64,000 nucleotides of DNA, taken from Rhizobium sp. Leaf262 (GTDB taxonomy: Bacteria > Pseudomonadota > Alphaproteobacteria > Rhizobiales > Rhizobiaceae). Positions 1 to 64,000 of the stretch are shown one piece after another. The DNA lies in the NCBI RefSeq assembly GCF_001422245.1, contig NZ_LMMM01000003.1:124001-188000 (forward strand), written 5' to 3'. Position numbers and translations under genes: made by a program. The notes beneath the pieces are model-generated. The model searched no databases. It had not been told where the DNA came from and was given only the letters and a program-made list of their open reading frames with translations. The stretch's first letter is position 1, and every line of letters starts with the position of its first letter.

Positions 1-2
1 TA

Positions 3-290
3 GAACGTGGGATGAAGCGTATCCGTAACGAGCGCTGGGGTCCGCGAACTATCGATATCGACGTGCTGACCTATGGACAGCAGCATATCACCACGTATCG
101 TGTGGAAATTCCGCACCCACGCATGACCGAACGAGCCTTCGTTCTCATGCCATTGGCCGATATTGCGGCGGACTTGGTGGTGAATGGCAAGCCGGTTCTT
201 GAGTGGCTCGACCATGCGGACAAAAGCGGAATAAGGATTGCAAACGAAAAACGGGAGTGGTGGACACTCCCGTTCACGAAATCCCGATGA
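3..290 (+). CDS. folK: folK, HPPK, 5'-truncated by window edge
   Basis: C-terminal part of 6-hydroxymethyl-7,8-dihydropterin pyrophosphokinase, which transfers pyrophosphate from ATP to the pterin in folate synthesis in the cytoplasm. The diagnostic HPPK signature RWGPRTIDIDVL is visible, with the two acidic Mg-binding residues of DIDVL, followed by the usual IPHPRMTERAFVLMPLADIA block. The reading frame is open to the left edge, so the annotated ATG at 12 is internal and the true start lies outside the window. It is convergent with the exported-protein gene at 299, only eight bases away. Confidence 0.93.
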   Translation, partial: ERGMKRIRNERWGPRTIDIDVLTYGQQHITTYRVEIPHPRMTERAFVLMPLADIAADLVVNGKPVLEWLDHADKSGIRIANEKREWWTLPFTKSR

Positions 291-298
291 TTGATCAA

Positions 299-853
299 TT
301 ATGGCTTGATGGAGCCTACGGCCATCTGGTCGACATTGCGCGCCAGTGTCAGGCCGATAACAGGAACCATCTGATCGGCGACCTTGACGGAGATGGTGAT
401 GTTCATGGACGTGTTGTTTGTGACGCGGGCAACCATGGCACCGTTGAGCTTTGCACGGTTGATGCCAAGCACCACCTTGTCACCGCTGACCTGACCGGAA
501 ACGATGTCGAGACCTTTTCCTTCGGAGCCATCGAGGAACTTGCCTTCGTAGCTGTTGCCGCTCTTGGAGATGATGGCGGACATGGGCTGTTTGAACACGC
601 CGACACGGCAAGTGCCGCCAAGCTTGATGCCGGTATCCTTGTCGCCAAGCGGTTCACCCGTCAGGTCGCAGGTGAACTTAGTGCCCTTGTATTTGCCAGC
701 CACGATTTCGCCAGGACCGGACCAGACGCCGGCCACCGAGCCGAAGAACTGATCGTCGCGAGATGCTGCCTGAACGTCGGAAACTGCAAGTCCGCCACTG
801 ACGGACATAACGGCGGCGAGGCCACCCAGTAGCGAAAAGAAGCGCGAATACAT
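299..853 (-). CDS. conserved hypothetical exported protein
   Basis: 184 residues. An N-terminal signal peptide is clear: MYSRFF, a hydrophobic Leu/Ala/Val stretch, then a probable AQA-like cleavage near residue 30 (DVQAAS). The mature part is Gly/Lys/Val rich with alternating polar and hydrophobic residues, suggesting a small beta-rich periplasmic protein, and has two cysteines that could form a disulfide (FTCDLTG and GGTCRVG). An AGGGAAAG ribosome-binding site precedes the ATG. I do not recognise a functional family. It stands alone, leftward, after the ycjX-ycjF pair. Confidence 0.75.
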   Translation of the reverse strand: MYSRFFSLLGGLAAVMSVSGGLAVSDVQAASRDDQFFGSVAGVWSGPGEIVAGKYKGTKFTCDLTGEPLGDKDTGIKLGGTCRVGVFKQPMSAIISKSGNSYEGKFLDGSEGKGLDIVSGQVSGDKVVLGINRAKLNGAMVARVTNNTSMNITISVKVADQMVPVIGLTLARNVDQMAVGSIKP

Positions 854-982
854 GATACTTTCCCTGGCGAATAGGCCGCTTTGTGTGGGCTTAATCTAAG
901 TCGGGAATGGTTAATGCTTCGTTTCTTTTGCGGTAATTCACCAGCGTGACGGTAACCTTTCGGGACGGAAGCGCCTCGAAAA

Positions 983-2056
983 TCAAGCCTTTTCAGCGGC
1001 TTTGCCACCCGTCAGATCGGGCGTCAAATCCGAAACGAAATCTCCGATACCGGGGCGCTTCAACGCGCGGAATGGCAAGGGACGGCACAAATCCATGGCG
1101 GCAATGCCGATTCGTGCGGTCATCAAACCGTTGATGACGCCTTCACCCAGACGGGCGGAAAGGCGCGAGGCGAGCCCGTGGCCCAGCACCTGCTGCGCCA
1201 GGCCATCCCCAACCGCAATAGATCCCGTAACTGCCAGATGAGCGATAACATCTCGCAGCAACCGCAGCATGCCGAGCGTGCCGGGACGCCCGCCGTAAAG
1301 CTCCGCCATGGTCCGCACCAGCCGCGTAACCTCGAACAGCACATAAGCAAGATCGACGACCGCACGGGGGCTGACGGCGGTGACGACAGAGACGCGCTTG
1401 GAGGAGTTCAGGATCAAGGCGCGCGCCTGCCGGTCGAGCGGGCTCAAAAGCTCGCGTTCAGCTAGTTCGATCAGGTGCGGTCCGTCGATCACATCGTTCT
1501 CAGTTTCTTTCAGCGCGGCACGACCCTTGGCCGTTTCTGCCCGGTGAGAGAGGACGCCATTGAGGCGGGTGATGACCGTGCGGGCGGCAGAGGGTTTCTT
1601 CTCCAGCGCCGCAGCTTCCGCATCTGCCTTCAGCGACTGAACGGCGTTCAGCCGCATGATGCCGAGCGCCTCACGCGCCACCAGAGCCAGCACGGCGAAG
1701 ACGGCGATGATAAGCGCCACACTTGCGGTGTAGCCCAGCCAGTCGGAGCGCGAAAACAGATCGCGGATGAGCTGATCCGCCCACAGGCCGAAGGCAAGCG
1801 AGAACAGCACGCCGAGTGCACCCATGGCCAGCTTGGCGAAGGAGAAACGGCGCTTGCGCGGTGCGGCGACGGGGAGGGCTGCGGTATCCATTTCCTCAGG
1901 TGCCAGAAACGGGTCTTCCTCCTCTGGCGTCAGCGAAAAATCCGCATCGAAACTACGCGGCGCGCGTCTTGCTTCGATGGTGCGAGGCTCTGGAGTTTCG
2001 CTTTCCAGCGTGAATGCAGCCGGACGACGGCCGGGCGTGTTGTTTTCGTCTTTCAT
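983..2056 (-). CDS. YcjF-type membrane protein (UPF0283/DUF697, TIGR01620)
   Basis: 357 residues. The acidic, proline-rich N-terminal 70 residues precede two closely spaced membrane segments (about 72-95 and 105-128), then a soluble region and a C-terminal DUF697-like domain (about 215-330) containing another hydrophobic stretch. This is the architecture of E. coli YcjF. Its ATG overlaps the stop of the upstream ycjX-like gene by four bases (ATGA), so the two are translationally coupled. The cellular function is not established; in enterics the pair belongs to the phage-shock/stress regulon. Family assignment is firm, role is not. Confidence 0.85.
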   Translation of the reverse strand: MKDENNTPGRRPAAFTLESETPEPRTIEARRAPRSFDADFSLTPEEEDPFLAPEEMDTAALPVAAPRKRRFSFAKLAMGALGVLFSLAFGLWADQLIRDLFSRSDWLGYTASVALIIAVFAVLALVAREALGIMRLNAVQSLKADAEAAALEKKPSAARTVITRLNGVLSHRAETAKGRAALKETENDVIDGPHLIELAERELLSPLDRQARALILNSSKRVSVVTAVSPRAVVDLAYVLFEVTRLVRTMAELYGGRPGTLGMLRLLRDVIAHLAVTGSIAVGDGLAQQVLGHGLASRLSARLGEGVINGLMTARIGIAAMDLCRPLPFRALKRPGIGDFVSDLTPDLTGGKAAEKA

Positions 2057-3528
2057 GCGAGCCGGTCTCCAAACAAAAACTGCATGGCGCGGTCGAGCCT
2101 GATGTGCGGAACGGACAATTTTATGCCGCCACTGGTTTCTTCCAGCTTGGGCGGGCGGAAGCGCACGACGTTCACATCCGGCAGATCGGCGGCACTGCCT
2201 CCGGCATCCAGCGCGCGAAACAGCGGCTCCGGGTCTTCCGGCAGGTCACCGGGAAATATTGCCGTGGTGCGGTTGCCGTCGAAAATCTCACCATTGATTT
2301 TCTCGCCCGCAATCGGCGTGCCGACGATGACAGGCAGCGCATGACCATCCTGCCGCACGCTGGCTTCCTTCGTGGCGCGCACGGAGGCCAGCGCCATGAC
2401 ATCGATGCCAGCGCCGCTCATGCCGATGGTGGTGATGGCACGATCTACCAGTCGCCGTGTCAGATTTTCCAGCCGGTCGTGGCTTTCGTGGTGCAGATGG
2501 TCGGCCTTTGTCGCCGCCACCAGAACCTTGTCGATGCGGCGGCCCACCAGCGAGGACAGCAGGCTGTTCTTGCCGGGACGGAAACAGGCCAGCACATCGC
2601 CCAGCGCCCGCTCCAGGTCTTGCACCGCCTCCGGTCCACGATTGACGGCCTGTAGCGCGTCGATCAGCACGATCTGGCGGTCAAGCCGGGCAAAGTGTTC
2701 GCGGAAGAACGGCTTCACCACGATGGATTTGTAAGCCTCGTAACGCCGCTCCATCATGGCGCGCAGCGAGCCCTTGGGTGCCTTGCCTTCAGTCAGGCCC
2801 GGAAGCGGTGAGAAGGTGAGGGCAGGAGAGCCTTCCAGATCGCCCGGCATGAGAAACCGTCCCGGCGGCAGCGTGGAAAGCGAACGCTCATCCGATTTGC
2901 AGGCGCGCAGATAGGTCGCAAAGCTCTCGGCCAGACGTCGCGCCGTCATTTCATCGGCAGGGGCGTCGATGTCGAGGGAATTGGCAATCTCCAGCCAGTC
3001 TTGTGCCAGCTCCGCCCGCACACCGCCAGATGCCAGCGCCAGCGTGTTGTCGCTGAAGGTCTTATAGTCTTGGGACAGGAGGGGAAGGTCGAGCAGCCAT
3101 TCGCCAGGGTAATCGACGATATCGATGGCGAGATGTCCACGCGAGAACCAGCGGCCCCAGCCGCTTGCGCTTTCGTAATCCAGCGTGATGCGCAGCTCTG
3201 AAATCGCCCGCGTCGAATCTGGCCAAATGCGGTCTCGCACCAGCGCCTGAATGTGATCCTCATACTGAAAGCGTGGAATGGCATCATCCGGCTGCGGCTC
3301 CAGCCGAACATTCGATACGCGACCAGAGCGGATGGCCTCGAACAGAGGAAGGCGACCGCCATTCAGCAGATTATGCACCAGCGAAGAGATGAAAACCGTC
3401 TTGCCCGCGCGGGACAGGCCGGTCACGCCCAACCGCAATGTCGGGTTGGTCAGCGCGCTGGCACGGTCGGCAAGATTGTCGATGGCGATGAGAGCGCTGT
3501 CTGTGACGGAGGTGAAGGATGGCGGCAA
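2053..3528 (-). CDS. YcjX family P-loop GTPase/ATPase (DUF463)
   Basis: 491 residues, the usual length for YcjX. A P-loop, GLSRAGKTVFISS, lies at about residues 36-48; a Walker-B-like DYPGEWLLDLP follows near 140 and an ATKADHL motif, similar to the G4 NKxD of GTPases, near 340. YcjX proteins are stress-inducible nucleotide hydrolases paired with YcjF. The predicted start is a TTG with a weak ribosome-binding site, so the exact N-terminus is uncertain, although only about 35 residues separate it from the P-loop. It is the first gene of a two-gene leftward operon. Confidence 0.88.
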   Translation of the reverse strand: MPPSFTSVTDSALIAIDNLADRASALTNPTLRLGVTGLSRAGKTVFISSLVHNLLNGGRLPLFEAIRSGRVSNVRLEPQPDDAIPRFQYEDHIQALVRDRIWPDSTRAISELRITLDYESASGWGRWFSRGHLAIDIVDYPGEWLLDLPLLSQDYKTFSDNTLALASGGVRAELAQDWLEIANSLDIDAPADEMTARRLAESFATYLRACKSDERSLSTLPPGRFLMPGDLEGSPALTFSPLPGLTEGKAPKGSLRAMMERRYEAYKSIVVKPFFREHFARLDRQIVLIDALQAVNRGPEAVQDLERALGDVLACFRPGKNSLLSSLVGRRIDKVLVAATKADHLHHESHDRLENLTRRLVDRAITTIGMSGAGIDVMALASVRATKEASVRQDGHALPVIVGTPIAGEKINGEIFDGNRTTAIFPGDLPEDPEPLFRALDAGGSAADLPDVNVVRFRPPKLEETSGGIKLSVPHIRLDRAMQFLFGDRLA

Positions 3529-3637
3529 CAGGAGTTTCCCACAAAATATTTCACTATCCCGAAATATATAGGCTCATGCGCTGCTCAAAAAAGAAGCGGC
3601 ACTCGGAAAGTTTTCCGCGTACCGGACGTCTCGCATA

Positions 3638-4147
3638 TTAAGGAGAAAGGAAGGCGGTCAAACGCCAATCGACACCGTCACCATCGGGCGAGGGTTGCGC
3701 GTCTAATACTGCAAGCCCAGCCGTTGGAAAACCGGACGGAAGATGGGCCTCGATCTGTGTTTTCCCGATCATGGCCTCGGCGACAGCCTCGATCGTCGGA
3801 TTGTGCCCCACCAGCATGACGGAGCGGCTGGCGCTCTGCGCGGAGATCAAAGCGAGATAGGTATCGACCTCGGCATTGTACATCTCGTCCACGTAATCGA
3901 CATCGAATCTGTCGTTGAAAGCCCGCCGAACCGCCTGCGCTGTTTGGCGACAGCGAAGCGCTGTGGAACTGATGACGACGTCTGGAAGGTAGCCTGCGTC
4001 GGCGGCGCGGTCTGCGACGACTTCGGCCTCGGCATAACCTGCGTCGTCCAACGGCCGGTCGAAATCCCGTTCGCCCGGACCGGCCCAAGCGGCATGGGCA
4101 TGGCGCAACAGATAGACCCGGGAGGGCAGCGGTGAGGGCTCGTTCAT
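3638..4147 (-). CDS. SixA-like histidine phosphatase
   Basis: 169 residues from the ATG at 4147; a longer frame reaches 4234 but its first 29 residues look unrelated to the family. The RHA version of the RHG motif (LLRHAHAAW, R15-H16) marks the histidine phosphatase superfamily, and the later VGHNPTIEAV supplies the second catalytic histidine. The short single-domain form with SSTALRCRQTAQ resembles SixA phosphohistidine phosphatases, which act on histidine phosphotransfer domains or PTS-Ntr proteins. Substrate here is not shown by sequence. Leftward, about 110 bases upstream of ycjX. Confidence 0.85.
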   Translation of the reverse strand: MNEPSPLPSRVYLLRHAHAAWAGPGERDFDRPLDDAGYAEAEVVADRAADAGYLPDVVISSTALRCRQTAQAVRRAFNDRFDVDYVDEMYNAEVDTYLALISAQSASRSVMLVGHNPTIEAVAEAMIGKTQIEAHLPSGFPTAGLAVLDAQPSPDGDGVDWRLTAFLSP

Positions 4148-4414
4148 GGCCGGGTATCCTGTGCGCAGCGAAACATTCGCAGCAGCTTTACAGGAATAGA
4201 CCGCCCGCCTGCAAGTGGCGGGCGGTATAGGCAAGTTATGAAAATGTGATCAAAGAAATAATTCGTGTCATGTCAATAAAGCATAAAAAAATAAACATTT
4301 AGCTGAATTTTGTGACAGATTTAAAAATGCCTGAAAACTATTCTGCGCACTTGAATGGCCCTATGTCCTTGGAGTATACCCGCGCAATATGAGATGTTCT
4401 TCGAGGAGAATCGC

Positions 4415-4834
4415 GTGAGTGAGAAGATCGATCTTAGCAATTATGTGCTCTCGGAAAGCGATGAGTTCATGAATGCCAACCAGCGAGCCTATTTCAGGTC
4501 GAAGCTCGTGGGTTGGAGAAACGACATTTTAAGGGAAGCGCGGGAGACCCTTGGTCATCTCGCCGAGGAAAGTGCAAATCACCCGGATCTTGCCGATAGG
4601 GCTTCATCCGAAACTGACCGGGCCATCGAACTTCGCGCCCGCGACCGCCAGAGAAAGCTCATCTCCAAGATCGATGCGGCCCTGCAGCGGATCGAGGACG
4701 GCACCTACGGTTACTGCGAAGAAACAGGCGAACCCATCGGCATCAAAAGACTGGACGCCCGCCCCATCGCCACCTTGTCCATCGAAGCCCAGGAACGCCA
4801 CGAACGCCGCGAAAAAGTCTATCGCGACGAGTGA
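4415..4834 (+). CDS. dksA: dksA, RNA polymerase-binding stringent-response factor
   Basis: DksA binds the RNA polymerase secondary channel and works with ppGpp on rRNA and amino-acid promoters. I place the start at the GTG at 4415, preceded by AGGAGAA at good spacing, giving 139 residues; an upstream ATG at 4355 would add an unrelated leader. The coiled-coil tip motif D58-x2-D61-x-A63 is kept. The zinc finger is degenerate: only C101 remains of the four cysteines of E. coli DksA, the others being T104, S122 and A125, while the surrounding GIKRLDARPIATL core is conserved. It is therefore probably zinc-independent, like DksA2-type proteins. Confidence 0.92.
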   Translation: MSEKIDLSNYVLSESDEFMNANQRAYFRSKLVGWRNDILREARETLGHLAEESANHPDLADRASSETDRAIELRARDRQRKLISKIDAALQRIEDGTYGYCEETGEPIGIKRLDARPIATLSIEAQERHERREKVYRDE

Positions 4835-4896
4835 GTGTTTGCTCCATCGTTGACGTGATTATGTGTCTCTCGGGGCATGGTGATTGACGACATTGG

Positions 4897-4927
4897 AAAG
4901 CCGTATCGAAAACGATGCGGCTTTTTT
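4897..4927 (+). terminator. rho-independent terminator after dksA
   Basis: Twelve-base stem AAAGCCGTATCG / CGATGCGGCTTT (one mismatch) with an AAAA loop, followed by a run of T. It begins 63 bases after the dksA stop codon. Confidence 0.8.
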
Positions 4928-5038
4928 GGTTTCGTCGATGGTATCCAAGCGATAGTCGTTGAGTTGCTGCGCTCCCATCGTGATTGGCACGGTGATTTGG
5001 CTTTTGGCGAAAGCGTAAGATGTAAGCGCTAGATATAC

Positions 5039-5295
5039 AGGCGGCATTGGGTGTGGCTCCCCCCCCTGTGCCCTGCCGGGCATCTCCCCCTCAGGTGGGG
5101 AGATTGGCTGGGCGCGCCGACATCGCTCTTGTTTCTAAGTATGGCATCTGCAACCATCTCCAGGCGGATAAAAAGTCTTCCGGCTCATTCCTTGGACGCA
5201 TGAGAGTGCCGGGATGTCGCCACGAGTCGATCTCCCCACCTGAGGGGGAGATGCCCGGCAGGGCAGAGGGGGGTGAACCACACCCAACGCCGCCT
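5039..5295. repeat. inverted-repeat intergenic element (257 bp)
   Basis: Two arms of about 66 bases, 5039-5104 and 5230-5295, are near-perfect reverse complements. They contain GCCCTGCCGGGCATCTCC and CCCTCAGGTGGGGAGAT. The arms enclose about 125 bases of unique sequence with no convincing gene. The outer 19 bases of an arm (GGGTGTGG..CACCCCCCT) recur at 38414, so the unit is dispersed. It resembles the short GC-rich palindromic repeats of rhizobial genomes. This accounts for most of the gap between dksA and rne. Confidence 0.75.
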
Positions 5296-5325
5296 ATTTT
5301 TATATTCTCACCCCAAAACAAAAGA

Positions 5326-5345
5326 GGCCCCGCAATGCGGAGCCC
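5326..5345 (-). terminator. probable rne terminator
   Basis: Read leftward: stem GGCTCCGC / GCGGGGCC with ATT loop, then a T-rich tract (TCTTTTGTTTT). It lies just beyond the rne stop codon. Confidence 0.65.
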
Positions 5346-5373
5346 CAATCTGTTCTCTATCTAAATCCGTGGC

Positions 5374-8343
5374 TTAGAAAAAGCCGCGTCTTTGCCACCA
5401 GCCGCCCTTGCGGGGCTTGGATGGATCGCCGCCTTCGGGCGCTGCGGAGGTTACGACGGGCTCGGAGGACGAGACGTTGTCGCCGCGGTTGGCGCGGACT
5501 GGCTTGTTGGTTTCAGCGGATGCTTCATTGCCGAGATCGGCAGAGGCTTCGCCTGCTTCCTCGATGGCAGCTTCAGCGACCGTAGAGTTGACGACAACCG
5601 GTTCTACTGTTTCGACAGGAGCAGAAGCGGCTGGCGTTTCCGCAACGGCAGCAGGAGCCGGAGCCGGAGCTGCTTCGGCTTCTACCACATCGCCGACCTT
5701 TTCCTTCGCCTTGCGGGTCCGGCGTGGCTTCTTCGGCTTTTCGGTTTCTTCAACAGTTGGCGTTGCTGCGTCAGCTTCGACGGCCGCTGCAACAGCGGGT
5801 TCGTCTACGCCTTCAATGGCAGCGGCAGCAGCACCGTCTTCGACACCCTCGGAGGATTCGGCTTCAGCTTCTGCGCCGTTTTCCTCGATGATTTCGCCAT
5901 TCTCATCGCGATTGCGGCGTCCGCCTCGCTTGCCACGACGGCGGCGCTTGCGCTTGTTCTCTTCAGAACCAGCAGCGTCGCTACCGTTTTCTGCCGAGAC
6001 GGCTGCGTCATCGTCCTGATCGGAGTCGCCATCTTCGTCCTGGTCATCGGACGAAGCGTCGTCACCGGCTTCAGACTGCGATTCCTGACCGTTCTGGCCT
6101 GCACCCTTGCCGCGACGGCGACGACGACGCTTGCGCTTGCGCTTGCCGTCTTCACCATTGTCAGCCTGTGGCTGGCGTGGCTCGGTCTTCTCGGCCTTTA
6201 CGATTTCTTCCTCGTCTTCATCCTCATCGGCTTCGATGATGATGTCGTCTTCCTCTTCCTCGATTTCAGGAAGCATCTGGATGAGGCTTTCGATCTTGAC
6301 CGGGTTTTCGACGGCTTCGCCGCGATCGATCGCGAAGTGCTGTGCACCGACGCTGGCATCCGCCGCGATGATGATGGCAACGCCAAAACGGCCCTCATAA
6401 TCGACAATGGTCGCGCGCTTGTGGTTGAGCAGGTAGAGCGCCGTATCCGGTGTACAACGAACGGCGATGTTGTGGGTGGTGTTGCGTAGCAGATATTCTT
6501 CCACGCCGCGCAGAACATGCAAGGCGATGGAGGACTCGGAGCGAACATGGCCGGTTCCGCCGCAATGCGAGCAGACCTGCGTAGTCGATTCCAGAACCGA
6601 TGCGCGGATGCGCTGACGCGACATTTCCAGAAGGCCGAAATGCGAGATGCGGCCAACCTGAATGCGGGCGCGGTCGTTCTTCAGGCAATCCTTCAGCTTC
6701 TTTTCGACAGAGCGGTTGTTGCGCTTCTCTTCCATGTCGATGAAGTCGATGACGACGAGACCGGCAAGGTCGCGAAGGCGCAGCTGACGGGCCACTTCTT
6801 CCGCAGCCTCAAGATTCGTCTGAACCGCGGTTTCTTCGATGGAATGCTCGCGGGTCGAACGACCGGAGTTCACGTCGATGGAAACCAGCGCTTCCGTCTG
6901 GTTGATGATGAGGTAGCCACCTGACTTCAAGGTCACCTGCGGCTGCAACATGCGATCAAGCTGCGCTTCGATGCCGGAGCGCGAGAAGATCGGGTGGATA
7001 TCGCGGTAAGGCTGAACCACCTTGGCGTGGCTCGGCATCAGCATCTTCATGAAGTCTTTCGCTTCACGATAGCCTTCTTCGCCTGATACGATGATCTCGC
7101 TGATGTCCTTGTTGTAGAGATCGCGGATCGAACGCTTGATCAGCGAACCTTCCTCATAAACGAGGCAAGGGGCTGTGGAATTGAGTGTCAGCGTGCGGAC
7201 GTTTTCCCACAGGCGCATCAGATATTCGAAGTCGCGCTTGATTTCGACGCGGGTGCGGTTGGCACCGGCGGTACGAAGGATTACGCCCATGCCCTGCGGC
7301 ACTTCCAGATCGCGCGCGATTTCCTTCAGACGCTTGCGGTCTGTAGGCTGGGTAATCTTGCGGGAAATACCGCCACCACGCGCCGTGTTCGGCATCAGAA
7401 CCGAATAACGACCGGCAAGCGACAGATAGGTGGTCAGAGCAGCGCCCTTGTTGCCGCGCTCTTCTTTCGCGACCTGAACCAGAAGAATCTGGCGGCGCTT
7501 GATGACTTCCTGAATGCGGTACTGCTTGCGCGGCTTGCGCGAAACGCGATCCGGAACTTCTTCCATCGCGTCTTCTGCACCGACGGATTCGATGACTTCC
7601 TTTTCATGGTTGTCATCGTCATCATCGTCGTCATCGTCATTGCCGCGACGGCCAAGACCTTCGACCTCTTCCGAAATCGTGTCCGTATCGACCATGGCAG
7701 CCATTTCGCCGCCCTTGCTGCCATCATCCTCGGAACTGTCGTTTGAAGGCGCTGCATCGGCAGAGACTTCATCTGCTTCCGTTTTTTTCTTCGTGCGGGG
7801 ACGGCGAACGCGCTTCTTTGGCTTTTCGTCTTCGGACGGGGTCTCTTCAGCCACAACCTCGACAGCATCGACTTCGCTTTCAGCCGATTCCGTTACGATC
7901 TCTGCAGCGCCGTTCGCTTCATCAGTCACTTCGGGGGCGGAAACAATGCCGATATCAGGCTGGTCCGCCTGCGAAAGATCAACGGCGAGCGATGACGCCG
8001 AGGACTGTTCGTGGGGCGCGTCGTTGGCCGATTCGAAATCGTCATTACGGCGATGATCTTCGGCTTCCGCTCTCAGCAGCGCCTGTCGATCGGCCAGGGG
8101 AATCTGATAATAATCGGGATGAATTTCTGCAAAAGCCAGAAATCCGTGACGATTGCCGCCGTAATCGACAAAGGCCGCCTGAAGGGATGGTTCTACGCGC
8201 GTAACCTTGGCCAGATAGATGTTGCCGCGGATTTGCTTCTTGTGTTCCGACTCGAAATCGAATTCTTCAATCCGATTCCCACGAACCACTACAACGCGTG
8301 TCTCCTCTTCATGGGAGGCGTCGATAAGCATTTTGTCTGCCAT
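5374..8343 (-). CDS. rne: rne, ribonuclease E
   Basis: 989 residues. RNase E is the membrane-associated endoribonuclease that initiates mRNA decay and processes rRNA and tRNA, and scaffolds the degradosome. The S1 domain begins near residue 36 but is split by an acidic insert of about 175 residues (roughly 93-268, with a run of nine Asp near 236-244), as in other alphaproteobacteria. Catalytic Asp residues correspond to D490 (SIDVNSGR) and D533 (VIDFIDM). The Zn-link cysteines are C591 and C594 (CSHCGGTG). The C-terminal 300 residues are disordered with Arg/Lys-rich RNA-binding patches (KRKRKRRRRRRGKG and KRKRRRRGKRGGRR). A GAGGAGC site precedes the ATG. Confidence 0.97.
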   Translation of the reverse strand: MADKMLIDASHEEETRVVVVRGNRIEEFDFESEHKKQIRGNIYLAKVTRVEPSLQAAFVDYGGNRHGFLAFAEIHPDYYQIPLADRQALLRAEAEDHRRNDDFESANDAPHEQSSASSLAVDLSQADQPDIGIVSAPEVTDEANGAAEIVTESAESEVDAVEVVAEETPSEDEKPKKRVRRPRTKKKTEADEVSADAAPSNDSSEDDGSKGGEMAAMVDTDTISEEVEGLGRRGNDDDDDDDDDNHEKEVIESVGAEDAMEEVPDRVSRKPRKQYRIQEVIKRRQILLVQVAKEERGNKGAALTTYLSLAGRYSVLMPNTARGGGISRKITQPTDRKRLKEIARDLEVPQGMGVILRTAGANRTRVEIKRDFEYLMRLWENVRTLTLNSTAPCLVYEEGSLIKRSIRDLYNKDISEIIVSGEEGYREAKDFMKMLMPSHAKVVQPYRDIHPIFSRSGIEAQLDRMLQPQVTLKSGGYLIINQTEALVSIDVNSGRSTREHSIEETAVQTNLEAAEEVARQLRLRDLAGLVVIDFIDMEEKRNNRSVEKKLKDCLKNDRARIQVGRISHFGLLEMSRQRIRASVLESTTQVCSHCGGTGHVRSESSIALHVLRGVEEYLLRNTTHNIAVRCTPDTALYLLNHKRATIVDYEGRFGVAIIIAADASVGAQHFAIDRGEAVENPVKIESLIQMLPEIEEEEDDIIIEADEDEDEEEIVKAEKTEPRQPQADNGEDGKRKRKRRRRRRGKGAGQNGQESQSEAGDDASSDDQDEDGDSDQDDDAAVSAENGSDAAGSEENKRKRRRRGKRGGRRNRDENGEIIEENGAEAEAESSEGVEDGAAAAAIEGVDEPAVAAAVEADAATPTVEETEKPKKPRRTRKAKEKVGDVVEAEAAPAPAPAAVAETPAASAPVETVEPVVVNSTVAEAAIEEAGEASADLGNEASAETNKPVRANRGDNVSSSEPVVTSAAPEGGDPSKPRKGGWWQRRGFF

Positions 8344-8986
8344 GTAAGCTGTGCTCCTCGGCGCAGCCCTGTCCTATACGAGAACAGGCCCGCCGCGAGG
8401 ACAGGCCTTTCATCTATTTTCAAGGGTGTGCCGGAAATGAAGTGTCTTGCCCGGCGTCTGTAAACTGGCAGCATCCGGACAACTGGCAAAGCAATGTGCC
8501 TGCTCCTGGTATCCGGTTCATGTGAAAGCTGCTGCAACGACATCATTGGCCAAGCGAGAACGACTATAATAAATAGACCCCGGAGGATCCGATGAAAATG
8601 CTCTCCTCGAGCGTGCGGTGGCATGCCACCGGGTATTGTTCTGGCCACGGCCAGAATTGATCCAGTTTCAGGAGAAAAATGCAGCGACGGCAGATGATTG
8701 CCCGATATTACAGCGCCAGCGTCTTTGTCGATTGGCAGCCGGCGGGCATCTATCCCGTCAACACTTTTAACCCTCATTCATGTTGTATGTTTTATCTGTC
8801 ATAATAGCAATAGGGTGGCTAAATATGCCATATCATTGGTGGAATTTGGCGGTTAAGAATTGCTTCACCAACGGCTGCGATTGTTGCGCGGATGCGCAAA
8901 TCAGGCCATTCTTGCGCCATGTTGAGCGGTGATTTGGCCTGGACGGCGGGATAGACCGTCTGAATGACGAAAATACGGAAACGACG
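8344..8986 (-). promoter_or_regulatory. long rne leader / divergent rne-amiC intergenic region
   Basis: About 640 bases between divergent rne and the amidase gene, without a convincing ORF. It holds two strong dyads: a perfect 16-base palindrome CGGTGGCATGCCACCG at 8616-8631, and TTCTGGCC-AC-GGCCAGAA at 8639-8656. Enteric rne has a long structured 5' UTR through which RNase E represses itself; a similar role here is an inference from position and structure. Promoters for both genes must also lie here, but I cannot place them. Confidence 0.45.
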
Positions 8987-10261
8987 TTGACGACCATCAA
9001 ACACTTCATCGGCAAGGCGAAAGTGGCGAGCTCGATTGCTATCATCAGGCGAATCGCAAGCGTTGTCGCGCTGCTCTCATTCGCCGTGGCGGCTGCACCC
9101 GAGAGCGTTCTCGCGGACGATAAGCCGCCGGCCCTGATCGTTAGCTCCGCCCGCATCATCGGTGATGAGGCGCGGACCCGTATCGTCATGGACTTCAACG
9201 ACGAGCCTGAATTCGAAGTTCATTATCTGGATGGACCGGCGCGCATCATCGTGGATTTTCCTGCGGTGGGGTTCTCCTTCCCGACCAAGGATTTGGCACC
9301 GACAGGTCTGTTCAGCGACATTCGTTTCGGCTCGATGGGTGAGGGCAGTGCACGGCTCGTACTGACCGCGAAAAAACCGGTGCAGGTGGCGATTGCCGAA
9401 ACAAAGGTCGAGGATGGTGGCAAAGTCCATCGTTTCGTACTCGATACGGAAATAGCGACGAAACAGAAATTCGCCGATCTTCTGAAGAATCAGAATTGGC
9501 AGGCGCTGGCTCCGCCCACGACGGCGTCCATCACCTCCGATGTCGTGCCAAAGAGCGGGCGTCAGTCCGACTTCGTTATTGCGGTTGACGCTGGACATGG
9601 CGGTATCGATGCCGGCGCCAAGGGCGGCGTGACCGGAACGGATGAGAAGGTCATCACGCTGACTTTCGCTAAGCAGTTGATGGATCGGCTGAACAAGATT
9701 GCCGGTATCAAGGCCTTTCTCACGCGAGATGACGATACGTTCCTGGCGCTTTCCGAGCGCGTGACGCTCGCCCGTCAGCAAAACGCCAATCTTTTCATCT
9801 CCGTTCACGCTGACACCTTGAAGCAGAAGGGCATACGCGGCGCGACCGTCTATACCATCTCGGATCGTGCGTCGGACCGAATGGCGCAGGATCTGGCCGA
9901 GCGTGAAAACCTGTCCGATCAGATCGCAGGCGTGGCCCAACAGCATGCCCAGCCGGAGGTTGCCGATATCCTGCTGGATCTGACGCGACGGGAAACGCAG
10001 GCTTTCTCCGTCACTCTCGCAGAAAACATCGTCAACTCATTCGAGGGACAGGTCGGGCTGATCAACAACCCGCATCGTTATGCGGGATTTCAGGTGCTGA
10101 GGGCTCATGACGTCCCGTCCGTTCTCCTCGAACTGGGCTTTTTGTCCAACCCCGAGGACGAAAAGCTTCTGCTGGATGAAAAGTGGCGGGAGAAGGTGGC
10201 CGATGCGTTGGCGGTTGCGGTGACCCGCTACCGCGCCCAGGCATTGGCGAACGGCGGGTGA
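8987..10261 (+). CDS. amiC: N-acetylmuramoyl-L-alanine amidase (AmiC type)
   Basis: 424 residues from a TTG start. Signal peptide in the first ~42 residues (hydrophobic VVALLSFAVAAA, cleavage near VLADD). An AMIN domain (about 48-150) targets the enzyme to septal peptidoglycan. The Amidase_3 catalytic domain (about 195-415) shows the zinc-binding VDAGHGGIDAG, the glutamate in TDEKVITL, and FISVHADT, and ends with VLLELGFLSNPEDE. It cleaves the bond between MurNAc and the stem peptide in the periplasm during cell separation. It lies upstream of PBP1A with a 342-base gap, so co-transcription is not certain. Confidence 0.93.
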   Translation: MTTIKHFIGKAKVASSIAIIRRIASVVALLSFAVAAAPESVLADDKPPALIVSSARIIGDEARTRIVMDFNDEPEFEVHYLDGPARIIVDFPAVGFSFPTKDLAPTGLFSDIRFGSMGEGSARLVLTAKKPVQVAIAETKVEDGGKVHRFVLDTEIATKQKFADLLKNQNWQALAPPTTASITSDVVPKSGRQSDFVIAVDAGHGGIDAGAKGGVTGTDEKVITLTFAKQLMDRLNKIAGIKAFLTRDDDTFLALSERVTLARQQNANLFISVHADTLKQKGIRGATVYTISDRASDRMAQDLAERENLSDQIAGVAQQHAQPEVADILLDLTRRETQAFSVTLAENIVNSFEGQVGLINNPHRYAGFQVLRAHDVPSVLLELGFLSNPEDEKLLLDEKWREKVADALAVAVTRYRAQALANGG

Positions 10262-10603
10262 ACGAGGTGTAAGTGTCACCGATTTCACCTTATGCGACCG
10301 ACACCTGTGACATCTTGGCGACCCTCCGCGATAAATGCGGCCTGCAGGGCGGCGTCTGGCTAAAATGTCGGACCTGAGCCCTATTTTACTCACATTCCCA
10401 ACGTTACTCGGTGACAGGATTCGATGGTGAAGTGCGTTGTTTCGTTCGGCGAAACGCCACGGCTCACTTTAATGTATGAGAGAATGCCGCTCTTGGCGGC
10501 TTGTCATCGATGAAGCGGTGTGCAAAACGGCATGCTATATGCAAGAATGTGCTCATAACAACGGGCGCAACCAGTTACGATTCGAAGTATCGGTAGCTTT
10601 AAT
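10262..10603. other. intergenic gap, no feature recognised
   Basis: About 340 bases between the amidase and PBP1A genes. I see no ORF with a ribosome-binding site and no strong terminator. It presumably carries the PBP1A promoter. Confidence 0.5.
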
Positions 10604-13039
10604 ATGATCAGACTTATTGGATATTTCTTCGGCTTGGCCAGCATGCTGTTCCTTGTGGTGGCTGGCGGTGTTGCCATTTATTTGGTGACCATTACGAAGG
10701 ATCTGCCCGATTACGCCGTGCTGAACAGTTACGAGCCGCCGGTTACGACGCGTATTCACGCTGGTAACGGCGCGCTCATGGCGGAATATGCCAAGCAACG
10801 GCGTCTGTTCCTGCCCATTCAGGCGGTGCCCGACCGGGTCAAGGCAGCGTTTCTTTCCGCTGAAGACAAGAACTTCTATCAGCATCCCGGCATCGACGTT
10901 ACGGGCTTTGCGCGTGCTGCCGTTGCCTATGTCACGGGTGGTCCGACGCAAGGTGGCTCGACCATCACGCAACAGGTGGCCAAAAACTTCCTGCTGACGA
11001 ACGAACAGACGATGGAGCGCAAGGCCAAGGAAGCGATTCTGTCCTTCCGCATCGAGCAGGCCTACAGCAAGGACAAGATTCTCGAACTGTATCTCAACGA
11101 GATTTTCTTCGGGTTGAACTCTTATGGCATCGCCAGTGCGGCTCTGACCTATTTCAATAAGTCGGTCACGGAACTGACGATTGCTGAGACCGCCTATCTC
11201 GCTGCTCTTCCAAAGGGGCCGGCGAACTATCATCCGCTGCGTCGTGAAAAGGCAGCCGTGGAGCGTCGCAACTGGGTCATCGACCGTATGGCCGAGAATG
11301 GCTACATCACGCAGGCGGACGCCGCCGATGCGAAGACACAACCTCTCGGCGTCAACATTCGCCGCGGTGGCGCTCACATTGCGGCCTCCGATTACTTCTC
11401 CGAGGAAGCGCGCCGCCAGATCGTTGAGAAATACGGCGAGAAGGCCCTGCTGGAAGGCGGCCTTTCTGTTCGCACGTCCTTCGATCCCGATATTCAGATG
11501 GAGGCCCGCAAGGCGCTTCAGGATGGCTTGCTGGACTATGACGAGCGTCGTGGTTTTCATGGACCGGTCGATCAGATCGAGACGAGCGGCGACTGGAGCG
11601 CGGAGTTGACCAAGCTGCGGCCTTTGCGTGACGTACCCGAGTGGCGCATGGCTGTGGTGCTTGCCGCATCGGCAGATGGCGTCGACGTCGGTCTCCGCCC
11701 TGATGGCGACAGCGACAATCCTGATGCACGCAGCCGCGGCCATATCAAGCCTGAAAATATGCGGTGGGCATACCGCGACGCCAAGGGTCAGCGCCCGACC
11801 GCGAAGTCTCCAGCCTCCGTTGTGAAGACCGGCGACGTTATCTACGTGGAAGCGCTTTCTGACACAGGTAATGAATATCGCCTGCGCCAGCCTCCGAAAG
11901 TGCAGGGCGGCATGGTTGTCATGGACCCGCATACGGGCCGCGTTCTGGCCATGGTCGGCGGCTTCTCCTACGCCCAGTCTGAATTCAACCGCGCAACGCA
12001 GGCCATGCGTCAGCCGGGCTCGTCTTTCAAGCCGTTCATATACGCAGCAGCTCTGGATAACGGCTATACGCCTGCGTCCGTTGTCATGGACGCGCCGCTG
12101 GAAGTCGTATCCGGCGGTCAGGTCTGGAGCCCGAAGAACTACGGTGGTGAAGTGGCTGGTCCATCGACCCTGCGTCTCGGTATCGAAAAATCCCGTAACC
12201 TGATGACCGTGCGTCTTGCGCAGGATATGGGCATGAACCTCGTCGCCGAATATGCGGAACGCTTTGGTATTTACGACAAGATGCCACCGCTGCTCGCAAT
12301 GTCTCTCGGTTCCGGTGAAACGACTGTCATGCGCATGGTTTCCGCTTATTCTGTCATTGCCAATGGTGGCAAGCAGATCAAGCCAACCGTAATCGACCGC
12401 ATTCAGGACCGTTACGGCAAGACGATTTTCCGGCACGAAGAGCGCGGCTGCGAAGGCTGTAATGCTGTCAACTGGCAGGGTCAGGAAGAGCCGACGATCG
12501 TTGATAATCGCGAGCAGGTTCTCGATCCGATGACCGCTTACCAGACGACATCGATGCTGGAAGGCGTGGTTCAGCGCGGTACAGCGGCAGGCAAGATCAA
12601 GGTTGATCTTCCGGTTGCAGGTAAGACCGGCACGACAAACGACGAAAAAGATGCTTGGTTTGTAGGTTATACGCCTGATCTGGTCGCTGGTCTCTACATC
12701 GGTTTCGACAGCCCGGCACCACTCGGCCGTGGCGGCACCGGTGGCTCTCTGGCTGCACCGATTTTCGGTGAGTTCATTTCGCTGGCGGCCAAGCATCTGG
12801 AGCCAAGCAAGTTCATCGTGCCCAACGGCATGCAGTTCATTGCCGTCAACCGCAAGACCGGTATGGCAGCGAATGAAGGCGAGCCGGATACGATCATGGA
12901 AGCATTCAAGCCCGGCACAGGCCCGGCCAGCAGCTTCAACGTGATCGGTATGGATGGCGCCATGTCGCAGGAAGATATTCTGCGCGCTTCGCCCCAGGCC
13001 CAGCAGGCCATTACCGGTGGCGGTGGCGGACTTTACTGA
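10604..13039 (+). CDS. mrcA: penicillin-binding protein 1A (bifunctional PBP)
   Basis: 811 residues. One N-terminal membrane anchor (about 7-30), then a GT51 transglycosylase domain with catalytic E87 in SAEDKNFYQHPG and the GGSTITQQVAKN motif, an OB-like insert, and a transpeptidase domain with the SxxK serine S473 (GSSFKP), an SRN motif (KSRNLMT) and K674-T-G (AGKTGTTND). It polymerises and cross-links peptidoglycan on the periplasmic face; in Rhizobiales PBP1A is the main elongation synthase during polar growth. Length and motifs are complete. A long antisense frame covers the whole gene but is a shadow. Confidence 0.96.
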   Translation: MIRLIGYFFGLASMLFLVVAGGVAIYLVTITKDLPDYAVLNSYEPPVTTRIHAGNGALMAEYAKQRRLFLPIQAVPDRVKAAFLSAEDKNFYQHPGIDVTGFARAAVAYVTGGPTQGGSTITQQVAKNFLLTNEQTMERKAKEAILSFRIEQAYSKDKILELYLNEIFFGLNSYGIASAALTYFNKSVTELTIAETAYLAALPKGPANYHPLRREKAAVERRNWVIDRMAENGYITQADAADAKTQPLGVNIRRGGAHIAASDYFSEEARRQIVEKYGEKALLEGGLSVRTSFDPDIQMEARKALQDGLLDYDERRGFHGPVDQIETSGDWSAELTKLRPLRDVPEWRMAVVLAASADGVDVGLRPDGDSDNPDARSRGHIKPENMRWAYRDAKGQRPTAKSPASVVKTGDVIYVEALSDTGNEYRLRQPPKVQGGMVVMDPHTGRVLAMVGGFSYAQSEFNRATQAMRQPGSSFKPFIYAAALDNGYTPASVVMDAPLEVVSGGQVWSPKNYGGEVAGPSTLRLGIEKSRNLMTVRLAQDMGMNLVAEYAERFGIYDKMPPLLAMSLGSGETTVMRMVSAYSVIANGGKQIKPTVIDRIQDRYGKTIFRHEERGCEGCNAVNWQGQEEPTIVDNREQVLDPMTAYQTTSMLEGVVQRGTAAGKIKVDLPVAGKTGTTNDEKDAWFVGYTPDLVAGLYIGFDSPAPLGRGGTGGSLAAPIFGEFISLAAKHLEPSKFIVPNGMQFIAVNRKTGMAANEGEPDTIMEAFKPGTGPASSFNVIGMDGAMSQEDILRASPQAQQAITGGGGGLY

Positions 13040-13058
13040 CTTCAAATCACGGATAGGC

Positions 13059-13089
13059 GAGGGGCGCGGGCTTTACATCCGCGCCCCTC
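13059..13089 (+). terminator. terminator-like hairpin after PBP1A
   Basis: Perfect 11-base stem GAGGGGCGCGG / CCGCGCCCCTC with a nine-base loop; the following tract (GCATTTATTC) is only weakly T-rich. Confidence 0.65.
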
Positions 13090-13137
13090 GCATTTATTCA
13101 CACGACCAGTTTTCAAAGAAGGCGAAGAATCTGCGAA

Positions 13138-14269
13138 ATGCGCAATGAAATCGTGAATGTAGTCGACGAAATCAAGCAGGCCATAAGCCTGCTGAGGAGG
13201 CATCTTTGACTGGGACCAGGCGATAAGACGACTGGACTGGTTGAACAACAAGGCAGAGGATCCAAACCTCTGGAACGATGCCACCGAAGCTCAGAAGCTG
13301 ATGCGTGAACGCCAGCAGCTGGATGAATCGATCAATGGCGTCAAGGCTCTCGAACAGCAGGTCAACGACAATGTCGAACTGATCGAAATGGGTGAGGCCG
13401 AAGACGATGCGGATATCATCAAGGAAGCCGAAGACGCGCTGAAGGCGTTGCGCAGCGAAGCCAATCGCCGTCAGGTGGAAGCAATGCTGTCAGGTGAAGC
13501 CGACAGCAACGACACCTATGTCGAAGTCCATTCCGGCGCCGGTGGCACGGAAAGTCAGGACTGGGCCAACATTCTGCTGCGCATGTATACCCGCTGGGCC
13601 GAGCGCCAGGGTTACAAGGTCGAAGTTCTGGAAGTGCATGAAGGCGAAGAAGCGGGCATCAAATCTGCGACGATTCTCGTCAAGGGCCACAATGCTTTCG
13701 GTTGGATGAAGACGGAATCGGGCGTTCACCGCCTCGTTCGTATTTCTCCATATGACAGCAATGCGCGCCGTCATACGTCGTTTTCCTCCATTTGGGTTTA
13801 CCCTGTGGTTGATGACTCGATCCAGATCGACATCAACGAAAGCGACTGCCGTATCGATACCTATCGTTCGTCGGGCGCGGGTGGACAGCACGTCAACACG
13901 ACCGACTCGGCCGTGCGTATCACGCATATTCCCACAGGCATCGCCGTGGCCTGCCAGCAGGAACGCTCGCAGCACAAGAACCGCGCCAAGGCGTGGGAAA
14001 TGCTGCGTTCGCGCCTCTACGAAGCCGAGTTGATGAAGCGGGAAGCAGCTGCGAATGCGCAGGCAGCCTCCAAGACCGATATCGGCTGGGGCCACCAGAT
14101 TCGTTCTTACGTTCTCCAGCCCTATCAGCTGGTCAAGGACCTGCGCACGGGTGTGGAAAGCACAGCGCCCAGCAACGTTCTCGATGGCGATCTGAACGAG
14201 TTCATGGAAGCAGCCCTTGCGCATCGCATCAGCGGTGGTGCGGATGTCGAGGTCGCCGACATCGACTGA
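13138..14269 (+). CDS. prfB: prfB, peptide chain release factor 2, programmed +1 frameshift
   Basis: RF2 releases peptides at UGA and UAA. The gene is in two frames: the first 23 codons run from the ATG at 13138 to CTT, then an in-frame TGA at 13207. A +1 shift at CTT-TGA-C continues as [11 protein letters not shown] to the stop, giving about 376 residues. An internal AGGAGG just before the slip site acts as the stimulatory Shine-Dalgarno element, as in E. coli. The GGQ peptidyl-hydrolysis motif is at 248-250 (GAGGQHVNT). The stop-codon recognition tripeptide is SPY ([11 protein letters not shown]) rather than the SPF of E. coli. A TTG at 13241 is only an apparent start of the second frame. 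Confidence 0.95.
13195..13210 (+). promoter_or_regulatory. prfB +1 recoding site
   Basis: AGG-AGG-CAT-CTT-TGA-C: an internal Shine-Dalgarno-like AGGAGG three bases upstream of the CTT slip codon and the regulatory TGA. RF2 shortage lets the ribosome slip, giving autoregulation; this is established for the family and the sequence matches it. Confidence 0.92.
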
Positions 14270-14299
14270 TCGCCACTGCGCATTCGGTTATCATCACTG

Positions 14300-14330
14300 G
14301 CCTCTCGCAGATCGTCTGCGGGAGGCTTTT
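14300..14330 (+). terminator. rho-independent terminator after prfB
   Basis: Twelve-base stem GCCTCTCGCAGA / TCTGCGGGAGGC (one T-G wobble) with a TCG loop, followed by TTTT. Confidence 0.8.
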
Positions 14331-14341
14331 CAGTAGGAGAG

Positions 14342-14818
14342 ATGCGGGTGAAGCAGGTTCTTTATATCGTCGATGTTCAGCCAAGCTTCGATCCGCCTCC
14401 CGAACTCGTCAGTGGCATTGCTGCCTTGACGAAGCGGCTGCCGAGAGTCGCCAGCGTCGAGCGGCACGATGAAACCATCACACCATTTGCAAGCCAGTTG
14501 GGTTGGACGCCGGGAAAATCGGACGATTCACTCGTCTCTGCTGATCGCGTCTTCATCAAACATGGTTATTCGCCGCCGAAGGAAGCGGTGGACTATCTCT
14601 TATCGCTCAACCTGGACCGTGTTCTGGTTTGCGGTATTCAGGCCGATACCTGCGTTCTGGCCGCAGGGTTCAGCTTTTTCGATGCCGGATTGCACCCGAC
14701 GCTTCTTCCTTGGCTGACCGTCGGGTCCAGCCTCGACCGCAGTGGCGCTTTGGGAGCTAAACTGTGGCGGCACCATTTCGGTGCGGTGCTCGATGGACCT
14801 GATGACATCGGTCTGTGA
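14342..14818 (+). CDS. isochorismatase-like cysteine hydrolase
   Basis: 158 residues, a compact single-domain member of the isochorismatase/nicotinamidase superfamily. The Asp-Lys-Cys triad is visible: D11 in YIVDVQPSF, K73 in FIKHGYS, C104 in GIQADTCVLAAG, with the cis-peptide turn before the cysteine. Substrate cannot be told from sequence. A TAGGAGAG site lies only two bases from the ATG at 14342; the in-frame GTG at 14348 is better spaced and could be the true start. It follows the prfB terminator and is convergent with the exported-protein gene at 14826. Confidence 0.85.
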   Translation: MRVKQVLYIVDVQPSFDPPPELVSGIAALTKRLPRVASVERHDETITPFASQLGWTPGKSDDSLVSADRVFIKHGYSPPKEAVDYLLSLNLDRVLVCGIQADTCVLAAGFSFFDAGLHPTLLPWLTVGSSLDRSGALGAKLWRHHFGAVLDGPDDIGL

Positions 14819-14825
14819 CCGTGCC

Positions 14826-15350
14826 TCAGTTGGAGGCCTTTTCGATCTTCATGTCACCCAACTCGTCGATCAGCACGGTCCACGCGTCGGCGTCCTTCTG
14901 GGTCGGGTTTGTCTTGAGGTGAACCGTGACGAAAAGCCCCGGCGTATCGGATGCGCCGGTTGAGCTTTCCGGTCGGATATCCGTGACATAGCACTTCATC
15001 TGGGTGAATTCCTCAAGCTCGATCGTTTCGATGAGGCTCGGGCCGTTCGCGGTGTAAGCGATTTGCTGGAGATAAATTTTAGCGGTGCCATCGGCTTGGC
15101 GGAGGGCAATGACTTTGTAATAACCTCGCGTGGGTTCTCCCGCTGGTTTTTGTCCGCCCGCGGCTTCCGCCGCGTCATCGACGGTCTGCTCCCACATTCC
15201 GCTGCTGGTCACAAAGATCGTGGAAACGGGCAGGGCGTCGATGCCTGCTGTCGTTGACGGCGCAATGGCCTGAGCCTGCGTTGTGCAGACACTGGCGGCG
15301 AGAAATACAGCGGCGAGGAGGGTTTTCATCATCATCGTCGTTTTCATCAA
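14826..15350 (-). CDS. hypothetical exported protein coupled to nadK
   Basis: 174 residues with a signal peptide (MMMKTLLAAVFLAASVCTTQAQA, cut probably after AQA). The mature region has no domain I recognise; it is polar with one cysteine (MKCYVTD). Its ATG overlaps the stop of the upstream nadK by four bases, so it is translationally coupled to NAD kinase. That coupling says nothing obvious about function, since this protein should be periplasmic and NAD kinase cytoplasmic. Confidence 0.75.
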   Translation of the reverse strand: MMKTTMMMKTLLAAVFLAASVCTTQAQAIAPSTTAGIDALPVSTIFVTSSGMWEQTVDDAAEAAGGQKPAGEPTRGYYKVIALRQADGTAKIYLQQIAYTANGPSLIETIELEEFTQMKCYVTDIRPESSTGASDTPGLFVTVHLKTNPTQKDADAWTVLIDELGDMKIEKASN

Positions 15351-16120
15351 TTCGTAAACTGTTCTGCAAGCACCCTGTCCGACCAGGATCGGTCCGGATC
15401 GGACAGGATTTTTGCGGTTCTGTCCTGAGATTGTGCAATACGCACGGTTTGCACCGACTTGACCTCGGTGTGGTCCGCAACGGCATTGACGGGGCGTTTT
15501 TCACTTTCGAGAACGTGGACGTCGACCGTGACCTTGTTCGGCAACAGAGCGCCACGCCAGCGGCGGGGTCGAAAAGCGCTGACCGGCGTCAGCGCCAGAA
15601 GCGGTGATTCCAGCGGCAGAATAGGGCCGTGTGCCGAAAAATTGTAGGCTGTCGAACCCGCAGGCGTCGCCACCATCATGCCATCGCAGATGAGTTCTTC
15701 CAGCCGCGTCTTGCCGTCCACGTCCACACGCAACTTCGCGGCCTGGTGCGACTGGCGGAAAAGGCTGACCTCGTTCATGGCAAGAGCGGAGAATTCGTGG
15801 CCGTCGGCATCGACGGTCGTCATTCGCAAGGGGTGAAAGTCGTTACCCGTGGCAACCGCAATCCGCTCCCGCAGGTCTCTGACGCGGTAGTCATTCATCA
15901 AAAAGCCGATGGAGCCGCGGTTCATGCCATAGACCCGCTTGCCCGAATTCATGGTCTCATTGAGAACCTGAAGCATGAAACCATCACCGCCCAGCACCAC
16001 GATAACGTCCGCCTCATCAAAGGCGGCATTGCCGTAGTGGGAGATCAGTTCGTCGCGCGCGCTTTGCGCGTTGTCGGTGGTCGAGGCTACGAAACACAGA
16101 CTCTCAGTTGAACGCGACAT
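15347..16120 (-). CDS. nadK: nadK, NAD kinase
   Basis: 257 residues from the ATG at 16120 (MSRSTESL); the frame is open upstream to 16270 but that extension is unlike the family. NAD kinase phosphorylates NAD to NADP. The GGDG nucleotide-binding motif (VVLGGDGFML) and the NAD-binding block DGMMVATPAGSTAYNFSA are intact. This short form, lacking an N-terminal extension, is typical for Alphaproteobacteria. It heads a two-gene leftward unit and is divergent from the PhzF-like gene. Confidence 0.95.
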   Translation of the reverse strand: MSRSTESLCFVASTTDNAQSARDELISHYGNAAFDEADVIVVLGGDGFMLQVLNETMNSGKRVYGMNRGSIGFLMNDYRVRDLRERIAVATGNDFHPLRMTTVDADGHEFSALAMNEVSLFRQSHQAAKLRVDVDGKTRLEELICDGMMVATPAGSTAYNFSAHGPILPLESPLLALTPVSAFRPRRWRGALLPNKVTVDVHVLESEKRPVNAVADHTEVKSVQTVRIAQSQDRTAKILSDPDRSWSDRVLAEQFTN

Positions 16121-16294
16121 GCCGTCACCCCTGTTGATGGCCTTTGGTACATGAAGACCTGCAGTCAGGACAAGCTCTTTAAAAATGCAACGGCCAAGTC
16201 CACAGCTTCTTGAGGGCTTCTGAATAAACAGGGTTGCGGAGGCATGATAGGTCAGGCAGTTTGCGGACAATGGCAGCTGACCAGGGAGTGGAAT

Positions 16295-17206
16295 GTGGCG
16301 ATAGGGTACAGCATCTACGATGTCTTCACACGGCAGAAGCTGGCCGGAAATCCACTGGCGGTCATGTTCGACGCAGATGATCTCGACGATGTCACCATGC
16401 AGGCAATCGCTCGTGAAATGAACCTCTCCGAAACGGTCTTCGTCACCAAGTCTTCAAATCCAGCCTATGCCGCGTCGTTGCGGATTTTTACGCCGGCCTT
16501 GGAACTGCCATTTGCCGGGCACCCGACCGTAGGCGCTGCTATCGCCATTGCCGAGCGAAGCCATGGCGAAGGGGACGCCGACATGGTGGCGGTGCTGGAA
16601 GAGAAAGTCGGGCCGGTTCGATGTGCGATTCGCGTGAGGAACGGGGAGGCGAGCTTTGCCGAGTTCGACTTGCCACGCAAATCATCACAGGCACAATTGC
16701 CGCTGGACAGCGGTCAGCTGGCCGATGCCCTTGGGCTCGCCGAAGCGCAGATTGGATTTGAAAATCACGTGCCGTCTATATGGACTGCAGGTGTTCCGTT
16801 CGTGATGATACCGATACAGAATCTCTCCGCTATGGAAGAGGTGGACTTCGACGCCGGTCTCTGGTTGCGAAACGCGCCGATGGTCGAGGGTCGGTTGACA
16901 TCCGCCTATCTTTATTGTCGTGGAGGCGTCAATCACGCGGCGAAATTCCACGCACGCATGTTCTCACCCGATATGGGTATCCCTGAAGATCCCGCAACAG
17001 GCGCAGCCGTCGCCGCTTTTTCTGGCGCGATCCATCACTTCGACGGTTTGACCGATGGGCATCATCCTCTCCTCATAGAGCAGGGTGTCGAAATGGGACG
17101 CCCCTCACACATACATCTCAATATGGACGTTAAGGAAAACGAAGTTTTCCGAGCCAGAATCGGCGGTCACGCCGTCCGGATTGCCACTGGCACGTTCGAA
17201 ATCTGA
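16295..17206 (+). CDS. PhzF family isomerase-like protein
   Basis: About 303 residues from a GTG at 16295 preceded by AGGGAG; a longer frame to 16244 overlaps the likely promoter region. The start YDVFTRQKLAGNPLAV, the MNLSETVFV block (catalytic-type glutamate), the PFAGHPTVGAA motif and the C-terminal EDPATGAAVAAF are all hallmarks of PhzF/YddE proteins with two pseudo-symmetric diaminopimelate-epimerase-like halves. PhzF isomerises a phenazine precursor, but no phenazine genes are nearby, so the substrate here is unknown. Confidence 0.88.
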   Translation: MAIGYSIYDVFTRQKLAGNPLAVMFDADDLDDVTMQAIAREMNLSETVFVTKSSNPAYAASLRIFTPALELPFAGHPTVGAAIAIAERSHGEGDADMVAVLEEKVGPVRCAIRVRNGEASFAEFDLPRKSSQAQLPLDSGQLADALGLAEAQIGFENHVPSIWTAGVPFVMIPIQNLSAMEEVDFDAGLWLRNAPMVEGRLTSAYLYCRGGVNHAAKFHARMFSPDMGIPEDPATGAAVAAFSGAIHHFDGLTDGHHPLLIEQGVEMGRPSHIHLNMDVKENEVFRARIGGHAVRIATGTFEI

Positions 17207-17358
17207 GACTTAGCCGGAAACCGGAAAAGTCTCACATTGAGCGATCACGAATTCGTGAGTGCATAACGCCATTCCTTGATGCAATTTGTTAACCTTTGCT
17301 TGCTGGCGCAGGAACCAAAGCCTGCGACTTCCGTTTATCTCGGCGAAGGAGATGTAAC

Positions 17359-17520
17359 ATGAAGTTGCAAAATAGTTCGAATACTCGACGTATCCTGCAG
17401 GCGGCCAACAATACTTCCGCCTCTACATACAAGCCTCTCATAATCCCATTGAGAGGGACTTATGTTGCAATGATCTTTCGCCGCTCGCTGAAGAATAATT
17501 TCCAACTTGGAAAGAGTTAA
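17359..17520 (+). CDS. possible small protein, 53 aa
   Basis: ATG at 17359 with a good GAAGGAG site eight bases upstream. The product is basic and has no signal peptide or recognisable domain. Codon use is poorer in G/C at third positions than in neighbours, and there is an antisense frame of similar length. It is listed because of its ribosome-binding site only. Confidence 0.3.
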   Translation: MKLQNSSNTRRILQAANNTSASTYKPLIIPLRGTYVAMIFRRSLKNNFQLGKS

Positions 17521-17612
17521 TCCGGATTTCAAATCCGGATACCACGAAGGTGTGATTCCAAGACATCAGCAGAAAAGTATATATTGCTAATATAACAAGA
17601 AGGGAGAATGAC

Positions 17613-17861
17613 ATGAAGCCAGTTCTCATCATTGCAGCCATGATAGGCTTTTCCGCTTCCGCCGCCATGGCCGATTGCATGCTCAACAAAAATATCAACG
17701 CCTCGATCCCGGTCGATCGGGAATTCAAGACTGCCAGCATTACGCCACCAACCGAACCCGCACAAAAACCAGTCATGGTATTAAAAAAGACGGACCGTTT
17801 GCCTGGTAACACTGAAACGGCAGTCGCATCTCCGCAGACAGCACTTCAGCGTATGCAGTAA
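17613..17861 (+). CDS. small exported protein, 82 aa
   Basis: A clear AGAAGGGAG ribosome-binding site and a signal peptide (MKPVLIIAAMIGFSASAAMA, cut before DC). The mature peptide of about 62 residues is Pro/Thr/Lys rich and probably unstructured, with a single cysteine just after the predicted cut site; a lipobox is not convincing. No family recognised. A strong terminator follows. Confidence 0.65.
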   Translation: MKPVLIIAAMIGFSASAAMADCMLNKNINASIPVDREFKTASITPPTEPAQKPVMVLKKTDRLPGNTETAVASPQTALQRMQ

Positions 17862-17883
17862 ACCATGAAACATCTTGTCTCGA

Positions 17884-17920
17884 AAAATCCCGTGCGGATA
17901 TCTCCGGCACGGGATTTTTT
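17884..17920 (+). terminator. rho-independent terminator
   Basis: Stem ATCCCGTGC / GCACGGGAT flanked by A-run and T-run (AAAAATCCC ... GGGATTTTTT), so it can act on both strands. Confidence 0.85.
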
Positions 17921-17986
17921 GTATCAAGACCGACGTTTCTCAAAAAGACCGACACCCGAGAGCGTCCCCGAAAAAGGAGCTGGCCT

Positions 17987-18172
17987 TTAGCTGTCGAGCC
18001 GCAGCGAAAGCTGCCTGCCACCGTTCTTCTTCAATATGTAAAGAGGTTTGGTCGTCACCTGCTCGGCACGCCGTTGAAGCTCGCGTCTGCGCTCAAGCGC
18101 GCGTTCACGAAGTCCGCGGGACTGGGCTACGAGAGACATAGCGTGTTCAATGGTTTTATCTGCTGCCGTCAT
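17987..18172 (-). CDS. small hypothetical basic protein, 61 aa
   Basis: ATG at 18172 with a GGAG site nine bases upstream; a GTG at 18193 gives a longer alternative. The sequence is helical and Arg-rich (RGLRERALERRRELQRRAEQV), likely an amphipathic or coiled helix. No known domain. It sits between the terminator at 17.9 kb and the DUF1127 genes. Confidence 0.45.
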   Translation of the reverse strand: MTAADKTIEHAMSLVAQSRGLRERALERRRELQRRAEQVTTKPLYILKKNGGRQLSLRLDS

Positions 18173-18333
18173 GCTGCAACTCCATTTGTTCACTTTATGT
18201 TCTCTTATTTTGTCGTGTTTGTCAAGTATGGTGTTGATGGGGCCGCTGGTGGTTCTTGAGAGATGCGGTTTATGGCATCCGCGTCGTCAGCCAATTGCGC
18301 AATTCAATTTACTGCGCGAAAAAACTCTGGAAT

Positions 18334-18361
18334 CAAAAACGGCGCCAGAGGCGCCGTTTTG
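18334..18361 (-). terminator. terminator of first DUF1127 gene
   Basis: Leftward reading: stem AACGGCGCC / GGCGCCGTT with a TCT loop followed by TTTTG. It lies about 65 bases past the stop of the 47-residue gene at 18426. Confidence 0.75.
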
Positions 18362-18425
18362 TTACCTGTCGCTCGACCGATCTGCGTGCGTGGGAGGTCG
18401 TTTCGCAGATAGTCTTTTACGCTGA

Positions 18426-18569
18426 TTAGCGGAACGAACGGGATGCAACGTTACGGATGTCGTAGCGTGTCAGGCCGATGTCGCTCAGAGCCTGGTTGGA
18501 CAGGTTGCCGAGTTCGTTAACAGTGCGGCGGTAGCTGATCCAGTTTTTTGCGATACGAATAGGGTTCAT
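18426..18569 (-). CDS. DUF1127 (YjiS-like) small protein, 47 aa
   Basis: Read leftward from the ATG at 18569: MNPIRIAKNW, then a YRRTVNELGNLSNQALSDIGL core and RYDIRNVASRSFR. This is the arginine-rich DUF1127 signature (W-x-x-Y-R-x3-x-E-L, then L-x-D-I-G-L-x-R-x-D-I). Small DUF1127 proteins in Agrobacterium are known to bind RNA and to affect phosphate metabolism and stress responses; the function of this copy is inferred only. A paralogue lies about 470 bases upstream. Confidence 0.88.
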   Translation of the reverse strand: MNPIRIAKNWISYRRTVNELGNLSNQALSDIGLTRYDIRNVASRSFR

Positions 18570-18822
18570 GGTGGTTTCCTCGATCTAAGTTTATGTTTCG
18601 AATTTCATCCGCTGAGGCGAGACTGACTGCGCTCTCTGCTGTTGATGTGTATATACATATGCGGATCGAGAATGTGCAGTGCAGATATTAGGCGACTGCC
18701 ATGCATTTGTGCACTGCGTCGGCTAAATTTGCATCTTTGGCGACATGTTGCGTATTTTTTGTGCGTTCGCAAAGCGTGGCACAGCTTGGCGTGAGCAGCC
18801 AGTACGCAGACAAAGAAAAAGG

Positions 18823-18850
18823 CCCGGAGCGTAAGCTCAAGGCCTTTTTT
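18823..18850 (-). terminator. terminator of second DUF1127 gene
   Basis: Stem AAGGCC ... GGCCTT flanked on both sides by A/T runs (AAAAAGGCC, GGCCTTTTTT), able to act in both directions. It lies about 45 bases past the stop of the gene at 18896. Confidence 0.7.
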
Positions 18851-18895
18851 GCAAGCACTAACTCGGCACAGCGTAGCGCCGAAGTTAGAGACTTA

Positions 18896-19042
18896 TTAGA
18901 TGCCGACGGCAGTGCGTGCTACGCGACGGATGTCGCTGCGGCCGATGCCGAGATCGCTGAGTTCGCGGTCGCTCATGCGGCCAAGTTCAGTTACAGTCTG
19001 ACGATACTTGCGCCAGTTGTTCAGCGAGCGGGTGATGTTCAT
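18896..19042 (-). CDS. DUF1127 (YjiS-like) small protein, 48 aa
   Basis: MNITRSLNNWRKYRQTVTEL then GRMSDRELSDLGIGRSDI and RRVARTAVGI: the complete DUF1127 pattern, with L-S-D-L-G-I-x-R-x-D-I. Of three in-frame ATGs I choose 19042, because the AAGGA element is eight bases upstream of it and too close to the ATG at 19048. Highly basic and probably an RNA-binding mini-protein by analogy with characterised Agrobacterium members. It has its own terminator, so it is transcribed separately from its paralogue. Confidence 0.9.
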   Translation of the reverse strand: MNITRSLNNWRKYRQTVTELGRMSDRELSDLGIGRSDIRRVARTAVGI

Positions 19043-19096
19043 GGTCATATCCTTCGTTTCGTCTTTGGGCGCCGCTTGGGTCAGCGCCGAACTCAT

Positions 19097-19534
19097 TTCC
19101 TGATCCCGAATATAATCGGTTTAGGCGAAACAAAAACAGACAATGGAGTATGCCACCTATGCGCCTGGCGCATTGCAACGCCTGGAATCGGTGTTCGTTC
19201 CTTAACAAATGCATAATTTGGCGGCATTTGAGGAGCAAATCGGCGCGTAACTCGTCTCAGGATTGCTTTGGAGGCATCGGCAAACGTTATTTCGTGTGTT
19301 CGCAGATAATTCCAGAGCTGTGAAGAGCGAGTCGGGCAGGGCGCTGTGCAATATACCTTGCGGCGTCGCGAGCGCCATCGAGGGGGTGAAAATCGCTGTA
19401 AATGGACAAACGAAGCCGCAAATACCGACGTAAAACCGTCATTTTTCCTTTGCGCTCCTGAAAACGGGTGATATAGAGACGCGCGCTCCGGAAGGCCTCA
19501 TGTGCCAGATGTTGTTTATGCAGGATTCAAGAGC
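19097..19534. other. intergenic gap upstream of tRNA-Leu
   Basis: About 430 bases holding the promoter of the DUF1127 gene (leftward) and of the tRNA-Leu/tig region (rightward). No ORF with a ribosome-binding site was found. Confidence 0.5.
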
Positions 19535-19619
19535 GCGGGTATGGCGGAATTGGTAGACGCACCAGATTTAGGTTCTGGCGACGAGAGTTGTGGGGGTTCG
19601 AGTCCCTCTACCCGCACCA
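19535..19619 (+). tRNA. tRNA-Leu (anticodon UAG)
   Basis: 85 bases with encoded CCA end. Acceptor GCGGGTA pairs with TACCCGC. D-arm region GGCGGAATTGGTAGACGC is typical for tRNA-Leu; anticodon stem CCAGA/TCTGG encloses the loop TTTAGGT, anticodon TAG; a class II variable arm (CGACGAGAGTTGT) follows, then the T-arm GGGGGTTCGAGTCCCTC. It decodes CUN leucine codons. Confidence 0.97.
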
Positions 19620-19810
19620 CATGAATCGCCGGGAAGATATGTCAGGGATTTCCCTTGCTGCTTCCTTGGCTCAAGCGCAGTTTTTGCTCGGCAAAATGCT
19701 TGTGCATGCACGTTATATAGCCACGGCCGGGGAATTTCGATTCCGGCGCTGTGCTCGAAAGTAAACCAACGGCTGTCTGAGCACCGCCGCCATGATGTGA
19801 AGGTATGAAA

Positions 19811-21283
19811 ATGCAGGTTATCGAAACGCTCGCTGAAGGGCTGAAGCGCGAAATCAAGGTCGTTATTCCGGCCGCCGATATGAAGTCTCGCCTTGACGAG
19901 CGCCTGGTGGACGCCAAGGACAAGGTTCGCATCAACGGTTTCCGTCCTGGCAAGGTGCCGCTCGCGCACCTGAAGAAGATGTACGGCAAGTCCATCATGG
20001 CTGATCTCGTCAACGAACTCGTTCGTGACAAGCCATCCGAGATCATTTCCGGCCGTGGCGAGAAGTCTGCAACGCAGCCTTCCATTTCCATGACAGAAGA
20101 TCAGGACGAAGCAGACAAGATCCTCGCAGCGGAAGCTGATTTCGAATTCAACCTTGCTTACGAAATCATTCCTGCGATCGAGTTGAAGTCGAACGAAGGC
20201 ATCAAGGTTACGCGCGAAGTCGTTGAAGTCACCGAAGACGAAATCAACGAGCAGATCCTCAAGATCGCCGAGAGCGCACGTACTTACGAAACCAAGAAGG
20301 GCAAGGCCGCTGAAGGCGACCGCGTCACCATGAACTACCTCGGCAACGTCGATGGCGTTGCCTTTGATGGCGGCGCTGCTGAAGATGCAGAACTGGTGAT
20401 CGGTTCGGGCCGCTTCATTCCTGGCTTCGAAGACCAGCTCGTCGGCGTCAAGGCTGGCGATGAAAAGGCCATCACCGTGACGTTCCCAACGGAATATCCG
20501 GCTGCAGAACTTGCTGGCAAGGAAGCCGTGTTCGACATCACCGTCAAGGAAGTCGCATCTGCTGCCGACGTTGAAATCAACGATGAACTGGCAACCAAGC
20601 TGGGCCTCGAGTCCGCTGAAAAGCTCAAGGAAATCGTTCGCGGCCAGATCGAGAGCCAGTACAACAATCTGACCCGTCAAAAGGTCAAGCGTCAGATCCT
20701 CGACCAGCTTGACGAAGTCTACCAGTTCGAAACACCTGTTGGTCTGGTCGATGCCGAGTTCGAAAACATCTGGCGTCAGATCAACACCGATCTCGCACAG
20801 TCCGGCAAGACTTTCGCTGACGAAGACACGACCGAAGAAGAAGCCCGCGAAGAATATCGCAAGCTTGCTGAACGTCGCGTTCGTCTGGGCCTCGTTCTTT
20901 CCGAAATCGGCGAGAAGGCTGGCGTAGAAGTCACGGAAGAAGAAATGCAGCGCGCGCTGTTTGCTCAGTTGCAGCAGTTCCCAGGCCAGCAGAAGGAAAT
21001 CCTCGATTTCTTCCGCAATACGCCCGGCGCTTCCGCTTCGCTCCGCGCTCCGATCTTCGAAGAAAAGGTCATTGACAAGCTGCTTACCGAAATCTCGGTA
21101 ACGGACAAGACCGTTTCCAAGGAAGAGCTTCTGGCTGACGACGCCGAAGAAGGCGAAAAGGCTGCAAAGAAGCCTGCCAAGAAGAAGGCTGCAGCCAAGG
21201 CTGACGCTGCTGAAGGTGAAGAAGCCGCTCCTAAGAAGAAGGCTCCAGCCAAGAAGAAGGCCGCCGAAGGCGACGCTGAATAA
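19811..21283 (+). CDS. tig: tig, trigger factor
   Basis: About 490 residues. Ribosome-associated chaperone with peptidyl-prolyl isomerase activity. The ribosome-binding signature GFRPGKVP lies near residues 45-52; the FKBP domain (about 155-245, [10 protein letters not shown] ... [15 protein letters not shown]) and the C-terminal helical chaperone domain follow. The last 50 residues are a Lys/Ala/Glu-rich tail ([11 protein letters not shown]) found in rhizobial trigger factors. I prefer the ATG at 19811 ([10 protein letters not shown]) over 19805, since GAAGG is correctly spaced only for the former. It lies just downstream of tRNA-Leu. Confidence 0.97.
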
Positions 21284-21305
21284 GCTTCTTTCGCAAGATA
21301 TTTTG

Positions 21306-21340
21306 AAAGGCCGTGGCGCAAGCTGCGGCCTTTTGCTTTT
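21306..21340 (+). terminator. rho-independent terminator after tig
   Basis: Stem AAAGGCCG / CGGCCTTT with a 12-base loop, followed by TGCTTTT. Confidence 0.75.
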
Positions 21341-21755
21341 CCGGCCTGTCCGACGTGATAGCCGAGGCTGGCAGTGACGTTTCGATCACAATGCAGCGCA
21401 CAATGATTTTTTGCTGCATCTGCTCTTGTTCATCTTCCATTCATCTGGCAGAATCTCCTCATTGATTTGCAGGTGCGGATGCACGGCAAATCCGTCGCGC
21501 AACATGTGCGGCCCGGCTTTAAGCCCTCAGTTTCAACTCTCCGTTTGGCGCTAGCGATAGCATCTTTGCGCCGGATGATTTTCGACGCGCCTGTGCCGGC
21601 ATGATGATGCCCACAGAGATGGCCATGACGCCATCGTTGCGTGATCTGCAAACTCGACAGCGATTTTAGGCTAAGCTTGGCCGCTCGCCAGTTGCTGGAA
21701 CATACGCCGTCTGCCTCCCAAGAGATGGTGCGTGTTCAAAGCTTGAGGAACAGAG
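21341..21755. other. intergenic gap, no feature recognised
   Basis: About 415 bases between the tig terminator and the beta-barrel-like gene. The ORFs on either strand lack ribosome-binding sites and coding character. Confidence 0.5.
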
Positions 21756-22412
21756 ATGGTGTTAGGAAAACGTCACGGCGTCATCATCGCCGCCGTCGCC
21801 ATTGGCTTGTCATCGGTATCTGCGCATGCGCAGGAAAAGGGGCTGATCTGGTCTCCCGCGAAAAATTCCGACCAGTCCTATTCCGCCCGGATCGGTGCGA
21901 AGTTGCCGACCGAAACGCCGATCCGTGCCGGTCTGGAGATGGGCATGGTCGGCTCGGAAGGCGGGGCGCTTGTTGATACGCCGGTGAAATTCTGGGGAAA
22001 TGTCACACTGCTCTCCTCCAACCTTCCGGGTGCGAGGGTTGCGGGTGATATTGCCGTGCTGATGAATGCACTGACCGGCTCCAGCGCATGGACCATGACG
22101 ACATCGCAAAAGCGCATTGCCACGCCTGACTTCGACGTGGAATCCAACCGCAACATGACGGTTCGCTATGATGGTACCGCCCAGCAGTGGAGCGGGCTGG
22201 ATGTCTCGCAATCGCTTCGGTTGACGCGTTCGGCGACTGGCACCGCCTTCGTTCTGACCGGTGCCAGCCGCGAGACGTTCGATGAATTTACATCGAGCGT
22301 CGCCGTGGAGCAGAAGTTTGGCGACAACTTCACCGTCACCGGCAAGCTGAATCAAGGATACGAAGACCGCTTCCGTCCATCGGTGAACGCCCGCTACAAT
22401 ATTCGCTGGTAG
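21756..22412 (+). CDS. exported beta-rich protein, possible outer-membrane barrel
   Basis: 218 residues with a signal peptide (GVIIAAVAIGLSSVSAHA, cut before QE). The mature part alternates polar and hydrophobic residues in strands, has no cysteine, and ends in an aromatic C-terminus (NARYNIRW), the recognition signal of outer-membrane beta-barrels. No enzymatic motif. Similar proteins are conserved in rhizobia without known function, to my knowledge. It is convergent with sthA, 18 bases away. Confidence 0.7.
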   Translation: MVLGKRHGVIIAAVAIGLSSVSAHAQEKGLIWSPAKNSDQSYSARIGAKLPTETPIRAGLEMGMVGSEGGALVDTPVKFWGNVTLLSSNLPGARVAGDIAVLMNALTGSSAWTMTTSQKRIATPDFDVESNRNMTVRYDGTAQQWSGLDVSQSLRLTRSATGTAFVLTGASRETFDEFTSSVAVEQKFGDNFTVTGKLNQGYEDRFRPSVNARYNIRW

Positions 22413-22430
22413 GGCGTTCGAGGATTTCGA

Positions 22431-23846
22431 TCAGACGGCGCCTTTGTCTTTCTTGATGTCGCCCATGCGGTTCCAGGCATCAAGACCGGCGATCTTGTAG
22501 GCCTCGGCCAACGTCGGATAGTTGAAGGTGTTTTCGACGAAATACTCGACCGTTCCCTTGAGGTTGAGAACCGCCTGGCCGATATGGACAAGCTCGGTCG
22601 CGCCCTCACCAACAATATGAACGCCAAGCAGACGACGTGTTTTCAAGGAAAAGATCAGCTTCAAAAGGCCGGTATCGAGCCCCATGATGTGGCCTCTTGA
22701 GGTTTCGCGGAAACGGGCGATACCGCATTCGTAAGCGATGCCGCGTTCCTTCATTTCCTCTTCCGTCAGTCCGCATGTGGAGATCTCAGGTACGGCGTAG
22801 ATGCCGTAGGGGAAGTATTTTTGGGGTTCCATGCCGATGGCACCCACGGCGACGCGTGCGGCGATCCGGCCCTGTTCCATGGATGTCGATGCGAGGCTAG
22901 GAAAACCGATCACATCGCCAGCCGCAAAGATGCCCGGAACGGATGTTTCGAATGTTTCAGGGTTGACCGAAAGACGACCGCGGCTGTCTGCCGTCAGTCC
23001 TGCCGCGGCAAGATTGAGCGTGTCGGTTGCGCCCATGCGGCCGGCGGCGAACAGCACCATTTCTGTCGTCAGCGTGCGCCCGCTGTCCAGTGTCAGCATA
23101 ACCTTGCCTTCCGGCGTATGCTCCACCTTGTCGGCCTTTTGCCCGAGCAGAAGTTTCATGTTGCGATCGCGCAGCTGGTAGGTGAAGTCCTCGACGATTT
23201 CCTTGTCGATGAAATCCAGCATCGTAGGCTTGGGATCGATCAGGGTGACGGCGGTATCGAGAGCGCTGAAGATCGTGGCGTATTCGATGCCGATGACGCC
23301 CGCACCGATGACGACCATGGAGCGAGGCAGTTTTTTCAGTTCAAGCAATTCGTCGCTGTCGATGACCGTTGTGCCATTGAAAGGCATGTAGTCAGGGCGG
23401 AACGGGCGTGTGCCAACTGCAAGCAGAATGCTCTTGCCCCTGACGACGACGACCTCTCCATCGTCCTTGTCAATTTCCATCGTATCCGATGTCAGAAAGG
23501 TCGCCTTGCCACGAATGTGGGTGACGCGGTTACGCGCAAACTGGTGTTCCAGCACTTCGACCTCATGGTCGAGCGTGATCAACAGGCGTCTGCGCAAATC
23601 GTCGGCGCTGATCTCCTGTTTGACGCGATAGGAACGACCGTAAAAGCCACGCTCGCGCCAACCCGACAAATTGAGGGCCGTCTCGCGCATTGTCTTGGAG
23701 GGGATGGTTCCTGTGTGAACGGAGACGCCGCCAACCCGGCTACCTTTTTCGATAACGAGGACTTTTTTATCCAGCTTTGCGGCCTGGATGGCAGCGCGTC
23801 TACCAGCGGGACCGCTACCGACAACAACAAGATCGTACTCGTTCAT
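22431..23846 (-). CDS. sthA: sthA, soluble pyridine nucleotide transhydrogenase
   Basis: 471 residues, a flavoprotein of the disulfide-oxidoreductase fold that exchanges hydride between NADPH and NAD. FAD-binding VVVGSGPAGRRAA at residues 7-19; the NAD(P) site IGAGVIGIEYA near 178-188; the second FAD motif SVPGIFAAGDVIG near 298-310; a C-terminal dimerisation domain. The GTIPSK element is present, but the redox cysteine pair of dihydrolipoamide dehydrogenase is absent (GGVSVHTGTIPSK), which distinguishes SthA from Lpd. Single leftward gene. Confidence 0.93.
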   Translation of the reverse strand: MNEYDLVVVGSGPAGRRAAIQAAKLDKKVLVIEKGSRVGGVSVHTGTIPSKTMRETALNLSGWRERGFYGRSYRVKQEISADDLRRRLLITLDHEVEVLEHQFARNRVTHIRGKATFLTSDTMEIDKDDGEVVVVRGKSILLAVGTRPFRPDYMPFNGTTVIDSDELLELKKLPRSMVVIGAGVIGIEYATIFSALDTAVTLIDPKPTMLDFIDKEIVEDFTYQLRDRNMKLLLGQKADKVEHTPEGKVMLTLDSGRTLTTEMVLFAAGRMGATDTLNLAAAGLTADSRGRLSVNPETFETSVPGIFAAGDVIGFPSLASTSMEQGRIAARVAVGAIGMEPQKYFPYGIYAVPEISTCGLTEEEMKERGIAYECGIARFRETSRGHIMGLDTGLLKLIFSLKTRRLLGVHIVGEGATELVHIGQAVLNLKGTVEYFVENTFNYPTLAEAYKIAGLDAWNRMGDIKKDKGAV

Positions 23847-24084
23847 GAAAAATGCCTTCGAGACAGAATTGCAATAGCCGGAGATCTGGCTCCAGCGCGT
23901 AGGCGTCGCTGCTTAGAAAAGCGTGATGCCATTCTGATGCGGAAGTGATTCCCGCGTCGCTGCACCAAGAGTGCAATGCAACAAATGCCCGCGTCAATCT
24001 GTAGCGGAAGAATCTGACGGATTCGTAACCAATCGAAAGAAAGCCGGAAAAAGCTGATGTTTATCAGCTTCTGGCGGGCAAATC

Positions 24085-24624
24085 TCAATCCTTGCCTTCG
24101 CCAGCCACACGGCGATGCAGTTTCGCAATGTCTTCACGCAGCGCCGCCAGTTCGGCCAGCACTTTGCTGTCGATCTTTTCGTGCAGCGACAACACCTCAA
24201 GTTCTGATTTCAGATTGACCTCGTAGTCCTTCTCGGCCTCGAAGCGATCGCGCGTGGCCTGGCGGTTTTGCGACATCATGATGATGGGCGCCTGAATGGC
24301 GGCAAGCATGGAAAGAATGAGGTTGAGAAAGACGAAGGGGTAGGGATCGAACGCTTCCGACGCCAGCACCACAGTGTTGATGACTGCCCATACGGCAAGG
24401 AAGACCATAAAGCTGATGATGAAGCCCCAGGAACCGCCGACGCGGGCAATACTGTCTGCCAACCGCTCGCCAAAGGATGAGCCTTTCGAGAAAGCCGCAT
24501 TCGTATCTGTGGAAATGAGTTTTCTTTGATGCGCAACTTCCAGAATACGCCTCTCGGCTTCTCCGATCGTTTTGGATGACCGCTTGAAATGGGAGAGGAT
24601 ATAATCAGGAATGGCAGACATCAT
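24085..24624 (-). CDS. DUF1003 membrane protein
   Basis: 179 residues from the ATG pair at 24624/24621, which follow GGAGG; an upstream ATG at 24684 is less likely. Two adjacent membrane segments (about 72-95 and 105-125; GFIISFMVFLAVWAVIN and FVFLNLILSMLAAIQAPIIMM) and the conserved MSQNRQATRDR then a C-terminal coiled coil are the DUF1003 pattern. Function unknown. Single leftward gene with no obvious partner. Confidence 0.82.
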   Translation of the reverse strand: MMSAIPDYILSHFKRSSKTIGEAERRILEVAHQRKLISTDTNAAFSKGSSFGERLADSIARVGGSWGFIISFMVFLAVWAVINTVVLASEAFDPYPFVFLNLILSMLAAIQAPIIMMSQNRQATRDRFEAEKDYEVNLKSELEVLSLHEKIDSKVLAELAALREDIAKLHRRVAGEGKD

Positions 24625-24714
24625 TGGCCTCCAGAGGACGCGGAATCGCCGCATGAGATAATCGCGTGTAACTGCCGAATTCAAATGAATTCGGCAGGGC
24701 GACGAAATCCGTTA

Positions 24715-26610
24715 TCACGTCGAAGGCTGGTCTGCGTTCACCCATGAAAAGCCAGGGAAAAACCTTTCCCTGCCGAATTGCCTGCCGAACATCATATCGA
24801 ACTGAAGCTGGCGATATTCGTTGATGACGGTGGGAATGGCGAGGGGAGCCGTTGCCCAGTCCGGGACTGCCGAGCCATTCTTTTCCACCAGCATGTGCCG
24901 GTCGACAACGGAATAGGACGCCTGAACGTTACCGAGGATACCGGTGTAGAACGGATCGCCGAAGCCTGCGGTTTTGAGAACATGGTAGGGCAGGAGGGCC
25001 GGGCTGATGGTTCCGATCCTGTTATGCAGTCCGGTCTTGGATGACCAGAGCACGAGCGGCGTTTCGTGCTCTTTCTTCATTGTGTCGAGAGGTGCACGTC
25101 GCGTCGCCACCATACCGGGCATGTGGCCGCTTTCGACGTAGACATGACCAAGTGGCGGCAAATGATCGCCGAACAGAACGATAACCGTATCGCGCTGGCG
25201 GTTCTTCGCCCACTCGATCAACCGCGCAAAATTGTCATCGGCCTCCGAAACGCCTTGCGCATAGGTGGAAAGCGCTTGAGCAGCATTTTCGGATAACGGT
25301 CCGCTGAGATCGACCGTGTTTTGGTCGTAGCGATTGGGCTCATAGGGCCCATGACCCTGCAGGGTGACGGCAAAGAGAAAAGTCGGCTTCTTTGCCGCAT
25401 CTAGCGCCTGCATGATTTCCGATGTCAGCGCGGCGTCGGATGCGAACATGCCGCGTTTTTCCATCGCTGGCAGGGTTTCTTCCGAGCGGAACTCCTCAAA
25501 GCCGAATGATTTATAGACCTCGCGTCTATTCCAGAACCAGTCCTGAAACGGATGGATGGCGATGGCAGCATAGCCTTCCGCGCGGAAGAATGTCGCCAGT
25601 GATGGCACTGGCTGGCGAATATATTGCTGATAAGGAATGCTGCCATAGGGCAGGAAGGCGTTTGAGAAACCCGTCAGCGCCTCGAATTCGACATTGGCGG
25701 TCATGCCACCGAACTCCGGCGAAAAGACATGGCCCGATTGTCGGCTGCGAATATTCGGCATTGGATCGCGGGAAAACTGCACGCTCGAAAGTCGCGTCGG
25801 GTCCCAAAGAGACTCGCTCATGATCATCACGACATCCGGGAACGTCGAGTGGTTTACCGTGAAGGCAGAGCGGTCCGATACGATGTCCGCGATAGTGTTT
25901 TCGCTGTACCCTTCAGGCGCGGAGACATTGGCCATGGGTATGTTGAAGGCGAAAGCCATCAGGAAACCGTTATGGCGATAATTCTCCTTCTGATCCCACA
26001 TCATCGGAATGATGTTGAGCCGGTCTCGAAGCCAAGAGTGGTGGGAATATTCCATAAGCGACCCGAGACCGGTCAGCAGCGGCGCTGCAAGTGCAAGACG
26101 CAGGATACGGGATTTTGGCGTCAACACCGGGCTATGTCGTCGAACGAACCGCCATAGGAACACCGCAGACGCTGCAGCTGCAGACAGCCCCAGAGCGACC
26201 GCCAACGCTGTCCAAGGCTGGGCTTTGAGCATGGCCGGCATGAGCTGGAGAATCTGGCGTCCGAACAGCAGGTCAGATGGATAAAGAGGGTCTGAAAGAT
26301 AGAGCTGCTTTTGATGCGACATGAATGCCGTGATCAACAGAACAGGCGTCGCAATCAGCAGCGACTGATACTGCCTGCCAAAGACGGCATCCAGCGCAAG
26401 CAGTGACAAAACTATTGCGAAAAGCGTGGTAATGCCCGGGCGGACCGGCGAGGTGAGAAAGGTACCGAGATCATGCAACGAGCCGCGTGCGATCCACTCC
26501 ACGCACACCACCAGCAAAAGCGCTGAAAGAGCGAGATTAACCAATGGTATGAAATCGATCGCGATGTGGGAAAGATTGCGCGTAGAACGATTCGAAAGGA
26601 CGAGCTTCAT
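24715..26610 (-). CDS. LTA synthase/sulfatase-like phosphoglycerol transferase
   Basis: 631 residues from the ATG at 26610; an ATG at 26697 would add 29 residues, and neither has a convincing ribosome-binding site. About five membrane helices occupy the first 200 residues, followed by an extracytoplasmic alkaline-phosphatase-fold domain with MIMSESLWD (metal-binding Glu), the GGMTANVEFEALTG nucleophile-threonine region, QGHGPY and the metal-binding LFGDHLPPLG. Such enzymes move phosphoglycerol from phosphatidylglycerol; in rhizobia a relative (CgmB) decorates cyclic beta-glucans. That specific role is an inference. Confidence 0.8.
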   Translation of the reverse strand: MKLVLSNRSTRNLSHIAIDFIPLVNLALSALLLVVCVEWIARGSLHDLGTFLTSPVRPGITTLFAIVLSLLALDAVFGRQYQSLLIATPVLLITAFMSHQKQLYLSDPLYPSDLLFGRQILQLMPAMLKAQPWTALAVALGLSAAAASAVFLWRFVRRHSPVLTPKSRILRLALAAPLLTGLGSLMEYSHHSWLRDRLNIIPMMWDQKENYRHNGFLMAFAFNIPMANVSAPEGYSENTIADIVSDRSAFTVNHSTFPDVVMIMSESLWDPTRLSSVQFSRDPMPNIRSRQSGHVFSPEFGGMTANVEFEALTGFSNAFLPYGSIPYQQYIRQPVPSLATFFRAEGYAAIAIHPFQDWFWNRREVYKSFGFEEFRSEETLPAMEKRGMFASDAALTSEIMQALDAAKKPTFLFAVTLQGHGPYEPNRYDQNTVDLSGPLSENAAQALSTYAQGVSEADDNFARLIEWAKNRQRDTVIVLFGDHLPPLGHVYVESGHMPGMVATRRAPLDTMKKEHETPLVLWSSKTGLHNRIGTISPALLPYHVLKTAGFGDPFYTGILGNVQASYSVVDRHMLVEKNGSAVPDWATAPLAIPTVINEYRQLQFDMMFGRQFGRERFFPGFSWVNADQPST

Positions 26611-26873
26611 CCTTTCCGCGACCGATGTTTTGGGCCCCGAATTCCTCAATATTTTAACTCCGGCAATGCGTGACGCGCACGGTGAATCGGGCGTCATGAA
26701 GGTGTCATGTAACTGTCACATAAGTCGGGTGAATGCGATATGAACCATGCAAAATCCACAGGCGTCGAGCATAACCTTTGCGTGAAGAGCATAGTGTCAT
26801 TCGGACGGCAATTTTTTGAGCGACTTTAATAGCCTGCGTTGCACCGCAAGCATGACCACGCTAGATAGATGTT

Positions 26874-28553
26874 ATGACCCAGATACACACCAATCCGAAT
26901 ATTCTTCGAATTGCCGTCGGGCAGTTCAATCCCACTGTTGGCGACGTCGAGGGCAACCTTGCCAAGGCGCGTGAAGCACGCTCGGACGCCGCATCGCAAG
27001 GTGCGGATCTGCTGCTTCTAACAGAGCTTTTCATCTCCGGATATCCGCCGGAAGATCTGGTTTTGAAGCCCTCTTTCCTGACGGCCTGCCTGAGGGCAGT
27101 TGAGGAACTGGCGGCGGAAACGGCGGATGGTGGTCCCGGTGTCATCATCGGGTTTCCGCGTCAGGGCGAAACGGGACGGCACAATTCCGTCGCGCTGCTG
27201 GATGGCGGCAAGATCGTCGCGCTGCGTGACAAGGTGGATTTGCCGAATTACGGCGAGTTCGATGAGAAGCGCGTGTTTTCAGAAGGCTCGATTTCCGGCC
27301 CCTATAATTTCCGTGGTGTTCGCATCGGCATTCCGATCTGCGAGGAAATCTGGAACGACCTCGGCGTCTGCGAAACCTTAGCCGAAAGCGGTGCTGAAAT
27401 ACTGCTCGTGCCGAATGGTTCGCCCTATTATCGCGGCAAGGTGGATGTGCGCCATCAGGTGGCCTTGCGGCAAGTCATCGAAAGCGGCCTGCCGCTGGTC
27501 TTCGCCAATCAGGTCGGCGGTCAGGACGAACTTGTGTTCGACGGCGCAAGCTTCGCCTTCAATGCGGACAAGACACTGGCCTTCCAGATGAGCCAGTTTG
27601 AGTCGACGCTGTCGGTCACGGACTGGAAGCGTGCGGACAAGGGTTGGCATTGCAGCGAAGGCCCATTCTCGCAAATCCCCGAGGGTGAGGAAGCGGATTA
27701 CCGCGCCTGCATGCTGGGCTTCCGAGATTATGTGAACAAGAACGGTTTCAAGAGCGTGGTGCTGGGCCTTTCCGGCGGCATCGATTCGGCCATCTGCGCC
27801 GCCATTGCGGTGGATGCGCTGGGCGAGGAGCGGGTGCGCTGCATCATGCTGCCCTATCGCTACACGTCGGAGGAATCGCTGAAGGATGCGGCGGACTGCG
27901 CCAGGGCGCTCGGCTGCCGCTACGACATCGTGCCGATCGCCGAGCCGGTGGATGGCTTCCTGACAGCGCTGACCGAGCTTTTCGAAGGCACCGAAGAGGG
28001 CATTACCGAAGAAAACCTGCAAAGCCGTGCACGCGGCACCATTCTCATGGCCATCTCCAACAAGTTCGGCTCCATGGTTGTCACAACAGGCAACAAGTCG
28101 GAAATGTCTGTCGGGTACGCCACGCTCTATGGCGACATGAATGGCGGCTTCAACCCGATTAAGGACCTATACAAAATGCAGGTCTACGCCATCTCCAAAT
28201 GGCGCAACGGCCATGTGCCGCCAACGGCGCTCGGCCCTTCCGGCGAAGTCATCCCCGCCAACATCATTTCCAAAGCGCCATCCGCAGAACTACGCCCCAA
28301 CCAGACCGACCAGGATTCGCTGCCGCCATACCCCAATCTGGACGATATTCTGGAATGCCTCGTGGAGCTGGAAATGTCGGTGGAAGACATCGTCGCGCGC
28401 GGCCACGATATAGCGACCGTACACCGCATCGAACATCTTCTCTATCTCGCCGAATACAAGCGCCGCCAATCGGCGCCGGGCGTGAAGATCACCAAGAAGA
28501 ATTTCGGCCGCGACCGGCGCTATCCGATCACCAACCGCTTCAGGGATCGGTAA
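26874..28553 (+). CDS. nadE: nadE, glutamine-dependent NAD synthetase
   Basis: 559 residues in two domains. The N-terminal nitrilase-like amidase (1-255) has the Glu-Lys-Cys triad E51 (LLTELFISGYP), K120 (LRDKVDLPNYG) and C156 (IPICEEIWN), releasing ammonia from glutamine. The C-terminal synthetase (about 285-550) has the P-loop LGLSGGIDSAI and converts deamido-NAD to NAD with ATP. It is followed one base later by a TolB-like gene, suggesting co-transcription. Confidence 0.96.
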   Translation: MTQIHTNPNILRIAVGQFNPTVGDVEGNLAKAREARSDAASQGADLLLLTELFISGYPPEDLVLKPSFLTACLRAVEELAAETADGGPGVIIGFPRQGETGRHNSVALLDGGKIVALRDKVDLPNYGEFDEKRVFSEGSISGPYNFRGVRIGIPICEEIWNDLGVCETLAESGAEILLVPNGSPYYRGKVDVRHQVALRQVIESGLPLVFANQVGGQDELVFDGASFAFNADKTLAFQMSQFESTLSVTDWKRADKGWHCSEGPFSQIPEGEEADYRACMLGFRDYVNKNGFKSVVLGLSGGIDSAICAAIAVDALGEERVRCIMLPYRYTSEESLKDAADCARALGCRYDIVPIAEPVDGFLTALTELFEGTEEGITEENLQSRARGTILMAISNKFGSMVVTTGNKSEMSVGYATLYGDMNGGFNPIKDLYKMQVYAISKWRNGHVPPTALGPSGEVIPANIISKAPSAELRPNQTDQDSLPPYPNLDDILECLVELEMSVEDIVARGHDIATVHRIEHLLYLAEYKRRQSAPGVKITKKNFGRDRRYPITNRFRDR

Positions 28554-28554
28554 T

Positions 28555-29394
28555 TTGGCAGACAAGATGCGCAGTTCCGTTGAAATCTTCAACATTCGCA
28601 CCCGGGAGAACCGGGTAGTATGGCAGACAACGGAACTGTTCGAAGCGCCCAACTGGTCGCCGGATGGTTCGTATCTTTTGCTGAATAGCGAAGGCTTGTT
28701 GTACCGCCTGTCACTGGGTGGTGAGGCATCGGTCGCGAAGGTCGATACCGGCTTTGCCAGCGAGTGCAACAACGACCATGGCATTTCGCCGGATGGTTCG
28801 CTCTACGCGATTTCCGACAAGGTGGAGTTTGGCAAAAGCACGATTTATCTTCTGCCGTCTGCCGGTGGTGCGCCGAGGCTGATGACGCATAACCTGCCGT
28901 CTTACTGGCATGGCTGGTCTCCCGATGGAAAAAGCTTCGCCTATTGCGGTATTCGCGATCAGGTTTTCGATATCTATTCCATGGATGTGGAGACGGCGAC
29001 CGAAACGCGGCTGACCCATGGCGAGGGGCGCAATGATGGGCCGGATTATTCGGCGGATGGGCAGTGGATTTATTTCAATTCCAGCCGGACCGGGCAGATG
29101 CAGATCTGGCGGGTGCGGGTGGATGGCTCTGGTGTCGAGCGCGTGACTGATAGCAAGTATGGCGACTGGTTTCCGCATCCGTCACCTGGGGGTGACAAGG
29201 TGGTTTTCGTTTCCTATGACGCCGATGTCTTCGATCATCCGCGCGATCTGAATGTGCGCGTGCGCATGATGGACGCGGATGGCGGCAATGTGGAAACGCT
29301 GTTCGACTTGTTCGGCGGGCAGGGGACGATGAATTCGCCCAACTGGTCACCGGATGGGGTCGAATTTGCCTATGTCAGATATTTCCCGGCCTGA
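28555..29394 (+). CDS. TolB-like beta-propeller protein
   Basis: 279 residues without a signal peptide, made of repeated NWSPDG / SPDG / YSADG units (near residues 37, 77, 122, 162 and 261) typical of the TolB/DPP-type WD40-like propeller. It looks cytoplasmic, unlike TolB itself. Such proteins bind ligands or carbohydrates, but nothing here fixes the role. The TTG at 28555 is one base past the nadE stop; the ATG at 28567 is an alternative. A bidirectional terminator follows. Confidence 0.8.
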   Translation: MADKMRSSVEIFNIRTRENRVVWQTTELFEAPNWSPDGSYLLLNSEGLLYRLSLGGEASVAKVDTGFASECNNDHGISPDGSLYAISDKVEFGKSTIYLLPSAGGAPRLMTHNLPSYWHGWSPDGKSFAYCGIRDQVFDIYSMDVETATETRLTHGEGRNDGPDYSADGQWIYFNSSRTGQMQIWRVRVDGSGVERVTDSKYGDWFPHPSPGGDKVVFVSYDADVFDHPRDLNVRVRMMDADGGNVETLFDLFGGQGTMNSPNWSPDGVEFAYVRYFPA

Positions 29395-29404
29395 TCCATA
29401 AACA

Positions 29405-29443
29405 AAAAGCCCGACCTCGATTTGAAACCGGGTCGGGCGTTTT
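29405..29443. terminator. bidirectional terminator
   Basis: Stem GCCCGACC / GGTCGGGC flanked by AAAAA on the left and TTTT on the right. It serves the rightward propeller gene and the leftward 55-residue membrane protein gene. Confidence 0.82.
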
Positions 29444-29462
29444 GATGTCTATGTCGGATTAA

Positions 29463-29630
29463 TTAAAAGACTGCGAGATACTTCAGCAGCGAAATAATAC
29501 CGATGATGATAACGATGACCTGAGCAATCTGCTTTGCGCTGCCAGCGACGGGCAAGCGGTTGATCAGCCAAAGAATGAGTACGATGACCAGAAATGTGAT
29601 CAGAATACTAACGAGTGCGCCTGTAGCCAT
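29463..29630 (-). CDS. small membrane protein, 55 aa
   Basis: Read leftward from the ATG at 29630: MATGALVSILITFLVIVLIL, then WLINRLPVAGSAKQIAQ and VIVIIIGIISLLKYLAVF. Two membrane helices joined by a short basic hairpin with a Pro. AGGAGC lies eight bases before the ATG. It resembles the Thivi_2564-type small membrane proteins of many proteobacteria, whose function is unknown. It ends just before the bidirectional terminator. Confidence 0.8.
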   Translation of the reverse strand: MATGALVSILITFLVIVLILWLINRLPVAGSAKQIAQVIVIIIGIISLLKYLAVF

Positions 29631-29758
29631 ATGTCCCAGCTCCTATTTTATAAATCTGTAACGGTCGATCACCGTTCCGTGAGTAAAAGCGCAAGCTTGT
29701 CTTTTGGTTCCATTGTGCAAAATGTAATTTTTGAGAATTCGAAATTAAGGACATTGGT

Positions 29759-30181
29759 ATGAGCGAAGTCAGGGTGAAAAAGCGCGAGACCGGTGCCACC
29801 GCGACATTGGGGCGCAACGGTCATCCGCAAATCGAAACGCCGACCGGCGGTGCACTTGCCGTCGTTACGGCTGCGTCCGAGCCCGGCTTCAACCCGATCG
29901 ACCTGCTCTATTCCTCGCTTGCCGCATGTCTGGTGCTGAGCGCGCGCATCGCTGCCAGCCGCTTAGGCGTGTTGGATCGTTTCGAAAGCGTGGAGGCGCA
30001 CGTGACGGGCGAGAAGTCCGAGGGTGAGCCAGCGCGGATCACGCATTTCGATATGCGCCTGAAGATCACCGGCGATTTCGATGCGGAAACGAGAGAGGCC
30101 ATCGCTCATCAGGCCGAAGAGATCTGCACCGTCAGCAACACGCTGCGTGGGGATGCCGCGTTCAGTCTCTCGGTCGATTGA
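29759..30181 (+). CDS. OsmC family peroxiredoxin-like protein
   Basis: 140 residues. The two OsmC/Ohr active-site cysteines are present: C57 (SSLAACLVLSARIAA) and C123 (EEICTVSNTL). The family reduces organic hydroperoxides using lipoyl or thiol donors. The sequence is closer to YhfA/OsmC-type than to Ohr, judging by SNTL after the second cysteine. It is convergent with the deformylase-like gene: its stop codon abuts that gene's end. Confidence 0.88.
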   Translation: MSEVRVKKRETGATATLGRNGHPQIETPTGGALAVVTAASEPGFNPIDLLYSSLAACLVLSARIAASRLGVLDRFESVEAHVTGEKSEGEPARITHFDMRLKITGDFDAETREAIAHQAEEICTVSNTLRGDAAFSLSVD

Positions 30182-30673
30182 TCAGCGCTGCGCCTTTTCC
30201 CATTTTTTCACCAGCCGGTCACGCTTCAGCTTCGACAGGCGCTTCAGCCAGAACATGCCGTTCAACTGGTCGATCTCATGCTGGATGCAGATGGCATGAA
30301 AGCCCTCAGCCTGTTCTTCGTGCCACTGGCCAGAGACATCCTGAAAGCGCAGCGTCACCTTGGATGGGCGCTCTACCTCTTCGGTAAAGCCCGGCATGGA
30401 AACGCTACCTTCAACGTGGCGCATGCTCTCACCTGATGTTTCCAGAATTTCCGGGTTGACGTAAATCCTGACGTCACCTGGTTTCAATTCCAGCACGAAA
30501 ATGCGTTGCAGCACGCCGATATGGGCGGCGGTGATGCCGACGCCGGGGGCGGCGCGCATCGTTTCCAGCAGATCAGTCGCAAGCTGGGCCAGTTCAGGAC
30601 CGAACTCGGTCACAGGCTCGCAATGCGAGGCAAGTGCCGGATGTGGATAGGGCACGATAGGCCGAATTGGCAT
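30182..30673 (-). CDS. peptide deformylase-like protein lacking metal ligands
   Basis: 163 residues with the full deformylase fold length. All three motifs are altered: GVGITAAHIG replaces GxGLAAPQ, EGSVSMP replaces EGCLSxP (S90 where the metal-binding Cys belongs), and QHEIDQLNG replaces HExxH (Q136 for the second metal-binding His). With two of three metal ligands gone, classic Fe/Zn deformylase activity is unlikely. It is the third gene of a leftward operon led by a formate-dehydrogenase-like molybdoenzyme, only 18 bases after the middle gene. A binding, regulatory or altered catalytic role is possible. Confidence 0.85.
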   Translation of the reverse strand: MPIRPIVPYPHPALASHCEPVTEFGPELAQLATDLLETMRAAPGVGITAAHIGVLQRIFVLELKPGDVRIYVNPEILETSGESMRHVEGSVSMPGFTEEVERPSKVTLRFQDVSGQWHEEQAEGFHAICIQHEIDQLNGMFWLKRLSKLKRDRLVKKWEKAQR

Positions 30674-30691
30674 AGAGGCGTTCCATTTATT

Positions 30692-31021
30692 CTATGTAGG
30701 TGAGAGTGAACTTTTGAGCAGGGTTTCAGAGGCGGATTGCGCGAGAGACGCTGCCTCATCCGTCAGTTCCACCCATGTCCGTTGCGTGCGGGCATCGCGC
30801 TTGACGATGGTCAGCATGCGGCCGGAAAGTGCGTTGATTTCCCGCAGCACCAGAGCGTGGGCAATGCCGAGCCTGTTGGAAAGGCTGCGGCTGTCATTGC
30901 CGATGCCAAGGTGCACCGCTGCAATGAGTGCGGCCCCGGTGGCGTCGAGCGCAACCGGGGCCGTTTGGCTGATCTGTTCCACCACGGCCAGAAAGCGCGC
31001 GGCGGATTGATCGTCATTCAT
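30692..31021 (-). CDS. small protein between YdeP-like and deformylase-like genes
   Basis: 109 residues. The middle section (SRSLSNRLGIAHALVLREINALSGRMLTI) followed by a beta-hairpin-like KRDARTQRTWVELT suggests a winged-helix fold of the MarR kind, which is a guess from sequence pattern. Its ATG overlaps the stop of the upstream molybdoenzyme gene (TGATG), so the two are translationally coupled. Confidence 0.65.
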   Translation of the reverse strand: MNDDQSAARFLAVVEQISQTAPVALDATGAALIAAVHLGIGNDSRSLSNRLGIAHALVLREINALSGRMLTIVKRDARTQRTWVELTDEAASLAQSASETLLKSSLSPT

Positions 31022-33327
31022 CAGGCGGCCTCTGCCTCTGCGCGCAGGCGAACCGAGACCAGAACCGATTTCGATGTCGGCGTAAAGCTGCCTTCGCCAT
31101 AGCTGTGCAGCGGCACGAGAACGTTCAGCTCGGGGTAGTAACCGCCGACGCTGCCCTCTGGAATATTGTAAGGCACGAGGCGGAAGTTTTCCGCGATGCG
31201 CTCGATGCCGTCACCATATTCACCGATGACATCGACGCGCTGCTTGGCATGTGCGCCCAGCTTTTCCATGTCTTTCGGGTTCATGAAAATCACCTGCCGC
31301 TCGCCATAAACGCCGCGATATCGGTCATCCATGCCGTAGATGGTGGTGTTGTACTGGTCGTGGCTGCGGAAGGTCTGCAGAACGAAGATGCCCTCTTTGG
31401 ACAGCGCTTCCTGATGGTCCGTCTTTTCCGGCAGAGGGCCGGTGAAGAAGGTGGCCTTCTTGGCAGGCGTATTCCATTCGCGTTCTGCCGCCGCATTGCG
31501 CAGGTGGAAACCGCGCGGCACGCGCACACGCTCGTTGAATTCATGGAAGCCCGGCAGAACGCGCGAGATCATATCGCGGATCAGATCGTAATCATCGGCG
31601 AGCTTTGCCCACTGAACGCGCTCATTGCCGAGTGTCGCGGCTGCGATACCGGCGATGATGGCGACCTCAGAGCGCAGTTCTGGCGAGGCGGGCTCGTTGA
31701 TACCGCCCGAGCCGTGCACCATGCTCATGGAATCTTCCACGGTCACGATCTGCGACTTGCCCTGCGAGTTGCGGTCGATTTCAGTACGGCCAAGGCAGGG
31801 CAGGATGAAGGATGTTTCGCCCGGCACGAGATGCGAGTGGTTGAGCTTGGTGGCGATGTTGACCGTCAGCTTCTGCTTTTCGAACGCCTTGATGATGAGC
31901 GGGCTATCCGGCGTGGCGCGCAGGAAGTTGCCGCCAAGCGCGATGAAGGCCTGCGCCTTGCCATCCAGCATGGCGCTGATGGCTTCGACCGTGTTGTGGC
32001 CACGGTTACGCGGCATTGGCACGCCGAGTTCCTTTTCCAGCGCGTCGAGCAGGGCAGGCGGGGCCTTTTCGTCGATACCGACCGTGCGGTCGCCCTGCAC
32101 GTTGGAGTGACCACGCACCGGGCAGAGGCCAGCGCCGGGACGCCCGATATTGCCGCGCAGCAGCATGAAGTTGGTGATCTCACGGATGGTGATGACGGAA
32201 TGCTTGTGCTGCGTAATACCCATCGCCCATGTCGCGATAACGGCATTGGATGCCATGTAGATGGAAGCAGCTTCCTCGATCTGCTCACGCGTCAGGCCGG
32301 ACTGATTGAGAATAGTTTCCCAGCTCGTTGCCTCGACGGCGGCGCGGTAGGCTTCGAATTCCACGGCATGTTCTGCAAGGAAATCGTAATCGATGATGGC
32401 AGGCTTGCCGGCAGCGCGGGCGGCATCGTCAGCCGCGAAGACGGCCTTGCTCATGCCGCGTACGGCGGCCATGTCGCCGCCCTGTCGTGGCTGATAATAA
32501 TTGGTGGCAATCTTGGTGTTGCCGCCGGTGATCATTTCGATCTTGTCCTGCGGGTCCGTGAAGCGCTCCAGACCCTTTTCGCGGATTGGGTTGAAGACCG
32601 CGATGCGCGCGCCACGAATGGCCGCACGGCGCAGGTCACCCAGCATGCGCGGATGGTTGGTGCCGGGGTTCTGGCCGATGACGAAAATGGCGTCTGCCTT
32701 CTCGAAGTCTTCCAAGAGAACCGTGCCCTTGCCGACGCCGACGGAGGCCTTGAGGCCGACGCCGCTTGCCTCATGGCACATGTTGGAACAGTCGGGGAAA
32801 TTGTTGGTGCCGTAAAGGCGAACCATCAACTGGTAGAGGAAGGCTGCTTCATTGGAAGCGCGGCCCGAGGTGTAGAACTCGGCACGGTCAGGACTGTCGA
32901 GGCTCTTCAGAACACCACCGATTTCGGCGAAGGCATCGTCCCATGAGACGGGCATGTATTTATCCGTCGCACGGTCATAGCGAAGCGGATCGGTAAGGCG
33001 ACCCTGCTTTTCCAGGCTGTAATCCGACCATGTGCGAAGCTCGGAAACGGTGTGGCCTGCAAAAAAGTCTGGCGGCACGCGGGCTTCGGTTGCTTCCCAC
33101 GCCACGGCCTTCACGCCGTTTTCGCAGAACTCGAAGGAGGAGCCGTGCTCGGGGTCGCCCCATGCGCAGCCGGGGCAATCGAAACCATCAGGCTGATTGG
33201 CTTTCAACAGGGTTCTTGCGCCGGAAATCGGTGCGCCCGATTCTAAAAGACGCTTGCCGACGCTTTTGAGTGCACCCCAACCGCCCGCAGCGGAGGAGGC
33301 TTTGCCGATGAAATCCATCTTGCCCAT
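31021..33327 (-). CDS. FdhF/YdeP family molybdopterin oxidoreductase
   Basis: 768 residues from the ATG at 33327; an ATG at 33384 adds 19 residues. It belongs to the DMSO-reductase superfamily: FDCPGCAWGDP with the later FEFCENG may form a cluster site, DCSNMCHEASGVGL lines the Mo-cofactor, VIGQNPGTNHPRML is a pterin-binding motif, and the C-terminal domain contains HDQYNTTIYG. There is no signal peptide, so it is cytoplasmic. YdeP in E. coli is an acid-resistance protein of unknown substrate. It leads a three-gene leftward operon with the deformylase-like protein. Confidence 0.9.
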   Translation of the reverse strand: MGKMDFIGKASSAAGGWGALKSVGKRLLESGAPISGARTLLKANQPDGFDCPGCAWGDPEHGSSFEFCENGVKAVAWEATEARVPPDFFAGHTVSELRTWSDYSLEKQGRLTDPLRYDRATDKYMPVSWDDAFAEIGGVLKSLDSPDRAEFYTSGRASNEAAFLYQLMVRLYGTNNFPDCSNMCHEASGVGLKASVGVGKGTVLLEDFEKADAIFVIGQNPGTNHPRMLGDLRRAAIRGARIAVFNPIREKGLERFTDPQDKIEMITGGNTKIATNYYQPRQGGDMAAVRGMSKAVFAADDAARAAGKPAIIDYDFLAEHAVEFEAYRAAVEATSWETILNQSGLTREQIEEAASIYMASNAVIATWAMGITQHKHSVITIREITNFMLLRGNIGRPGAGLCPVRGHSNVQGDRTVGIDEKAPPALLDALEKELGVPMPRNRGHNTVEAISAMLDGKAQAFIALGGNFLRATPDSPLIIKAFEKQKLTVNIATKLNHSHLVPGETSFILPCLGRTEIDRNSQGKSQIVTVEDSMSMVHGSGGINEPASPELRSEVAIIAGIAAATLGNERVQWAKLADDYDLIRDMISRVLPGFHEFNERVRVPRGFHLRNAAAEREWNTPAKKATFFTGPLPEKTDHQEALSKEGIFVLQTFRSHDQYNTTIYGMDDRYRGVYGERQVIFMNPKDMEKLGAHAKQRVDVIGEYGDGIERIAENFRLVPYNIPEGSVGGYYPELNVLVPLHSYGEGSFTPTSKSVLVSVRLRAEAEAA

Positions 33328-33649
33328 TTGATAGGTCTCTTTCTGATCTGTTTTTCTTTTTACGCCGCTCGTTTCCGGTGCCAACCGGATCGATTGTATT
33401 GCGGCGCTTTGCCTCAGATTCCCGCATAACTACCATATGTCAACTCGTAACTTCACGGTGGCTTCAACCGGGCATTCAATTCCGCGAGACTGTTTCACGA
33501 CTGGTTAATGGAAATCCCTCCGCAAAGCGGGAGAAGGATAGGAAATTGCAACTTCTTTTGTCCTATCCTGTTGTTGACATTGTACTTTTAAAAGCCATTC
33601 TCCTGCGCTTTCGCGAAGCAGGCCAATCAACCGGAAAAAGGGGCGCCAC
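33328..33649. other. divergent intergenic region ydeP-like / mgtE
   Basis: About 320 bases between two divergent genes, presumably holding both promoters. I see no dyad or riboswitch; in particular no obvious magnesium-sensor (M-box) architecture upstream of mgtE. Confidence 0.45.
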
Positions 33650-35077
33650 TTGACGCAAGCCGACGACCATAATCCCGCGCCGGAAGATGCCAAAAGGCCC
33701 GAGATCATGGCGGATATATATTCCGAAGATGGCTCGATCCGGTCTGATTTTCTGGCGATGGTCGGCGCTGCGATTGCGGATCGCGACGTGCTGTTCCTGC
33801 GACAGAATGTAGCCCGGCTGCACGAATCGGAACTGGGTGACCTGCTCGAATCCATTCTGCCGGAACAGCGCCACGCCATGGTGCGGCTGCTGGGCTCCGA
33901 CTTCGACATGACAGCGCTGACCGAGGTGGATGAAGCCATCCGCCTCGATATCGTGGAGCAGATGCCGAACGACCAGATCGCCGCCGGTATCGGCGAGATG
34001 GATTCGGACGACGCCGTCTACATTCTCGAAGACCTCGACCGCGAAGACCGCGAAGACATTCTGGCGCAAATGCCATTTACCGAGCGTGTCAGGTTGCTGC
34101 GCGCGCTGGATTATCCGGAAAGCTCCGCCGGTCGTCGTATGCAGACGGAGTTCGTGGCCGTGCCGCCCTTCTGGACCGTTGGTCAGACCATCGACTACAT
34201 GCGCGAAGAAGAAGAGTTGCCGGAATCCTTCTCGCAAATCTTCGTTGTTGACCCGACATTCAAACTGGTCGGCGCTCTTGATCTCGACCGGCTGCTGCGC
34301 TCCAAGCGGCAAGTGAAGGTCGAATCGATCATGCACGAAACCAACCATCCCATTGCAGCGGAGATGGATCAGGAAGAGGCCGCGCAGCTCTTCGAGCAAT
34401 ATGACTTGCTTTCCGCCGCCGTAGTCGATGACAATGGTCGCCTTGTCGGCGTGCTGACCATCGATGACGTAGTGGACGTCATTCAGGAAGAGGCCGAAGA
34501 AGACTTGCTGCGCCTTGGTGGTGTGGGTGACGAAGAGCTGTCCGACTCCATTGCCGTGACCTCACGCTCCCGCGTGCCATGGCTGGCTGTCAATCTCATC
34601 ACGGCCTTCATGGCGGCCTCCGTCATCGGGCTTTTCGATGCGACCATCGAGCAGATTGTGGCGCTCGCTGTTCTGATGCCGATTGTTGCAGGCATGGGCG
34701 GCAATGCTGGCTCACAGACCATGACGGTTTCGGTACGCGCGCTTGCGACCAGAAACCTCGATATTCACAATGCCGCCCGCATCATCCGGCGTGAGGCGGG
34801 CGTCGGCTTGCTGAACGGTGCGCTGTTTGGCTGCGCCATCGGTGTGATTGCCGGGCTTTGGTTCAACGATGTCAATCTCGGCGGCATCATCGCCACCGCC
34901 ATGTTGATCAACATGTTTGCAGCAGCCATCGCCGGCATCATCATTCCACTGCTGCTGGATAAGTTCGGGGCGGACCCAGCCGTATCATCGGCGGTCTTCG
35001 TCACCGCTGTTACCGACATCGTCGGCTTCTTTTCGTTTCTAGGTTTGGCAACATGGTGGTTCGGAGTAGCAATCTAA
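33650..35077 (+). CDS. mgtE: mgtE, magnesium transporter
   Basis: 475 residues from a TTG start. A helical MgtE N domain (about 40-155, with repeated DQIAAGIGEMDSDDAVYILEDL-like segments), two CBS domains (about 160-285) that sense cytoplasmic Mg, a plug helix, and five membrane helices (about 310-472) with the pore-lining MPIVAGMGGNAGSQT segment. It is a Mg-gated channel in the inner membrane. Confidence 0.94.
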   Translation: MTQADDHNPAPEDAKRPEIMADIYSEDGSIRSDFLAMVGAAIADRDVLFLRQNVARLHESELGDLLESILPEQRHAMVRLLGSDFDMTALTEVDEAIRLDIVEQMPNDQIAAGIGEMDSDDAVYILEDLDREDREDILAQMPFTERVRLLRALDYPESSAGRRMQTEFVAVPPFWTVGQTIDYMREEEELPESFSQIFVVDPTFKLVGALDLDRLLRSKRQVKVESIMHETNHPIAAEMDQEEAAQLFEQYDLLSAAVVDDNGRLVGVLTIDDVVDVIQEEAEEDLLRLGGVGDEELSDSIAVTSRSRVPWLAVNLITAFMAASVIGLFDATIEQIVALAVLMPIVAGMGGNAGSQTMTVSVRALATRNLDIHNAARIIRREAGVGLLNGALFGCAIGVIAGLWFNDVNLGGIIATAMLINMFAAAIAGIIIPLLLDKFGADPAVSSAVFVTAVTDIVGFFSFLGLATWWFGVAI

Positions 35078-35088
35078 TTGGCTCAAAA

Positions 35089-35110
35089 TTGACTTTTACG
35101 TGAAGGTCAA
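35089..35110. promoter_or_regulatory. 22-bp palindrome, candidate MerR-family operator
   Basis: Half-sites TTGACTTTTAC and GTGAAGGTCAA form a dyad centred on ACGT with four paired transition mismatches only. It lies 130 bases upstream of the MerR-type gene start. Operators of LiuR-like MerR regulators share TTTACGT cores, so autoregulation is a reasonable inference. Confidence 0.5.
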
Positions 35111-35242
35111 TCATATTGATTTGCTAAAAGATAAGATTGCGAAGCGCTGGACGCCTCATCATTCTATCTCGTTGTTTGAGCAGCGGATATTCCGGGAACA
35201 GTCTTAAATTTCCGGATCGATGCTCCAGAATCGGATGAAGCC

Positions 35243-35629
35243 TTGAACAAGTATTATAGCATTACGGAACTGACACGTGAATTCGGGGTCTCCACCCGAA
35301 CCCTTCGCTTTTACGAGGATGAGGGTCTGATCCATCCTGAGCGGCGTGGCCGGACGCGGTTGTTCCGCATGGCGGATCGCAGGTTGATTCAGGAGATTTT
35401 GCGCGGTCGCCGGATCGGCTTCACCATCGCTGAAATCCGCGAAATCATTCAGGTCTACAAGGAGCCGCCGGGCGAATCCGGTCAGCTCGTTCTCCTGATG
35501 AAGAAGGTGGACGAGAAGCGCGCAGAGTTGCGTCAGAAGCGCAAGGACATCGAGGAAACGCTGGCCGAGCTCGACAATGTAGAGGAAGCCTGCCTCACAC
35601 GCCTGGCCGAAATCGGCGTCGGCACCTGA
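35243..35629 (+). CDS. MerR family regulator, LiuR-like
   Basis: 128 residues from a TTG start. N-terminal winged helix YYSITELTREFGVSTRTLRFYEDEGLIHPERRGRTRLF, then the second wing and a dimerisation coiled coil (EKRAELRQKRKDIEETLAELDNVEE). There is one cysteine near the C-terminus and no metal-binding pattern, so it is not a CueR/ZntR-type metal sensor. It is most like regulators of branched-chain amino-acid or fatty-acid degradation (LiuR), although no such genes are adjacent. Confidence 0.85.
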   Translation: MNKYYSITELTREFGVSTRTLRFYEDEGLIHPERRGRTRLFRMADRRLIQEILRGRRIGFTIAEIREIIQVYKEPPGESGQLVLLMKKVDEKRAELRQKRKDIEETLAELDNVEEACLTRLAEIGVGT

Positions 35630-35636
35630 ACAAGGT

Positions 35637-36605
35637 TTACTGAAGCTCGCCGGAGCACTGGGTGGCGATGTCACCCAATTTGGACTGCTGGTCGGGCTCC
35701 AGACGGTTCGAGACCATCGGATCGAACAGGTTTTTAGCCTGAAGCCTCTCCAGCGTGCATCCGCAGAACCTCTGACAGAGCTCCACACCGTTCTGCTGCT
35801 GAACGCAGCTTGCTTCACAGCTATTTTTATAGGCCTCGACCTGATCGACCGGCGCTGGCGGTGCGATGATCGATGCCAGATAGACGACGCCAATCAAGAC
35901 AGGCTGATGCACGAGATAGAATAGGAGGCTGTGGCGGCCGAAAAGCGCAAGTACATTGCGTTTGCCGCTCGGCTTTCTGAGCCTGTCGAGCCATCCAAGC
36001 GGCGTTACAAATTGCGAGATTGTTAAGCCCAGCAGAAATGGCGCCAGAAAAGGCAGCACGGGAACGTAATCGTTCGAGCGCGGCGGCGCGGTCGACAGGC
36101 CGATCCATGAAAGCCAAATAGGATTGAAGCTGTCTGAACTGAGATAGCGAGGCGCCACAAGTGCAAGGCCCGCAGCCAGCAGAGTGACGAAGAAAGGCAG
36201 TCGCAGAAACAGCAGGCCGATCAGACTGGCTGCCGCGATGTTGTGAAGGATGCCAAAAAATATCCATCCATCCGGCACCGCGAAATAGGTGGCGACGGAA
36301 ATCAGCAGTGCTGCACCGGCAACCATCGCAAAGCGCTTGCCGAAGGACGGCCAGTGTATGCCGCGACGGTGCGCAAGATAAAGGCTGAAACCAGCGAGAA
36401 AAAGAAAGGAACTCGCTATGGCGCGGGCATAAATACGCCACCAGCCTTGCGTTGCCGTGCCGGGATCGAGATAACCGAACATCTCGAGATCCCAAGTGAA
36501 GTGATAGCTCGCCATGGCGATGAGAGCGATGCCACGCAGCGTGTCCAGCGCACCGATACGGCCTTTCGCTTTGACTTCTGTCGCCATTGCCGGAACGTCA
36601 CTCAT
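35637..36605 (-). CDS. DUF1624 (heparan-alpha-glucosaminide acetyltransferase-like) membrane protein
   Basis: 322 residues from the ATG at 36605, with an AAGGACGG site. The opening RIGALDTLRGIALIAMASYHFTWD is the DUF1624 signature, and about seven membrane helices follow up to residue 270. The last 60 residues form a soluble tail with five cysteines (CEASCVQQQNG, CQRFCGC), an unusual Cys-rich ending that may form disulfides in the periplasm. Such proteins transfer acyl groups across the membrane; the acceptor here is unknown. Confidence 0.82.
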   Translation of the reverse strand: MSDVPAMATEVKAKGRIGALDTLRGIALIAMASYHFTWDLEMFGYLDPGTATQGWWRIYARAIASSFLFLAGFSLYLAHRRGIHWPSFGKRFAMVAGAALLISVATYFAVPDGWIFFGILHNIAAASLIGLLFLRLPFFVTLLAAGLALVAPRYLSSDSFNPIWLSWIGLSTAPPRSNDYVPVLPFLAPFLLGLTISQFVTPLGWLDRLRKPSGKRNVLALFGRHSLLFYLVHQPVLIGVVYLASIIAPPAPVDQVEAYKNSCEASCVQQQNGVELCQRFCGCTLERLQAKNLFDPMVSNRLEPDQQSKLGDIATQCSGELQ

Positions 36606-36669
36606 AATTTCCGTCCTTTGCAACGGTTACAGACTGTTGGCAGCGCTTCGCCTGTGAAGTGAGGCGATT

Positions 36670-37365
36670 TCATGGCTTGGGCAGATCGTCCATGATCGCC
36701 CGGCGCGCTTCCGAAAAAAACTGGCGGCGAAGCAGCGCCACCATGATGATGGTGGTCGATGCCATGAACACGTATGGGCTGATGAACCAGCCGAGATAGC
36801 CGATGGAGAAGAAGATGGTTCTCAGGCCGTCATTGAAATTTTTGGCGGCGATGATGTTCATACGGATGACCGTTTCCGCCGCATGTTCGGCTGCCTGTCT
36901 GTTTTCGTTCGTCTGGTGCATCATCGGCATGCCGCCAAACAGGATGGTGCAATAGTTGAACAGGCGGTAGGACCAGCCAAATTTGAAGAAGGCGTATCCG
37001 AACAGGCAGGTCAGACCTATGACTTTCATTTCAAACGCCGTTCGACCGGCATAATGAACGAGCGGCAGGTCGCGAAACACCGATTCCACCTGATCGGTCG
37101 CACCCAGCAAAGCAAAGCAGCCGCCGATGGCGAAGATCGACGTAGAGGCGAAAAAGGCTGTCCCATTTTGCAGGCCCGCCATGATCTGCGTATCGATCAT
37201 CTTTAGATCACGGGTGAGGGAATTGTGTATCCACTGGCGGCGACGTTCCGCCATGGCCTGGTTGAGACTGGTGCGGGCAAACAGCGTTTTCGAAGTCGTG
37301 ATGTGCGTATAGGACGACCAAACAATCATGAACACGATCAGCGCTATATAATCGATGGTCGTCAT
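36670..37365 (-). CDS. DUF599 membrane protein
   Basis: 231 residues with four predicted membrane helices (near 5-20, 70-90, 110-130 and 190-212) and the conserved RRRQWIHNSLTRDLKMIDTQIMAGLQNG and AAKNFNDGLRTIFFS segments of DUF599. Function unknown. Leftward, about 65 bases upstream of the DUF1624 gene, so co-transcription is possible. Confidence 0.82.
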   Translation of the reverse strand: MTTIDYIALIVFMIVWSSYTHITTSKTLFARTSLNQAMAERRRQWIHNSLTRDLKMIDTQIMAGLQNGTAFFASTSIFAIGGCFALLGATDQVESVFRDLPLVHYAGRTAFEMKVIGLTCLFGYAFFKFGWSYRLFNYCTILFGGMPMMHQTNENRQAAEHAAETVIRMNIIAAKNFNDGLRTIFFSIGYLGWFISPYVFMASTTIIMVALLRRQFFSEARRAIMDDLPKP

Positions 37366-37875
37366 GGTGCGCGTCTACCTTCTGGCTGTCCGAATCTCCC
37401 GCGCAATATTGATGCGATTTGGGTGCATGGCAATCTGGCTAAAATCTCATCCCTTTGTTCTTTTCCTGCTGATGCTAACTATCCGGTAACAAAATACCGC
37501 TACTGGTGTTCCTGCACGCCGGATTTGTTTTGCGTACCGGCGGTGTTCTTTCTGTTGTTTGCAGAAATTCAAAGCCGCGTTTGCACGAAGCTGCAGCGCG
37601 GTTTTTGCTTTGTGCCGTTTGACAATGACAGCAACCAGTCCTACCTTCTGATTACGATCCGGCGCTTTTGCATCGAACCTGTTTGCCGACATGTCTGCAT
37701 GGTTCAGACGGGGAAACAGGCTTCGTTTCACTACCGCGACAGCATGGCATGATTTACCGGGAGAACGCCTCCATATCTACGAATCGTTCTCTTTTCATGT
37801 CGGTGGCTTCAAGGCTTGCGATACACATCGCACTGGCAGCCGGATCGTCTCTCTCACCATCACATGGCATTCCTC
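37366..37875. other. intergenic gap before cobU
   Basis: About 510 bases. A stem CCGCG ... CGCGG followed by TTTTTG at about 37574-37604 could be a terminator, but no gene precedes it on the plus strand, which leaves room for a small RNA. I looked for a cobalamin riboswitch (B12 box, conserved GGGAA core) and did not find one. The ORFs here have no ribosome-binding sites. Confidence 0.4.
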
Positions 37876-38400
37876 ATGACTGACGCATCCCGCGCTGTGC
37901 TTGTGCTGGGCGGGGCGCGCTCCGGCAAGTCGGCCTTTGCCGAAAATCTGGTTCTCTCGGGCGAGGGGACCGCGCATTACATCGCCACCGGTCGTGCTTG
38001 GGACGATGAGATGCAGGATCGCATTTCCCATCACCGCGAGCGTCGCGGCGACGGGTGGACGACACATGAAGAGCCACTTGCGCTGACGGATGTGTTGCAG
38101 CGGCTGGACCAGCCGGACAACGTCATTTTGGTCGATTGCCTGACGCTTTGGGTGACGAACCTGATGATGGAGGAGGGGCGTGATGTTGAGTCGGCCTTTT
38201 CTGCTTTGGTTGCGCATGTTGGGATTGCGCGGGCACGGATTGTTTTCGTGTCCAATGAGGTTGGGTTGGGGATCGTGCCGGAGAACCGGATGGCGCGTGA
38301 GTTTCGCGACCACGCCGGGCGGCTGCATCAGCAGATCGCGGCTGTGGCGCGCGAGGTTTATTTCGTGGCGGCGGGGTTGCCGTTGCGGATGAAGGGGTAG
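37876..38400 (+). CDS. cobU: cobU/cobP, adenosylcobinamide kinase / guanylyltransferase
   Basis: 174 residues from ATG 37876 (MTDASRAVL); ATG 37864 is equally possible. The P-loop [13 protein letters not shown] opens the protein, followed by [12 protein letters not shown], the [11 protein letters not shown] block with the guanylylated histidine region, [11 protein letters not shown] and [22 protein letters not shown], all typical of CobU/CobP. It phosphorylates adenosylcobinamide and transfers GMP in the late steps of cobalamin assembly. No other cob gene is in the window. Confidence 0.93.
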
Positions 38401-38413
38401 TTGATATGTTGGC

Positions 38414-38432
38414 GGGTGTGGCTCACCCCCCT
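38414..38432. repeat. solo end of the 5.0-kb inverted repeat element
   Basis: GGGTGTGGCTCACCCCCCT matches the outer end of the element arms at 5048 and 5286. Only this end is present here. Confidence 0.55.
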
Positions 38433-38478
38433 ATAATGTAGCGCTCTGGCGCCCGATTGCCGCCCCTCCCACCCCAAC

Positions 38479-38492
38479 TTGATCCAAATCAA
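38479..38492. promoter_or_regulatory. FNR/FixK anaerobox upstream of ccoN
   Basis: TTGATCCAAATCAA, a perfect match to the FNR/FixK consensus TTGAT-N4-ATCAA. Its centre is about 122 bases from the ccoN start. It implies oxygen-regulated activation of ccoNOQP by an FnrN/FixK-type protein not encoded in this window. Confidence 0.9.
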
Positions 38493-38607
38493 GGCCAGCT
38501 ATCCATCCCGGTGGCAAAGCAGCAGACGACGCGAAAGCACGTTTGCCGCCTTATCAGTGGTTCGTCCCGCCGCGCCGTAACTGCGATGACGTTGGGGGAA
38601 ACCAACA

Positions 38608-40230
38608 ATGAACTCTATGCTTGGAACTGCGATGGTGGCCGTGGGGGCCTTCCTCGCCTTGCTCGGGGCGGCTTTCGCTCACGACAATCTTTTCGCCGCC
38701 CATATGTGGGTGCTGTTTTTCGTGCTGCTGGTCGGCACCGCACTGATGTTGCGCCGCGTATCCTTCGCGCCCGTAAAGCCGGTGTCGAAAGAGCAGCGCG
38801 AATCCGAATATTTCGATGAGGTCATTCGCTATGGCGTGATTGCCACGGTGTTCTGGGGTGTCGTCGGTTTTCTGGTGGGCGTCATCGTTGCGCTGCAACT
38901 GGCCTTTCCCGATCTCAACATCGAGCCATGGTTCAATTTCGGTCGCGTTCGCCCGCTTCACACATCGGCCGTGATTTTCGCCTTTGGCGGGAATGCGCTG
39001 ATTGCCACGTCTTTCTACGTCGTGCAGCGCACGTCACGCGCGCGGTTGTTCGGCGGCGATCTCGGCTGGTTCGTGTTCTGGGGCTACAACCTCTTCATCA
39101 TCATGGCGGCAACCGGCTATCTGCTGGGCATCACCCAGGGCAAGGAATATGCGGAGCCGGAATGGTATGTCGATATCTGGCTCACCATCGTCTGGGTCGC
39201 CTATCTCGTTACCTTCCTCGGCACGATCTTCAAGCGCAAGGAACCGCATATCTATGTGGCGAACTGGTTCTATCTCGGCTTCATCGTCACCATTGCCATG
39301 CTGCATATCGTCAACAATCTGGCGGTCCCGGTTTCGTTTCTTGGCGTGAAAAGCTACTCGGCTTTTTCCGGCGTGCAGGATGCGCTGACGCAGTGGTGGT
39401 ATGGCCACAACGCTGTCGGCTTCTTCCTGACGGCGGGCTTCCTGGGCATGATGTATTACTTCATCCCCAAGCAGGTGAACCGCCCGGTCTATTCCTACCG
39501 CCTGTCGATCATCCACTTCTGGGCGCTGATCTTCATGTATATCTGGGCCGGCCCGCACCATCTCCATTACACGGCACTGCCCGACTGGGCGCAGACGCTG
39601 GGCATGGTCTTCTCCATCATGCTGTGGATGCCTTCATGGGGTGGCATGATCAACGGTCTGATGACGTTGTCTGGCGCATGGGACAAGATCCGTACCGACC
39701 CGATCGTACGCATGATGATCATGGCGGTCGCCTTCTACGGCATGGCGACCTTCGAAGGTCCCATGATGTCGATCAAGGACGTCAATTCGCTCAGCCATTA
39801 TACGGACTGGACCATCGGCCACGTGCACTCCGGCGCTCTCGGCTGGAACGGCATGATCACCTTCGGTGCGATCTATTACCTGACGCCGAAGCTCTGGGGT
39901 CGGGAACGGCTGTACAGCCTTCGGATGGTCAACTGGCACTTCTGGCTCGCAACGCTCGGTATCGTCGTCTACGCCGCCGTCATGTGGGTGGCCGGTATTC
40001 AACAGGGTCTGATGTGGCGCGAATACGATGCGCAGGGCTTCCTGGTCTACTCGTTTGCCGAAACGGTCGCCGCACTCTTCCCATACTACGTGCTGCGTGC
40101 ACTGGGCGGGGCGCTATTCCTCGGGGGTGCGCTGATCATGGCCTACAACGTCACCATGACAATTCTGGGCTACCAGCGCGACGAGGCGGGCTTCAAGACC
40201 GCAGCGCCCAAACTGCAGCCTGCGGAATAA
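38608..40230 (+). CDS. ccoN: ccoN/fixN, cbb3 oxidase subunit I
   Basis: 540 residues, about 12-14 membrane helices. Catalytic subunit of the high-affinity cbb3-type oxidase, holding heme b and the heme b3-CuB centre that reduces oxygen. Conserved histidine-bearing segments are visible: [32 protein letters not shown] (with the cross-linked Tyr region), [13 protein letters not shown] and [15 protein letters not shown]. First gene of ccoNOQP; twelve bases separate it from ccoO. Confidence 0.97.
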
Positions 40231-40242
40231 GGAGTTTCAACG

Positions 40243-40974
40243 ATGTCTATTCTCGACAAACACGGCGTCATCGAACGAAACGCGACCTTGCTGCTGGTCG
40301 GCTCTCTGGCCGTGGTCTCCATCGGCGGGATCGTTGAAATCGCGCCGCTCTTCTATCTCGAAAACACCATCGAGAAGGTGGAAGGCATGCGGCCCTATTC
40401 GCCGCTGGAGCTGGCAGGCCGCAATATCTACATCCGCGAAGGCTGTTATGTCTGCCACAGCCAGATGATCCGCCCGTTCCGCGATGAGGTGGAGCGTTAC
40501 GGCCATTACAGTCTGGCGGCGGAAAGCATGTATGACCATCCTTTTCAGTGGGGCTCCAAGCGCACAGGGCCCGACCTTGCGCGCGTCGGTGGTCGCTACT
40601 CCAACGAATGGCACGTCCAGCATCTGGTCGAGCCTCGGGCCGTGGTGCCCGAGTCGGTCATGCCGAGCTATTCCTTCCTGAAATCGACACCGCTGCAGAT
40701 CCCCGATGCTGCGATGGAGTTGAAGGCCAACCGTGCCGTCGGCGTTCCCTATAGTGACGAGATGATCGAAAACGCGGCAGCCGACCTGAAGGCGCAGGCC
40801 GACCCCAACGCCGATACCACGGCGCTGGAGGCACGCTACCCGAAGGCCAAGATCGGCGATTTCGATGGTGACCCGACCAAGGTCACCGAAATGGATGCGC
40901 TGGTTGCCTATCTGCAAATGCTCGGCACGTTGGTCGATTTCTCGACCTATGACGATGCCGCCGGTTATCGCTGA
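40243..40974 (+). CDS. ccoO: ccoO/fixO, cbb3 oxidase mono-heme cytochrome c subunit
   Basis: 243 residues. One N-terminal membrane anchor (about 13-34) and one heme c site, C68-x2-C71-H72 ([17 protein letters not shown]), the most conserved stretch of the family. The axial methionine is probably in the VMPSYSFL segment. It passes electrons from CcoP to CcoN in the periplasm. Confidence 0.97.
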
Positions 40975-40985
40975 GGAGACGCATC

Positions 40986-41138
40986 ATGGAAACCTACACG
41001 GCCATGCGCCACTTCGCCGATAGCTGGGGCCTGCTTGTCATGACCCTGTTTTTCGCAGGCACCATCATTTTCACATTGCGCCCCGGCTCCAAGAAATCCG
41101 CTGACGATGCCGCCAGCATTCCGCTTAGGGAGGACTGA
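40986..41138 (+). CDS. ccoQ: ccoQ/fixQ, cbb3 oxidase small subunit
   Basis: 50 residues: METYTAMRHFADSWGLLVMT, then LFFAGTIIFTLRPGSKKSAD and DAASIPLRED. One membrane helix with a basic cytoplasmic turn and an acidic end, as in CcoQ/FixQ. It stabilises the CcoP-CcoNO interaction. It starts 11 bases after ccoO and ends two bases before ccoP. Confidence 0.93.
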   Translation: METYTAMRHFADSWGLLVMTLFFAGTIIFTLRPGSKKSADDAASIPLRED

Positions 41139-41140
41139 TC

Positions 41141-42004
41141 ATGTCCGATAAACACATTGACGATCTCAGCGGCGTAGAAACCACCGGTCATGAATGGGAC
41201 GGCATCCGCGAATTGAACAACCCCATGCCGCGCTGGTGGGTATGGACCTTTTACGTCACCATCCTCTGGGCCATCGGCTACACGATTGCCTTTCCGGCAT
41301 GGCCGCTGATCTCTAGCAGCACGCAAGGCCTCCTTGGCTGGCACAGCCGCGCAGATTTCGTGGCCGAGGTGACAGATGCCAAGGCGGCACAGAACGTCTA
41401 CCTTGAGAAGATCGCCTCGTCTTCGCTGGAGGATATTCAGAAGGATGGCGAGTTGATGCAGTTTGCCGTCGCAGGCGGTGCCGCCGCCTTCAAGATCAAC
41501 TGCATTCAGTGCCACGGCTCGGGCGCAGAAGGCGGCAATGGGTATCCCAACCTCAACGATGACGACTGGCTGTGGGGCGGAACCGTCAACGACATCCACA
41601 CGACGATTACGCATGGTATTCGTTTTGCCGAGGATGCCGACACGCGCATCTCGGAAATGCCAGCCTTCGCGGAAATGCTCAAAGCTGACGAAATCCGCGA
41701 GGTCGCAGCCTATGTCGTCAGCCTGACGGGTACGCCACGTGATGTGTCCATGGTCCAGCCGGGCGCACAGATTTTCGCCGACAACTGTGCGTCTTGCCAC
41801 GGTGAAGACGCCAAGGGCAACCGCGACATGGGCGCACCCAACCTTGCCGATGCCATCTGGCTGAAGGCGCACGGCGAAGATGGCATCATCGCACAGATAC
41901 GCGCACCCAAACACGGTTTGATGCCCGCATGGGGAGAGCGCCTTGGCGATACGACGGTCAAGCAGCTGACGCTGTTTGTGCATTCTCTGGGTGGTGGGGA
42001 ATAA
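41141..42004 (+). CDS. ccoP: ccoP/fixP, cbb3 oxidase di-heme cytochrome c subunit
   Basis: 287 residues. N-terminal region with a membrane helix (about 33-55), then two cytochrome c domains with C121-x2-C124-H125 (NCIQCHGSG) and C216-x2-C219-H220 (NCASCHGED); the methionine ligands likely lie in ISEMPAF and GLMPAWGERL. It is the electron entry point from soluble cytochrome c. Last gene of the operon. Confidence 0.96.
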   Translation: MSDKHIDDLSGVETTGHEWDGIRELNNPMPRWWVWTFYVTILWAIGYTIAFPAWPLISSSTQGLLGWHSRADFVAEVTDAKAAQNVYLEKIASSSLEDIQKDGELMQFAVAGGAAAFKINCIQCHGSGAEGGNGYPNLNDDDWLWGGTVNDIHTTITHGIRFAEDADTRISEMPAFAEMLKADEIREVAAYVVSLTGTPRDVSMVQPGAQIFADNCASCHGEDAKGNRDMGAPNLADAIWLKAHGEDGIIAQIRAPKHGLMPAWGERLGDTTVKQLTLFVHSLGGGE

Positions 42005-42019
42005 GGGGCGGTATCGCTC

Positions 42020-42141
42020 CATGCCCCATCATCCCGCACTAGATGCGGGATCCAGCGTGATCAAGTCTTTGATCAAAAAAGAAATCTTCGCGCCGCAGAC
42101 GCGGCGCGGCTGGATTCCGGCTCAAGGCCGGAATGACGGAG
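42020..42141. repeat. cluster of three hairpins (intergenic repeat, possible terminator)
   Basis: Successive stem-loops: ATCCCGCA/TGCGGGAT at 42031-42051, CGCGCCGC/GCGGCGCG near 42088-42107, and TTCCGGC/GCCGGAA near 42115-42133. The flanks GGATCCAGC and GCTGGATTCC are inverted copies of each other. This is the form of a dispersed rhizobial intergenic palindrome. Lying between convergent ccoP and the SRPBCC gene, it may also end transcription. Confidence 0.6.
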
Positions 42142-42185
42142 AGGGAAAGCCCTGAGGGTGATAAAGGTGAGGTGTGGGTTCAGCC

Positions 42186-42587
42186 TCACGCGCCCTCCAA
42201 AATCGCCTTCAACGCTTTTAAGTCCGCAAGCACTGCCGCCGCATCGCGCTCAAACTGGGCATCTGTCATGCCAGACAGCTTTAACACCGTAAACGCCACC
42301 TCCGCCCCATCTCCATTGGGCGTGACCCGCAGCGCGTTATAAACCTCCATCCCATCCGGCAACGTCACGACGTGATCGATGACGCCGTAATCGTTCGGCT
42401 GGGCGAACTTCACGCGCACACCGCCCAGCGGCCCCGACGCAATCCACTCATCGCCATCGTTCGTCAAACCACTGGCAAGGCCAGCAGCCCATTGCGGCAT
42501 ACGGGCCGGATCGGCTGCATAGGCGTAAACGTCTTTCCAGGGACGTTCGATCGAGATGTGAACGATGTGCGATGTCATCGTGGTCAT
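42186..42587 (-). CDS. SRPBCC family (START/polyketide-cyclase-like) protein
   Basis: 133 residues from the ATG at 42587, which has a strong GAGGAGG site. The frame is open far upstream, but that extension overlaps ccoG on the other strand and is not credible. SIERPWKDVYAYAADPARMPQWAAG is the typical SRPBCC entry helix-grip motif, and the rest forms an antiparallel sheet and a C-terminal helix. Such proteins bind hydrophobic ligands; function here is unknown. It is divergent from ccoG and shares the region with the FNR-type box at 42636. Confidence 0.82.
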   Translation of the reverse strand: MTTMTSHIVHISIERPWKDVYAYAADPARMPQWAAGLASGLTNDGDEWIASGPLGGVRVKFAQPNDYGVIDHVVTLPDGMEVYNALRVTPNGDGAEVAFTVLKLSGMTDAQFERDAAAVLADLKALKAILEGA

Positions 42588-42635
42588 TGTTGCCTCCTCG
42601 TCCTGCGCGGTTCGACTGCGCCACTTTGTCCTGAC

Positions 42636-42649
42636 TTGACCTAAGTCAA
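42636..42649. promoter_or_regulatory. FNR/FixK-type box upstream of ccoG
   Basis: TTGACCTAAGTCAA, a perfect dyad of the TTGAC-N4-GTCAA form. If it acts at the classic -41.5 position, transcription would begin near 42684, which supports the ATG at 42708 as the ccoG start. The box is also 49 bases from the divergent SRPBCC start and could affect both. Confidence 0.8.
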
Positions 42650-42707
42650 GGATGGTTGCCCGGTGAAGTGCCAAAACGCAAGGGTGAGAAACCGGACACT
42701 TAGCCCC

Positions 42708-44294
42708 ATGAACATTTACAGCGCCGGAAACAATGGCAACGGCTCCGATACGGTTGAAAGACTGAATGCAGAACCGGTGAATTCCGCTGGTCGCAGACAG
42801 CCTCTCTATGAAGCGCGCAAGAAGATATTTCCCAAGCGTGCGGAGGGCCGTTTTCGGCGCTTCAAGTGGATCGTGATGCTGATCACGCTTGGCATCTATT
42901 ACCTGACACCGTGGCTTCGCTGGGACCGGGGGCCATACGCGCCGGATCAGGCTGTGTTGATCGATATTGCCAACCGTCGCTTCTACTTCTTCTTCATCGA
43001 AATCTGGCCGCAGGAGTTTTTCTATGTTGCCGGATTGCTGGTCATGGCCGGGTTCGGGCTGTTTCTGCTGACGTCTGCCGTCGGGCGCGCATGGTGCGGT
43101 TATACCTGTCCGCAGACGGTTTGGGTCGATCTGTTTCTCGTGGTCGAACGGTTCATCGAGGGCGACAGAAATGCGCGCATGAAGCTGGATGCCGGGCCTT
43201 GGACTTTCGAGAAACTCCGTAAGCGGTTGGTGAAGCACGCGATATGGATCGTCATCGGCGTTCTGACCGGCGGTGCCTGGATATTCTATTTCGCCGATGC
43301 GCCGACGCTGGCCATGCAGTTTCTGACCGGCAATGCAGCGATGATTGCCTATTATACCGTCGCCACCTTGACGGCGACGACCTATGTGCTGGGCGGGCTG
43401 ATGCGCGAGCAGGTCTGCACCTATATGTGTCCGTGGCCGCGTATTCAGGGTGCTATGCTGGACGAGCATTCACTGGTCGTGACCTATCATGACTGGCGTG
43501 GCGAACGCCGTTCGCGCCACGCCAAGAAGGCCATTTCCGCCGGAGAGCCGGTGGGGGACTGCGTGGATTGCAATGCCTGCGTTGCGGTCTGTCCCATGGG
43601 CATCGACATCCGGGATGGCCAGCAGATGGAGTGCATTACCTGCGCGCTGTGCATCGATGCCTGCGACAGCGTCATGGACAAGCTTTCCAAGCCGCGCGGC
43701 CTGATCGCCTATGCGACGCTCAGCGAATATGAAGACAACATGGCGCTTGCCACCGGCGACGGTGCGCATGACATCCGCCCCGGCAATGTTCGAAACCCGG
43801 ATGGGACGTTTGTCGATGCCGTCAGGCACTTCAACTGGCGCATCATCTTCCGCCCACGCACCGTGTTCTACATGACGATCTGGTGCCTTGTCGGCGTCGT
43901 CATGCTGGTGACGCTGGCAACCAGAGAACGGCTTTCCGTCAATGTGCTGCATGACCGCAATCCGCAATATGTGATGGAGTCGGATGGCTCGATCCGCAAC
44001 GGCTATACGGTGCGGCTGCTGAACATGATCGCCCAGCCACGCACCATCACACTGTCGCTCGATGGCCTGCCAGATGCGGTGATGAAGATCAACGGCATGG
44101 CAGCGGAGCCTGCACGGTCCTTCAGCATTGATGTGAAGCCGGATGAGGTGACGAATCTGCGGGTCTTCGTGACCACGCCGAGCGGGGCCGCCGTTCGTGC
44201 TGCTGATGATTTCAACTTCATAGCGGTCGATGACGAATATTCCGAAACCGCACATTACAAGGCCGTCTTCAACGGGCCGGGAGCAAAGAAATGA
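42708..44294 (+). CDS. ccoG: ccoG/fixG/rdxA, cbb3 maturation ferredoxin-like protein
   Basis: 528 residues from the ATG at 42708; an earlier GTG at 42663 would fall upstream of the inferred promoter start. Several membrane helices in the first half and two [4Fe-4S] motifs (CVDCNACVAVCP and CITCALCIDACD) with an additional WCGYTCPQT site; a C-terminal immunoglobulin-like domain. CcoG reduces copper for insertion into the cbb3 oxidase. First gene of ccoGHIS with four-base overlaps between successive genes. Confidence 0.95.
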   Translation: MNIYSAGNNGNGSDTVERLNAEPVNSAGRRQPLYEARKKIFPKRAEGRFRRFKWIVMLITLGIYYLTPWLRWDRGPYAPDQAVLIDIANRRFYFFFIEIWPQEFFYVAGLLVMAGFGLFLLTSAVGRAWCGYTCPQTVWVDLFLVVERFIEGDRNARMKLDAGPWTFEKLRKRLVKHAIWIVIGVLTGGAWIFYFADAPTLAMQFLTGNAAMIAYYTVATLTATTYVLGGLMREQVCTYMCPWPRIQGAMLDEHSLVVTYHDWRGERRSRHAKKAISAGEPVGDCVDCNACVAVCPMGIDIRDGQQMECITCALCIDACDSVMDKLSKPRGLIAYATLSEYEDNMALATGDGAHDIRPGNVRNPDGTFVDAVRHFNWRIIFRPRTVFYMTIWCLVGVVMLVTLATRERLSVNVLHDRNPQYVMESDGSIRNGYTVRLLNMIAQPRTITLSLDGLPDAVMKINGMAAEPARSFSIDVKPDEVTNLRVFVTTPSGAAVRAADDFNFIAVDDEYSETAHYKAVFNGPGAKK

Positions 44295-44791
44295 GCGCTG
44301 AACAGGGCGAAAAGCCGGGCTTTACCTTCACCGGCTGGCACATGCTGACCATCATGCTGCTGTTCTTCGGCACGATCATTTCCGTGAATGTGACCATGGC
44401 CTGGAACGCTGTCACCAGCTGGAGCGGGTTGGTGGTGCCGAATACCTATGTCGCCAGCCAGCAGTTCAATGGCAAGGCGGAGGCAGCGAAGGCCCGCGCC
44501 GCCAGCGGCATCGTCGGCAAACTTCATATTGATGGAAGCACTGTAGAATATGAGGTGTCTCACCCGCAGCGCGGCGCCGTCGATACCGATAAGGTGACGC
44601 TGAACTTCCGCCGTCCGGTGGGGGAGCATCAGGATTTTTCGCTGTCTCTGGAAAAGCACGGCCCTAACACATTCTCCGCCCGGCACGAATTGGCCCCAGG
44701 CGACTGGATCGTCGAGGCGATTGCCGTGAAGGATGGGGCTGTGATCGTGCATGAGGGAACACGCATCGACATCGCCGGAGGTGTGAGATGA
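44291..44791 (+). CDS. ccoH: ccoH/fixH, cbb3 assembly protein
   Basis: 166 residues. One N-terminal membrane helix (about 15-40; TGWHMLTIMLLFFGTIISVNVTM split across the boundary) and a periplasmic domain. FixH helps assemble cbb3 oxidase, probably interacting with CcoI/CcoG. Overlaps ccoG and ccoI by ATGA junctions, so the four genes are translationally coupled. Confidence 0.93.
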   Translation: MSAEQGEKPGFTFTGWHMLTIMLLFFGTIISVNVTMAWNAVTSWSGLVVPNTYVASQQFNGKAEAAKARAASGIVGKLHIDGSTVEYEVSHPQRGAVDTDKVTLNFRRPVGEHQDFSLSLEKHGPNTFSARHELAPGDWIVEAIAVKDGAVIVHEGTRIDIAGGVR

Positions 44792-47073
44792 GCTGCTGCG
44801 CGCCCGGAACGGAAATCGCTCTCGAACAGGCCGGGTTGAAGAGAGCGCTGCCTTCGTCAGAAGAGCTGATGCTGGCCAGCCGTGATCTGGGGCAGGGGCT
44901 GCGGCAGACGGACCTGTCCGTGCCCGGCGTTTATTGCGGTGCCTGCATCACCACCATCGAAAGCACACTGGCGGGGATGCCGCAAGTGGAACGCGCCCGC
45001 GTCAACCTCTCCTCCAAACGAGTCTCCATCGTCTGGAAGGAAGAGGTGGTGGGGGAGCGAACGGATCCTGCCGATCTGGCAAGGGCCGTGGCCTCGACAG
45101 GCTATGAGGCGCATCTTTTCGGCTCTGGGCAAGAGACATCGGATGACATGCGCAACAGGCTGATCCGCGCCGTTGGTCTCACCGGTTTTGCAGCCGTCAA
45201 CATCATGCTGCTGTCGATTTCGGTGTGGTCCGGGGCGGATGCGGCGACGCGCGATATGTTCCACTGGATTTCGGCGCTGATCGCGGCACCGGCGCTGATT
45301 TATGGCGGGCGCTTTTTCTATCAATCCGCCTACAACGCCCTGAAACATGGGCGCACCAATATGGATGTGCCCATCGCGCTGGCGATCACCCTGTCCTACA
45401 GCGTGTCCATCTGGGAGACGATGCATAGCGGCGCGCATGCATGGTTTGATGCCACGGTTTCGCTGCTGTTTTTCCTGCTGATTGGTCGTACGCTGGATCA
45501 CGTGATGCGCGACAGGGCGCGCTCGGCCATCGCAGGCTTGGCACGGCTTTCGCCGCGCGGCGCGACTGTTTTGCTTGAGGATGGCAACCGTGAATACCGT
45601 CCCGTCGGTGAAATCGTACCCGGTGATCGGGTGGCGATTTCGGCGGGCGAGCGTGTGCCGGTGGATGGCAGGATCGTCAGCGGCAATAGCGATCTGGATG
45701 TGTCCATTGCCAATGGCGAAAGCGCGCCGCGCGTGGTGCGCGTGGGCAACATTATTCAGGCAGGAACGCTCAATCTCACTGGCCCGCTGGTGATGGAAGC
45801 GACGGCGCTGGCGCGGGATTCGTTTCTCTCGGAAATCATCGGCCTTATGGAAGCTGCCGAAGGGGGCAGGGCGCGTTACCGCCGCCTGGCAGACCGTGCC
45901 GCGCAATATTATTCGCCGGTCGTGCACCTGCTAGCGCTGACCTCCTTCGTCGCCTGGGGCGTCTTAGGTGGTGACTGGAAGCAGGCAATGCTGATTGCGA
46001 TTGCAGTGCTGATCATCACCTGCCCCTGTGCGCTCGGCATCGCCGTGCCTGTCGTTCAGGTGATCGCTGCCGGGCGGCTGTTCAAAAACGGCATCATGGT
46101 GAAAGACGGTTCTGCCATGGAGCGGCTGGCGGAGGCCGATACGGTTCTGTTCGACAAGACCGGCACATTGACGGTGGGCCAGCCACGACTGGTGAATGGT
46201 GGAGCGATATCCGCAGAAACGATGCGGCTTGCCGCTGGCATCGCCGCGAACTCCCGCCACCCTCTTTCGCAAAGCCTTTGCCGGGAGATGAATGGTCCGC
46301 TGCCTATGTTTGAAGATGTCCGCGAAATTCCCGGTTCGGGCGTCGAGGTGAGAACATCTGATGGCATTTACCGGCTTGGTAACCGGCGCTTTGCCTGCGC
46401 TGATGAGGTTGCGCAAAGTGACGATGCGACATCGGAAGTCGTTCTGTCGCTCGATTGGAGCGAGGTCGCGCAGTTTCAGTTCGAAGACAGCATTCGCCCC
46501 GGTGCCGCCGCTGCCATTGCGCAGCTTCATCATACCGGTTTTTCGACGCAGATCGTTTCGGGCGATCGCCCAGCCGCTGTGGCGGCACTTGCCAAATGGG
46601 TGGGCATCGATGCCGGGCAGGGTGGGCTATCACCTGCCGAAAAGGCCAGTCGTTGCGCTGAATTGACGGGCGAAGGTCGTAAGGTTCTGATGGTGGGCGA
46701 TGGTATCAATGATGCGCCGGCACTGGCTGCCGCCCATGTGTCGATGGCACCGGCGACGGCTGCGGATATCGGTCGGCAGGCTGCGGATTTCGTTTTCATG
46801 CGGGATGATCTGCGTGCCGTCTGGTTTGCTATCGATACGTCCAGAAAGGCGGGGCGTCTGATCCGGCAGAACTTCGCGCTCGCCATCGGCTACAACATCA
46901 TCGCGGTGCCGATCGCGCTTGCCGGTTATGCCACGCCGATGATTGCCGCCATCGCCATGTCGACATCATCGATCATCGTGGTCGTCAATGCCTTGCGACT
47001 GAACGGCTCGGCTGAACGGATGATCGCGAGAGACAAGAGCGAGGGCAAAAGCCCCGAGGTGCGCTTCGCATGA
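44788..47073 (+). CDS. ccoI: ccoI/fixI, copper-exporting P1B-type ATPase for cbb3 assembly
   Basis: 761 residues. N-terminal heavy-metal domain with C50-x2-C53 (VYCGACITT) and an additional CC at residues 3-4; eight membrane helices; the ion-binding CPC at 412-414 (ITCPCALGIAVP); phosphorylation site D456 (DKTGT); the hinge GDGINDAPALAAA. FixI/CtpA-type pumps deliver copper to the periplasm for CcoN metallation rather than for detoxification. Confidence 0.95.
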   Translation: MSCCAPGTEIALEQAGLKRALPSSEELMLASRDLGQGLRQTDLSVPGVYCGACITTIESTLAGMPQVERARVNLSSKRVSIVWKEEVVGERTDPADLARAVASTGYEAHLFGSGQETSDDMRNRLIRAVGLTGFAAVNIMLLSISVWSGADAATRDMFHWISALIAAPALIYGGRFFYQSAYNALKHGRTNMDVPIALAITLSYSVSIWETMHSGAHAWFDATVSLLFFLLIGRTLDHVMRDRARSAIAGLARLSPRGATVLLEDGNREYRPVGEIVPGDRVAISAGERVPVDGRIVSGNSDLDVSIANGESAPRVVRVGNIIQAGTLNLTGPLVMEATALARDSFLSEIIGLMEAAEGGRARYRRLADRAAQYYSPVVHLLALTSFVAWGVLGGDWKQAMLIAIAVLIITCPCALGIAVPVVQVIAAGRLFKNGIMVKDGSAMERLAEADTVLFDKTGTLTVGQPRLVNGGAISAETMRLAAGIAANSRHPLSQSLCREMNGPLPMFEDVREIPGSGVEVRTSDGIYRLGNRRFACADEVAQSDDATSEVVLSLDWSEVAQFQFEDSIRPGAAAAIAQLHHTGFSTQIVSGDRPAAVAALAKWVGIDAGQGGLSPAEKASRCAELTGEGRKVLMVGDGINDAPALAAAHVSMAPATAADIGRQAADFVFMRDDLRAVWFAIDTSRKAGRLIRQNFALAIGYNIIAVPIALAGYATPMIAAIAMSTSSIIVVVNALRLNGSAERMIARDKSEGKSPEVRFA

Positions 47074-47222
47074 ATATGCTGATGTTCCTCATTCCGGTGG
47101 CGCTGTTTCTGGGCGGGCTTGGTCTTTTCGCCTTCATGTGGTCGCTGAAAAGTGGCCAGTATGACGATATGGACGGTTCAGCATGGCGGGCGCTGGATGA
47201 TGGCGACGACCGACCGGGCTGA
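47070..47222 (+). CDS. ccoS: ccoS/fixS, cbb3 maturation protein
   Basis: 50 residues: MNMLMFLIPVALFLGGLGLF, then AFMWSLKSGQYDDMDGSAWR and ALDDGDDRPG. One membrane helix followed by the hallmark FxWxxxxGQYDD motif of CcoS. It overlaps the end of ccoI (ATGA). Needed for cofactor insertion in CcoN. Confidence 0.94.
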   Translation: MNMLMFLIPVALFLGGLGLFAFMWSLKSGQYDDMDGSAWRALDDGDDRPG

Positions 47223-47359
47223 TAATCATGGCTTCCATGCGCATGTCGCAAAGCTGACTTGCGTCATCAAAATATAATCGTTTCAGTTCGCGCTAGCCTT
47301 GCCGTTTTCACATTAGAGTGCCACAACATCGCCGTTAAAAGCAATTTGGAGATACGTTC

Positions 47360-48790
47360 GTGGAACAGGCAGAAATCGGTTTGATCGGTCTTGGCGTAAT
47401 GGGGTCCAACCTCGCGCTCAACATCGCAGAAAAAGGCAACAAGATTGCTGTTTTCAACCGAACCCCGGAAGTCACGAAGAAATTCTACGCCGATGCTGGC
47501 GAGTTGCAGGGCCAGATCATTCCTTGCGAAACCATCGAGGAATTCATTGCAGCCATTCGCCCGCCGCGCCCTATCATCATCATGATCAAGGCTGGCGACC
47601 CGGTCGATCAGCAGATGGAGATCCTCAAGCCGCATCTCGAAAACGGCGACATCATGATTGACGCCGGCAATGCGAATTTCCGCGATACGATCCGCCGTTT
47701 CGATACGCTGAAGGATACCGACCTGACCTTTATCGGCATGGGTGTTTCCGGTGGTGAAGAAGGCGCGCGTCACGGCCCGTCCATCATGGTTGGTGGCACG
47801 GAAGAGAGCTGGAAGCGCGTCGAGAAGGTGCTGACCTCCATCTCCGCCAAATACGACAATGATCCATGCGTGGCGTGGCTGGGCAATGATGGCGCAGGCC
47901 ACTTCGTCAAGACCATCCACAACGGCATCGAATATGCCGACATGCAGATGATTGCCGAAATCTACGGCATTCTGCGCGATGGCCTGAAGCTGAGCGCCGC
48001 TGAAATCGCCGATGTCTTCGGTGAATGGAACAAGGGTCGCCTGAACTCCTACCTCATCGAAATCACCGAAAAGGTTCTGCGCGCCGCAGACCCGATCACC
48101 GGCAAGCCGATGGTCGATCTCATTCTGGACAAGGCTGGCCAGAAGGGCACCGGCAAGTGGTCCGTCATCGAAGCACAGAACATGGGCGTTGCAGCGACTG
48201 CTATCGAAGCTGCCGTTGCTGCCCGTATCCTGTCCTCGCAGAAGACCGAGCGTGAAGCTGCTGAGACCATTCTCGGTCTGCCAAAGGCTCTGCCAGCGCC
48301 TGCCGACAAGAAGGCCTTCATTGCCGATCTGGAAAATGCGCTTCTGGCCGCCAAGATCGGCGCCTATGCGCAGGGCTTTGCAGTGATGGCTGCCGCCTCC
48401 AAGGAATTCGGCTGGGATCTGCCGATGCCGACCATCGCTCGCATCTGGCGCGCTGGCTGCATCATCCGTTCGCAGTTCCTGGATGAAATCACATCGGCCT
48501 TCACCAAGGACCCGCACGTCGCCAACCTCATCGTCACGCCCGCCTTCGCGCAGATGGTGAAGGATACGGACGCGCCGCTTCGTCGCGTCGTTTCCCATGC
48601 CGTTCTCTCAGGCCTGCCGGTTCCAGCACTCGCTTCCGCACTTGGCTATTTCGATGCCTATCGTCGTGCGCGTGGCAGTGCCAACCTCATTCAGGCGCAG
48701 CGCGACTTCTTCGGCGCGCATGGTTTCGAGCGCACCGATGGTGTTGACAAGCCGCATGGCCCATGGGGCAGCGGTCTGGATATTTTCTAA
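47360..48790 (+). CDS. gnd: gnd, 6-phosphogluconate dehydrogenase (decarboxylating)
   Basis: 476 residues, the length of the long homodimeric form, starting at GTG 47360 after TTGGAG. NADP-binding GLGVMGSNLALNIA, substrate-binding GVSGGEEGARHGPSIM, and the catalytic KTIHNGIEYADMQ are intact. It converts 6-phosphogluconate to ribulose 5-phosphate with CO2 release in the oxidative pentose phosphate pathway. Single gene with a following bidirectional terminator. Confidence 0.96.
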   Translation: MEQAEIGLIGLGVMGSNLALNIAEKGNKIAVFNRTPEVTKKFYADAGELQGQIIPCETIEEFIAAIRPPRPIIIMIKAGDPVDQQMEILKPHLENGDIMIDAGNANFRDTIRRFDTLKDTDLTFIGMGVSGGEEGARHGPSIMVGGTEESWKRVEKVLTSISAKYDNDPCVAWLGNDGAGHFVKTIHNGIEYADMQMIAEIYGILRDGLKLSAAEIADVFGEWNKGRLNSYLIEITEKVLRAADPITGKPMVDLILDKAGQKGTGKWSVIEAQNMGVAATAIEAAVAARILSSQKTEREAAETILGLPKALPAPADKKAFIADLENALLAAKIGAYAQGFAVMAAASKEFGWDLPMPTIARIWRAGCIIRSQFLDEITSAFTKDPHVANLIVTPAFAQMVKDTDAPLRRVVSHAVLSGLPVPALASALGYFDAYRRARGSANLIQAQRDFFGAHGFERTDGVDKPHGPWGSGLDIF

Positions 48791-48801
48791 GAACCACACT
48801 G

Positions 48802-48829
48802 AAAGGCCCGCTTCGAGCGGGCCTTTTCT
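48802..48829. terminator. bidirectional terminator between gnd and lacI-type gene
   Basis: Stem AAAGGCCCGCT / AGCGGGCCTTT with a TCG loop and T-run. It lies between convergent genes. Confidence 0.85.
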
Positions 48830-49890
48830 TATGCGCCGAATTTCGGGGCGCGGCTGGACCAGACCGGCTGACTGAGGGTTTGCAACCCTTCCACCGGCTT
48901 TCCATCGATGCGCGCCAGCAGGGCCTTTGCCAACTCGCGGCCCGCCAGCTTGATATCCTCATTCATCGTGTGAATTTCCGGACGCAGCCAGTTCAGGAAG
49001 TCTGCCGACTGCTTGGACACGACATCGATATCCGTGCCAACCTTCTTGCCGGTCTCCTCGACACCGGCGACGAAAGCGATGGTAGAGCTGCCGCTGATCG
49101 ACACCAGCCCGTCGGGACAATCCGTGCCGCTCATCAGCGTCCGGCTGACTTCCTTGATCTGGTCCAGAGGCGTGTCGTTGCTGATGATGCCATGCAGCGG
49201 AAATTCGTTGAGGCCGAAATCGCGCAGGCCACGTTCGAAGCCACGACGGGCAAAGTCGTGATAGGAAAACTGCTTGGGCGGAAGGAGGACTGCAATACGC
49301 TTTCGCCCGCATTGCGACAGGCGTCTCACCGCTTCATAGACGTAAGCCTCGTTGTCGAAATCATGATACGGATGCTCGATGCCCATATCGGTGCGCCCGT
49401 GGGCGGCGAAGGGCATGTTGCGTTCCGCCATGAAGCGAACACGCGGGTCGTCAGGCTGCAATTTGGAAATGATCACTCCGTCGGCAGAACCCGTATCCAA
49501 AATATATCGGATCGGGATCATCGGATCTCTGGCATGCGTGTGTGGCGTCACAACAAGATGGTATTGGGTGTTGGCCAGTATCTCGGTGATGCCGAAGACC
49601 ATCTGGGTAGTGAAACCCATGAGCTCCTCGTCGACACTAAGGACCAGCGCGATCACGTTGGTCTTGCCAGTACGGAGACGTACACCTGCGCGATTGGGCT
49701 GATAGCCGATCTGCTGCGCCACCTGCCGCACACGCTCTTTCGTTTCCGCGCCAATGTCGGGAGCATCCTTGAGCGCTCTCGAAACCGTCGTAATGCCAAG
49801 GCCGGTCATATAAGCGATTGTTTTGAGCGTCGGTCGCTCGTAACCAGCCAAGGGTTGGCCGTCCGTCGCAGATTTTATGCTGTCATTCAT
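48829..49890 (-). CDS. LacI family transcriptional regulator
   Basis: 353 residues from the ATG at 49890; ATGs at 49905 and 49920 are alternatives. Helix-turn-helix [24 protein letters not shown] with the hinge region [26 protein letters not shown], then a periplasmic-binding-protein-like sugar-binding domain. It is divergent from a beta-mannosidase gene with a LacI-type operator in between, so it probably represses that gene and responds to a mannoside or related sugar. Confidence 0.92.
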
Positions 49891-50326
49891 GTCGACACTC
49901 ACCATACATCGATGGCGCATGGTAGATCGCTTTTTCGTGATTGCAAAGCGTTGAGACCATCAGGCCGATTATGTGAACGGTAAAACTGCAACGATACAGC
50001 GGTCGCGCGTCTGTCTATCAGGCGAGAATTCGTTGCCCGCTCGTTTCTTTCCGACTTAAAACCATCCGACGCATAGCCATAAATGAACGCAAAAAACATT
50101 AACAAATCTCAATAAGATATGGTTTTAAAATAATTTTATGAAAACACATTATATTTTCTTTCATTGATAAGCTTTCGAATTGATCACCCTCGTGACGCCC
50201 GGAAGTAATTACGGTAACGTTGCCGGACGGAGGATAGGTCGCATGGATCGCAATTGAAAGCGGTCGGTGAGACACAGCCGCTGGCTGTCGCGGTCGATTC
50301 TCCCACGCTGCAACGAGTGACAGGGC
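49891..50326. promoter_or_regulatory. divergent control region with LacI-type operator
   Basis: 436 bases without a gene. The dyad GGTAACGTTGCC at 50213-50224 has the central CG and A-A-C-G-T-T core of LacI/PurR-family operators, about 100 bases before the mannosidase start. The remaining part is AT-rich (about 50090-50160) and likely holds the promoters. Confidence 0.6.
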
Positions 50327-52789
50327 ATGAGCATGACATCTTCCTACGCAAGCGACGTCGTCATCGATCTCTCAGGCGATTGGACGCTTTCGTCCGAAAA
50401 GGATGAACACACCACCACAATGAAGATACCGGGGGATGTGCACACTGCGTTGCATAGGGCGCAGATCATTCCCGACCCGTATTTCGGACGCAACGAGACG
50501 GACGTACAATGGGTGGCGAGACAAGACTGGATCATTGAGCGGCGCTTCCATGTCGATCATGCGGATGGAGATTGGTATCTCGATATTGATTATCTGGATA
50601 CGGTGGCGGTCGTCTTCGTCAACGATGCTCCGGTCTTGTCTGCCGATAACTGCTTCCGCCGCTACCGGCCGGATGTTTCGAGTGCCCTTGTGCCCGGCGA
50701 AAACGTCATCCGCATCCATTTTCATTCCAGCATCAGGGCCGGTGCAGAGAGGCAGGCGGCGCAGCCTTTTTACGTTCCTTACAGCACTGACAACTCACCC
50801 ATCCCCCACGGCAATATGCTGCGCAAGCCGCAGTGCCACTTCGGGTGGGACTGGAACATTGCGCTCGCGCCGCTCGGTCTCTACGGCACGATTGCCCTGC
50901 GTCGTCTGGATACAGCGCGCATCGAACATGTGCTGACGACCCAGCATCATGGCGAAGATGGCGTTGAGCTGCACGTAGAGGTGACGCTTCACGCGAAGTC
51001 ACCGGCCAGCGTGCCAATCCATCTCTCATTGGGAGACGAAAGGCTGAGGCTGGACTGCGGCGTCACTTCGGGTGAAACCGTTTTGCGCCACGTCTTCTTC
51101 ATCGAAAACCCGAAGCTTTGGTGGCCTGCAGGAAGCGGGGAACAGGCGCTCTATACCCTGACTGTCGAAGTGCCGGACGAGATCGTGACCCGCCAGATCG
51201 GACTGCGTAGGGTCGAGTTGTTGACCGACAGGGACGCGGCGGGCAGCCGGTTTGCATTTCGTATCAACGGGCGGGAAATTTTCTGCAGAGGCGCCAACTG
51301 GATACCTGCGGATGCTCTGCACTCGCTGAGTGACCGAGAAAGGACCGAAGATCTGTTGGTATCGGCTGTCGACGCCAACATGAATATGATCCGCGTGTGG
51401 GGCGGCGGTTTTTATGAGCCGGACTGGTTCTATGACCTTTGTGACCGAATGGGCTTGATGGTGTGGCAGGATTTCATGTTCGCCTGCAACCTTTATCCCT
51501 GCACCGATGATTTTCTCGATAATGTAGAACATGAAGTCACGTATCAGGTAAAACGCCTGGCTTCGCATCCATCCATCGTTCTGTGGTGCGGCGACAACGA
51601 ACTTGTGGGAGCACTGAACTGGTTCCCTGAGTCTCGTGACAATCGCGACCGCTATCTGGTTGCCTACGATCGTCTGAACCGAACCATCGAGACCGGATTG
51701 AAGAAAGCCGCACCTTCCGCGCTGTGGTGGCCTTCCAGTCCGGCTTCAGGCTACCTGGATTATGGTGATGCATGGCATGCTGACGGTTCGGGCGACATGC
51801 ATTACTGGTCGGTCTGGCACGAAAACAAGTCGTTTGACAAATACCGGGCCGTGAAACCACGCTTCTGCTCGGAGTTCGGTTTCCAGTCCTACACGTCGAT
51901 GCCCGTTATAAAGACCTATGCAGACGAGAAGGAAATGAATGTCTCATCGCCGGTCATTGAGCTGCACCAAAAGAACGCCGGCGGCAATGAACGCATCGCA
52001 GGCACGATGTTCCGCTACTTCCGCTTTCCAAAGGACTTCTCTAATTTCGTCTATATCAGTCAGGTCCAACAGGCGCTCGCCATCAAGACGGCAGTGGACT
52101 ATTGGAGATCGCTGAAGCCCCATTGCATGGGCACGCTATATTGGCAGTTGAACGACACTTGGCCGGTAGCGTCGTGGTCGAGCCTTGATTATGGCGGCAG
52201 CTGGAAAGCCTTGCACTACGCGGCCAAACGTTTTTTCCAGCCGGTAACAGTCTCGGCGATTCCCGCTGAAGACGGTAGAACCGTTCGATTTTCCACCGTC
52301 AACGACACGGCGGAAGAGGTGGAAATCGATATGAATATTTTTGCGCTCGCGACCGACGGAACGCGAACGCCGCTCAAATCCGCCAACGCCACCTGCGGGC
52401 CGGATGCGGCTTTGATCGTGACGGAGATCGACCTCAACCAGCTTGCAGAAGGCGTCTTGCTGTCGTGGGATTTCATCGCTTCCAACGGCATGACAGGTGA
52501 GGGCCACCATGTGGTCAACGCGTACAAGGCCCTCGAGCTTCAGCCATCCGGGCTCGAGCACGCGGTGCACGCACTGGGGGATGGCCAGTTCGAGGTTGAG
52601 ATCAAGGCCAGCGGTCTTGCCCTGTTCGTGATGGTCGAAGCGGATGTTGCGGGCCGTTATTCCGACAATCTGTTCGATCTGGCTGCTGGCGACGCACGAA
52701 AAATCTTATTTTCACCGAAAGATCGCTCGGCCGCATCGCGACCGAATTTTAAAATCTTCGATCTGTTTTCGTCTCAATCGGAAGGTTGA
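50327..52789 (+). CDS. beta-mannosidase (glycoside hydrolase family 2)
   Basis: 820 residues, no signal peptide, so cytoplasmic. Galactose-binding-like N domain (about 20-190), Ig-like domain, TIM barrel with acid/base E425 (WCGDNELVGALNW) and nucleophile E516 (RFCSEFGFQSY), then C-terminal Ig-like domains (WQLNDTWPVASWSSLDYGGSWKA split as WQLNDTWP and GSWKALHY). These motifs and the DxxWxW-type PQCHFGWDWN are diagnostic of GH2 beta-mannosidases. It releases mannose from the non-reducing ends of beta-mannosides. No transporter is adjacent. Confidence 0.93.
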   Translation: MSMTSSYASDVVIDLSGDWTLSSEKDEHTTTMKIPGDVHTALHRAQIIPDPYFGRNETDVQWVARQDWIIERRFHVDHADGDWYLDIDYLDTVAVVFVNDAPVLSADNCFRRYRPDVSSALVPGENVIRIHFHSSIRAGAERQAAQPFYVPYSTDNSPIPHGNMLRKPQCHFGWDWNIALAPLGLYGTIALRRLDTARIEHVLTTQHHGEDGVELHVEVTLHAKSPASVPIHLSLGDERLRLDCGVTSGETVLRHVFFIENPKLWWPAGSGEQALYTLTVEVPDEIVTRQIGLRRVELLTDRDAAGSRFAFRINGREIFCRGANWIPADALHSLSDRERTEDLLVSAVDANMNMIRVWGGGFYEPDWFYDLCDRMGLMVWQDFMFACNLYPCTDDFLDNVEHEVTYQVKRLASHPSIVLWCGDNELVGALNWFPESRDNRDRYLVAYDRLNRTIETGLKKAAPSALWWPSSPASGYLDYGDAWHADGSGDMHYWSVWHENKSFDKYRAVKPRFCSEFGFQSYTSMPVIKTYADEKEMNVSSPVIELHQKNAGGNERIAGTMFRYFRFPKDFSNFVYISQVQQALAIKTAVDYWRSLKPHCMGTLYWQLNDTWPVASWSSLDYGGSWKALHYAAKRFFQPVTVSAIPAEDGRTVRFSTVNDTAEEVEIDMNIFALATDGTRTPLKSANATCGPDAALIVTEIDLNQLAEGVLLSWDFIASNGMTGEGHHVVNAYKALELQPSGLEHAVHALGDGQFEVEIKASGLALFVMVEADVAGRYSDNLFDLAAGDARKILFSPKDRSAASRPNFKIFDLFSSQSEG

Positions 52790-52881
52790 AACGCAGAAGA
52801 CATCTCTTTAGGTTTACACACATCTGAACGACCACCTGCGGGTCATCCAAAGGTCGAAGTCTATTTTAGGGAGGAATATCC

Positions 52882-53916
52882 ATGGCTTGGCAACCCGCCG
52901 AGAACCGTTACGCGTCCATGAAATACAATCATTGCGGAAAAACCGGGCTGAAACTCCCGGCAATTTCGTTGGGTCTCTGGCACAATTTCGGCCACGATTT
53001 TGCGCACAAGACCAAACAGGAAATCTGCCGCAAGGCGTTCGACCTCGGCATCACCCATTTCGATCTGGCCAATAACTACGGCCCACCGCCCGGCAGTGCT
53101 GAGACTGCTTTCGGCGATATTCTGAAAACAGATTTTGCCGGCTGCCGCGATGAGCTGATCATCTCATCCAAGGCCGGTTACAATATGTGGCCGGGTCCCT
53201 ATGGTGAGTGGGGGAGCCGCAAATACCTGATCTCGTCCTGCGACCAGAGCCTGAAGCGCATGGGGCTGGATTATGTCGATATATTTTACTCACATCGCTT
53301 CGATCCCAACACGCCGCTGGAAGAGACATGCGGCGCGCTGGATCACATCGTGCGGTCGGGCAGGGCGCTTTACGTCGGCATCTCGTCTTACAATTCGCAG
53401 CGCACCCGTGAGGCCGCCGCAATCCTGAAAGATCTGGGAACGCCTTGCATCATCCACCAGCCCAGCTATTCGATGATCAATCGCTGGATCGAAGAGGATG
53501 GTCTGGTCGATACGTTGGAGGAACTCGGCATTGGCTCCATCGTGTTCTCACCACTGGCGCAGGGCATGCTGACCACGAAGTATCTTGGTGGTGTGCCGGA
53601 GGCGAGCCGTGCCAGCCAGGGTAAGTCACTGAACCCTGCCTTCCTCAACGAGCGCAACATCGAAAACATTCGCGGCTTGAACGCGATTGCCGAACGTCGC
53701 GGCCAGACACTGGCACAGATGGCAATCGCCTGGGTGCTGCGTGGTGGCCGCATCACCACCGCGCTCATCGGCGCCAGCCGACCGGAGCAGGTGGAAGACT
53801 GCGTCAAGGCACTCGACAAGCCCGACTTCACGACGGAAGAACTGGCAGAGATCGACCGTTTTGCGAAAGACGCAGATATCAACCTGTGGGCCAAATCCGC
53901 AGAACTTGCGAAGTGA
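52882..53916 (+). CDS. aldo/keto reductase, YghZ-like (L-glyceraldehyde 3-phosphate reductase)
   Basis: 344 residues with a strong GGGAGG site. Catalytic tetrad residues are seen in FDLANNYGPPPGSAE (Asp, Tyr), SSKAGYNMWPGPYG (Lys) and FYSHRFDP (His), and the NADPH-binding C-terminal GASRPEQVEDC. The GYNMWPGPYG..SRKY segment is particular to the AKR14/YghZ group, which reduces L-glyceraldehyde 3-phosphate and methylglyoxal. It follows the mannosidase by 92 bases on the same strand and may share its transcript. Confidence 0.9.
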   Translation: MAWQPAENRYASMKYNHCGKTGLKLPAISLGLWHNFGHDFAHKTKQEICRKAFDLGITHFDLANNYGPPPGSAETAFGDILKTDFAGCRDELIISSKAGYNMWPGPYGEWGSRKYLISSCDQSLKRMGLDYVDIFYSHRFDPNTPLEETCGALDHIVRSGRALYVGISSYNSQRTREAAAILKDLGTPCIIHQPSYSMINRWIEEDGLVDTLEELGIGSIVFSPLAQGMLTTKYLGGVPEASRASQGKSLNPAFLNERNIENIRGLNAIAERRGQTLAQMAIAWVLRGGRITTALIGASRPEQVEDCVKALDKPDFTTEELAEIDRFAKDADINLWAKSAELAK

Positions 53917-53924
53917 AGCAGTGG

Positions 53925-53950
53925 GCCGCTCCGGTAACGACCGGAGCGGC
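53925..53950 (+). terminator. stem-loop after aldo/keto reductase
   Basis: Perfect ten-base stem GCCGCTCCGG / CCGGAGCGGC with a six-base loop. The T-run is missing on this strand, so termination is uncertain. Confidence 0.5.
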
Positions 53951-54093
53951 TAACCCGAAAAAACCTCGATATAAACTTTAAGTGAACAGCCTAACTGTTA
54001 ATAACCATTACGGATTTGTAATTTCGCAATTCAGTTTCCGTTCATTGTTGTGACGATATTGTCTAGTCATCACTTCACGAAAAGGAAACGTCG

Positions 54094-54423
54094 ATGAAAA
54101 AGTTCTTGTCTCTTCTTATGGCCGCAACCGTGCTTGCAGCACCCATGGCAGCACAGGCTCAGAGCCGTCACGATGACCGCCACGGCCACAGAACCATCGA
54201 ACGCAGCGTCACCACGAAAAAGGTCATCATCAAGAAGCACCGTTGGGACCGCGGTCAGCGCTTGTCCGCCAAGGAACGTCGTCATTTCGTTGATCGCCGT
54301 GACTATCGTCGCCACAATCTGAGAGAGCCACGTCGCGGCGAGCGTTGGGTACGTGTCGATAACCAGTATCTGCTGATCAATGCTGTCAGCGGTCTGATCA
54401 TCGGCCTTTCTGCGGCCCGGTAA
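54094..54423 (+). CDS. RcnB-like exported basic protein
   Basis: 109 residues with a clear signal peptide (MKKFLSLLMAATVLAAPMAAQAQ). The mature part is very rich in Arg, Lys and His (SRHDDRHGHR; KKHRWDRGQR) and ends in the RcnB-family pattern GERWVRVDNQYLLINAVSGLI split across two motifs. RcnB in E. coli is a periplasmic protein that modulates nickel/cobalt efflux; most rhizobial members are uncharacterised. Confidence 0.82.
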   Translation: MKKFLSLLMAATVLAAPMAAQAQSRHDDRHGHRTIERSVTTKKVIIKKHRWDRGQRLSAKERRHFVDRRDYRRHNLREPRRGERWVRVDNQYLLINAVSGLIIGLSAAR

Positions 54424-54441
54424 TTCAGATCTAAAACGAAC

Positions 54442-54477
54442 TGCGGCCATGGACAGGTTCCATGGCCGCATTTTTTT
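54442..54477 (+). terminator. rho-independent terminator
   Basis: Perfect 11-base stem TGCGGCCATGG / CCATGGCCGCA with a seven-base loop and a run of seven T. Confidence 0.9.
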
Positions 54478-54515
54478 GTCGGTGGTGGCTTGGCTTCAAT
54501 ATTTGCGGCCAGCAA

Positions 54516-55532
54516 TCACGAAAGGCAGTCTTTCAGCGATGTCGCAATGCCGCGCATCAGCTTGAAGTAAAGGTCTGGCCCGGCCTCCAGCGTTCCGGCT
54601 TCAGGATCGAGCGTCGCGGACTTGGCATTGGTGCCTTCGATAACGACGTTGACCAGCTTCGGCTCGAACTGTGGTTCGGCGAAGACGCAGGTGGCGTTCA
54701 GCTCTTTCACCTTGGCGTGAATTTGCTTGATGCGATCTGCGCCGGGAATGTTTTCCGGGCTGACGGTGATCGAGCCCGCCGTCTTCACGCCGTAGCGATG
54801 TTCGAAATACTGATAGGCATCATGGAAGACAATGAATGGCTTATCCTTGATGGGCGCCACGGTTGCGGTGATTTCCTTATCCAGCGCATCGAGATTATCC
54901 ACCAGCTTCTTGGTGTTATCCTGATAGACCTGCGCATTGGCCGGATCGGCGGTCATCAATGTCTTTTCGATCTCGACAGCCATGGCCTTGGCATTGGTAG
55001 GGTCGAGCCAGAGATGCATGTCGAACTCGCCGTGGTCATGGTCATGACCATCTGCGTGCTCATGTTCGTGCTCATGTTTGTGCTCGTGCTTGTGCTCGCC
55101 CTCATGGCTGTGATCATGGCCAGCTTCTTCCGCGTGGTCGTGGCCTTCATGGTCGCCATGGTCATGCGCTTCGAAAGGACCACCTTCGCGGAAGGGCAGC
55201 TTCTCGATACCCTGGGCATCATCCAGCTCCACCACGGTTGCCTTGCCTGCGAGAGATTGCAGCGGCTTTTCCAGGAATTTTTCAAGGCCATCGCCCACCC
55301 AGAACACCACGTCGGCACTTTCGATCGCCCGCGCATTGGAAGGCTTGAGGCTGTAGGTGTGCGGAGATGCGCCGCCATCGACAATCAGCTTCGGCTCTGC
55401 CACGCCCTGCATGATGGCGGCGACGAGGGAATGGATCGGCTTGATCGACACCACCACATTGGGCGCGGCCATGGCGTTGGAAGACGCAATCATGGCTGCG
55501 GAGGCCAGAAGAAGCGTGGCGAGTGATTTCAT
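54516..55532 (-). CDS. znuA: znuA, zinc-binding periplasmic protein
   Basis: 338 residues with signal peptide (LLASAAMIASSNAMA). Cluster A-I substrate-binding protein of the zinc ABC importer. Zinc ligands include the His of SPHTYSLKP and of MHLWLDP and IVFHDAYQYF. The central charged loop (about 120-175) contains more than 20 His in HDH/HEH repeats and probably scavenges zinc. It is divergent from znuC across a Zur-like control region. Confidence 0.95.
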   Translation of the reverse strand: MKSLATLLLASAAMIASSNAMAAPNVVVSIKPIHSLVAAIMQGVAEPKLIVDGGASPHTYSLKPSNARAIESADVVFWVGDGLEKFLEKPLQSLAGKATVVELDDAQGIEKLPFREGGPFEAHDHGDHEGHDHAEEAGHDHSHEGEHKHEHKHEHEHEHADGHDHDHGEFDMHLWLDPTNAKAMAVEIEKTLMTADPANAQVYQDNTKKLVDNLDALDKEITATVAPIKDKPFIVFHDAYQYFEHRYGVKTAGSITVSPENIPGADRIKQIHAKVKELNATCVFAEPQFEPKLVNVVIEGTNAKSATLDPEAGTLEAGPDLYFKLMRGIATSLKDCLS

Positions 55533-55554
55533 GCGGTATGCTCCACTTGTATGG

Positions 55555-55600
55555 ATTTGTTATGTTATTACATATGTTGCGTAACGCTATAACGTATGCA
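55555..55600. promoter_or_regulatory. candidate Zur operator region between znuA and znuC
   Basis: Two AT-rich imperfect dyads: GTTATGTTATTACATATG (55559-55576) and ACGCTATAACGT (55584-55595). Zur boxes in Proteobacteria share ATGTTATA-type half-sites. Position between divergent zinc uptake genes, with zur itself downstream, supports zinc-dependent repression. Confidence 0.6.
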
Positions 55601-55635
55601 ATAGCCATAGGCAACACCGACAATCGGAAAAACAC

Positions 55636-56562
55636 ATGCTTCATTCCCCAACCAAAAGTGACGGACATCTCGTCTCCCTTTCCAATGCGGGCGTGAGACG
55701 AAGCGGTCGCTGGCTGGTGCGTGGCGTAGAGTTTTCCGTCAGCCGTGGCGAGATCGTGACGCTGATCGGCCCGAACGGTTCCGGCAAATCCACCAGCGCC
55801 AAAATGGCGACGGGCGTGCTGAAACCGGATGAGGGAAACGTCTCGCGCATTGCCGGATTGAAGGTCGGCTATGTCCCGCAAAAACTATCCGTCGATTGGA
55901 CCATGCCGCTGACCGTGCGCCGCTTGATGACGCTGACCGGCCAATTGCCGGCGCGGGAAATCGATGCCGCTCTCAATGCCACCGGCATTACCCATCTGGC
56001 CAAGGCCGAAGTACAGCATCTCTCTGGCGGTGAGTTTCAGCGCGCGTTGCTTGCGCGCGCCATTGCCCGCAAGCCGGATTTGCTGGTTTTGGACGAGCCG
56101 GTGCAGGGGGTGGATTTCTCCGGCGAAATCGCGCTGTATGATCTTATCAAGAACATCCGCAATTCCACCGGCTGCGGCATTCTGCTGATTTCGCACGACC
56201 TGCATGTGGTGATGGCGGAGACCGATACGGTCATTTGCCTCAACGGCCATGTCTGCTGCCGCGGCACACCGCAGGCCGTCAGCCAAAGCCCTGAATATAT
56301 GAAATTGTTCGGCGGAATGGCTGGACGCGGGCTTGCGGTCTACAGCCACCACCATGACCACACCCATCTGCCGGATGGACGCGTGCAGCATGCCGATGGT
56401 TCGGTAACGGATCATTGCCACCCGGAAGACGGTCATCATCACGATGCGCATTCGCATGGCGACGACGATGCGTGTGGCTGCGGGCATGACCATCATGATC
56501 ACAATCACGCTGACCACGATCATTCCCATGATCACCATGCCCATGGAGAAAAGCATGTTTGA
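55636..56562 (+). CDS. znuC: znuC, zinc ABC transporter ATPase with His-rich tail
   Basis: 308 residues. Walker A GPNGSGKST (45-53), signature HLSGGEFQRALLARA, Walker B LLVLDEPVQGVD and the switch histidine in LLISHDLHVV. The ATPase proper ends near residue 235; the last ~70 residues (VYSHHHDHTHLPDG to HAHGEKHV) hold about 25 histidines and two Cys, an extension absent from E. coli ZnuC. It may bind zinc on the cytoplasmic side and gate transport (inference). Overlaps znuB by eight bases. Confidence 0.94.
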   Translation: MLHSPTKSDGHLVSLSNAGVRRSGRWLVRGVEFSVSRGEIVTLIGPNGSGKSTSAKMATGVLKPDEGNVSRIAGLKVGYVPQKLSVDWTMPLTVRRLMTLTGQLPAREIDAALNATGITHLAKAEVQHLSGGEFQRALLARAIARKPDLLVLDEPVQGVDFSGEIALYDLIKNIRNSTGCGILLISHDLHVVMAETDTVICLNGHVCCRGTPQAVSQSPEYMKLFGGMAGRGLAVYSHHHDHTHLPDGRVQHADGSVTDHCHPEDGHHHDAHSHGDDDACGCGHDHHDHNHADHDHSHDHHAHGEKHV

Positions 56563-57373
56563 CGATTTCTTCGTGCGGGCCATGGTTGCCGGTGTTGGCG
56601 TCGCCCTGATGGCGGGCCCGTTGGGCTGTTTCGTTGTGTGGCGGCGAATGGCCTATTTCGGGGATACGATGGCGCATTCCGCCCTTCTTGGTGTGGCGCT
56701 GTCTTTGCTGTTTCAGCTGAACCTCATCGTCAGCGTCTTCATCGTCGCATCGCTGGTGTCGCTGCTGCTGCTGTTTCTGCAACGCCGTCAGGCTTTGTCG
56801 GCAGATGCGCTGCTGGGCATTCTTTCGCATTCGGCGCTCGCCTTCGGCCTCGTCATCGTCGCTTTCATGACGTGGGTGCGCATAGACCTCGTTGCCTTCT
56901 TGTTCGGCGATATTCTGGCGGTTTCCGTCTCGGATATCTATCTCATCTGGGGTGGTGGCGTGGTGGTGCTGTTTGCCATCGCCTATCTGTGGAAGCCGCT
57001 ACTGGCCTCTACCGTCAATGCCGAACTGGCGGAGGCGGAGGGCATGCGGCCGGAGCGTTCCAAGCTGCTGTTCATGCTGCTGATGGCGCTCGTCATCGCC
57101 ATCGCCATGAAGATCGTCGGCATCATGCTGATCACCTCGCTGCTGATCATTCCAGCAGCCACCGCGCGCCGTTTTTCCTCCACGCCGGAAATCATGGCCG
57201 TGCTGGCATCTGTCATCGGCGCGGTGGCCGTGTTTGGCGGGTTGATGGGCTCGCTGCATTACGACACGCCATCCGGCCCATCCATCGTCGTTGCCGCCGT
57301 TATGCTTTTCATCTTGAGTCTTCTGCCCGCGCCGAAACTGGCGCGAAAGGCAGAGCAAGGAGGCCGTCCATGA
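56555..57373 (+). CDS. znuB: znuB, zinc ABC transporter permease
   Basis: 272 residues from the ATG at 56555, which has GGAGAA upstream; the frame is open to 56444 but that part overlaps the His-tail of znuC in another frame. Seven to eight membrane helices in the ABC-3 family pattern, with GDTMAHSALLGVALSL near the start and GIMLITSLLIIPAATAR near 195. Inner-membrane zinc channel. Overlaps zur by four bases. Confidence 0.93.
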   Translation: MFDDFFVRAMVAGVGVALMAGPLGCFVVWRRMAYFGDTMAHSALLGVALSLLFQLNLIVSVFIVASLVSLLLLFLQRRQALSADALLGILSHSALAFGLVIVAFMTWVRIDLVAFLFGDILAVSVSDIYLIWGGGVVVLFAIAYLWKPLLASTVNAELAEAEGMRPERSKLLFMLLMALVIAIAMKIVGIMLITSLLIIPAATARRFSSTPEIMAVLASVIGAVAVFGGLMGSLHYDTPSGPSIVVAAVMLFILSLLPAPKLARKAEQGGRP

Positions 57374-57774
57374 CCACTCAGAACCTCACGCGCAACCAGT
57401 CTCTGGTTTATGATGCGCTGACCCGCTCGCAGGCACCGCTCAGCGCCTATGTCATTCTCGACAAGCTGCGTGACGCGGGCTTTCGCGCGCCACTACAGGT
57501 CTATCGCGCGCTGGAAAAGCTGATTGAATTCGGTCTCGTGCACCGGTTGGAAAGTCTCAACGCTTTCGTTGCCTGCTCACACACCAAGTCGGATTGCTGC
57601 ACGCATCATCACGGCACTGTGGCCTTTGCCATCTGCAACGCCTGCGGACAGGTGACGGAGTTCCACGATCACGAAATCGATCACCGTCTGGGCGATTGGG
57701 TGAAAAGCAAGAAGTTCAAGGCGGAAAAGACGACGATAGAAATTCGCGGCCTCTGCGAAGCCTGCGCAGCCTGA
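57370..57774 (+). CDS. zur: zur, zinc-responsive Fur-family repressor
   Basis: 134 residues from the ATG at 57370. Winged-helix region ILDKLRDAGFRAPLQVYRALEKLIEFGLVHRLESLNAFV split as two helices, regulatory site residues in CSHTKSDCCTHHHG, and structural zinc cysteines CNACG and CEACAA. Being last in znuCB-zur, it forms a negative loop controlling zinc uptake. It converges with the carbonic anhydrase gene, two bases apart. Confidence 0.93.
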   Translation: MTTQNLTRNQSLVYDALTRSQAPLSAYVILDKLRDAGFRAPLQVYRALEKLIEFGLVHRLESLNAFVACSHTKSDCCTHHHGTVAFAICNACGQVTEFHDHEIDHRLGDWVKSKKFKAEKTTIEIRGLCEACAA

Positions 57775-57776
57775 CG

Positions 57777-58304
57777 TCAGAGCGGCTGCAAGTCCCTGGC
57801 GAAGCGCTGCCAGTTGCGGACATAGTTCTCCGCCGACTTCTTCAAGCCCTCGACTGCCTTGTCATCCAGTGTGCGGATGGCGCGGGCAGGCGAGCCGACG
57901 ATCAGTGAATTGTCGGGAAATTCCTTACCCTCAGTCACCAGCGCATTGGCTCCAACAAGACAGTTTCTGCCGATCTTCGCGCCGTTCAACACGGTAGCAC
58001 CCATGCCGACCAGCGAGTTGTCACCAATCGTGCAGCCGTGGATGATGGCATGGTGGCCGATGGTGCAGCCTTCTCCAATGATGGCCGGAAAGCCGGGATC
58101 GGCATGCACCATCACGCCCTCCTGAATATTGCTGCCGCGACCGACGGTGATGGGCTCATTATCACCGCGCAGCGTCGCGCCAAACCATATGCCGACATCC
58201 TCACCAAGCTTGACGGACCCGATGACGTTGGCATCGGGCGCCACCCAGTAGCGATCTGGGGCAGGGGTTTGCGGCATACGTTCGTCAAGGCGGTAAAGCG
58301 GCAT
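57777..58304 (-). CDS. gamma carbonic anhydrase-like protein (YrdA/PaaY type)
   Basis: 175 residues. Left-handed beta-helix of hexapeptide repeats (WFGATLRGDNEPITVG, IGEGCTIGHHAIIHGCTIGDNSLVG, MGATVLNGAKIG) with the three zinc-ligand histidines in MVHADPG and TIGHHAIIHG. Members are often zinc enzymes or thioesterase-like. The gene begins 13 bases after the FAH-family gene and is probably its operon partner. Confidence 0.9.
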   Translation of the reverse strand: MPLYRLDERMPQTPAPDRYWVAPDANVIGSVKLGEDVGIWFGATLRGDNEPITVGRGSNIQEGVMVHADPGFPAIIGEGCTIGHHAIIHGCTIGDNSLVGMGATVLNGAKIGRNCLVGANALVTEGKEFPDNSLIVGSPARAIRTLDDKAVEGLKKSAENYVRNWQRFARDLQPL

Positions 58305-58317
58305 ATCTTATCCTCGC

Positions 58318-59007
58318 TTAAGCGATTTTTACGGACAGCGTTCCAACACCATCCACGCCGCAATCGATCCGGTCGCCGGAGACGATAGCGCCGACACCCG
58401 CCGGTGTACCCGTCATGATGACATCGCCTGCTGCCAGTGTGAAGAGCTTGGAAAGCTCAGCAATGATCTCCGCCGTCTTCCAGATCATCTGGTCGAGATC
58501 ACCCGACTGCTTGCGCTCGCTATTAACCTCCAGCCAGACCGCGCCCTTCGCCGGGTGGCCGATTTTGGAAGCCGGGACGAGCGGGGAGACTGGCGCGGAA
58601 AACTCGAATGCCTTGGCGCTTTCCCAGGAACGGCCCATTTTCTTCAACGCATCCTGCATGTCACGGCGCGTCATATCGATGCCGACACCATAACCCCAGA
58701 CATGCTCCAGCGCGTCGTCGACGGAAATGTCCGAGCCGCCGCTTTTCAGCGCAACCACGCATTCCACTTCGTAGTGCACATTCGAGGAGAGCGCCGGATA
58801 AGGAAAGTCATTGCCCGCAGGCAGCAGATTGTCCGCATTCTTCTGGAAGAAGAAAGGCGGCTCGCGCGAGGGATCGTGGCCCATTTCGATGGCGTGGTCG
58901 GCATAATTGCGCCCGACACAATAGACCCGGCGCACCGGAAAAGTTTCGTCGGTGCCTTCAACCGGCATCAAAACAGTGGGTGGAACGGGAATGACGGTCG
59001 CGGACAT
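58318..59007 (-). CDS. fumarylacetoacetate hydrolase family protein
   Basis: 229 residues. CVGRNYADHAIEMG, PPFFFQKNADNLLPAG, and HYEVECVVALKSGG with its metal-binding glutamates, then DVIMTGTPAGVGAI are the standard FAH/FAHD1 motifs. Members act as acylpyruvate hydrolases or oxaloacetate decarboxylases. A GGAGC site precedes the ATG. Transcribed leftward with the carbonic anhydrase-like gene; its promoter lies just left of the dusA stub. Confidence 0.9.
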   Translation of the reverse strand: MSATVIPVPPTVLMPVEGTDETFPVRRVYCVGRNYADHAIEMGHDPSREPPFFFQKNADNLLPAGNDFPYPALSSNVHYEVECVVALKSGGSDISVDDALEHVWGYGVGIDMTRRDMQDALKKMGRSWESAKAFEFSAPVSPLVPASKIGHPAKGAVWLEVNSERKQSGDLDQMIWKTAEIIAELSKLFTLAAGDVIMTGTPAGVGAIVSGDRIDCGVDGVGTLSVKIA

Positions 59008-59144
59008 GGGTTTGGCTCCTGATTTCAGGTGATGTTTGTCCCGCGATTCTGCCGGGATTTCCAGTTTAAAATCTGCGCAGGCAGAAAACTGGCATTATTG
59101 CCCGCATTGCGGTAGAAGCCCCGCAGAAAGAGGTTTCGCAATCC

Positions 59145-59222
59145 ATGTATAAGCACGCACTCGCAACCGACGGCAAGATTTTCGCCGTGGCACCCATGAT
59201 CGACTGGACGACTCGTTTTTAA
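59145..59222 (+). pseudogene. dusA: dusA 5' stub (original first codons)
   Basis: ATG at 59145 opens MYKHALATDGKIFAVAPMID then WTTRF and a TAA at 59220. Residues 11-21 (KIFAVAPMIDW) equal the start of DusA. After codon 22 the match to DusA stops abruptly. This is the chromosomal start of dusA, cut off by the insertion of the element described next. The truncated peptide is unlikely to be functional. Confidence 0.88.
59196..59210 (+). repeat. left attachment core
   Basis: ATGATCGACTGGACG, the boundary of the dusA stub. The same 15 bases occur at 60696-60710. Confidence 0.85.
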
Positions 59223-59262
59223 GTAATTGAATTTGTTAATAAAATTATTTCCAAACTCGCCA

Positions 59263-59433
59263 TGGTGCAGTTTTGGTGCAGTTGACGCCAAGCGACAGGT
59301 GCAGGTTCAACTGATGGTCGCCAGAGGCCGAGCGTGATGGGGAGTGTCTGGGGGTAGCGGGCAGTGGCGGAAAACCTGCCCGCTGTAGGGGATGTCGCTG
59401 TGGGATTTAGTCAGGCTTCTGTGGTTGGTGCAG
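59263..59433 (+). repeat. left-end TGGTGCAG repeats
   Basis: Three direct copies of TGGTGCAG at 59263, 59274 and 59426. The first two are 11 bases apart. The same word is repeated at the right end, suggesting arm-type binding sites for a recombinase or excision factor. Confidence 0.65.
59357..59383. other. stem-loop in island left end
   Basis: Perfect eight-base stem GCGGGCAG / CTGCCCGC with an 11-base loop; no T-run. Together with the repeats it fills the 236 bases before the first cargo gene. Confidence 0.45.
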
Positions 59434-59458
59434 TCGGCTTCCCCGATGGAGATTATGA

Positions 59459-60076
59459 ATGAAAGACCTTCAAGCTGCGACGGATCGCTTGTTCCGAGAT
59501 TACCTCCGGCACTGCCAAGCGCCGAACGAGGATACACTTTTCCATTTCCTGAATTCGTTACACAGCTTCAGTGATAAGCTCGGACGGCACAGGAAAGGCG
59601 GCCTTCACAGCTCCCCGAGTTTCATCGGGCTGAAAGCTCTGAGAAATCTCTTCCACCACGAGGCGGAGCTTCTCAGCAAGATTAGTGTCGCAACGGATTT
59701 CGTTCAGCCGATTGTGGTTGAGCTAATGCGCGTCTGTCTGGTTGATCGTTCGCTTATTGAGCGGGCAGCCTCAGCTGAGGCCAAGCAGGCGGCGAAGTTC
59801 AAAAGGGAGCCGGGAGATGTCGCAGGGGCATTCAATTGGTACGGGCAGATCGTCGATATAGAGCCCGCCATCTTCAACGTGGCGGTCGATGCTTATGACG
59901 CGATCCAGGAGATTGATATCTCACCTTGGTCCGAGGCATTTCAGCGGTTTGAGGCGAGCTATGAGTACGATGAGGAGAATGGCTTTGAACATCGCGTGAC
60001 AGGCAGAATTTCCTGCCACGCGGGTAGCGTTAGCGAACTTCTACGCAAGATGCATGAAGCGGCTACCGAGGGATAA
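59459..60076 (+). CDS. island cargo protein, candidate HEPN-type ribonuclease
   Basis: 205 residues, no signal peptide or membrane segment, predicted mostly helical. GGAG lies eight bases before the ATG. Residues 58-70 read LKALRNLFHHEAE: R62-N63-x3-H67 fits the R-polar-x3-H active-site motif of HEPN ribonucleases, common in toxins and abortive-infection proteins. The rest shows no domain I know. The assignment rests on this motif and on the mobile context alone, so it is tentative. It faces the small winged-helix-like gene convergently. Confidence 0.6.
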   Translation: MKDLQAATDRLFRDYLRHCQAPNEDTLFHFLNSLHSFSDKLGRHRKGGLHSSPSFIGLKALRNLFHHEAELLSKISVATDFVQPIVVELMRVCLVDRSLIERAASAEAKQAAKFKREPGDVAGAFNWYGQIVDIEPAIFNVAVDAYDAIQEIDISPWSEAFQRFEASYEYDEENGFEHRVTGRISCHAGSVSELLRKMHEAATEG

Positions 60077-60107
60077 TCGCTAGTTAGGTATCGACAGCTG
60101 CCCAGAA

Positions 60108-60377
60108 TTAGTCCCCCTCACGTTCCCAACCAGGCATAGAATAGAAGCCGGGTTTGTGCATCTTGACGATCCCACGCGTCACGAGGCTGTCCAGGCTGCG
60201 TTGAATCTCTTCCAAAGTCCGACCGCCCAGGCCGTATGAATAGTGGTGCTGCGTACCTTCCCCGATGTACGTGTACCCGCCATCCTCTATCCACTTCACT
60301 AGCGCTTTCTGCACCCCACCAAGCCTAGCCGTTTTGAGCCCGTAGCTTGGTGTAGTCTTAGCTGCTGTACCTTCCAC
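60108..60377 (-). CDS. island cargo protein, small winged-helix-like
   Basis: 89 residues from a GTG at 60377 with GGAAAGGA five bases upstream. Pattern: helix (GVQKALVKWIEDGG), then helix RTLEEIQRSLDSLVTRGIV and a wing-like KMHKPGFYSMPGW, as in winged-helix DNA-binding proteins. It could regulate the element. A nine-base inverted repeat lies about 70 bases upstream of its start and may be its operator. Confidence 0.6.
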   Translation of the reverse strand: MEGTAAKTTPSYGLKTARLGGVQKALVKWIEDGGYTYIGEGTQHHYSYGLGGRTLEEIQRSLDSLVTRGIVKMHKPGFYSMPGWEREGD

Positions 60378-60447
60378 AATCCTTTCCTAGGCGGCTCATG
60401 GCCGCGTCTGTTGGTGTCAGCACCGATAGTACAGCACCAGGTTTCCA

Positions 60448-60470
60448 CTATTCAACAAATCGTTGAATAG
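60448..60470. promoter_or_regulatory. perfect inverted repeat in island, candidate operator
   Basis: CTATTCAAC and GTTGAATAG separated by AAATC. It lies between the start of the leftward 89-residue gene and the repeat cluster at the right end. Either an operator of that gene or part of the attachment region. Confidence 0.5.
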
Positions 60471-60480
60471 ACACGATGAA

Positions 60481-60635
60481 TGGTGCAGTTAGCGAAAATA
60501 TTGGTGCAGTGGTGGTGCAGTAGACGGTGCAGTTGGGAAATTACCCGAAGACCACCGCCAATGGATTCAAATGGTTAGACGTGTTAGAGAGTGGCCTAAA
60601 ATGGCCGTGGTGCAACATGGTCTTGCGTGGTGCAA
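60481..60635 (+). repeat. right-end GGTGCA repeats
   Basis: Six direct copies: TGGTGCAG at 60481, 60502 and 60513; CGGTGCAG at 60525; TGGTGCAA at 60608 and 60628. All share the orientation of the left-end copies. The last ends 12 bases before the dusA ATG, so proteins bound here would affect dusA expression. Confidence 0.7.
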
Positions 60636-60647
60636 TTGTGGATTACC

Positions 60648-61658
60648 ATGAAAAATCAATATCTTAAGCGCGAAAAAATCTTCGCGGTCGCCCCGATGAT
60701 CGACTGGACGGATACAAGGTGTCGCTTTTTGCACCGGCAACTGTCTAGCCATGCGCTGCTTTACACGGAAATGATCGTGGCCGATGCGATCATTCATGGT
60801 CAGCGGGACAAGTTGCTGGCGTATCACGAACAGGAACATCCCGTAGCGCTCCAGCTCGGTGGGTCTGATCCGGCGAAGCTTGTCGAAGCGGTGAAGATTG
60901 CCGGCGACTATGGCTATGATGAAAACAACCTCAATGTCGGCTGCCCGTCCGACCGGGTGCAGTCTGGCGCCTTCGGCGCTTGCCTGATGCGTGAGCCGGA
61001 AACGGTCGCCCGTTGCGTGGAGGCGATGAAAGCCGTGGCAACCGTGCCGGTGACGGTCAAATGCCGGATCGGCGTGGATGATCAGGAACCGGAGACGGTG
61101 CTGCCGGACTTTATTGCGCGTGTTGTCGCGGCTGGCGCAGATGCGGTTTGGATCCATGCGCGGAAGGCTTGGCTGCAGGGCCTGTCACCAAAAGAAAACC
61201 GCGATGTGCCGCCACTCGATTACGAGCTCGTCTACCGCATGAAGCAGGCAAACCCCAATGTCTTTATTGGCATCAATGGCGGTATCACTGACCTCGATCA
61301 GGCCGAGGAGCATCTGAAGCATGTGGATGGTGTGATGCTGGGCCGTGCGGCCTATCACAACACATCCATTCTGGCCGATGTCGATCACCGCATTTACGAA
61401 AAAGCGGCAACCGCACCGGACTGGATGAGATTGCGCGACACGATGATGGATTATGCGCAGGATTACATCGACAAGGGCGGGCGGCTGAACCATGTCACCC
61501 GCCATATGGTCGGGCTGTTTCAGGGGCTGCCGGGCGCACGCCGCTTCCGCCAGATCCTCTCCAGCGACGCGACACGCCCCGGTGCCGGGCCAGAGGTGAT
61601 CGCCGCAGCATTCGCCGCTATCAATTTTGATGCAAGCTCGGACAGCATCGCTGTCTAA
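60648..61658 (+). CDS. dusA: dusA, tRNA-dihydrouridine synthase A (5' end supplied by island)
   Basis: 336 residues from the ATG at 60648; a GTG/ATG-type start at 60627 is possible. DusA reduces uridines 20/20a in the tRNA D-loop using FMN and NADPH. FMN-binding start KIFAVAPMIDWTD, catalytic C99 in NVGCPSDRVQ, SGAFGACLM, and INGGITDLDQA are intact, so the gene is functional in spite of the insertion. Codons 1-21 and the promoter come from the mobile element. The ribosome-binding site is weak. Confidence 0.95.
   Translation: MKNQYLKREKIFAVAPMIDWTDTRCRFLHRQLSSHALLYTEMIVADAIIHGQRDKLLAYHEQEHPVALQLGGSDPAKLVEAVKIAGDYGYDENNLNVGCPSDRVQSGAFGACLMREPETVARCVEAMKAVATVPVTVKCRIGVDDQEPETVLPDFIARVVAAGADAVWIHARKAWLQGLSPKENRDVPPLDYELVYRMKQANPNVFIGINGGITDLDQAEEHLKHVDGVMLGRAAYHNTSILADVDHRIYEKAATAPDWMRLRDTMMDYAQDYIDKGGRLNHVTRHMVGLFQGLPGARRFRQILSSDATRPGAGPEVIAAAFAAINFDASSDSIAV
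60696..60710 (+). repeat. right attachment core
   Basis: Second copy of ATGATCGACTGGACG, inside dusA codons 17-21. Right of it the sequence is native dusA. Confidence 0.85.
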
Positions 61659-61679
61659 GTCGAGCCCAGACTTTGTTGG

Positions 61680-62480
61680 CTAGACCAGCGTCTGCAACAA
61701 TTGCGCACCATTGGGCGCATTGACCTTGCCGCCGGTGATGAAGAAGGCGAAGACATCGCGCGCCGTCTCCGCCGCTTTGCGATCCGGCGCGATCAATGGC
61801 AGGTCATCCGGCACGCCGCCGCCCGCATAGGTCTGAAGGCGTTTGCCCCAGCCCTTAACGTCTTTTTCGGGATAGCAGGTCTCGATATCGTCCTCGCCCT
61901 TTTGCAGGCGGCAATAGACGAAATCCGCGGTCACATCCGGCAACATCGGGTAGTCGTAATGATCTGCGCAGACCACGGCAACCTTATGCTTGGCCAGTAG
62001 CTCGATAAACTCGGGCACCTGAAAACTGGGATTGCGGACTTCAACGACATGCTGAAGTGTCAACCCATCCTGCTTCTCCGGCAGAAGCGCCAGGAAGGCG
62101 GCAAAGTCATCCGGCTCGAATTTCTTCGTCGGCGCAAACTGCCAGAGGATCGGACCGAGATGATCGCCAAGCTCTGTCAGTCCCTGCGTCAGGAACTTGG
62201 TCATCGATTCACCGGCCTCGGCCAGCACTTTGCGATTGGTCACGAAGCGGCTGGCCTTCAGCGAAAAGACGAAACCTTCAGGCACTTCCGATGCCCATTT
62301 GGCAAAGGTCTCTGGCTTCTGGCTACCATAATAGGTGCCGTTGACTTCGATGGCTTTGAGCAGGCTGCTGGCATGTTCCAGCTGGCGTCGCTTCGGCAGT
62401 TTGTCAGGATAAAATGTGCCTTCCCATGGCTCGAAGGTCCAGCCGCCAATGCCGGTGCGGATCGTGCCTGTCTTGCTCAT
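61680..62480 (-). CDS. DUF72 (YecE-like) protein
   Basis: 266 residues with a GGGAGG site. TIM-barrel family beginning IRTGIGGWTFEPWEGTFYP and containing VNGTYYGSQKPETFAKWA, ILWQFAPTKKF and VEVRNPSF, all DUF72 marks. Function is unknown, although YecE relatives are often linked to DNA repair or Fe-S context by neighbourhood. It follows uvrA on the same strand. Confidence 0.88.
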   Translation of the reverse strand: MSKTGTIRTGIGGWTFEPWEGTFYPDKLPKRRQLEHASSLLKAIEVNGTYYGSQKPETFAKWASEVPEGFVFSLKASRFVTNRKVLAEAGESMTKFLTQGLTELGDHLGPILWQFAPTKKFEPDDFAAFLALLPEKQDGLTLQHVVEVRNPSFQVPEFIELLAKHKVAVVCADHYDYPMLPDVTADFVYCRLQKGEDDIETCYPEKDVKGWGKRLQTYAGGGVPDDLPLIAPDRKAAETARDVFAFFITGGKVNAPNGAQLLQTLV

Positions 62481-62524
62481 TCTAGCCTCCCGTCTACGTC
62501 GCTATTATATGTTAGTCTGGTCGA

Positions 62525-64000
<1,476 letters not shown>

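Follow-up and report, generated by a model that had tools for sequence, protein, structure and literature searches.

The closest described systems are the dusA-specific genomic islands, in which, in the account of Farrugia et al. 2015 (PMC4482086), the start of dusA is replaced and the original start is left at the outer boundary of the island; an integrase is common to all 94 islands published there, and their sizes range from 4,758 to 184,808 bp. A new N-terminus of dusA is likewise described for IMEVchUSA3 in Vibrio (PMC8409611), a large element with its own integrase and rdfN that is mobilised by IncC plasmids. CIMEs are elements of 1.2-13 kb which have kept their att sites and lost their recombination genes, and they are described as deletion products, that is, as decayed ICEs or IMEs which are moved in cis by accretion (PMC7563491). 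A further comparison is offered by the hitchers, for example MITEs and CALINs (PMC11389934), which are non-autonomous DNA served by an enzyme from elsewhere.

The locus analysed here lies in a 64,000-nucleotide stretch of the genome of Rhizobium sp. Leaf262, referred to as the window, and its features are collected in the table. As in the dusA-specific islands, the target is the 5' end of dusA, the insertion is bounded by direct repeats (36 bp and imperfect, with an identical 15-bp core), a new 5' end is supplied and the original one is found at the outer boundary. Unlike those islands, which in the published account carry an integrase and measure at least 4,758 bp, the element spans only 1,500 bp from core to core, and no integrase ORF was found within 59211-60695 in the ORF list or with Pfam or NCBIfam; the integrase common to all published islands is missing here. 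IMEVchUSA3 is set apart by its large size, its own integrase and rdfN and its mobilisation by IncC plasmids. CIMEs are similar in being att-flanked and without recombination genes; the elements described below differ from them in their phage-type ends and varied cargo, and, as far as the DNA was examined, none of the four forms a tandem with an element that carries an integrase. The likeness to MITEs and CALINs is one of function only, as their recombination sites and enzymes are others. No paper on integrase-less dusA elements was noticed in searches of open-licence papers, which is weak evidence of absence.

Table. Features of the element and its flanks in the window, listed from left to right.
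Feature	Position	Strand	Remarks
FAA-hydrolase gene, native left neighbour of dusA	58318..59007	-	PF01557, 183 bits
Native dusA start, severed by the insertion	59145..59222	+	MYKHALATDGKIFAVAPMIDWT, then element-derived TRF-stop
Left core (attL side), ATGATCGACTGGACG	59196..59210	+	Exact 15-bp repeat of 60696-60710
Left arm repeats	59263..59304	+	GTGCAG at +69, +80 and +103 from core start
205-aa cargo gene, putative defence gene	59459..60076	+	Without Pfam or NCBIfam family; invariant RNLFHH motif
89-aa ORF	60108..60377	-	Without Pfam or NCBIfam family
Palindrome TATTCAAC-N5-GTTGAATA	60449..60469		Sole copy in the window at no more than one mismatch
Right arm repeats	60481..60535	+	GTGCAG at -213, -192, -181 and -169 from right core start
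Conserved right-hand end preceding the donated start; candidate for a promoter region	60512..60647	+	Alignments of four genomes
Donated dusA start codons, MKNQYLKREKIFAVAP	60648..60695	+	61.7% to G023; resemble G156, G352, G159 and G011
dusA, intact with donated start	60648..61658	+	336-aa reading frame
Right core (attR side)	60696..60710	+	Exact repeat of the left core

The intact gene is identified as dusA by an equivalog-level match to NF008774 (508 bits, cut-off 269) and by TIGR00742 (426 bits, cut-off 397.2), and its first codons, from the ATG at 60648, read MKNQYLKREKIFAVAPMIDWT. The stub opens with an ATG at 59145, about 1.5 kb further upstream. Between the stub (59175-59210) and the intact gene (60675-60710), 30 of 36 bp are identical, all six differences fall on third codon positions and the same 12 residues are encoded; the 3'-most 15 bp of this repeat are the same in both copies and constitute the core. 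The residues that precede the repeat are unrelated in the two reading frames. The preliminary description had reported both features, shared residues with altered third positions and entirely different first residues, and on comparison both hold, with its coordinates being correct.

The origin of the two starts can be judged from relatives without the island. dusA was matched in 60 of 61 genomes, and 29 of the 36 same-genus relatives were examined as loci L004-L032. In 25 of the 29, the FAA-hydrolase region (58301-59146) is directly upstream of a stub-like dusA start, the remaining four (L007, L012, L016, L017) having a different start of the LNFY or LNLY type; element-like DNA is absent from all 29. 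The closest relative, the island-free genome G023, presents the empty site: 95.0% identity to the window over the 800 bp left of the core, 94.0% (47/50) over the stub start and 93.1% over the body of dusA, against only 61.7% (29/47 aligned) over the 48-nt donor start and 48-49%, equal to background, over the element's own ends. These identities indicate that the stub is native and that the intact gene begins with foreign codons. The earlier claim that the element brought a donor 5' end while keeping the reading frame therefore stands, as the stub matches G023 and the intact start does not, and integration at the core with in-frame replacement of the start is well supported by these alignments. 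The mechanism itself is already published for this class of island (PMC4482086, PMC8409611). The four deviating loci belong to G029, G015, G004 and G003, and their LNFY/LNLY-type starts resemble those seen where Rhizobium phage RHph_Y3_56_1 has its attP. A dusA-type integrase adjoins dusA in G003 and also in G015, where its frame is shortened. G015 and G004 are left out of the count of bounded elements given below.

Within the element, two ORFs are of note, the 205-aa gene and, on the opposite strand, the 89-aa ORF; the latter has a PHROG match at E 0.033 only and is confined to its own genome among 297 family genomes. The sequence TGGTGCAG occurs in six copies on the + strand of the element, compared to 0.12 expected per 1.5 kb from the rest of the window. 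The palindrome is also present in the related elements of G352 and G159 and absent from G156 and from the examined part of G011; in the three elements that have it, it occupies the gap that separates the cargo slot on the reverse strand from the right arms, and it is possibly an operator.

Three more bounded dusA elements, all integrase-less, were found in other genomes: G156 (1,049 bp), G352 (1,949 bp) and G159 (2,105 bp). Together with the window, the four represent three genera, measure 1.0-2.1 kb, and combine common ends with one to three small cargo genes. G156, from another genus, has a copy of the 205-aa protein (86% identical) inside its own dusA, where the core is the same and the donor start reads MKNQYHSGEKIFAVAPMIDWT. 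G352, from the same genus as the window, has the donor start MKNQYYSGEKIFAVAPMIDWT and a decayed stub; its empty site is G029, with 89.6% identity upstream and 97.3% downstream. G159, from a third genus, has the donor start MRNQYLNREKVFAVAPMIDWT. The left cores have decayed in G352 and G159 and the left arms are lost in G156, which suggests that some copies may no longer move. In G159 (L098, reverse-complement coordinates 1907-4012) the right arm repeat has been amplified into a 12-bp head-to-tail array, with GTGCAG at -229, -217, -205, -193, -181 and -169.

The right-end profile R1 matched five of 394 family genomes in four genera (the window's genome, G156, G011, G159 and G258); G352, which may not have been in the sample, is not among these matches. 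G011 shares the right end and has a similar donated start; its contig breaks off within the element, and a search for a homologue of the 205-aa protein found none in it. In G258 (L099, 15089-16274) a related dusA start, MKNHCGSGQKIFAVAPM, is accompanied by a related right end (45.6 bits) and by a 277-aa ORF without a Pfam family upstream of dusA; no stub was found at this dusA locus, so it may be an older or a different insertion. Both genomes, being unbounded, are left out of the element count.

The cargo varies between the bounded elements: the 205-aa gene and the 89-aa ORF in the window, the 205-aa gene in G156, an MtlR-like ORF (178 codons), a 205-aa family gene and a reverse-strand DUF1653 ORF in G352, and an MtlR-like 172-aa gene with a split, reverse-strand DNA methyltransferase in G159. 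The MtlR-like proteins of G159 and G352 share 84.8% amino acid identity, and against the MtlR cut-off of 25.2 bits the former lies just above (25.4) and the latter below (24.0). Pairs from different genera show an abrupt shift in identity at the core. For G156 and G352 the values are 90.1% in 162 bp of the right end, 70.3% in the dusA body and 56.2% in the stub, and the window and G156 are 82.3% identical in the nucleotides of the 205-aa gene and 69.5% in the dusA body; site-specific arrival would fit this pattern better than shared descent. The window and G352 show no sign of recent exchange, as their dusA bodies (81.0%) are more alike than their 205-aa genes (76.6%) or right ends (65.8%). 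The stub of G352 itself opens with an LNFY-type start, which is also seen in its relative G029; comparable starts are present in dusA prophages and beside the attP core of Rhizobium phage RHph_Y3_56_1. dusA starts can thus be overwritten in succession.

The ends of the elements resemble a phage attP. Counting GTGCAG or GTGCAA from the start of the core, the right arm pair is at -181/-169 in all four elements and at -172/-160 in Klebsiella phage YMC16/01/N133_KPN_BP (Casjensviridae), and the left arms are at +69/+80/+103 in the window, G352 and G159 (none in G156) and at +69/+80/+120 in the phage; the +69 and +80 distances are therefore exactly those of the phage in three of the four elements. 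The order of arm repeats and core, with similar distances, that belongs to the attP class of the YMC16/01/N133-type integrase is hence seen in the elements. A right-end profile built from five sequences was run against 129 phage, viral and dusA-integrase loci (852 kb), and its best matches were the two records of this phage (E 1.2e-6). A left-end profile from three sequences, G156 being omitted for want of left arms, matched this phage too, in the stretch immediately following the phage core (E 8.2e-5, 129 loci); its match to the dusA-integrase spacer of G511 was marginally better (E 4.2e-5). As controls, reversed sequences gave no match at E<=10, and none at E<=1 came from the dusA loci of the 29 relatives. 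Once the donated codons are removed, the right end matches the phage at E 0.0088 only, which is still the best match. The phage attP has a comparable donor start (KRNQYLNGEKIFAIAPMMDWT) and core, and its arm repeats are spaced correspondingly; the two cores are distinguished by a single base and, unlike the element, the phage carries an integrase and a whole phage genome. The integrase (348 aa) adjoins the attP and is 37% and 43% identical, respectively, to the integrases beside dusA in G511 and L149.

Wider searches returned few such ends. The arm-pair pattern was found in two of 397 order genomes, the second being G511, in which a related integrase is located beside dusA. The exact donor-end pattern has no occurrence in viral_contigs, the plasmid set has no match to either end, and the phage set has none to the left end; the right end matched the two records of the Klebsiella phage only, over 29% of the query. 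In viral_contigs the arm-pair pattern is on one contig, L182, with three plus three repeats near a 199-aa integrase ORF, and the dusA core was not found on it. Repeats of the GGTGCAG type near integrase genes are seen at L182 4171-4334 and at L220 2700-2930, both on viral contigs in which no dusA core was detected, so the arm motif is not exclusive to dusA. Among viral dusA loci, 127 were confirmed and 80 kept, the core had a readable start in 37 of the 80, and a TGGTGCA-type repeat was present in two of these 37 (L112 and L149) within the stretch scanned; most of the dusA prophages examined therefore do not have these arms.

The 205-aa protein has no Pfam or NCBIfam family, no match in the phage set and no relative in viral_contigs. 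It was matched in three of 297 family genomes and three of 39 genus genomes, the window's genome being included each time. The PADLOC model PDC-S04 was matched by only one of ten family members, at E 0.0025, and nothing convincing was seen among PDB sequences or folds, from which the family may be absent. The predicted fold (pLDDT 82.5) gave a best Foldseek E of 0.33, and the HEPN toxin 8yuf_B ranked 13th (Z 4.9), in the company of unrelated helical bundles. HEPN ribonucleases are marked by the motif R-x4-6-H (RNxxxH). In the alignment of the family, in which two of the ten rows are identical and the truncated L064 is omitted, LKALRNLFHH is invariant in all ten rows, and its RNLFHH fits the HEPN motif. 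A role in defence is no more than a reasonable guess. Within the DNA examined, the copies of G106 and G004 lie outside dusA elements. Homologues near defence-like genes are found at L048 (G106), L065, L066, L067 and L092 (G004); the one in G106 is beside a reverse transcriptase and a PRTase-CE gene (L048, 4532-7789), others are near multiubiquitin/ThiF genes or near a cytosine methyltransferase, and one shares a stretch of plasmid with VapBC and an integrase.

Taken as a whole, it is probable that the window holds a non-autonomous, integrase-less element of 1.5 kb, integrated at the dusA core by a phage-type integrase acting in trans, and that it belongs to a small set of such elements. The element would have recombined at the 15-bp core inside dusA, severing the native start as the stub and giving the gene a new in-frame 5' end. 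Since the ends amount to attP arms similar to those in a Casjensviridae phage of the dusA type, integration and excision most likely occur when a dusA-type integrase is supplied in trans, its source probably being a phage of that type. The set as a whole would be defined by its common ends, between which one to three small cargo genes, some defence-like in appearance, are combined. Against an integrase in trans, a helper with the same ends was not found in these searches, the sequences gave no sign of excision, the right end without its coding codons matches the phage at E 0.0088 only, the phage core deviates by one base, and the phage and the hosts are far apart (Klebsiella compared to Rhizobiaceae-like genomes). 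The pair of the window and G352, the lost left arms of G156 and the decayed left cores also weigh on that side.

The main rival is that the element is a dead remnant, a dusA island or prophage that lost its integrase and most of its genes by deletion, as in the published description of CIMEs (PMC7563491). In favour of this reading are the decay of two of the four left cores and a broken dusA-type integrase on another contig of the host genome. This frame is the single match there in a search at 1e-10 with the dusA-type integrase of G511; the genome has 12 Phage_integrase matches, 11 of them above the cut-off. The broken frame (G000:C6:162959-163936, L188) has one internal stop, and neither TGGTGCA repeats nor the dusA core were found in the 4-kb locus L188. 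The same search of the four host genomes left three of four without a match and the fourth with the broken one only, a more distant integrase being able to escape it. No parent island with the same cargo was found for the window element. On the other side, ends, small size range and, in differing combinations, part of the cargo are common to all four elements, which come from three genera, and repeated independent deletions to one form are less likely than the spread of a small form; a dead remnant is accordingly regarded as unlikely.

Homologous recombination, with a foreign dusA or DNA near one as donor, could likewise place foreign codons before a native gene body. As the source of the new start it is very improbable, given that the native start survives in a stub 1.5 kb upstream, that an empty site exists, that the exchange took place at the 15-bp core on either side and that the arm repeats stand at fixed distances. 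Tandem duplication of the dusA 5' end followed by divergence would account for a 36-bp repeat encoding the same 12 residues and can otherwise be dismissed, with unrelated first residues, DNA between the copies that is absent from the 29 same-genus dusA loci and an empty site in G023.

dusA may also be transcribed from the element. The preliminary description had placed dusA under the control of the island, and transcription from the element is plausible by analogy with IMEVchUSA3, for which a lacZ fusion revealed a new promoter with lower dusA expression (PMC8409611), the promoter having been demonstrated in that system only. A consensus scan gave no sigma-70-like sites in 58900-60800, other promoter types being outside the scan.

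The exchange of 5' ends was already known for dusA islands; what is new here is the integrase-less, cargo-varying nature of the elements. More broadly, it is quite possible, and put forward tentatively, that they are integrase-free mini-satellites of 1-2 kb which split a phage attP around one to three small, partly defence-like genes, parasitise the integrase of dusA-specific Casjensviridae-type phages, swap cargo between conserved ends and cross genera while keeping dusA in frame. If an integrase does act in trans, very small site-specific satellites would consist of little beyond a core with arm repeats and a donated start for the gene, the cargo lying between them, and single small genes, possibly anti-phage, would move between genera without a recombinase of their own.
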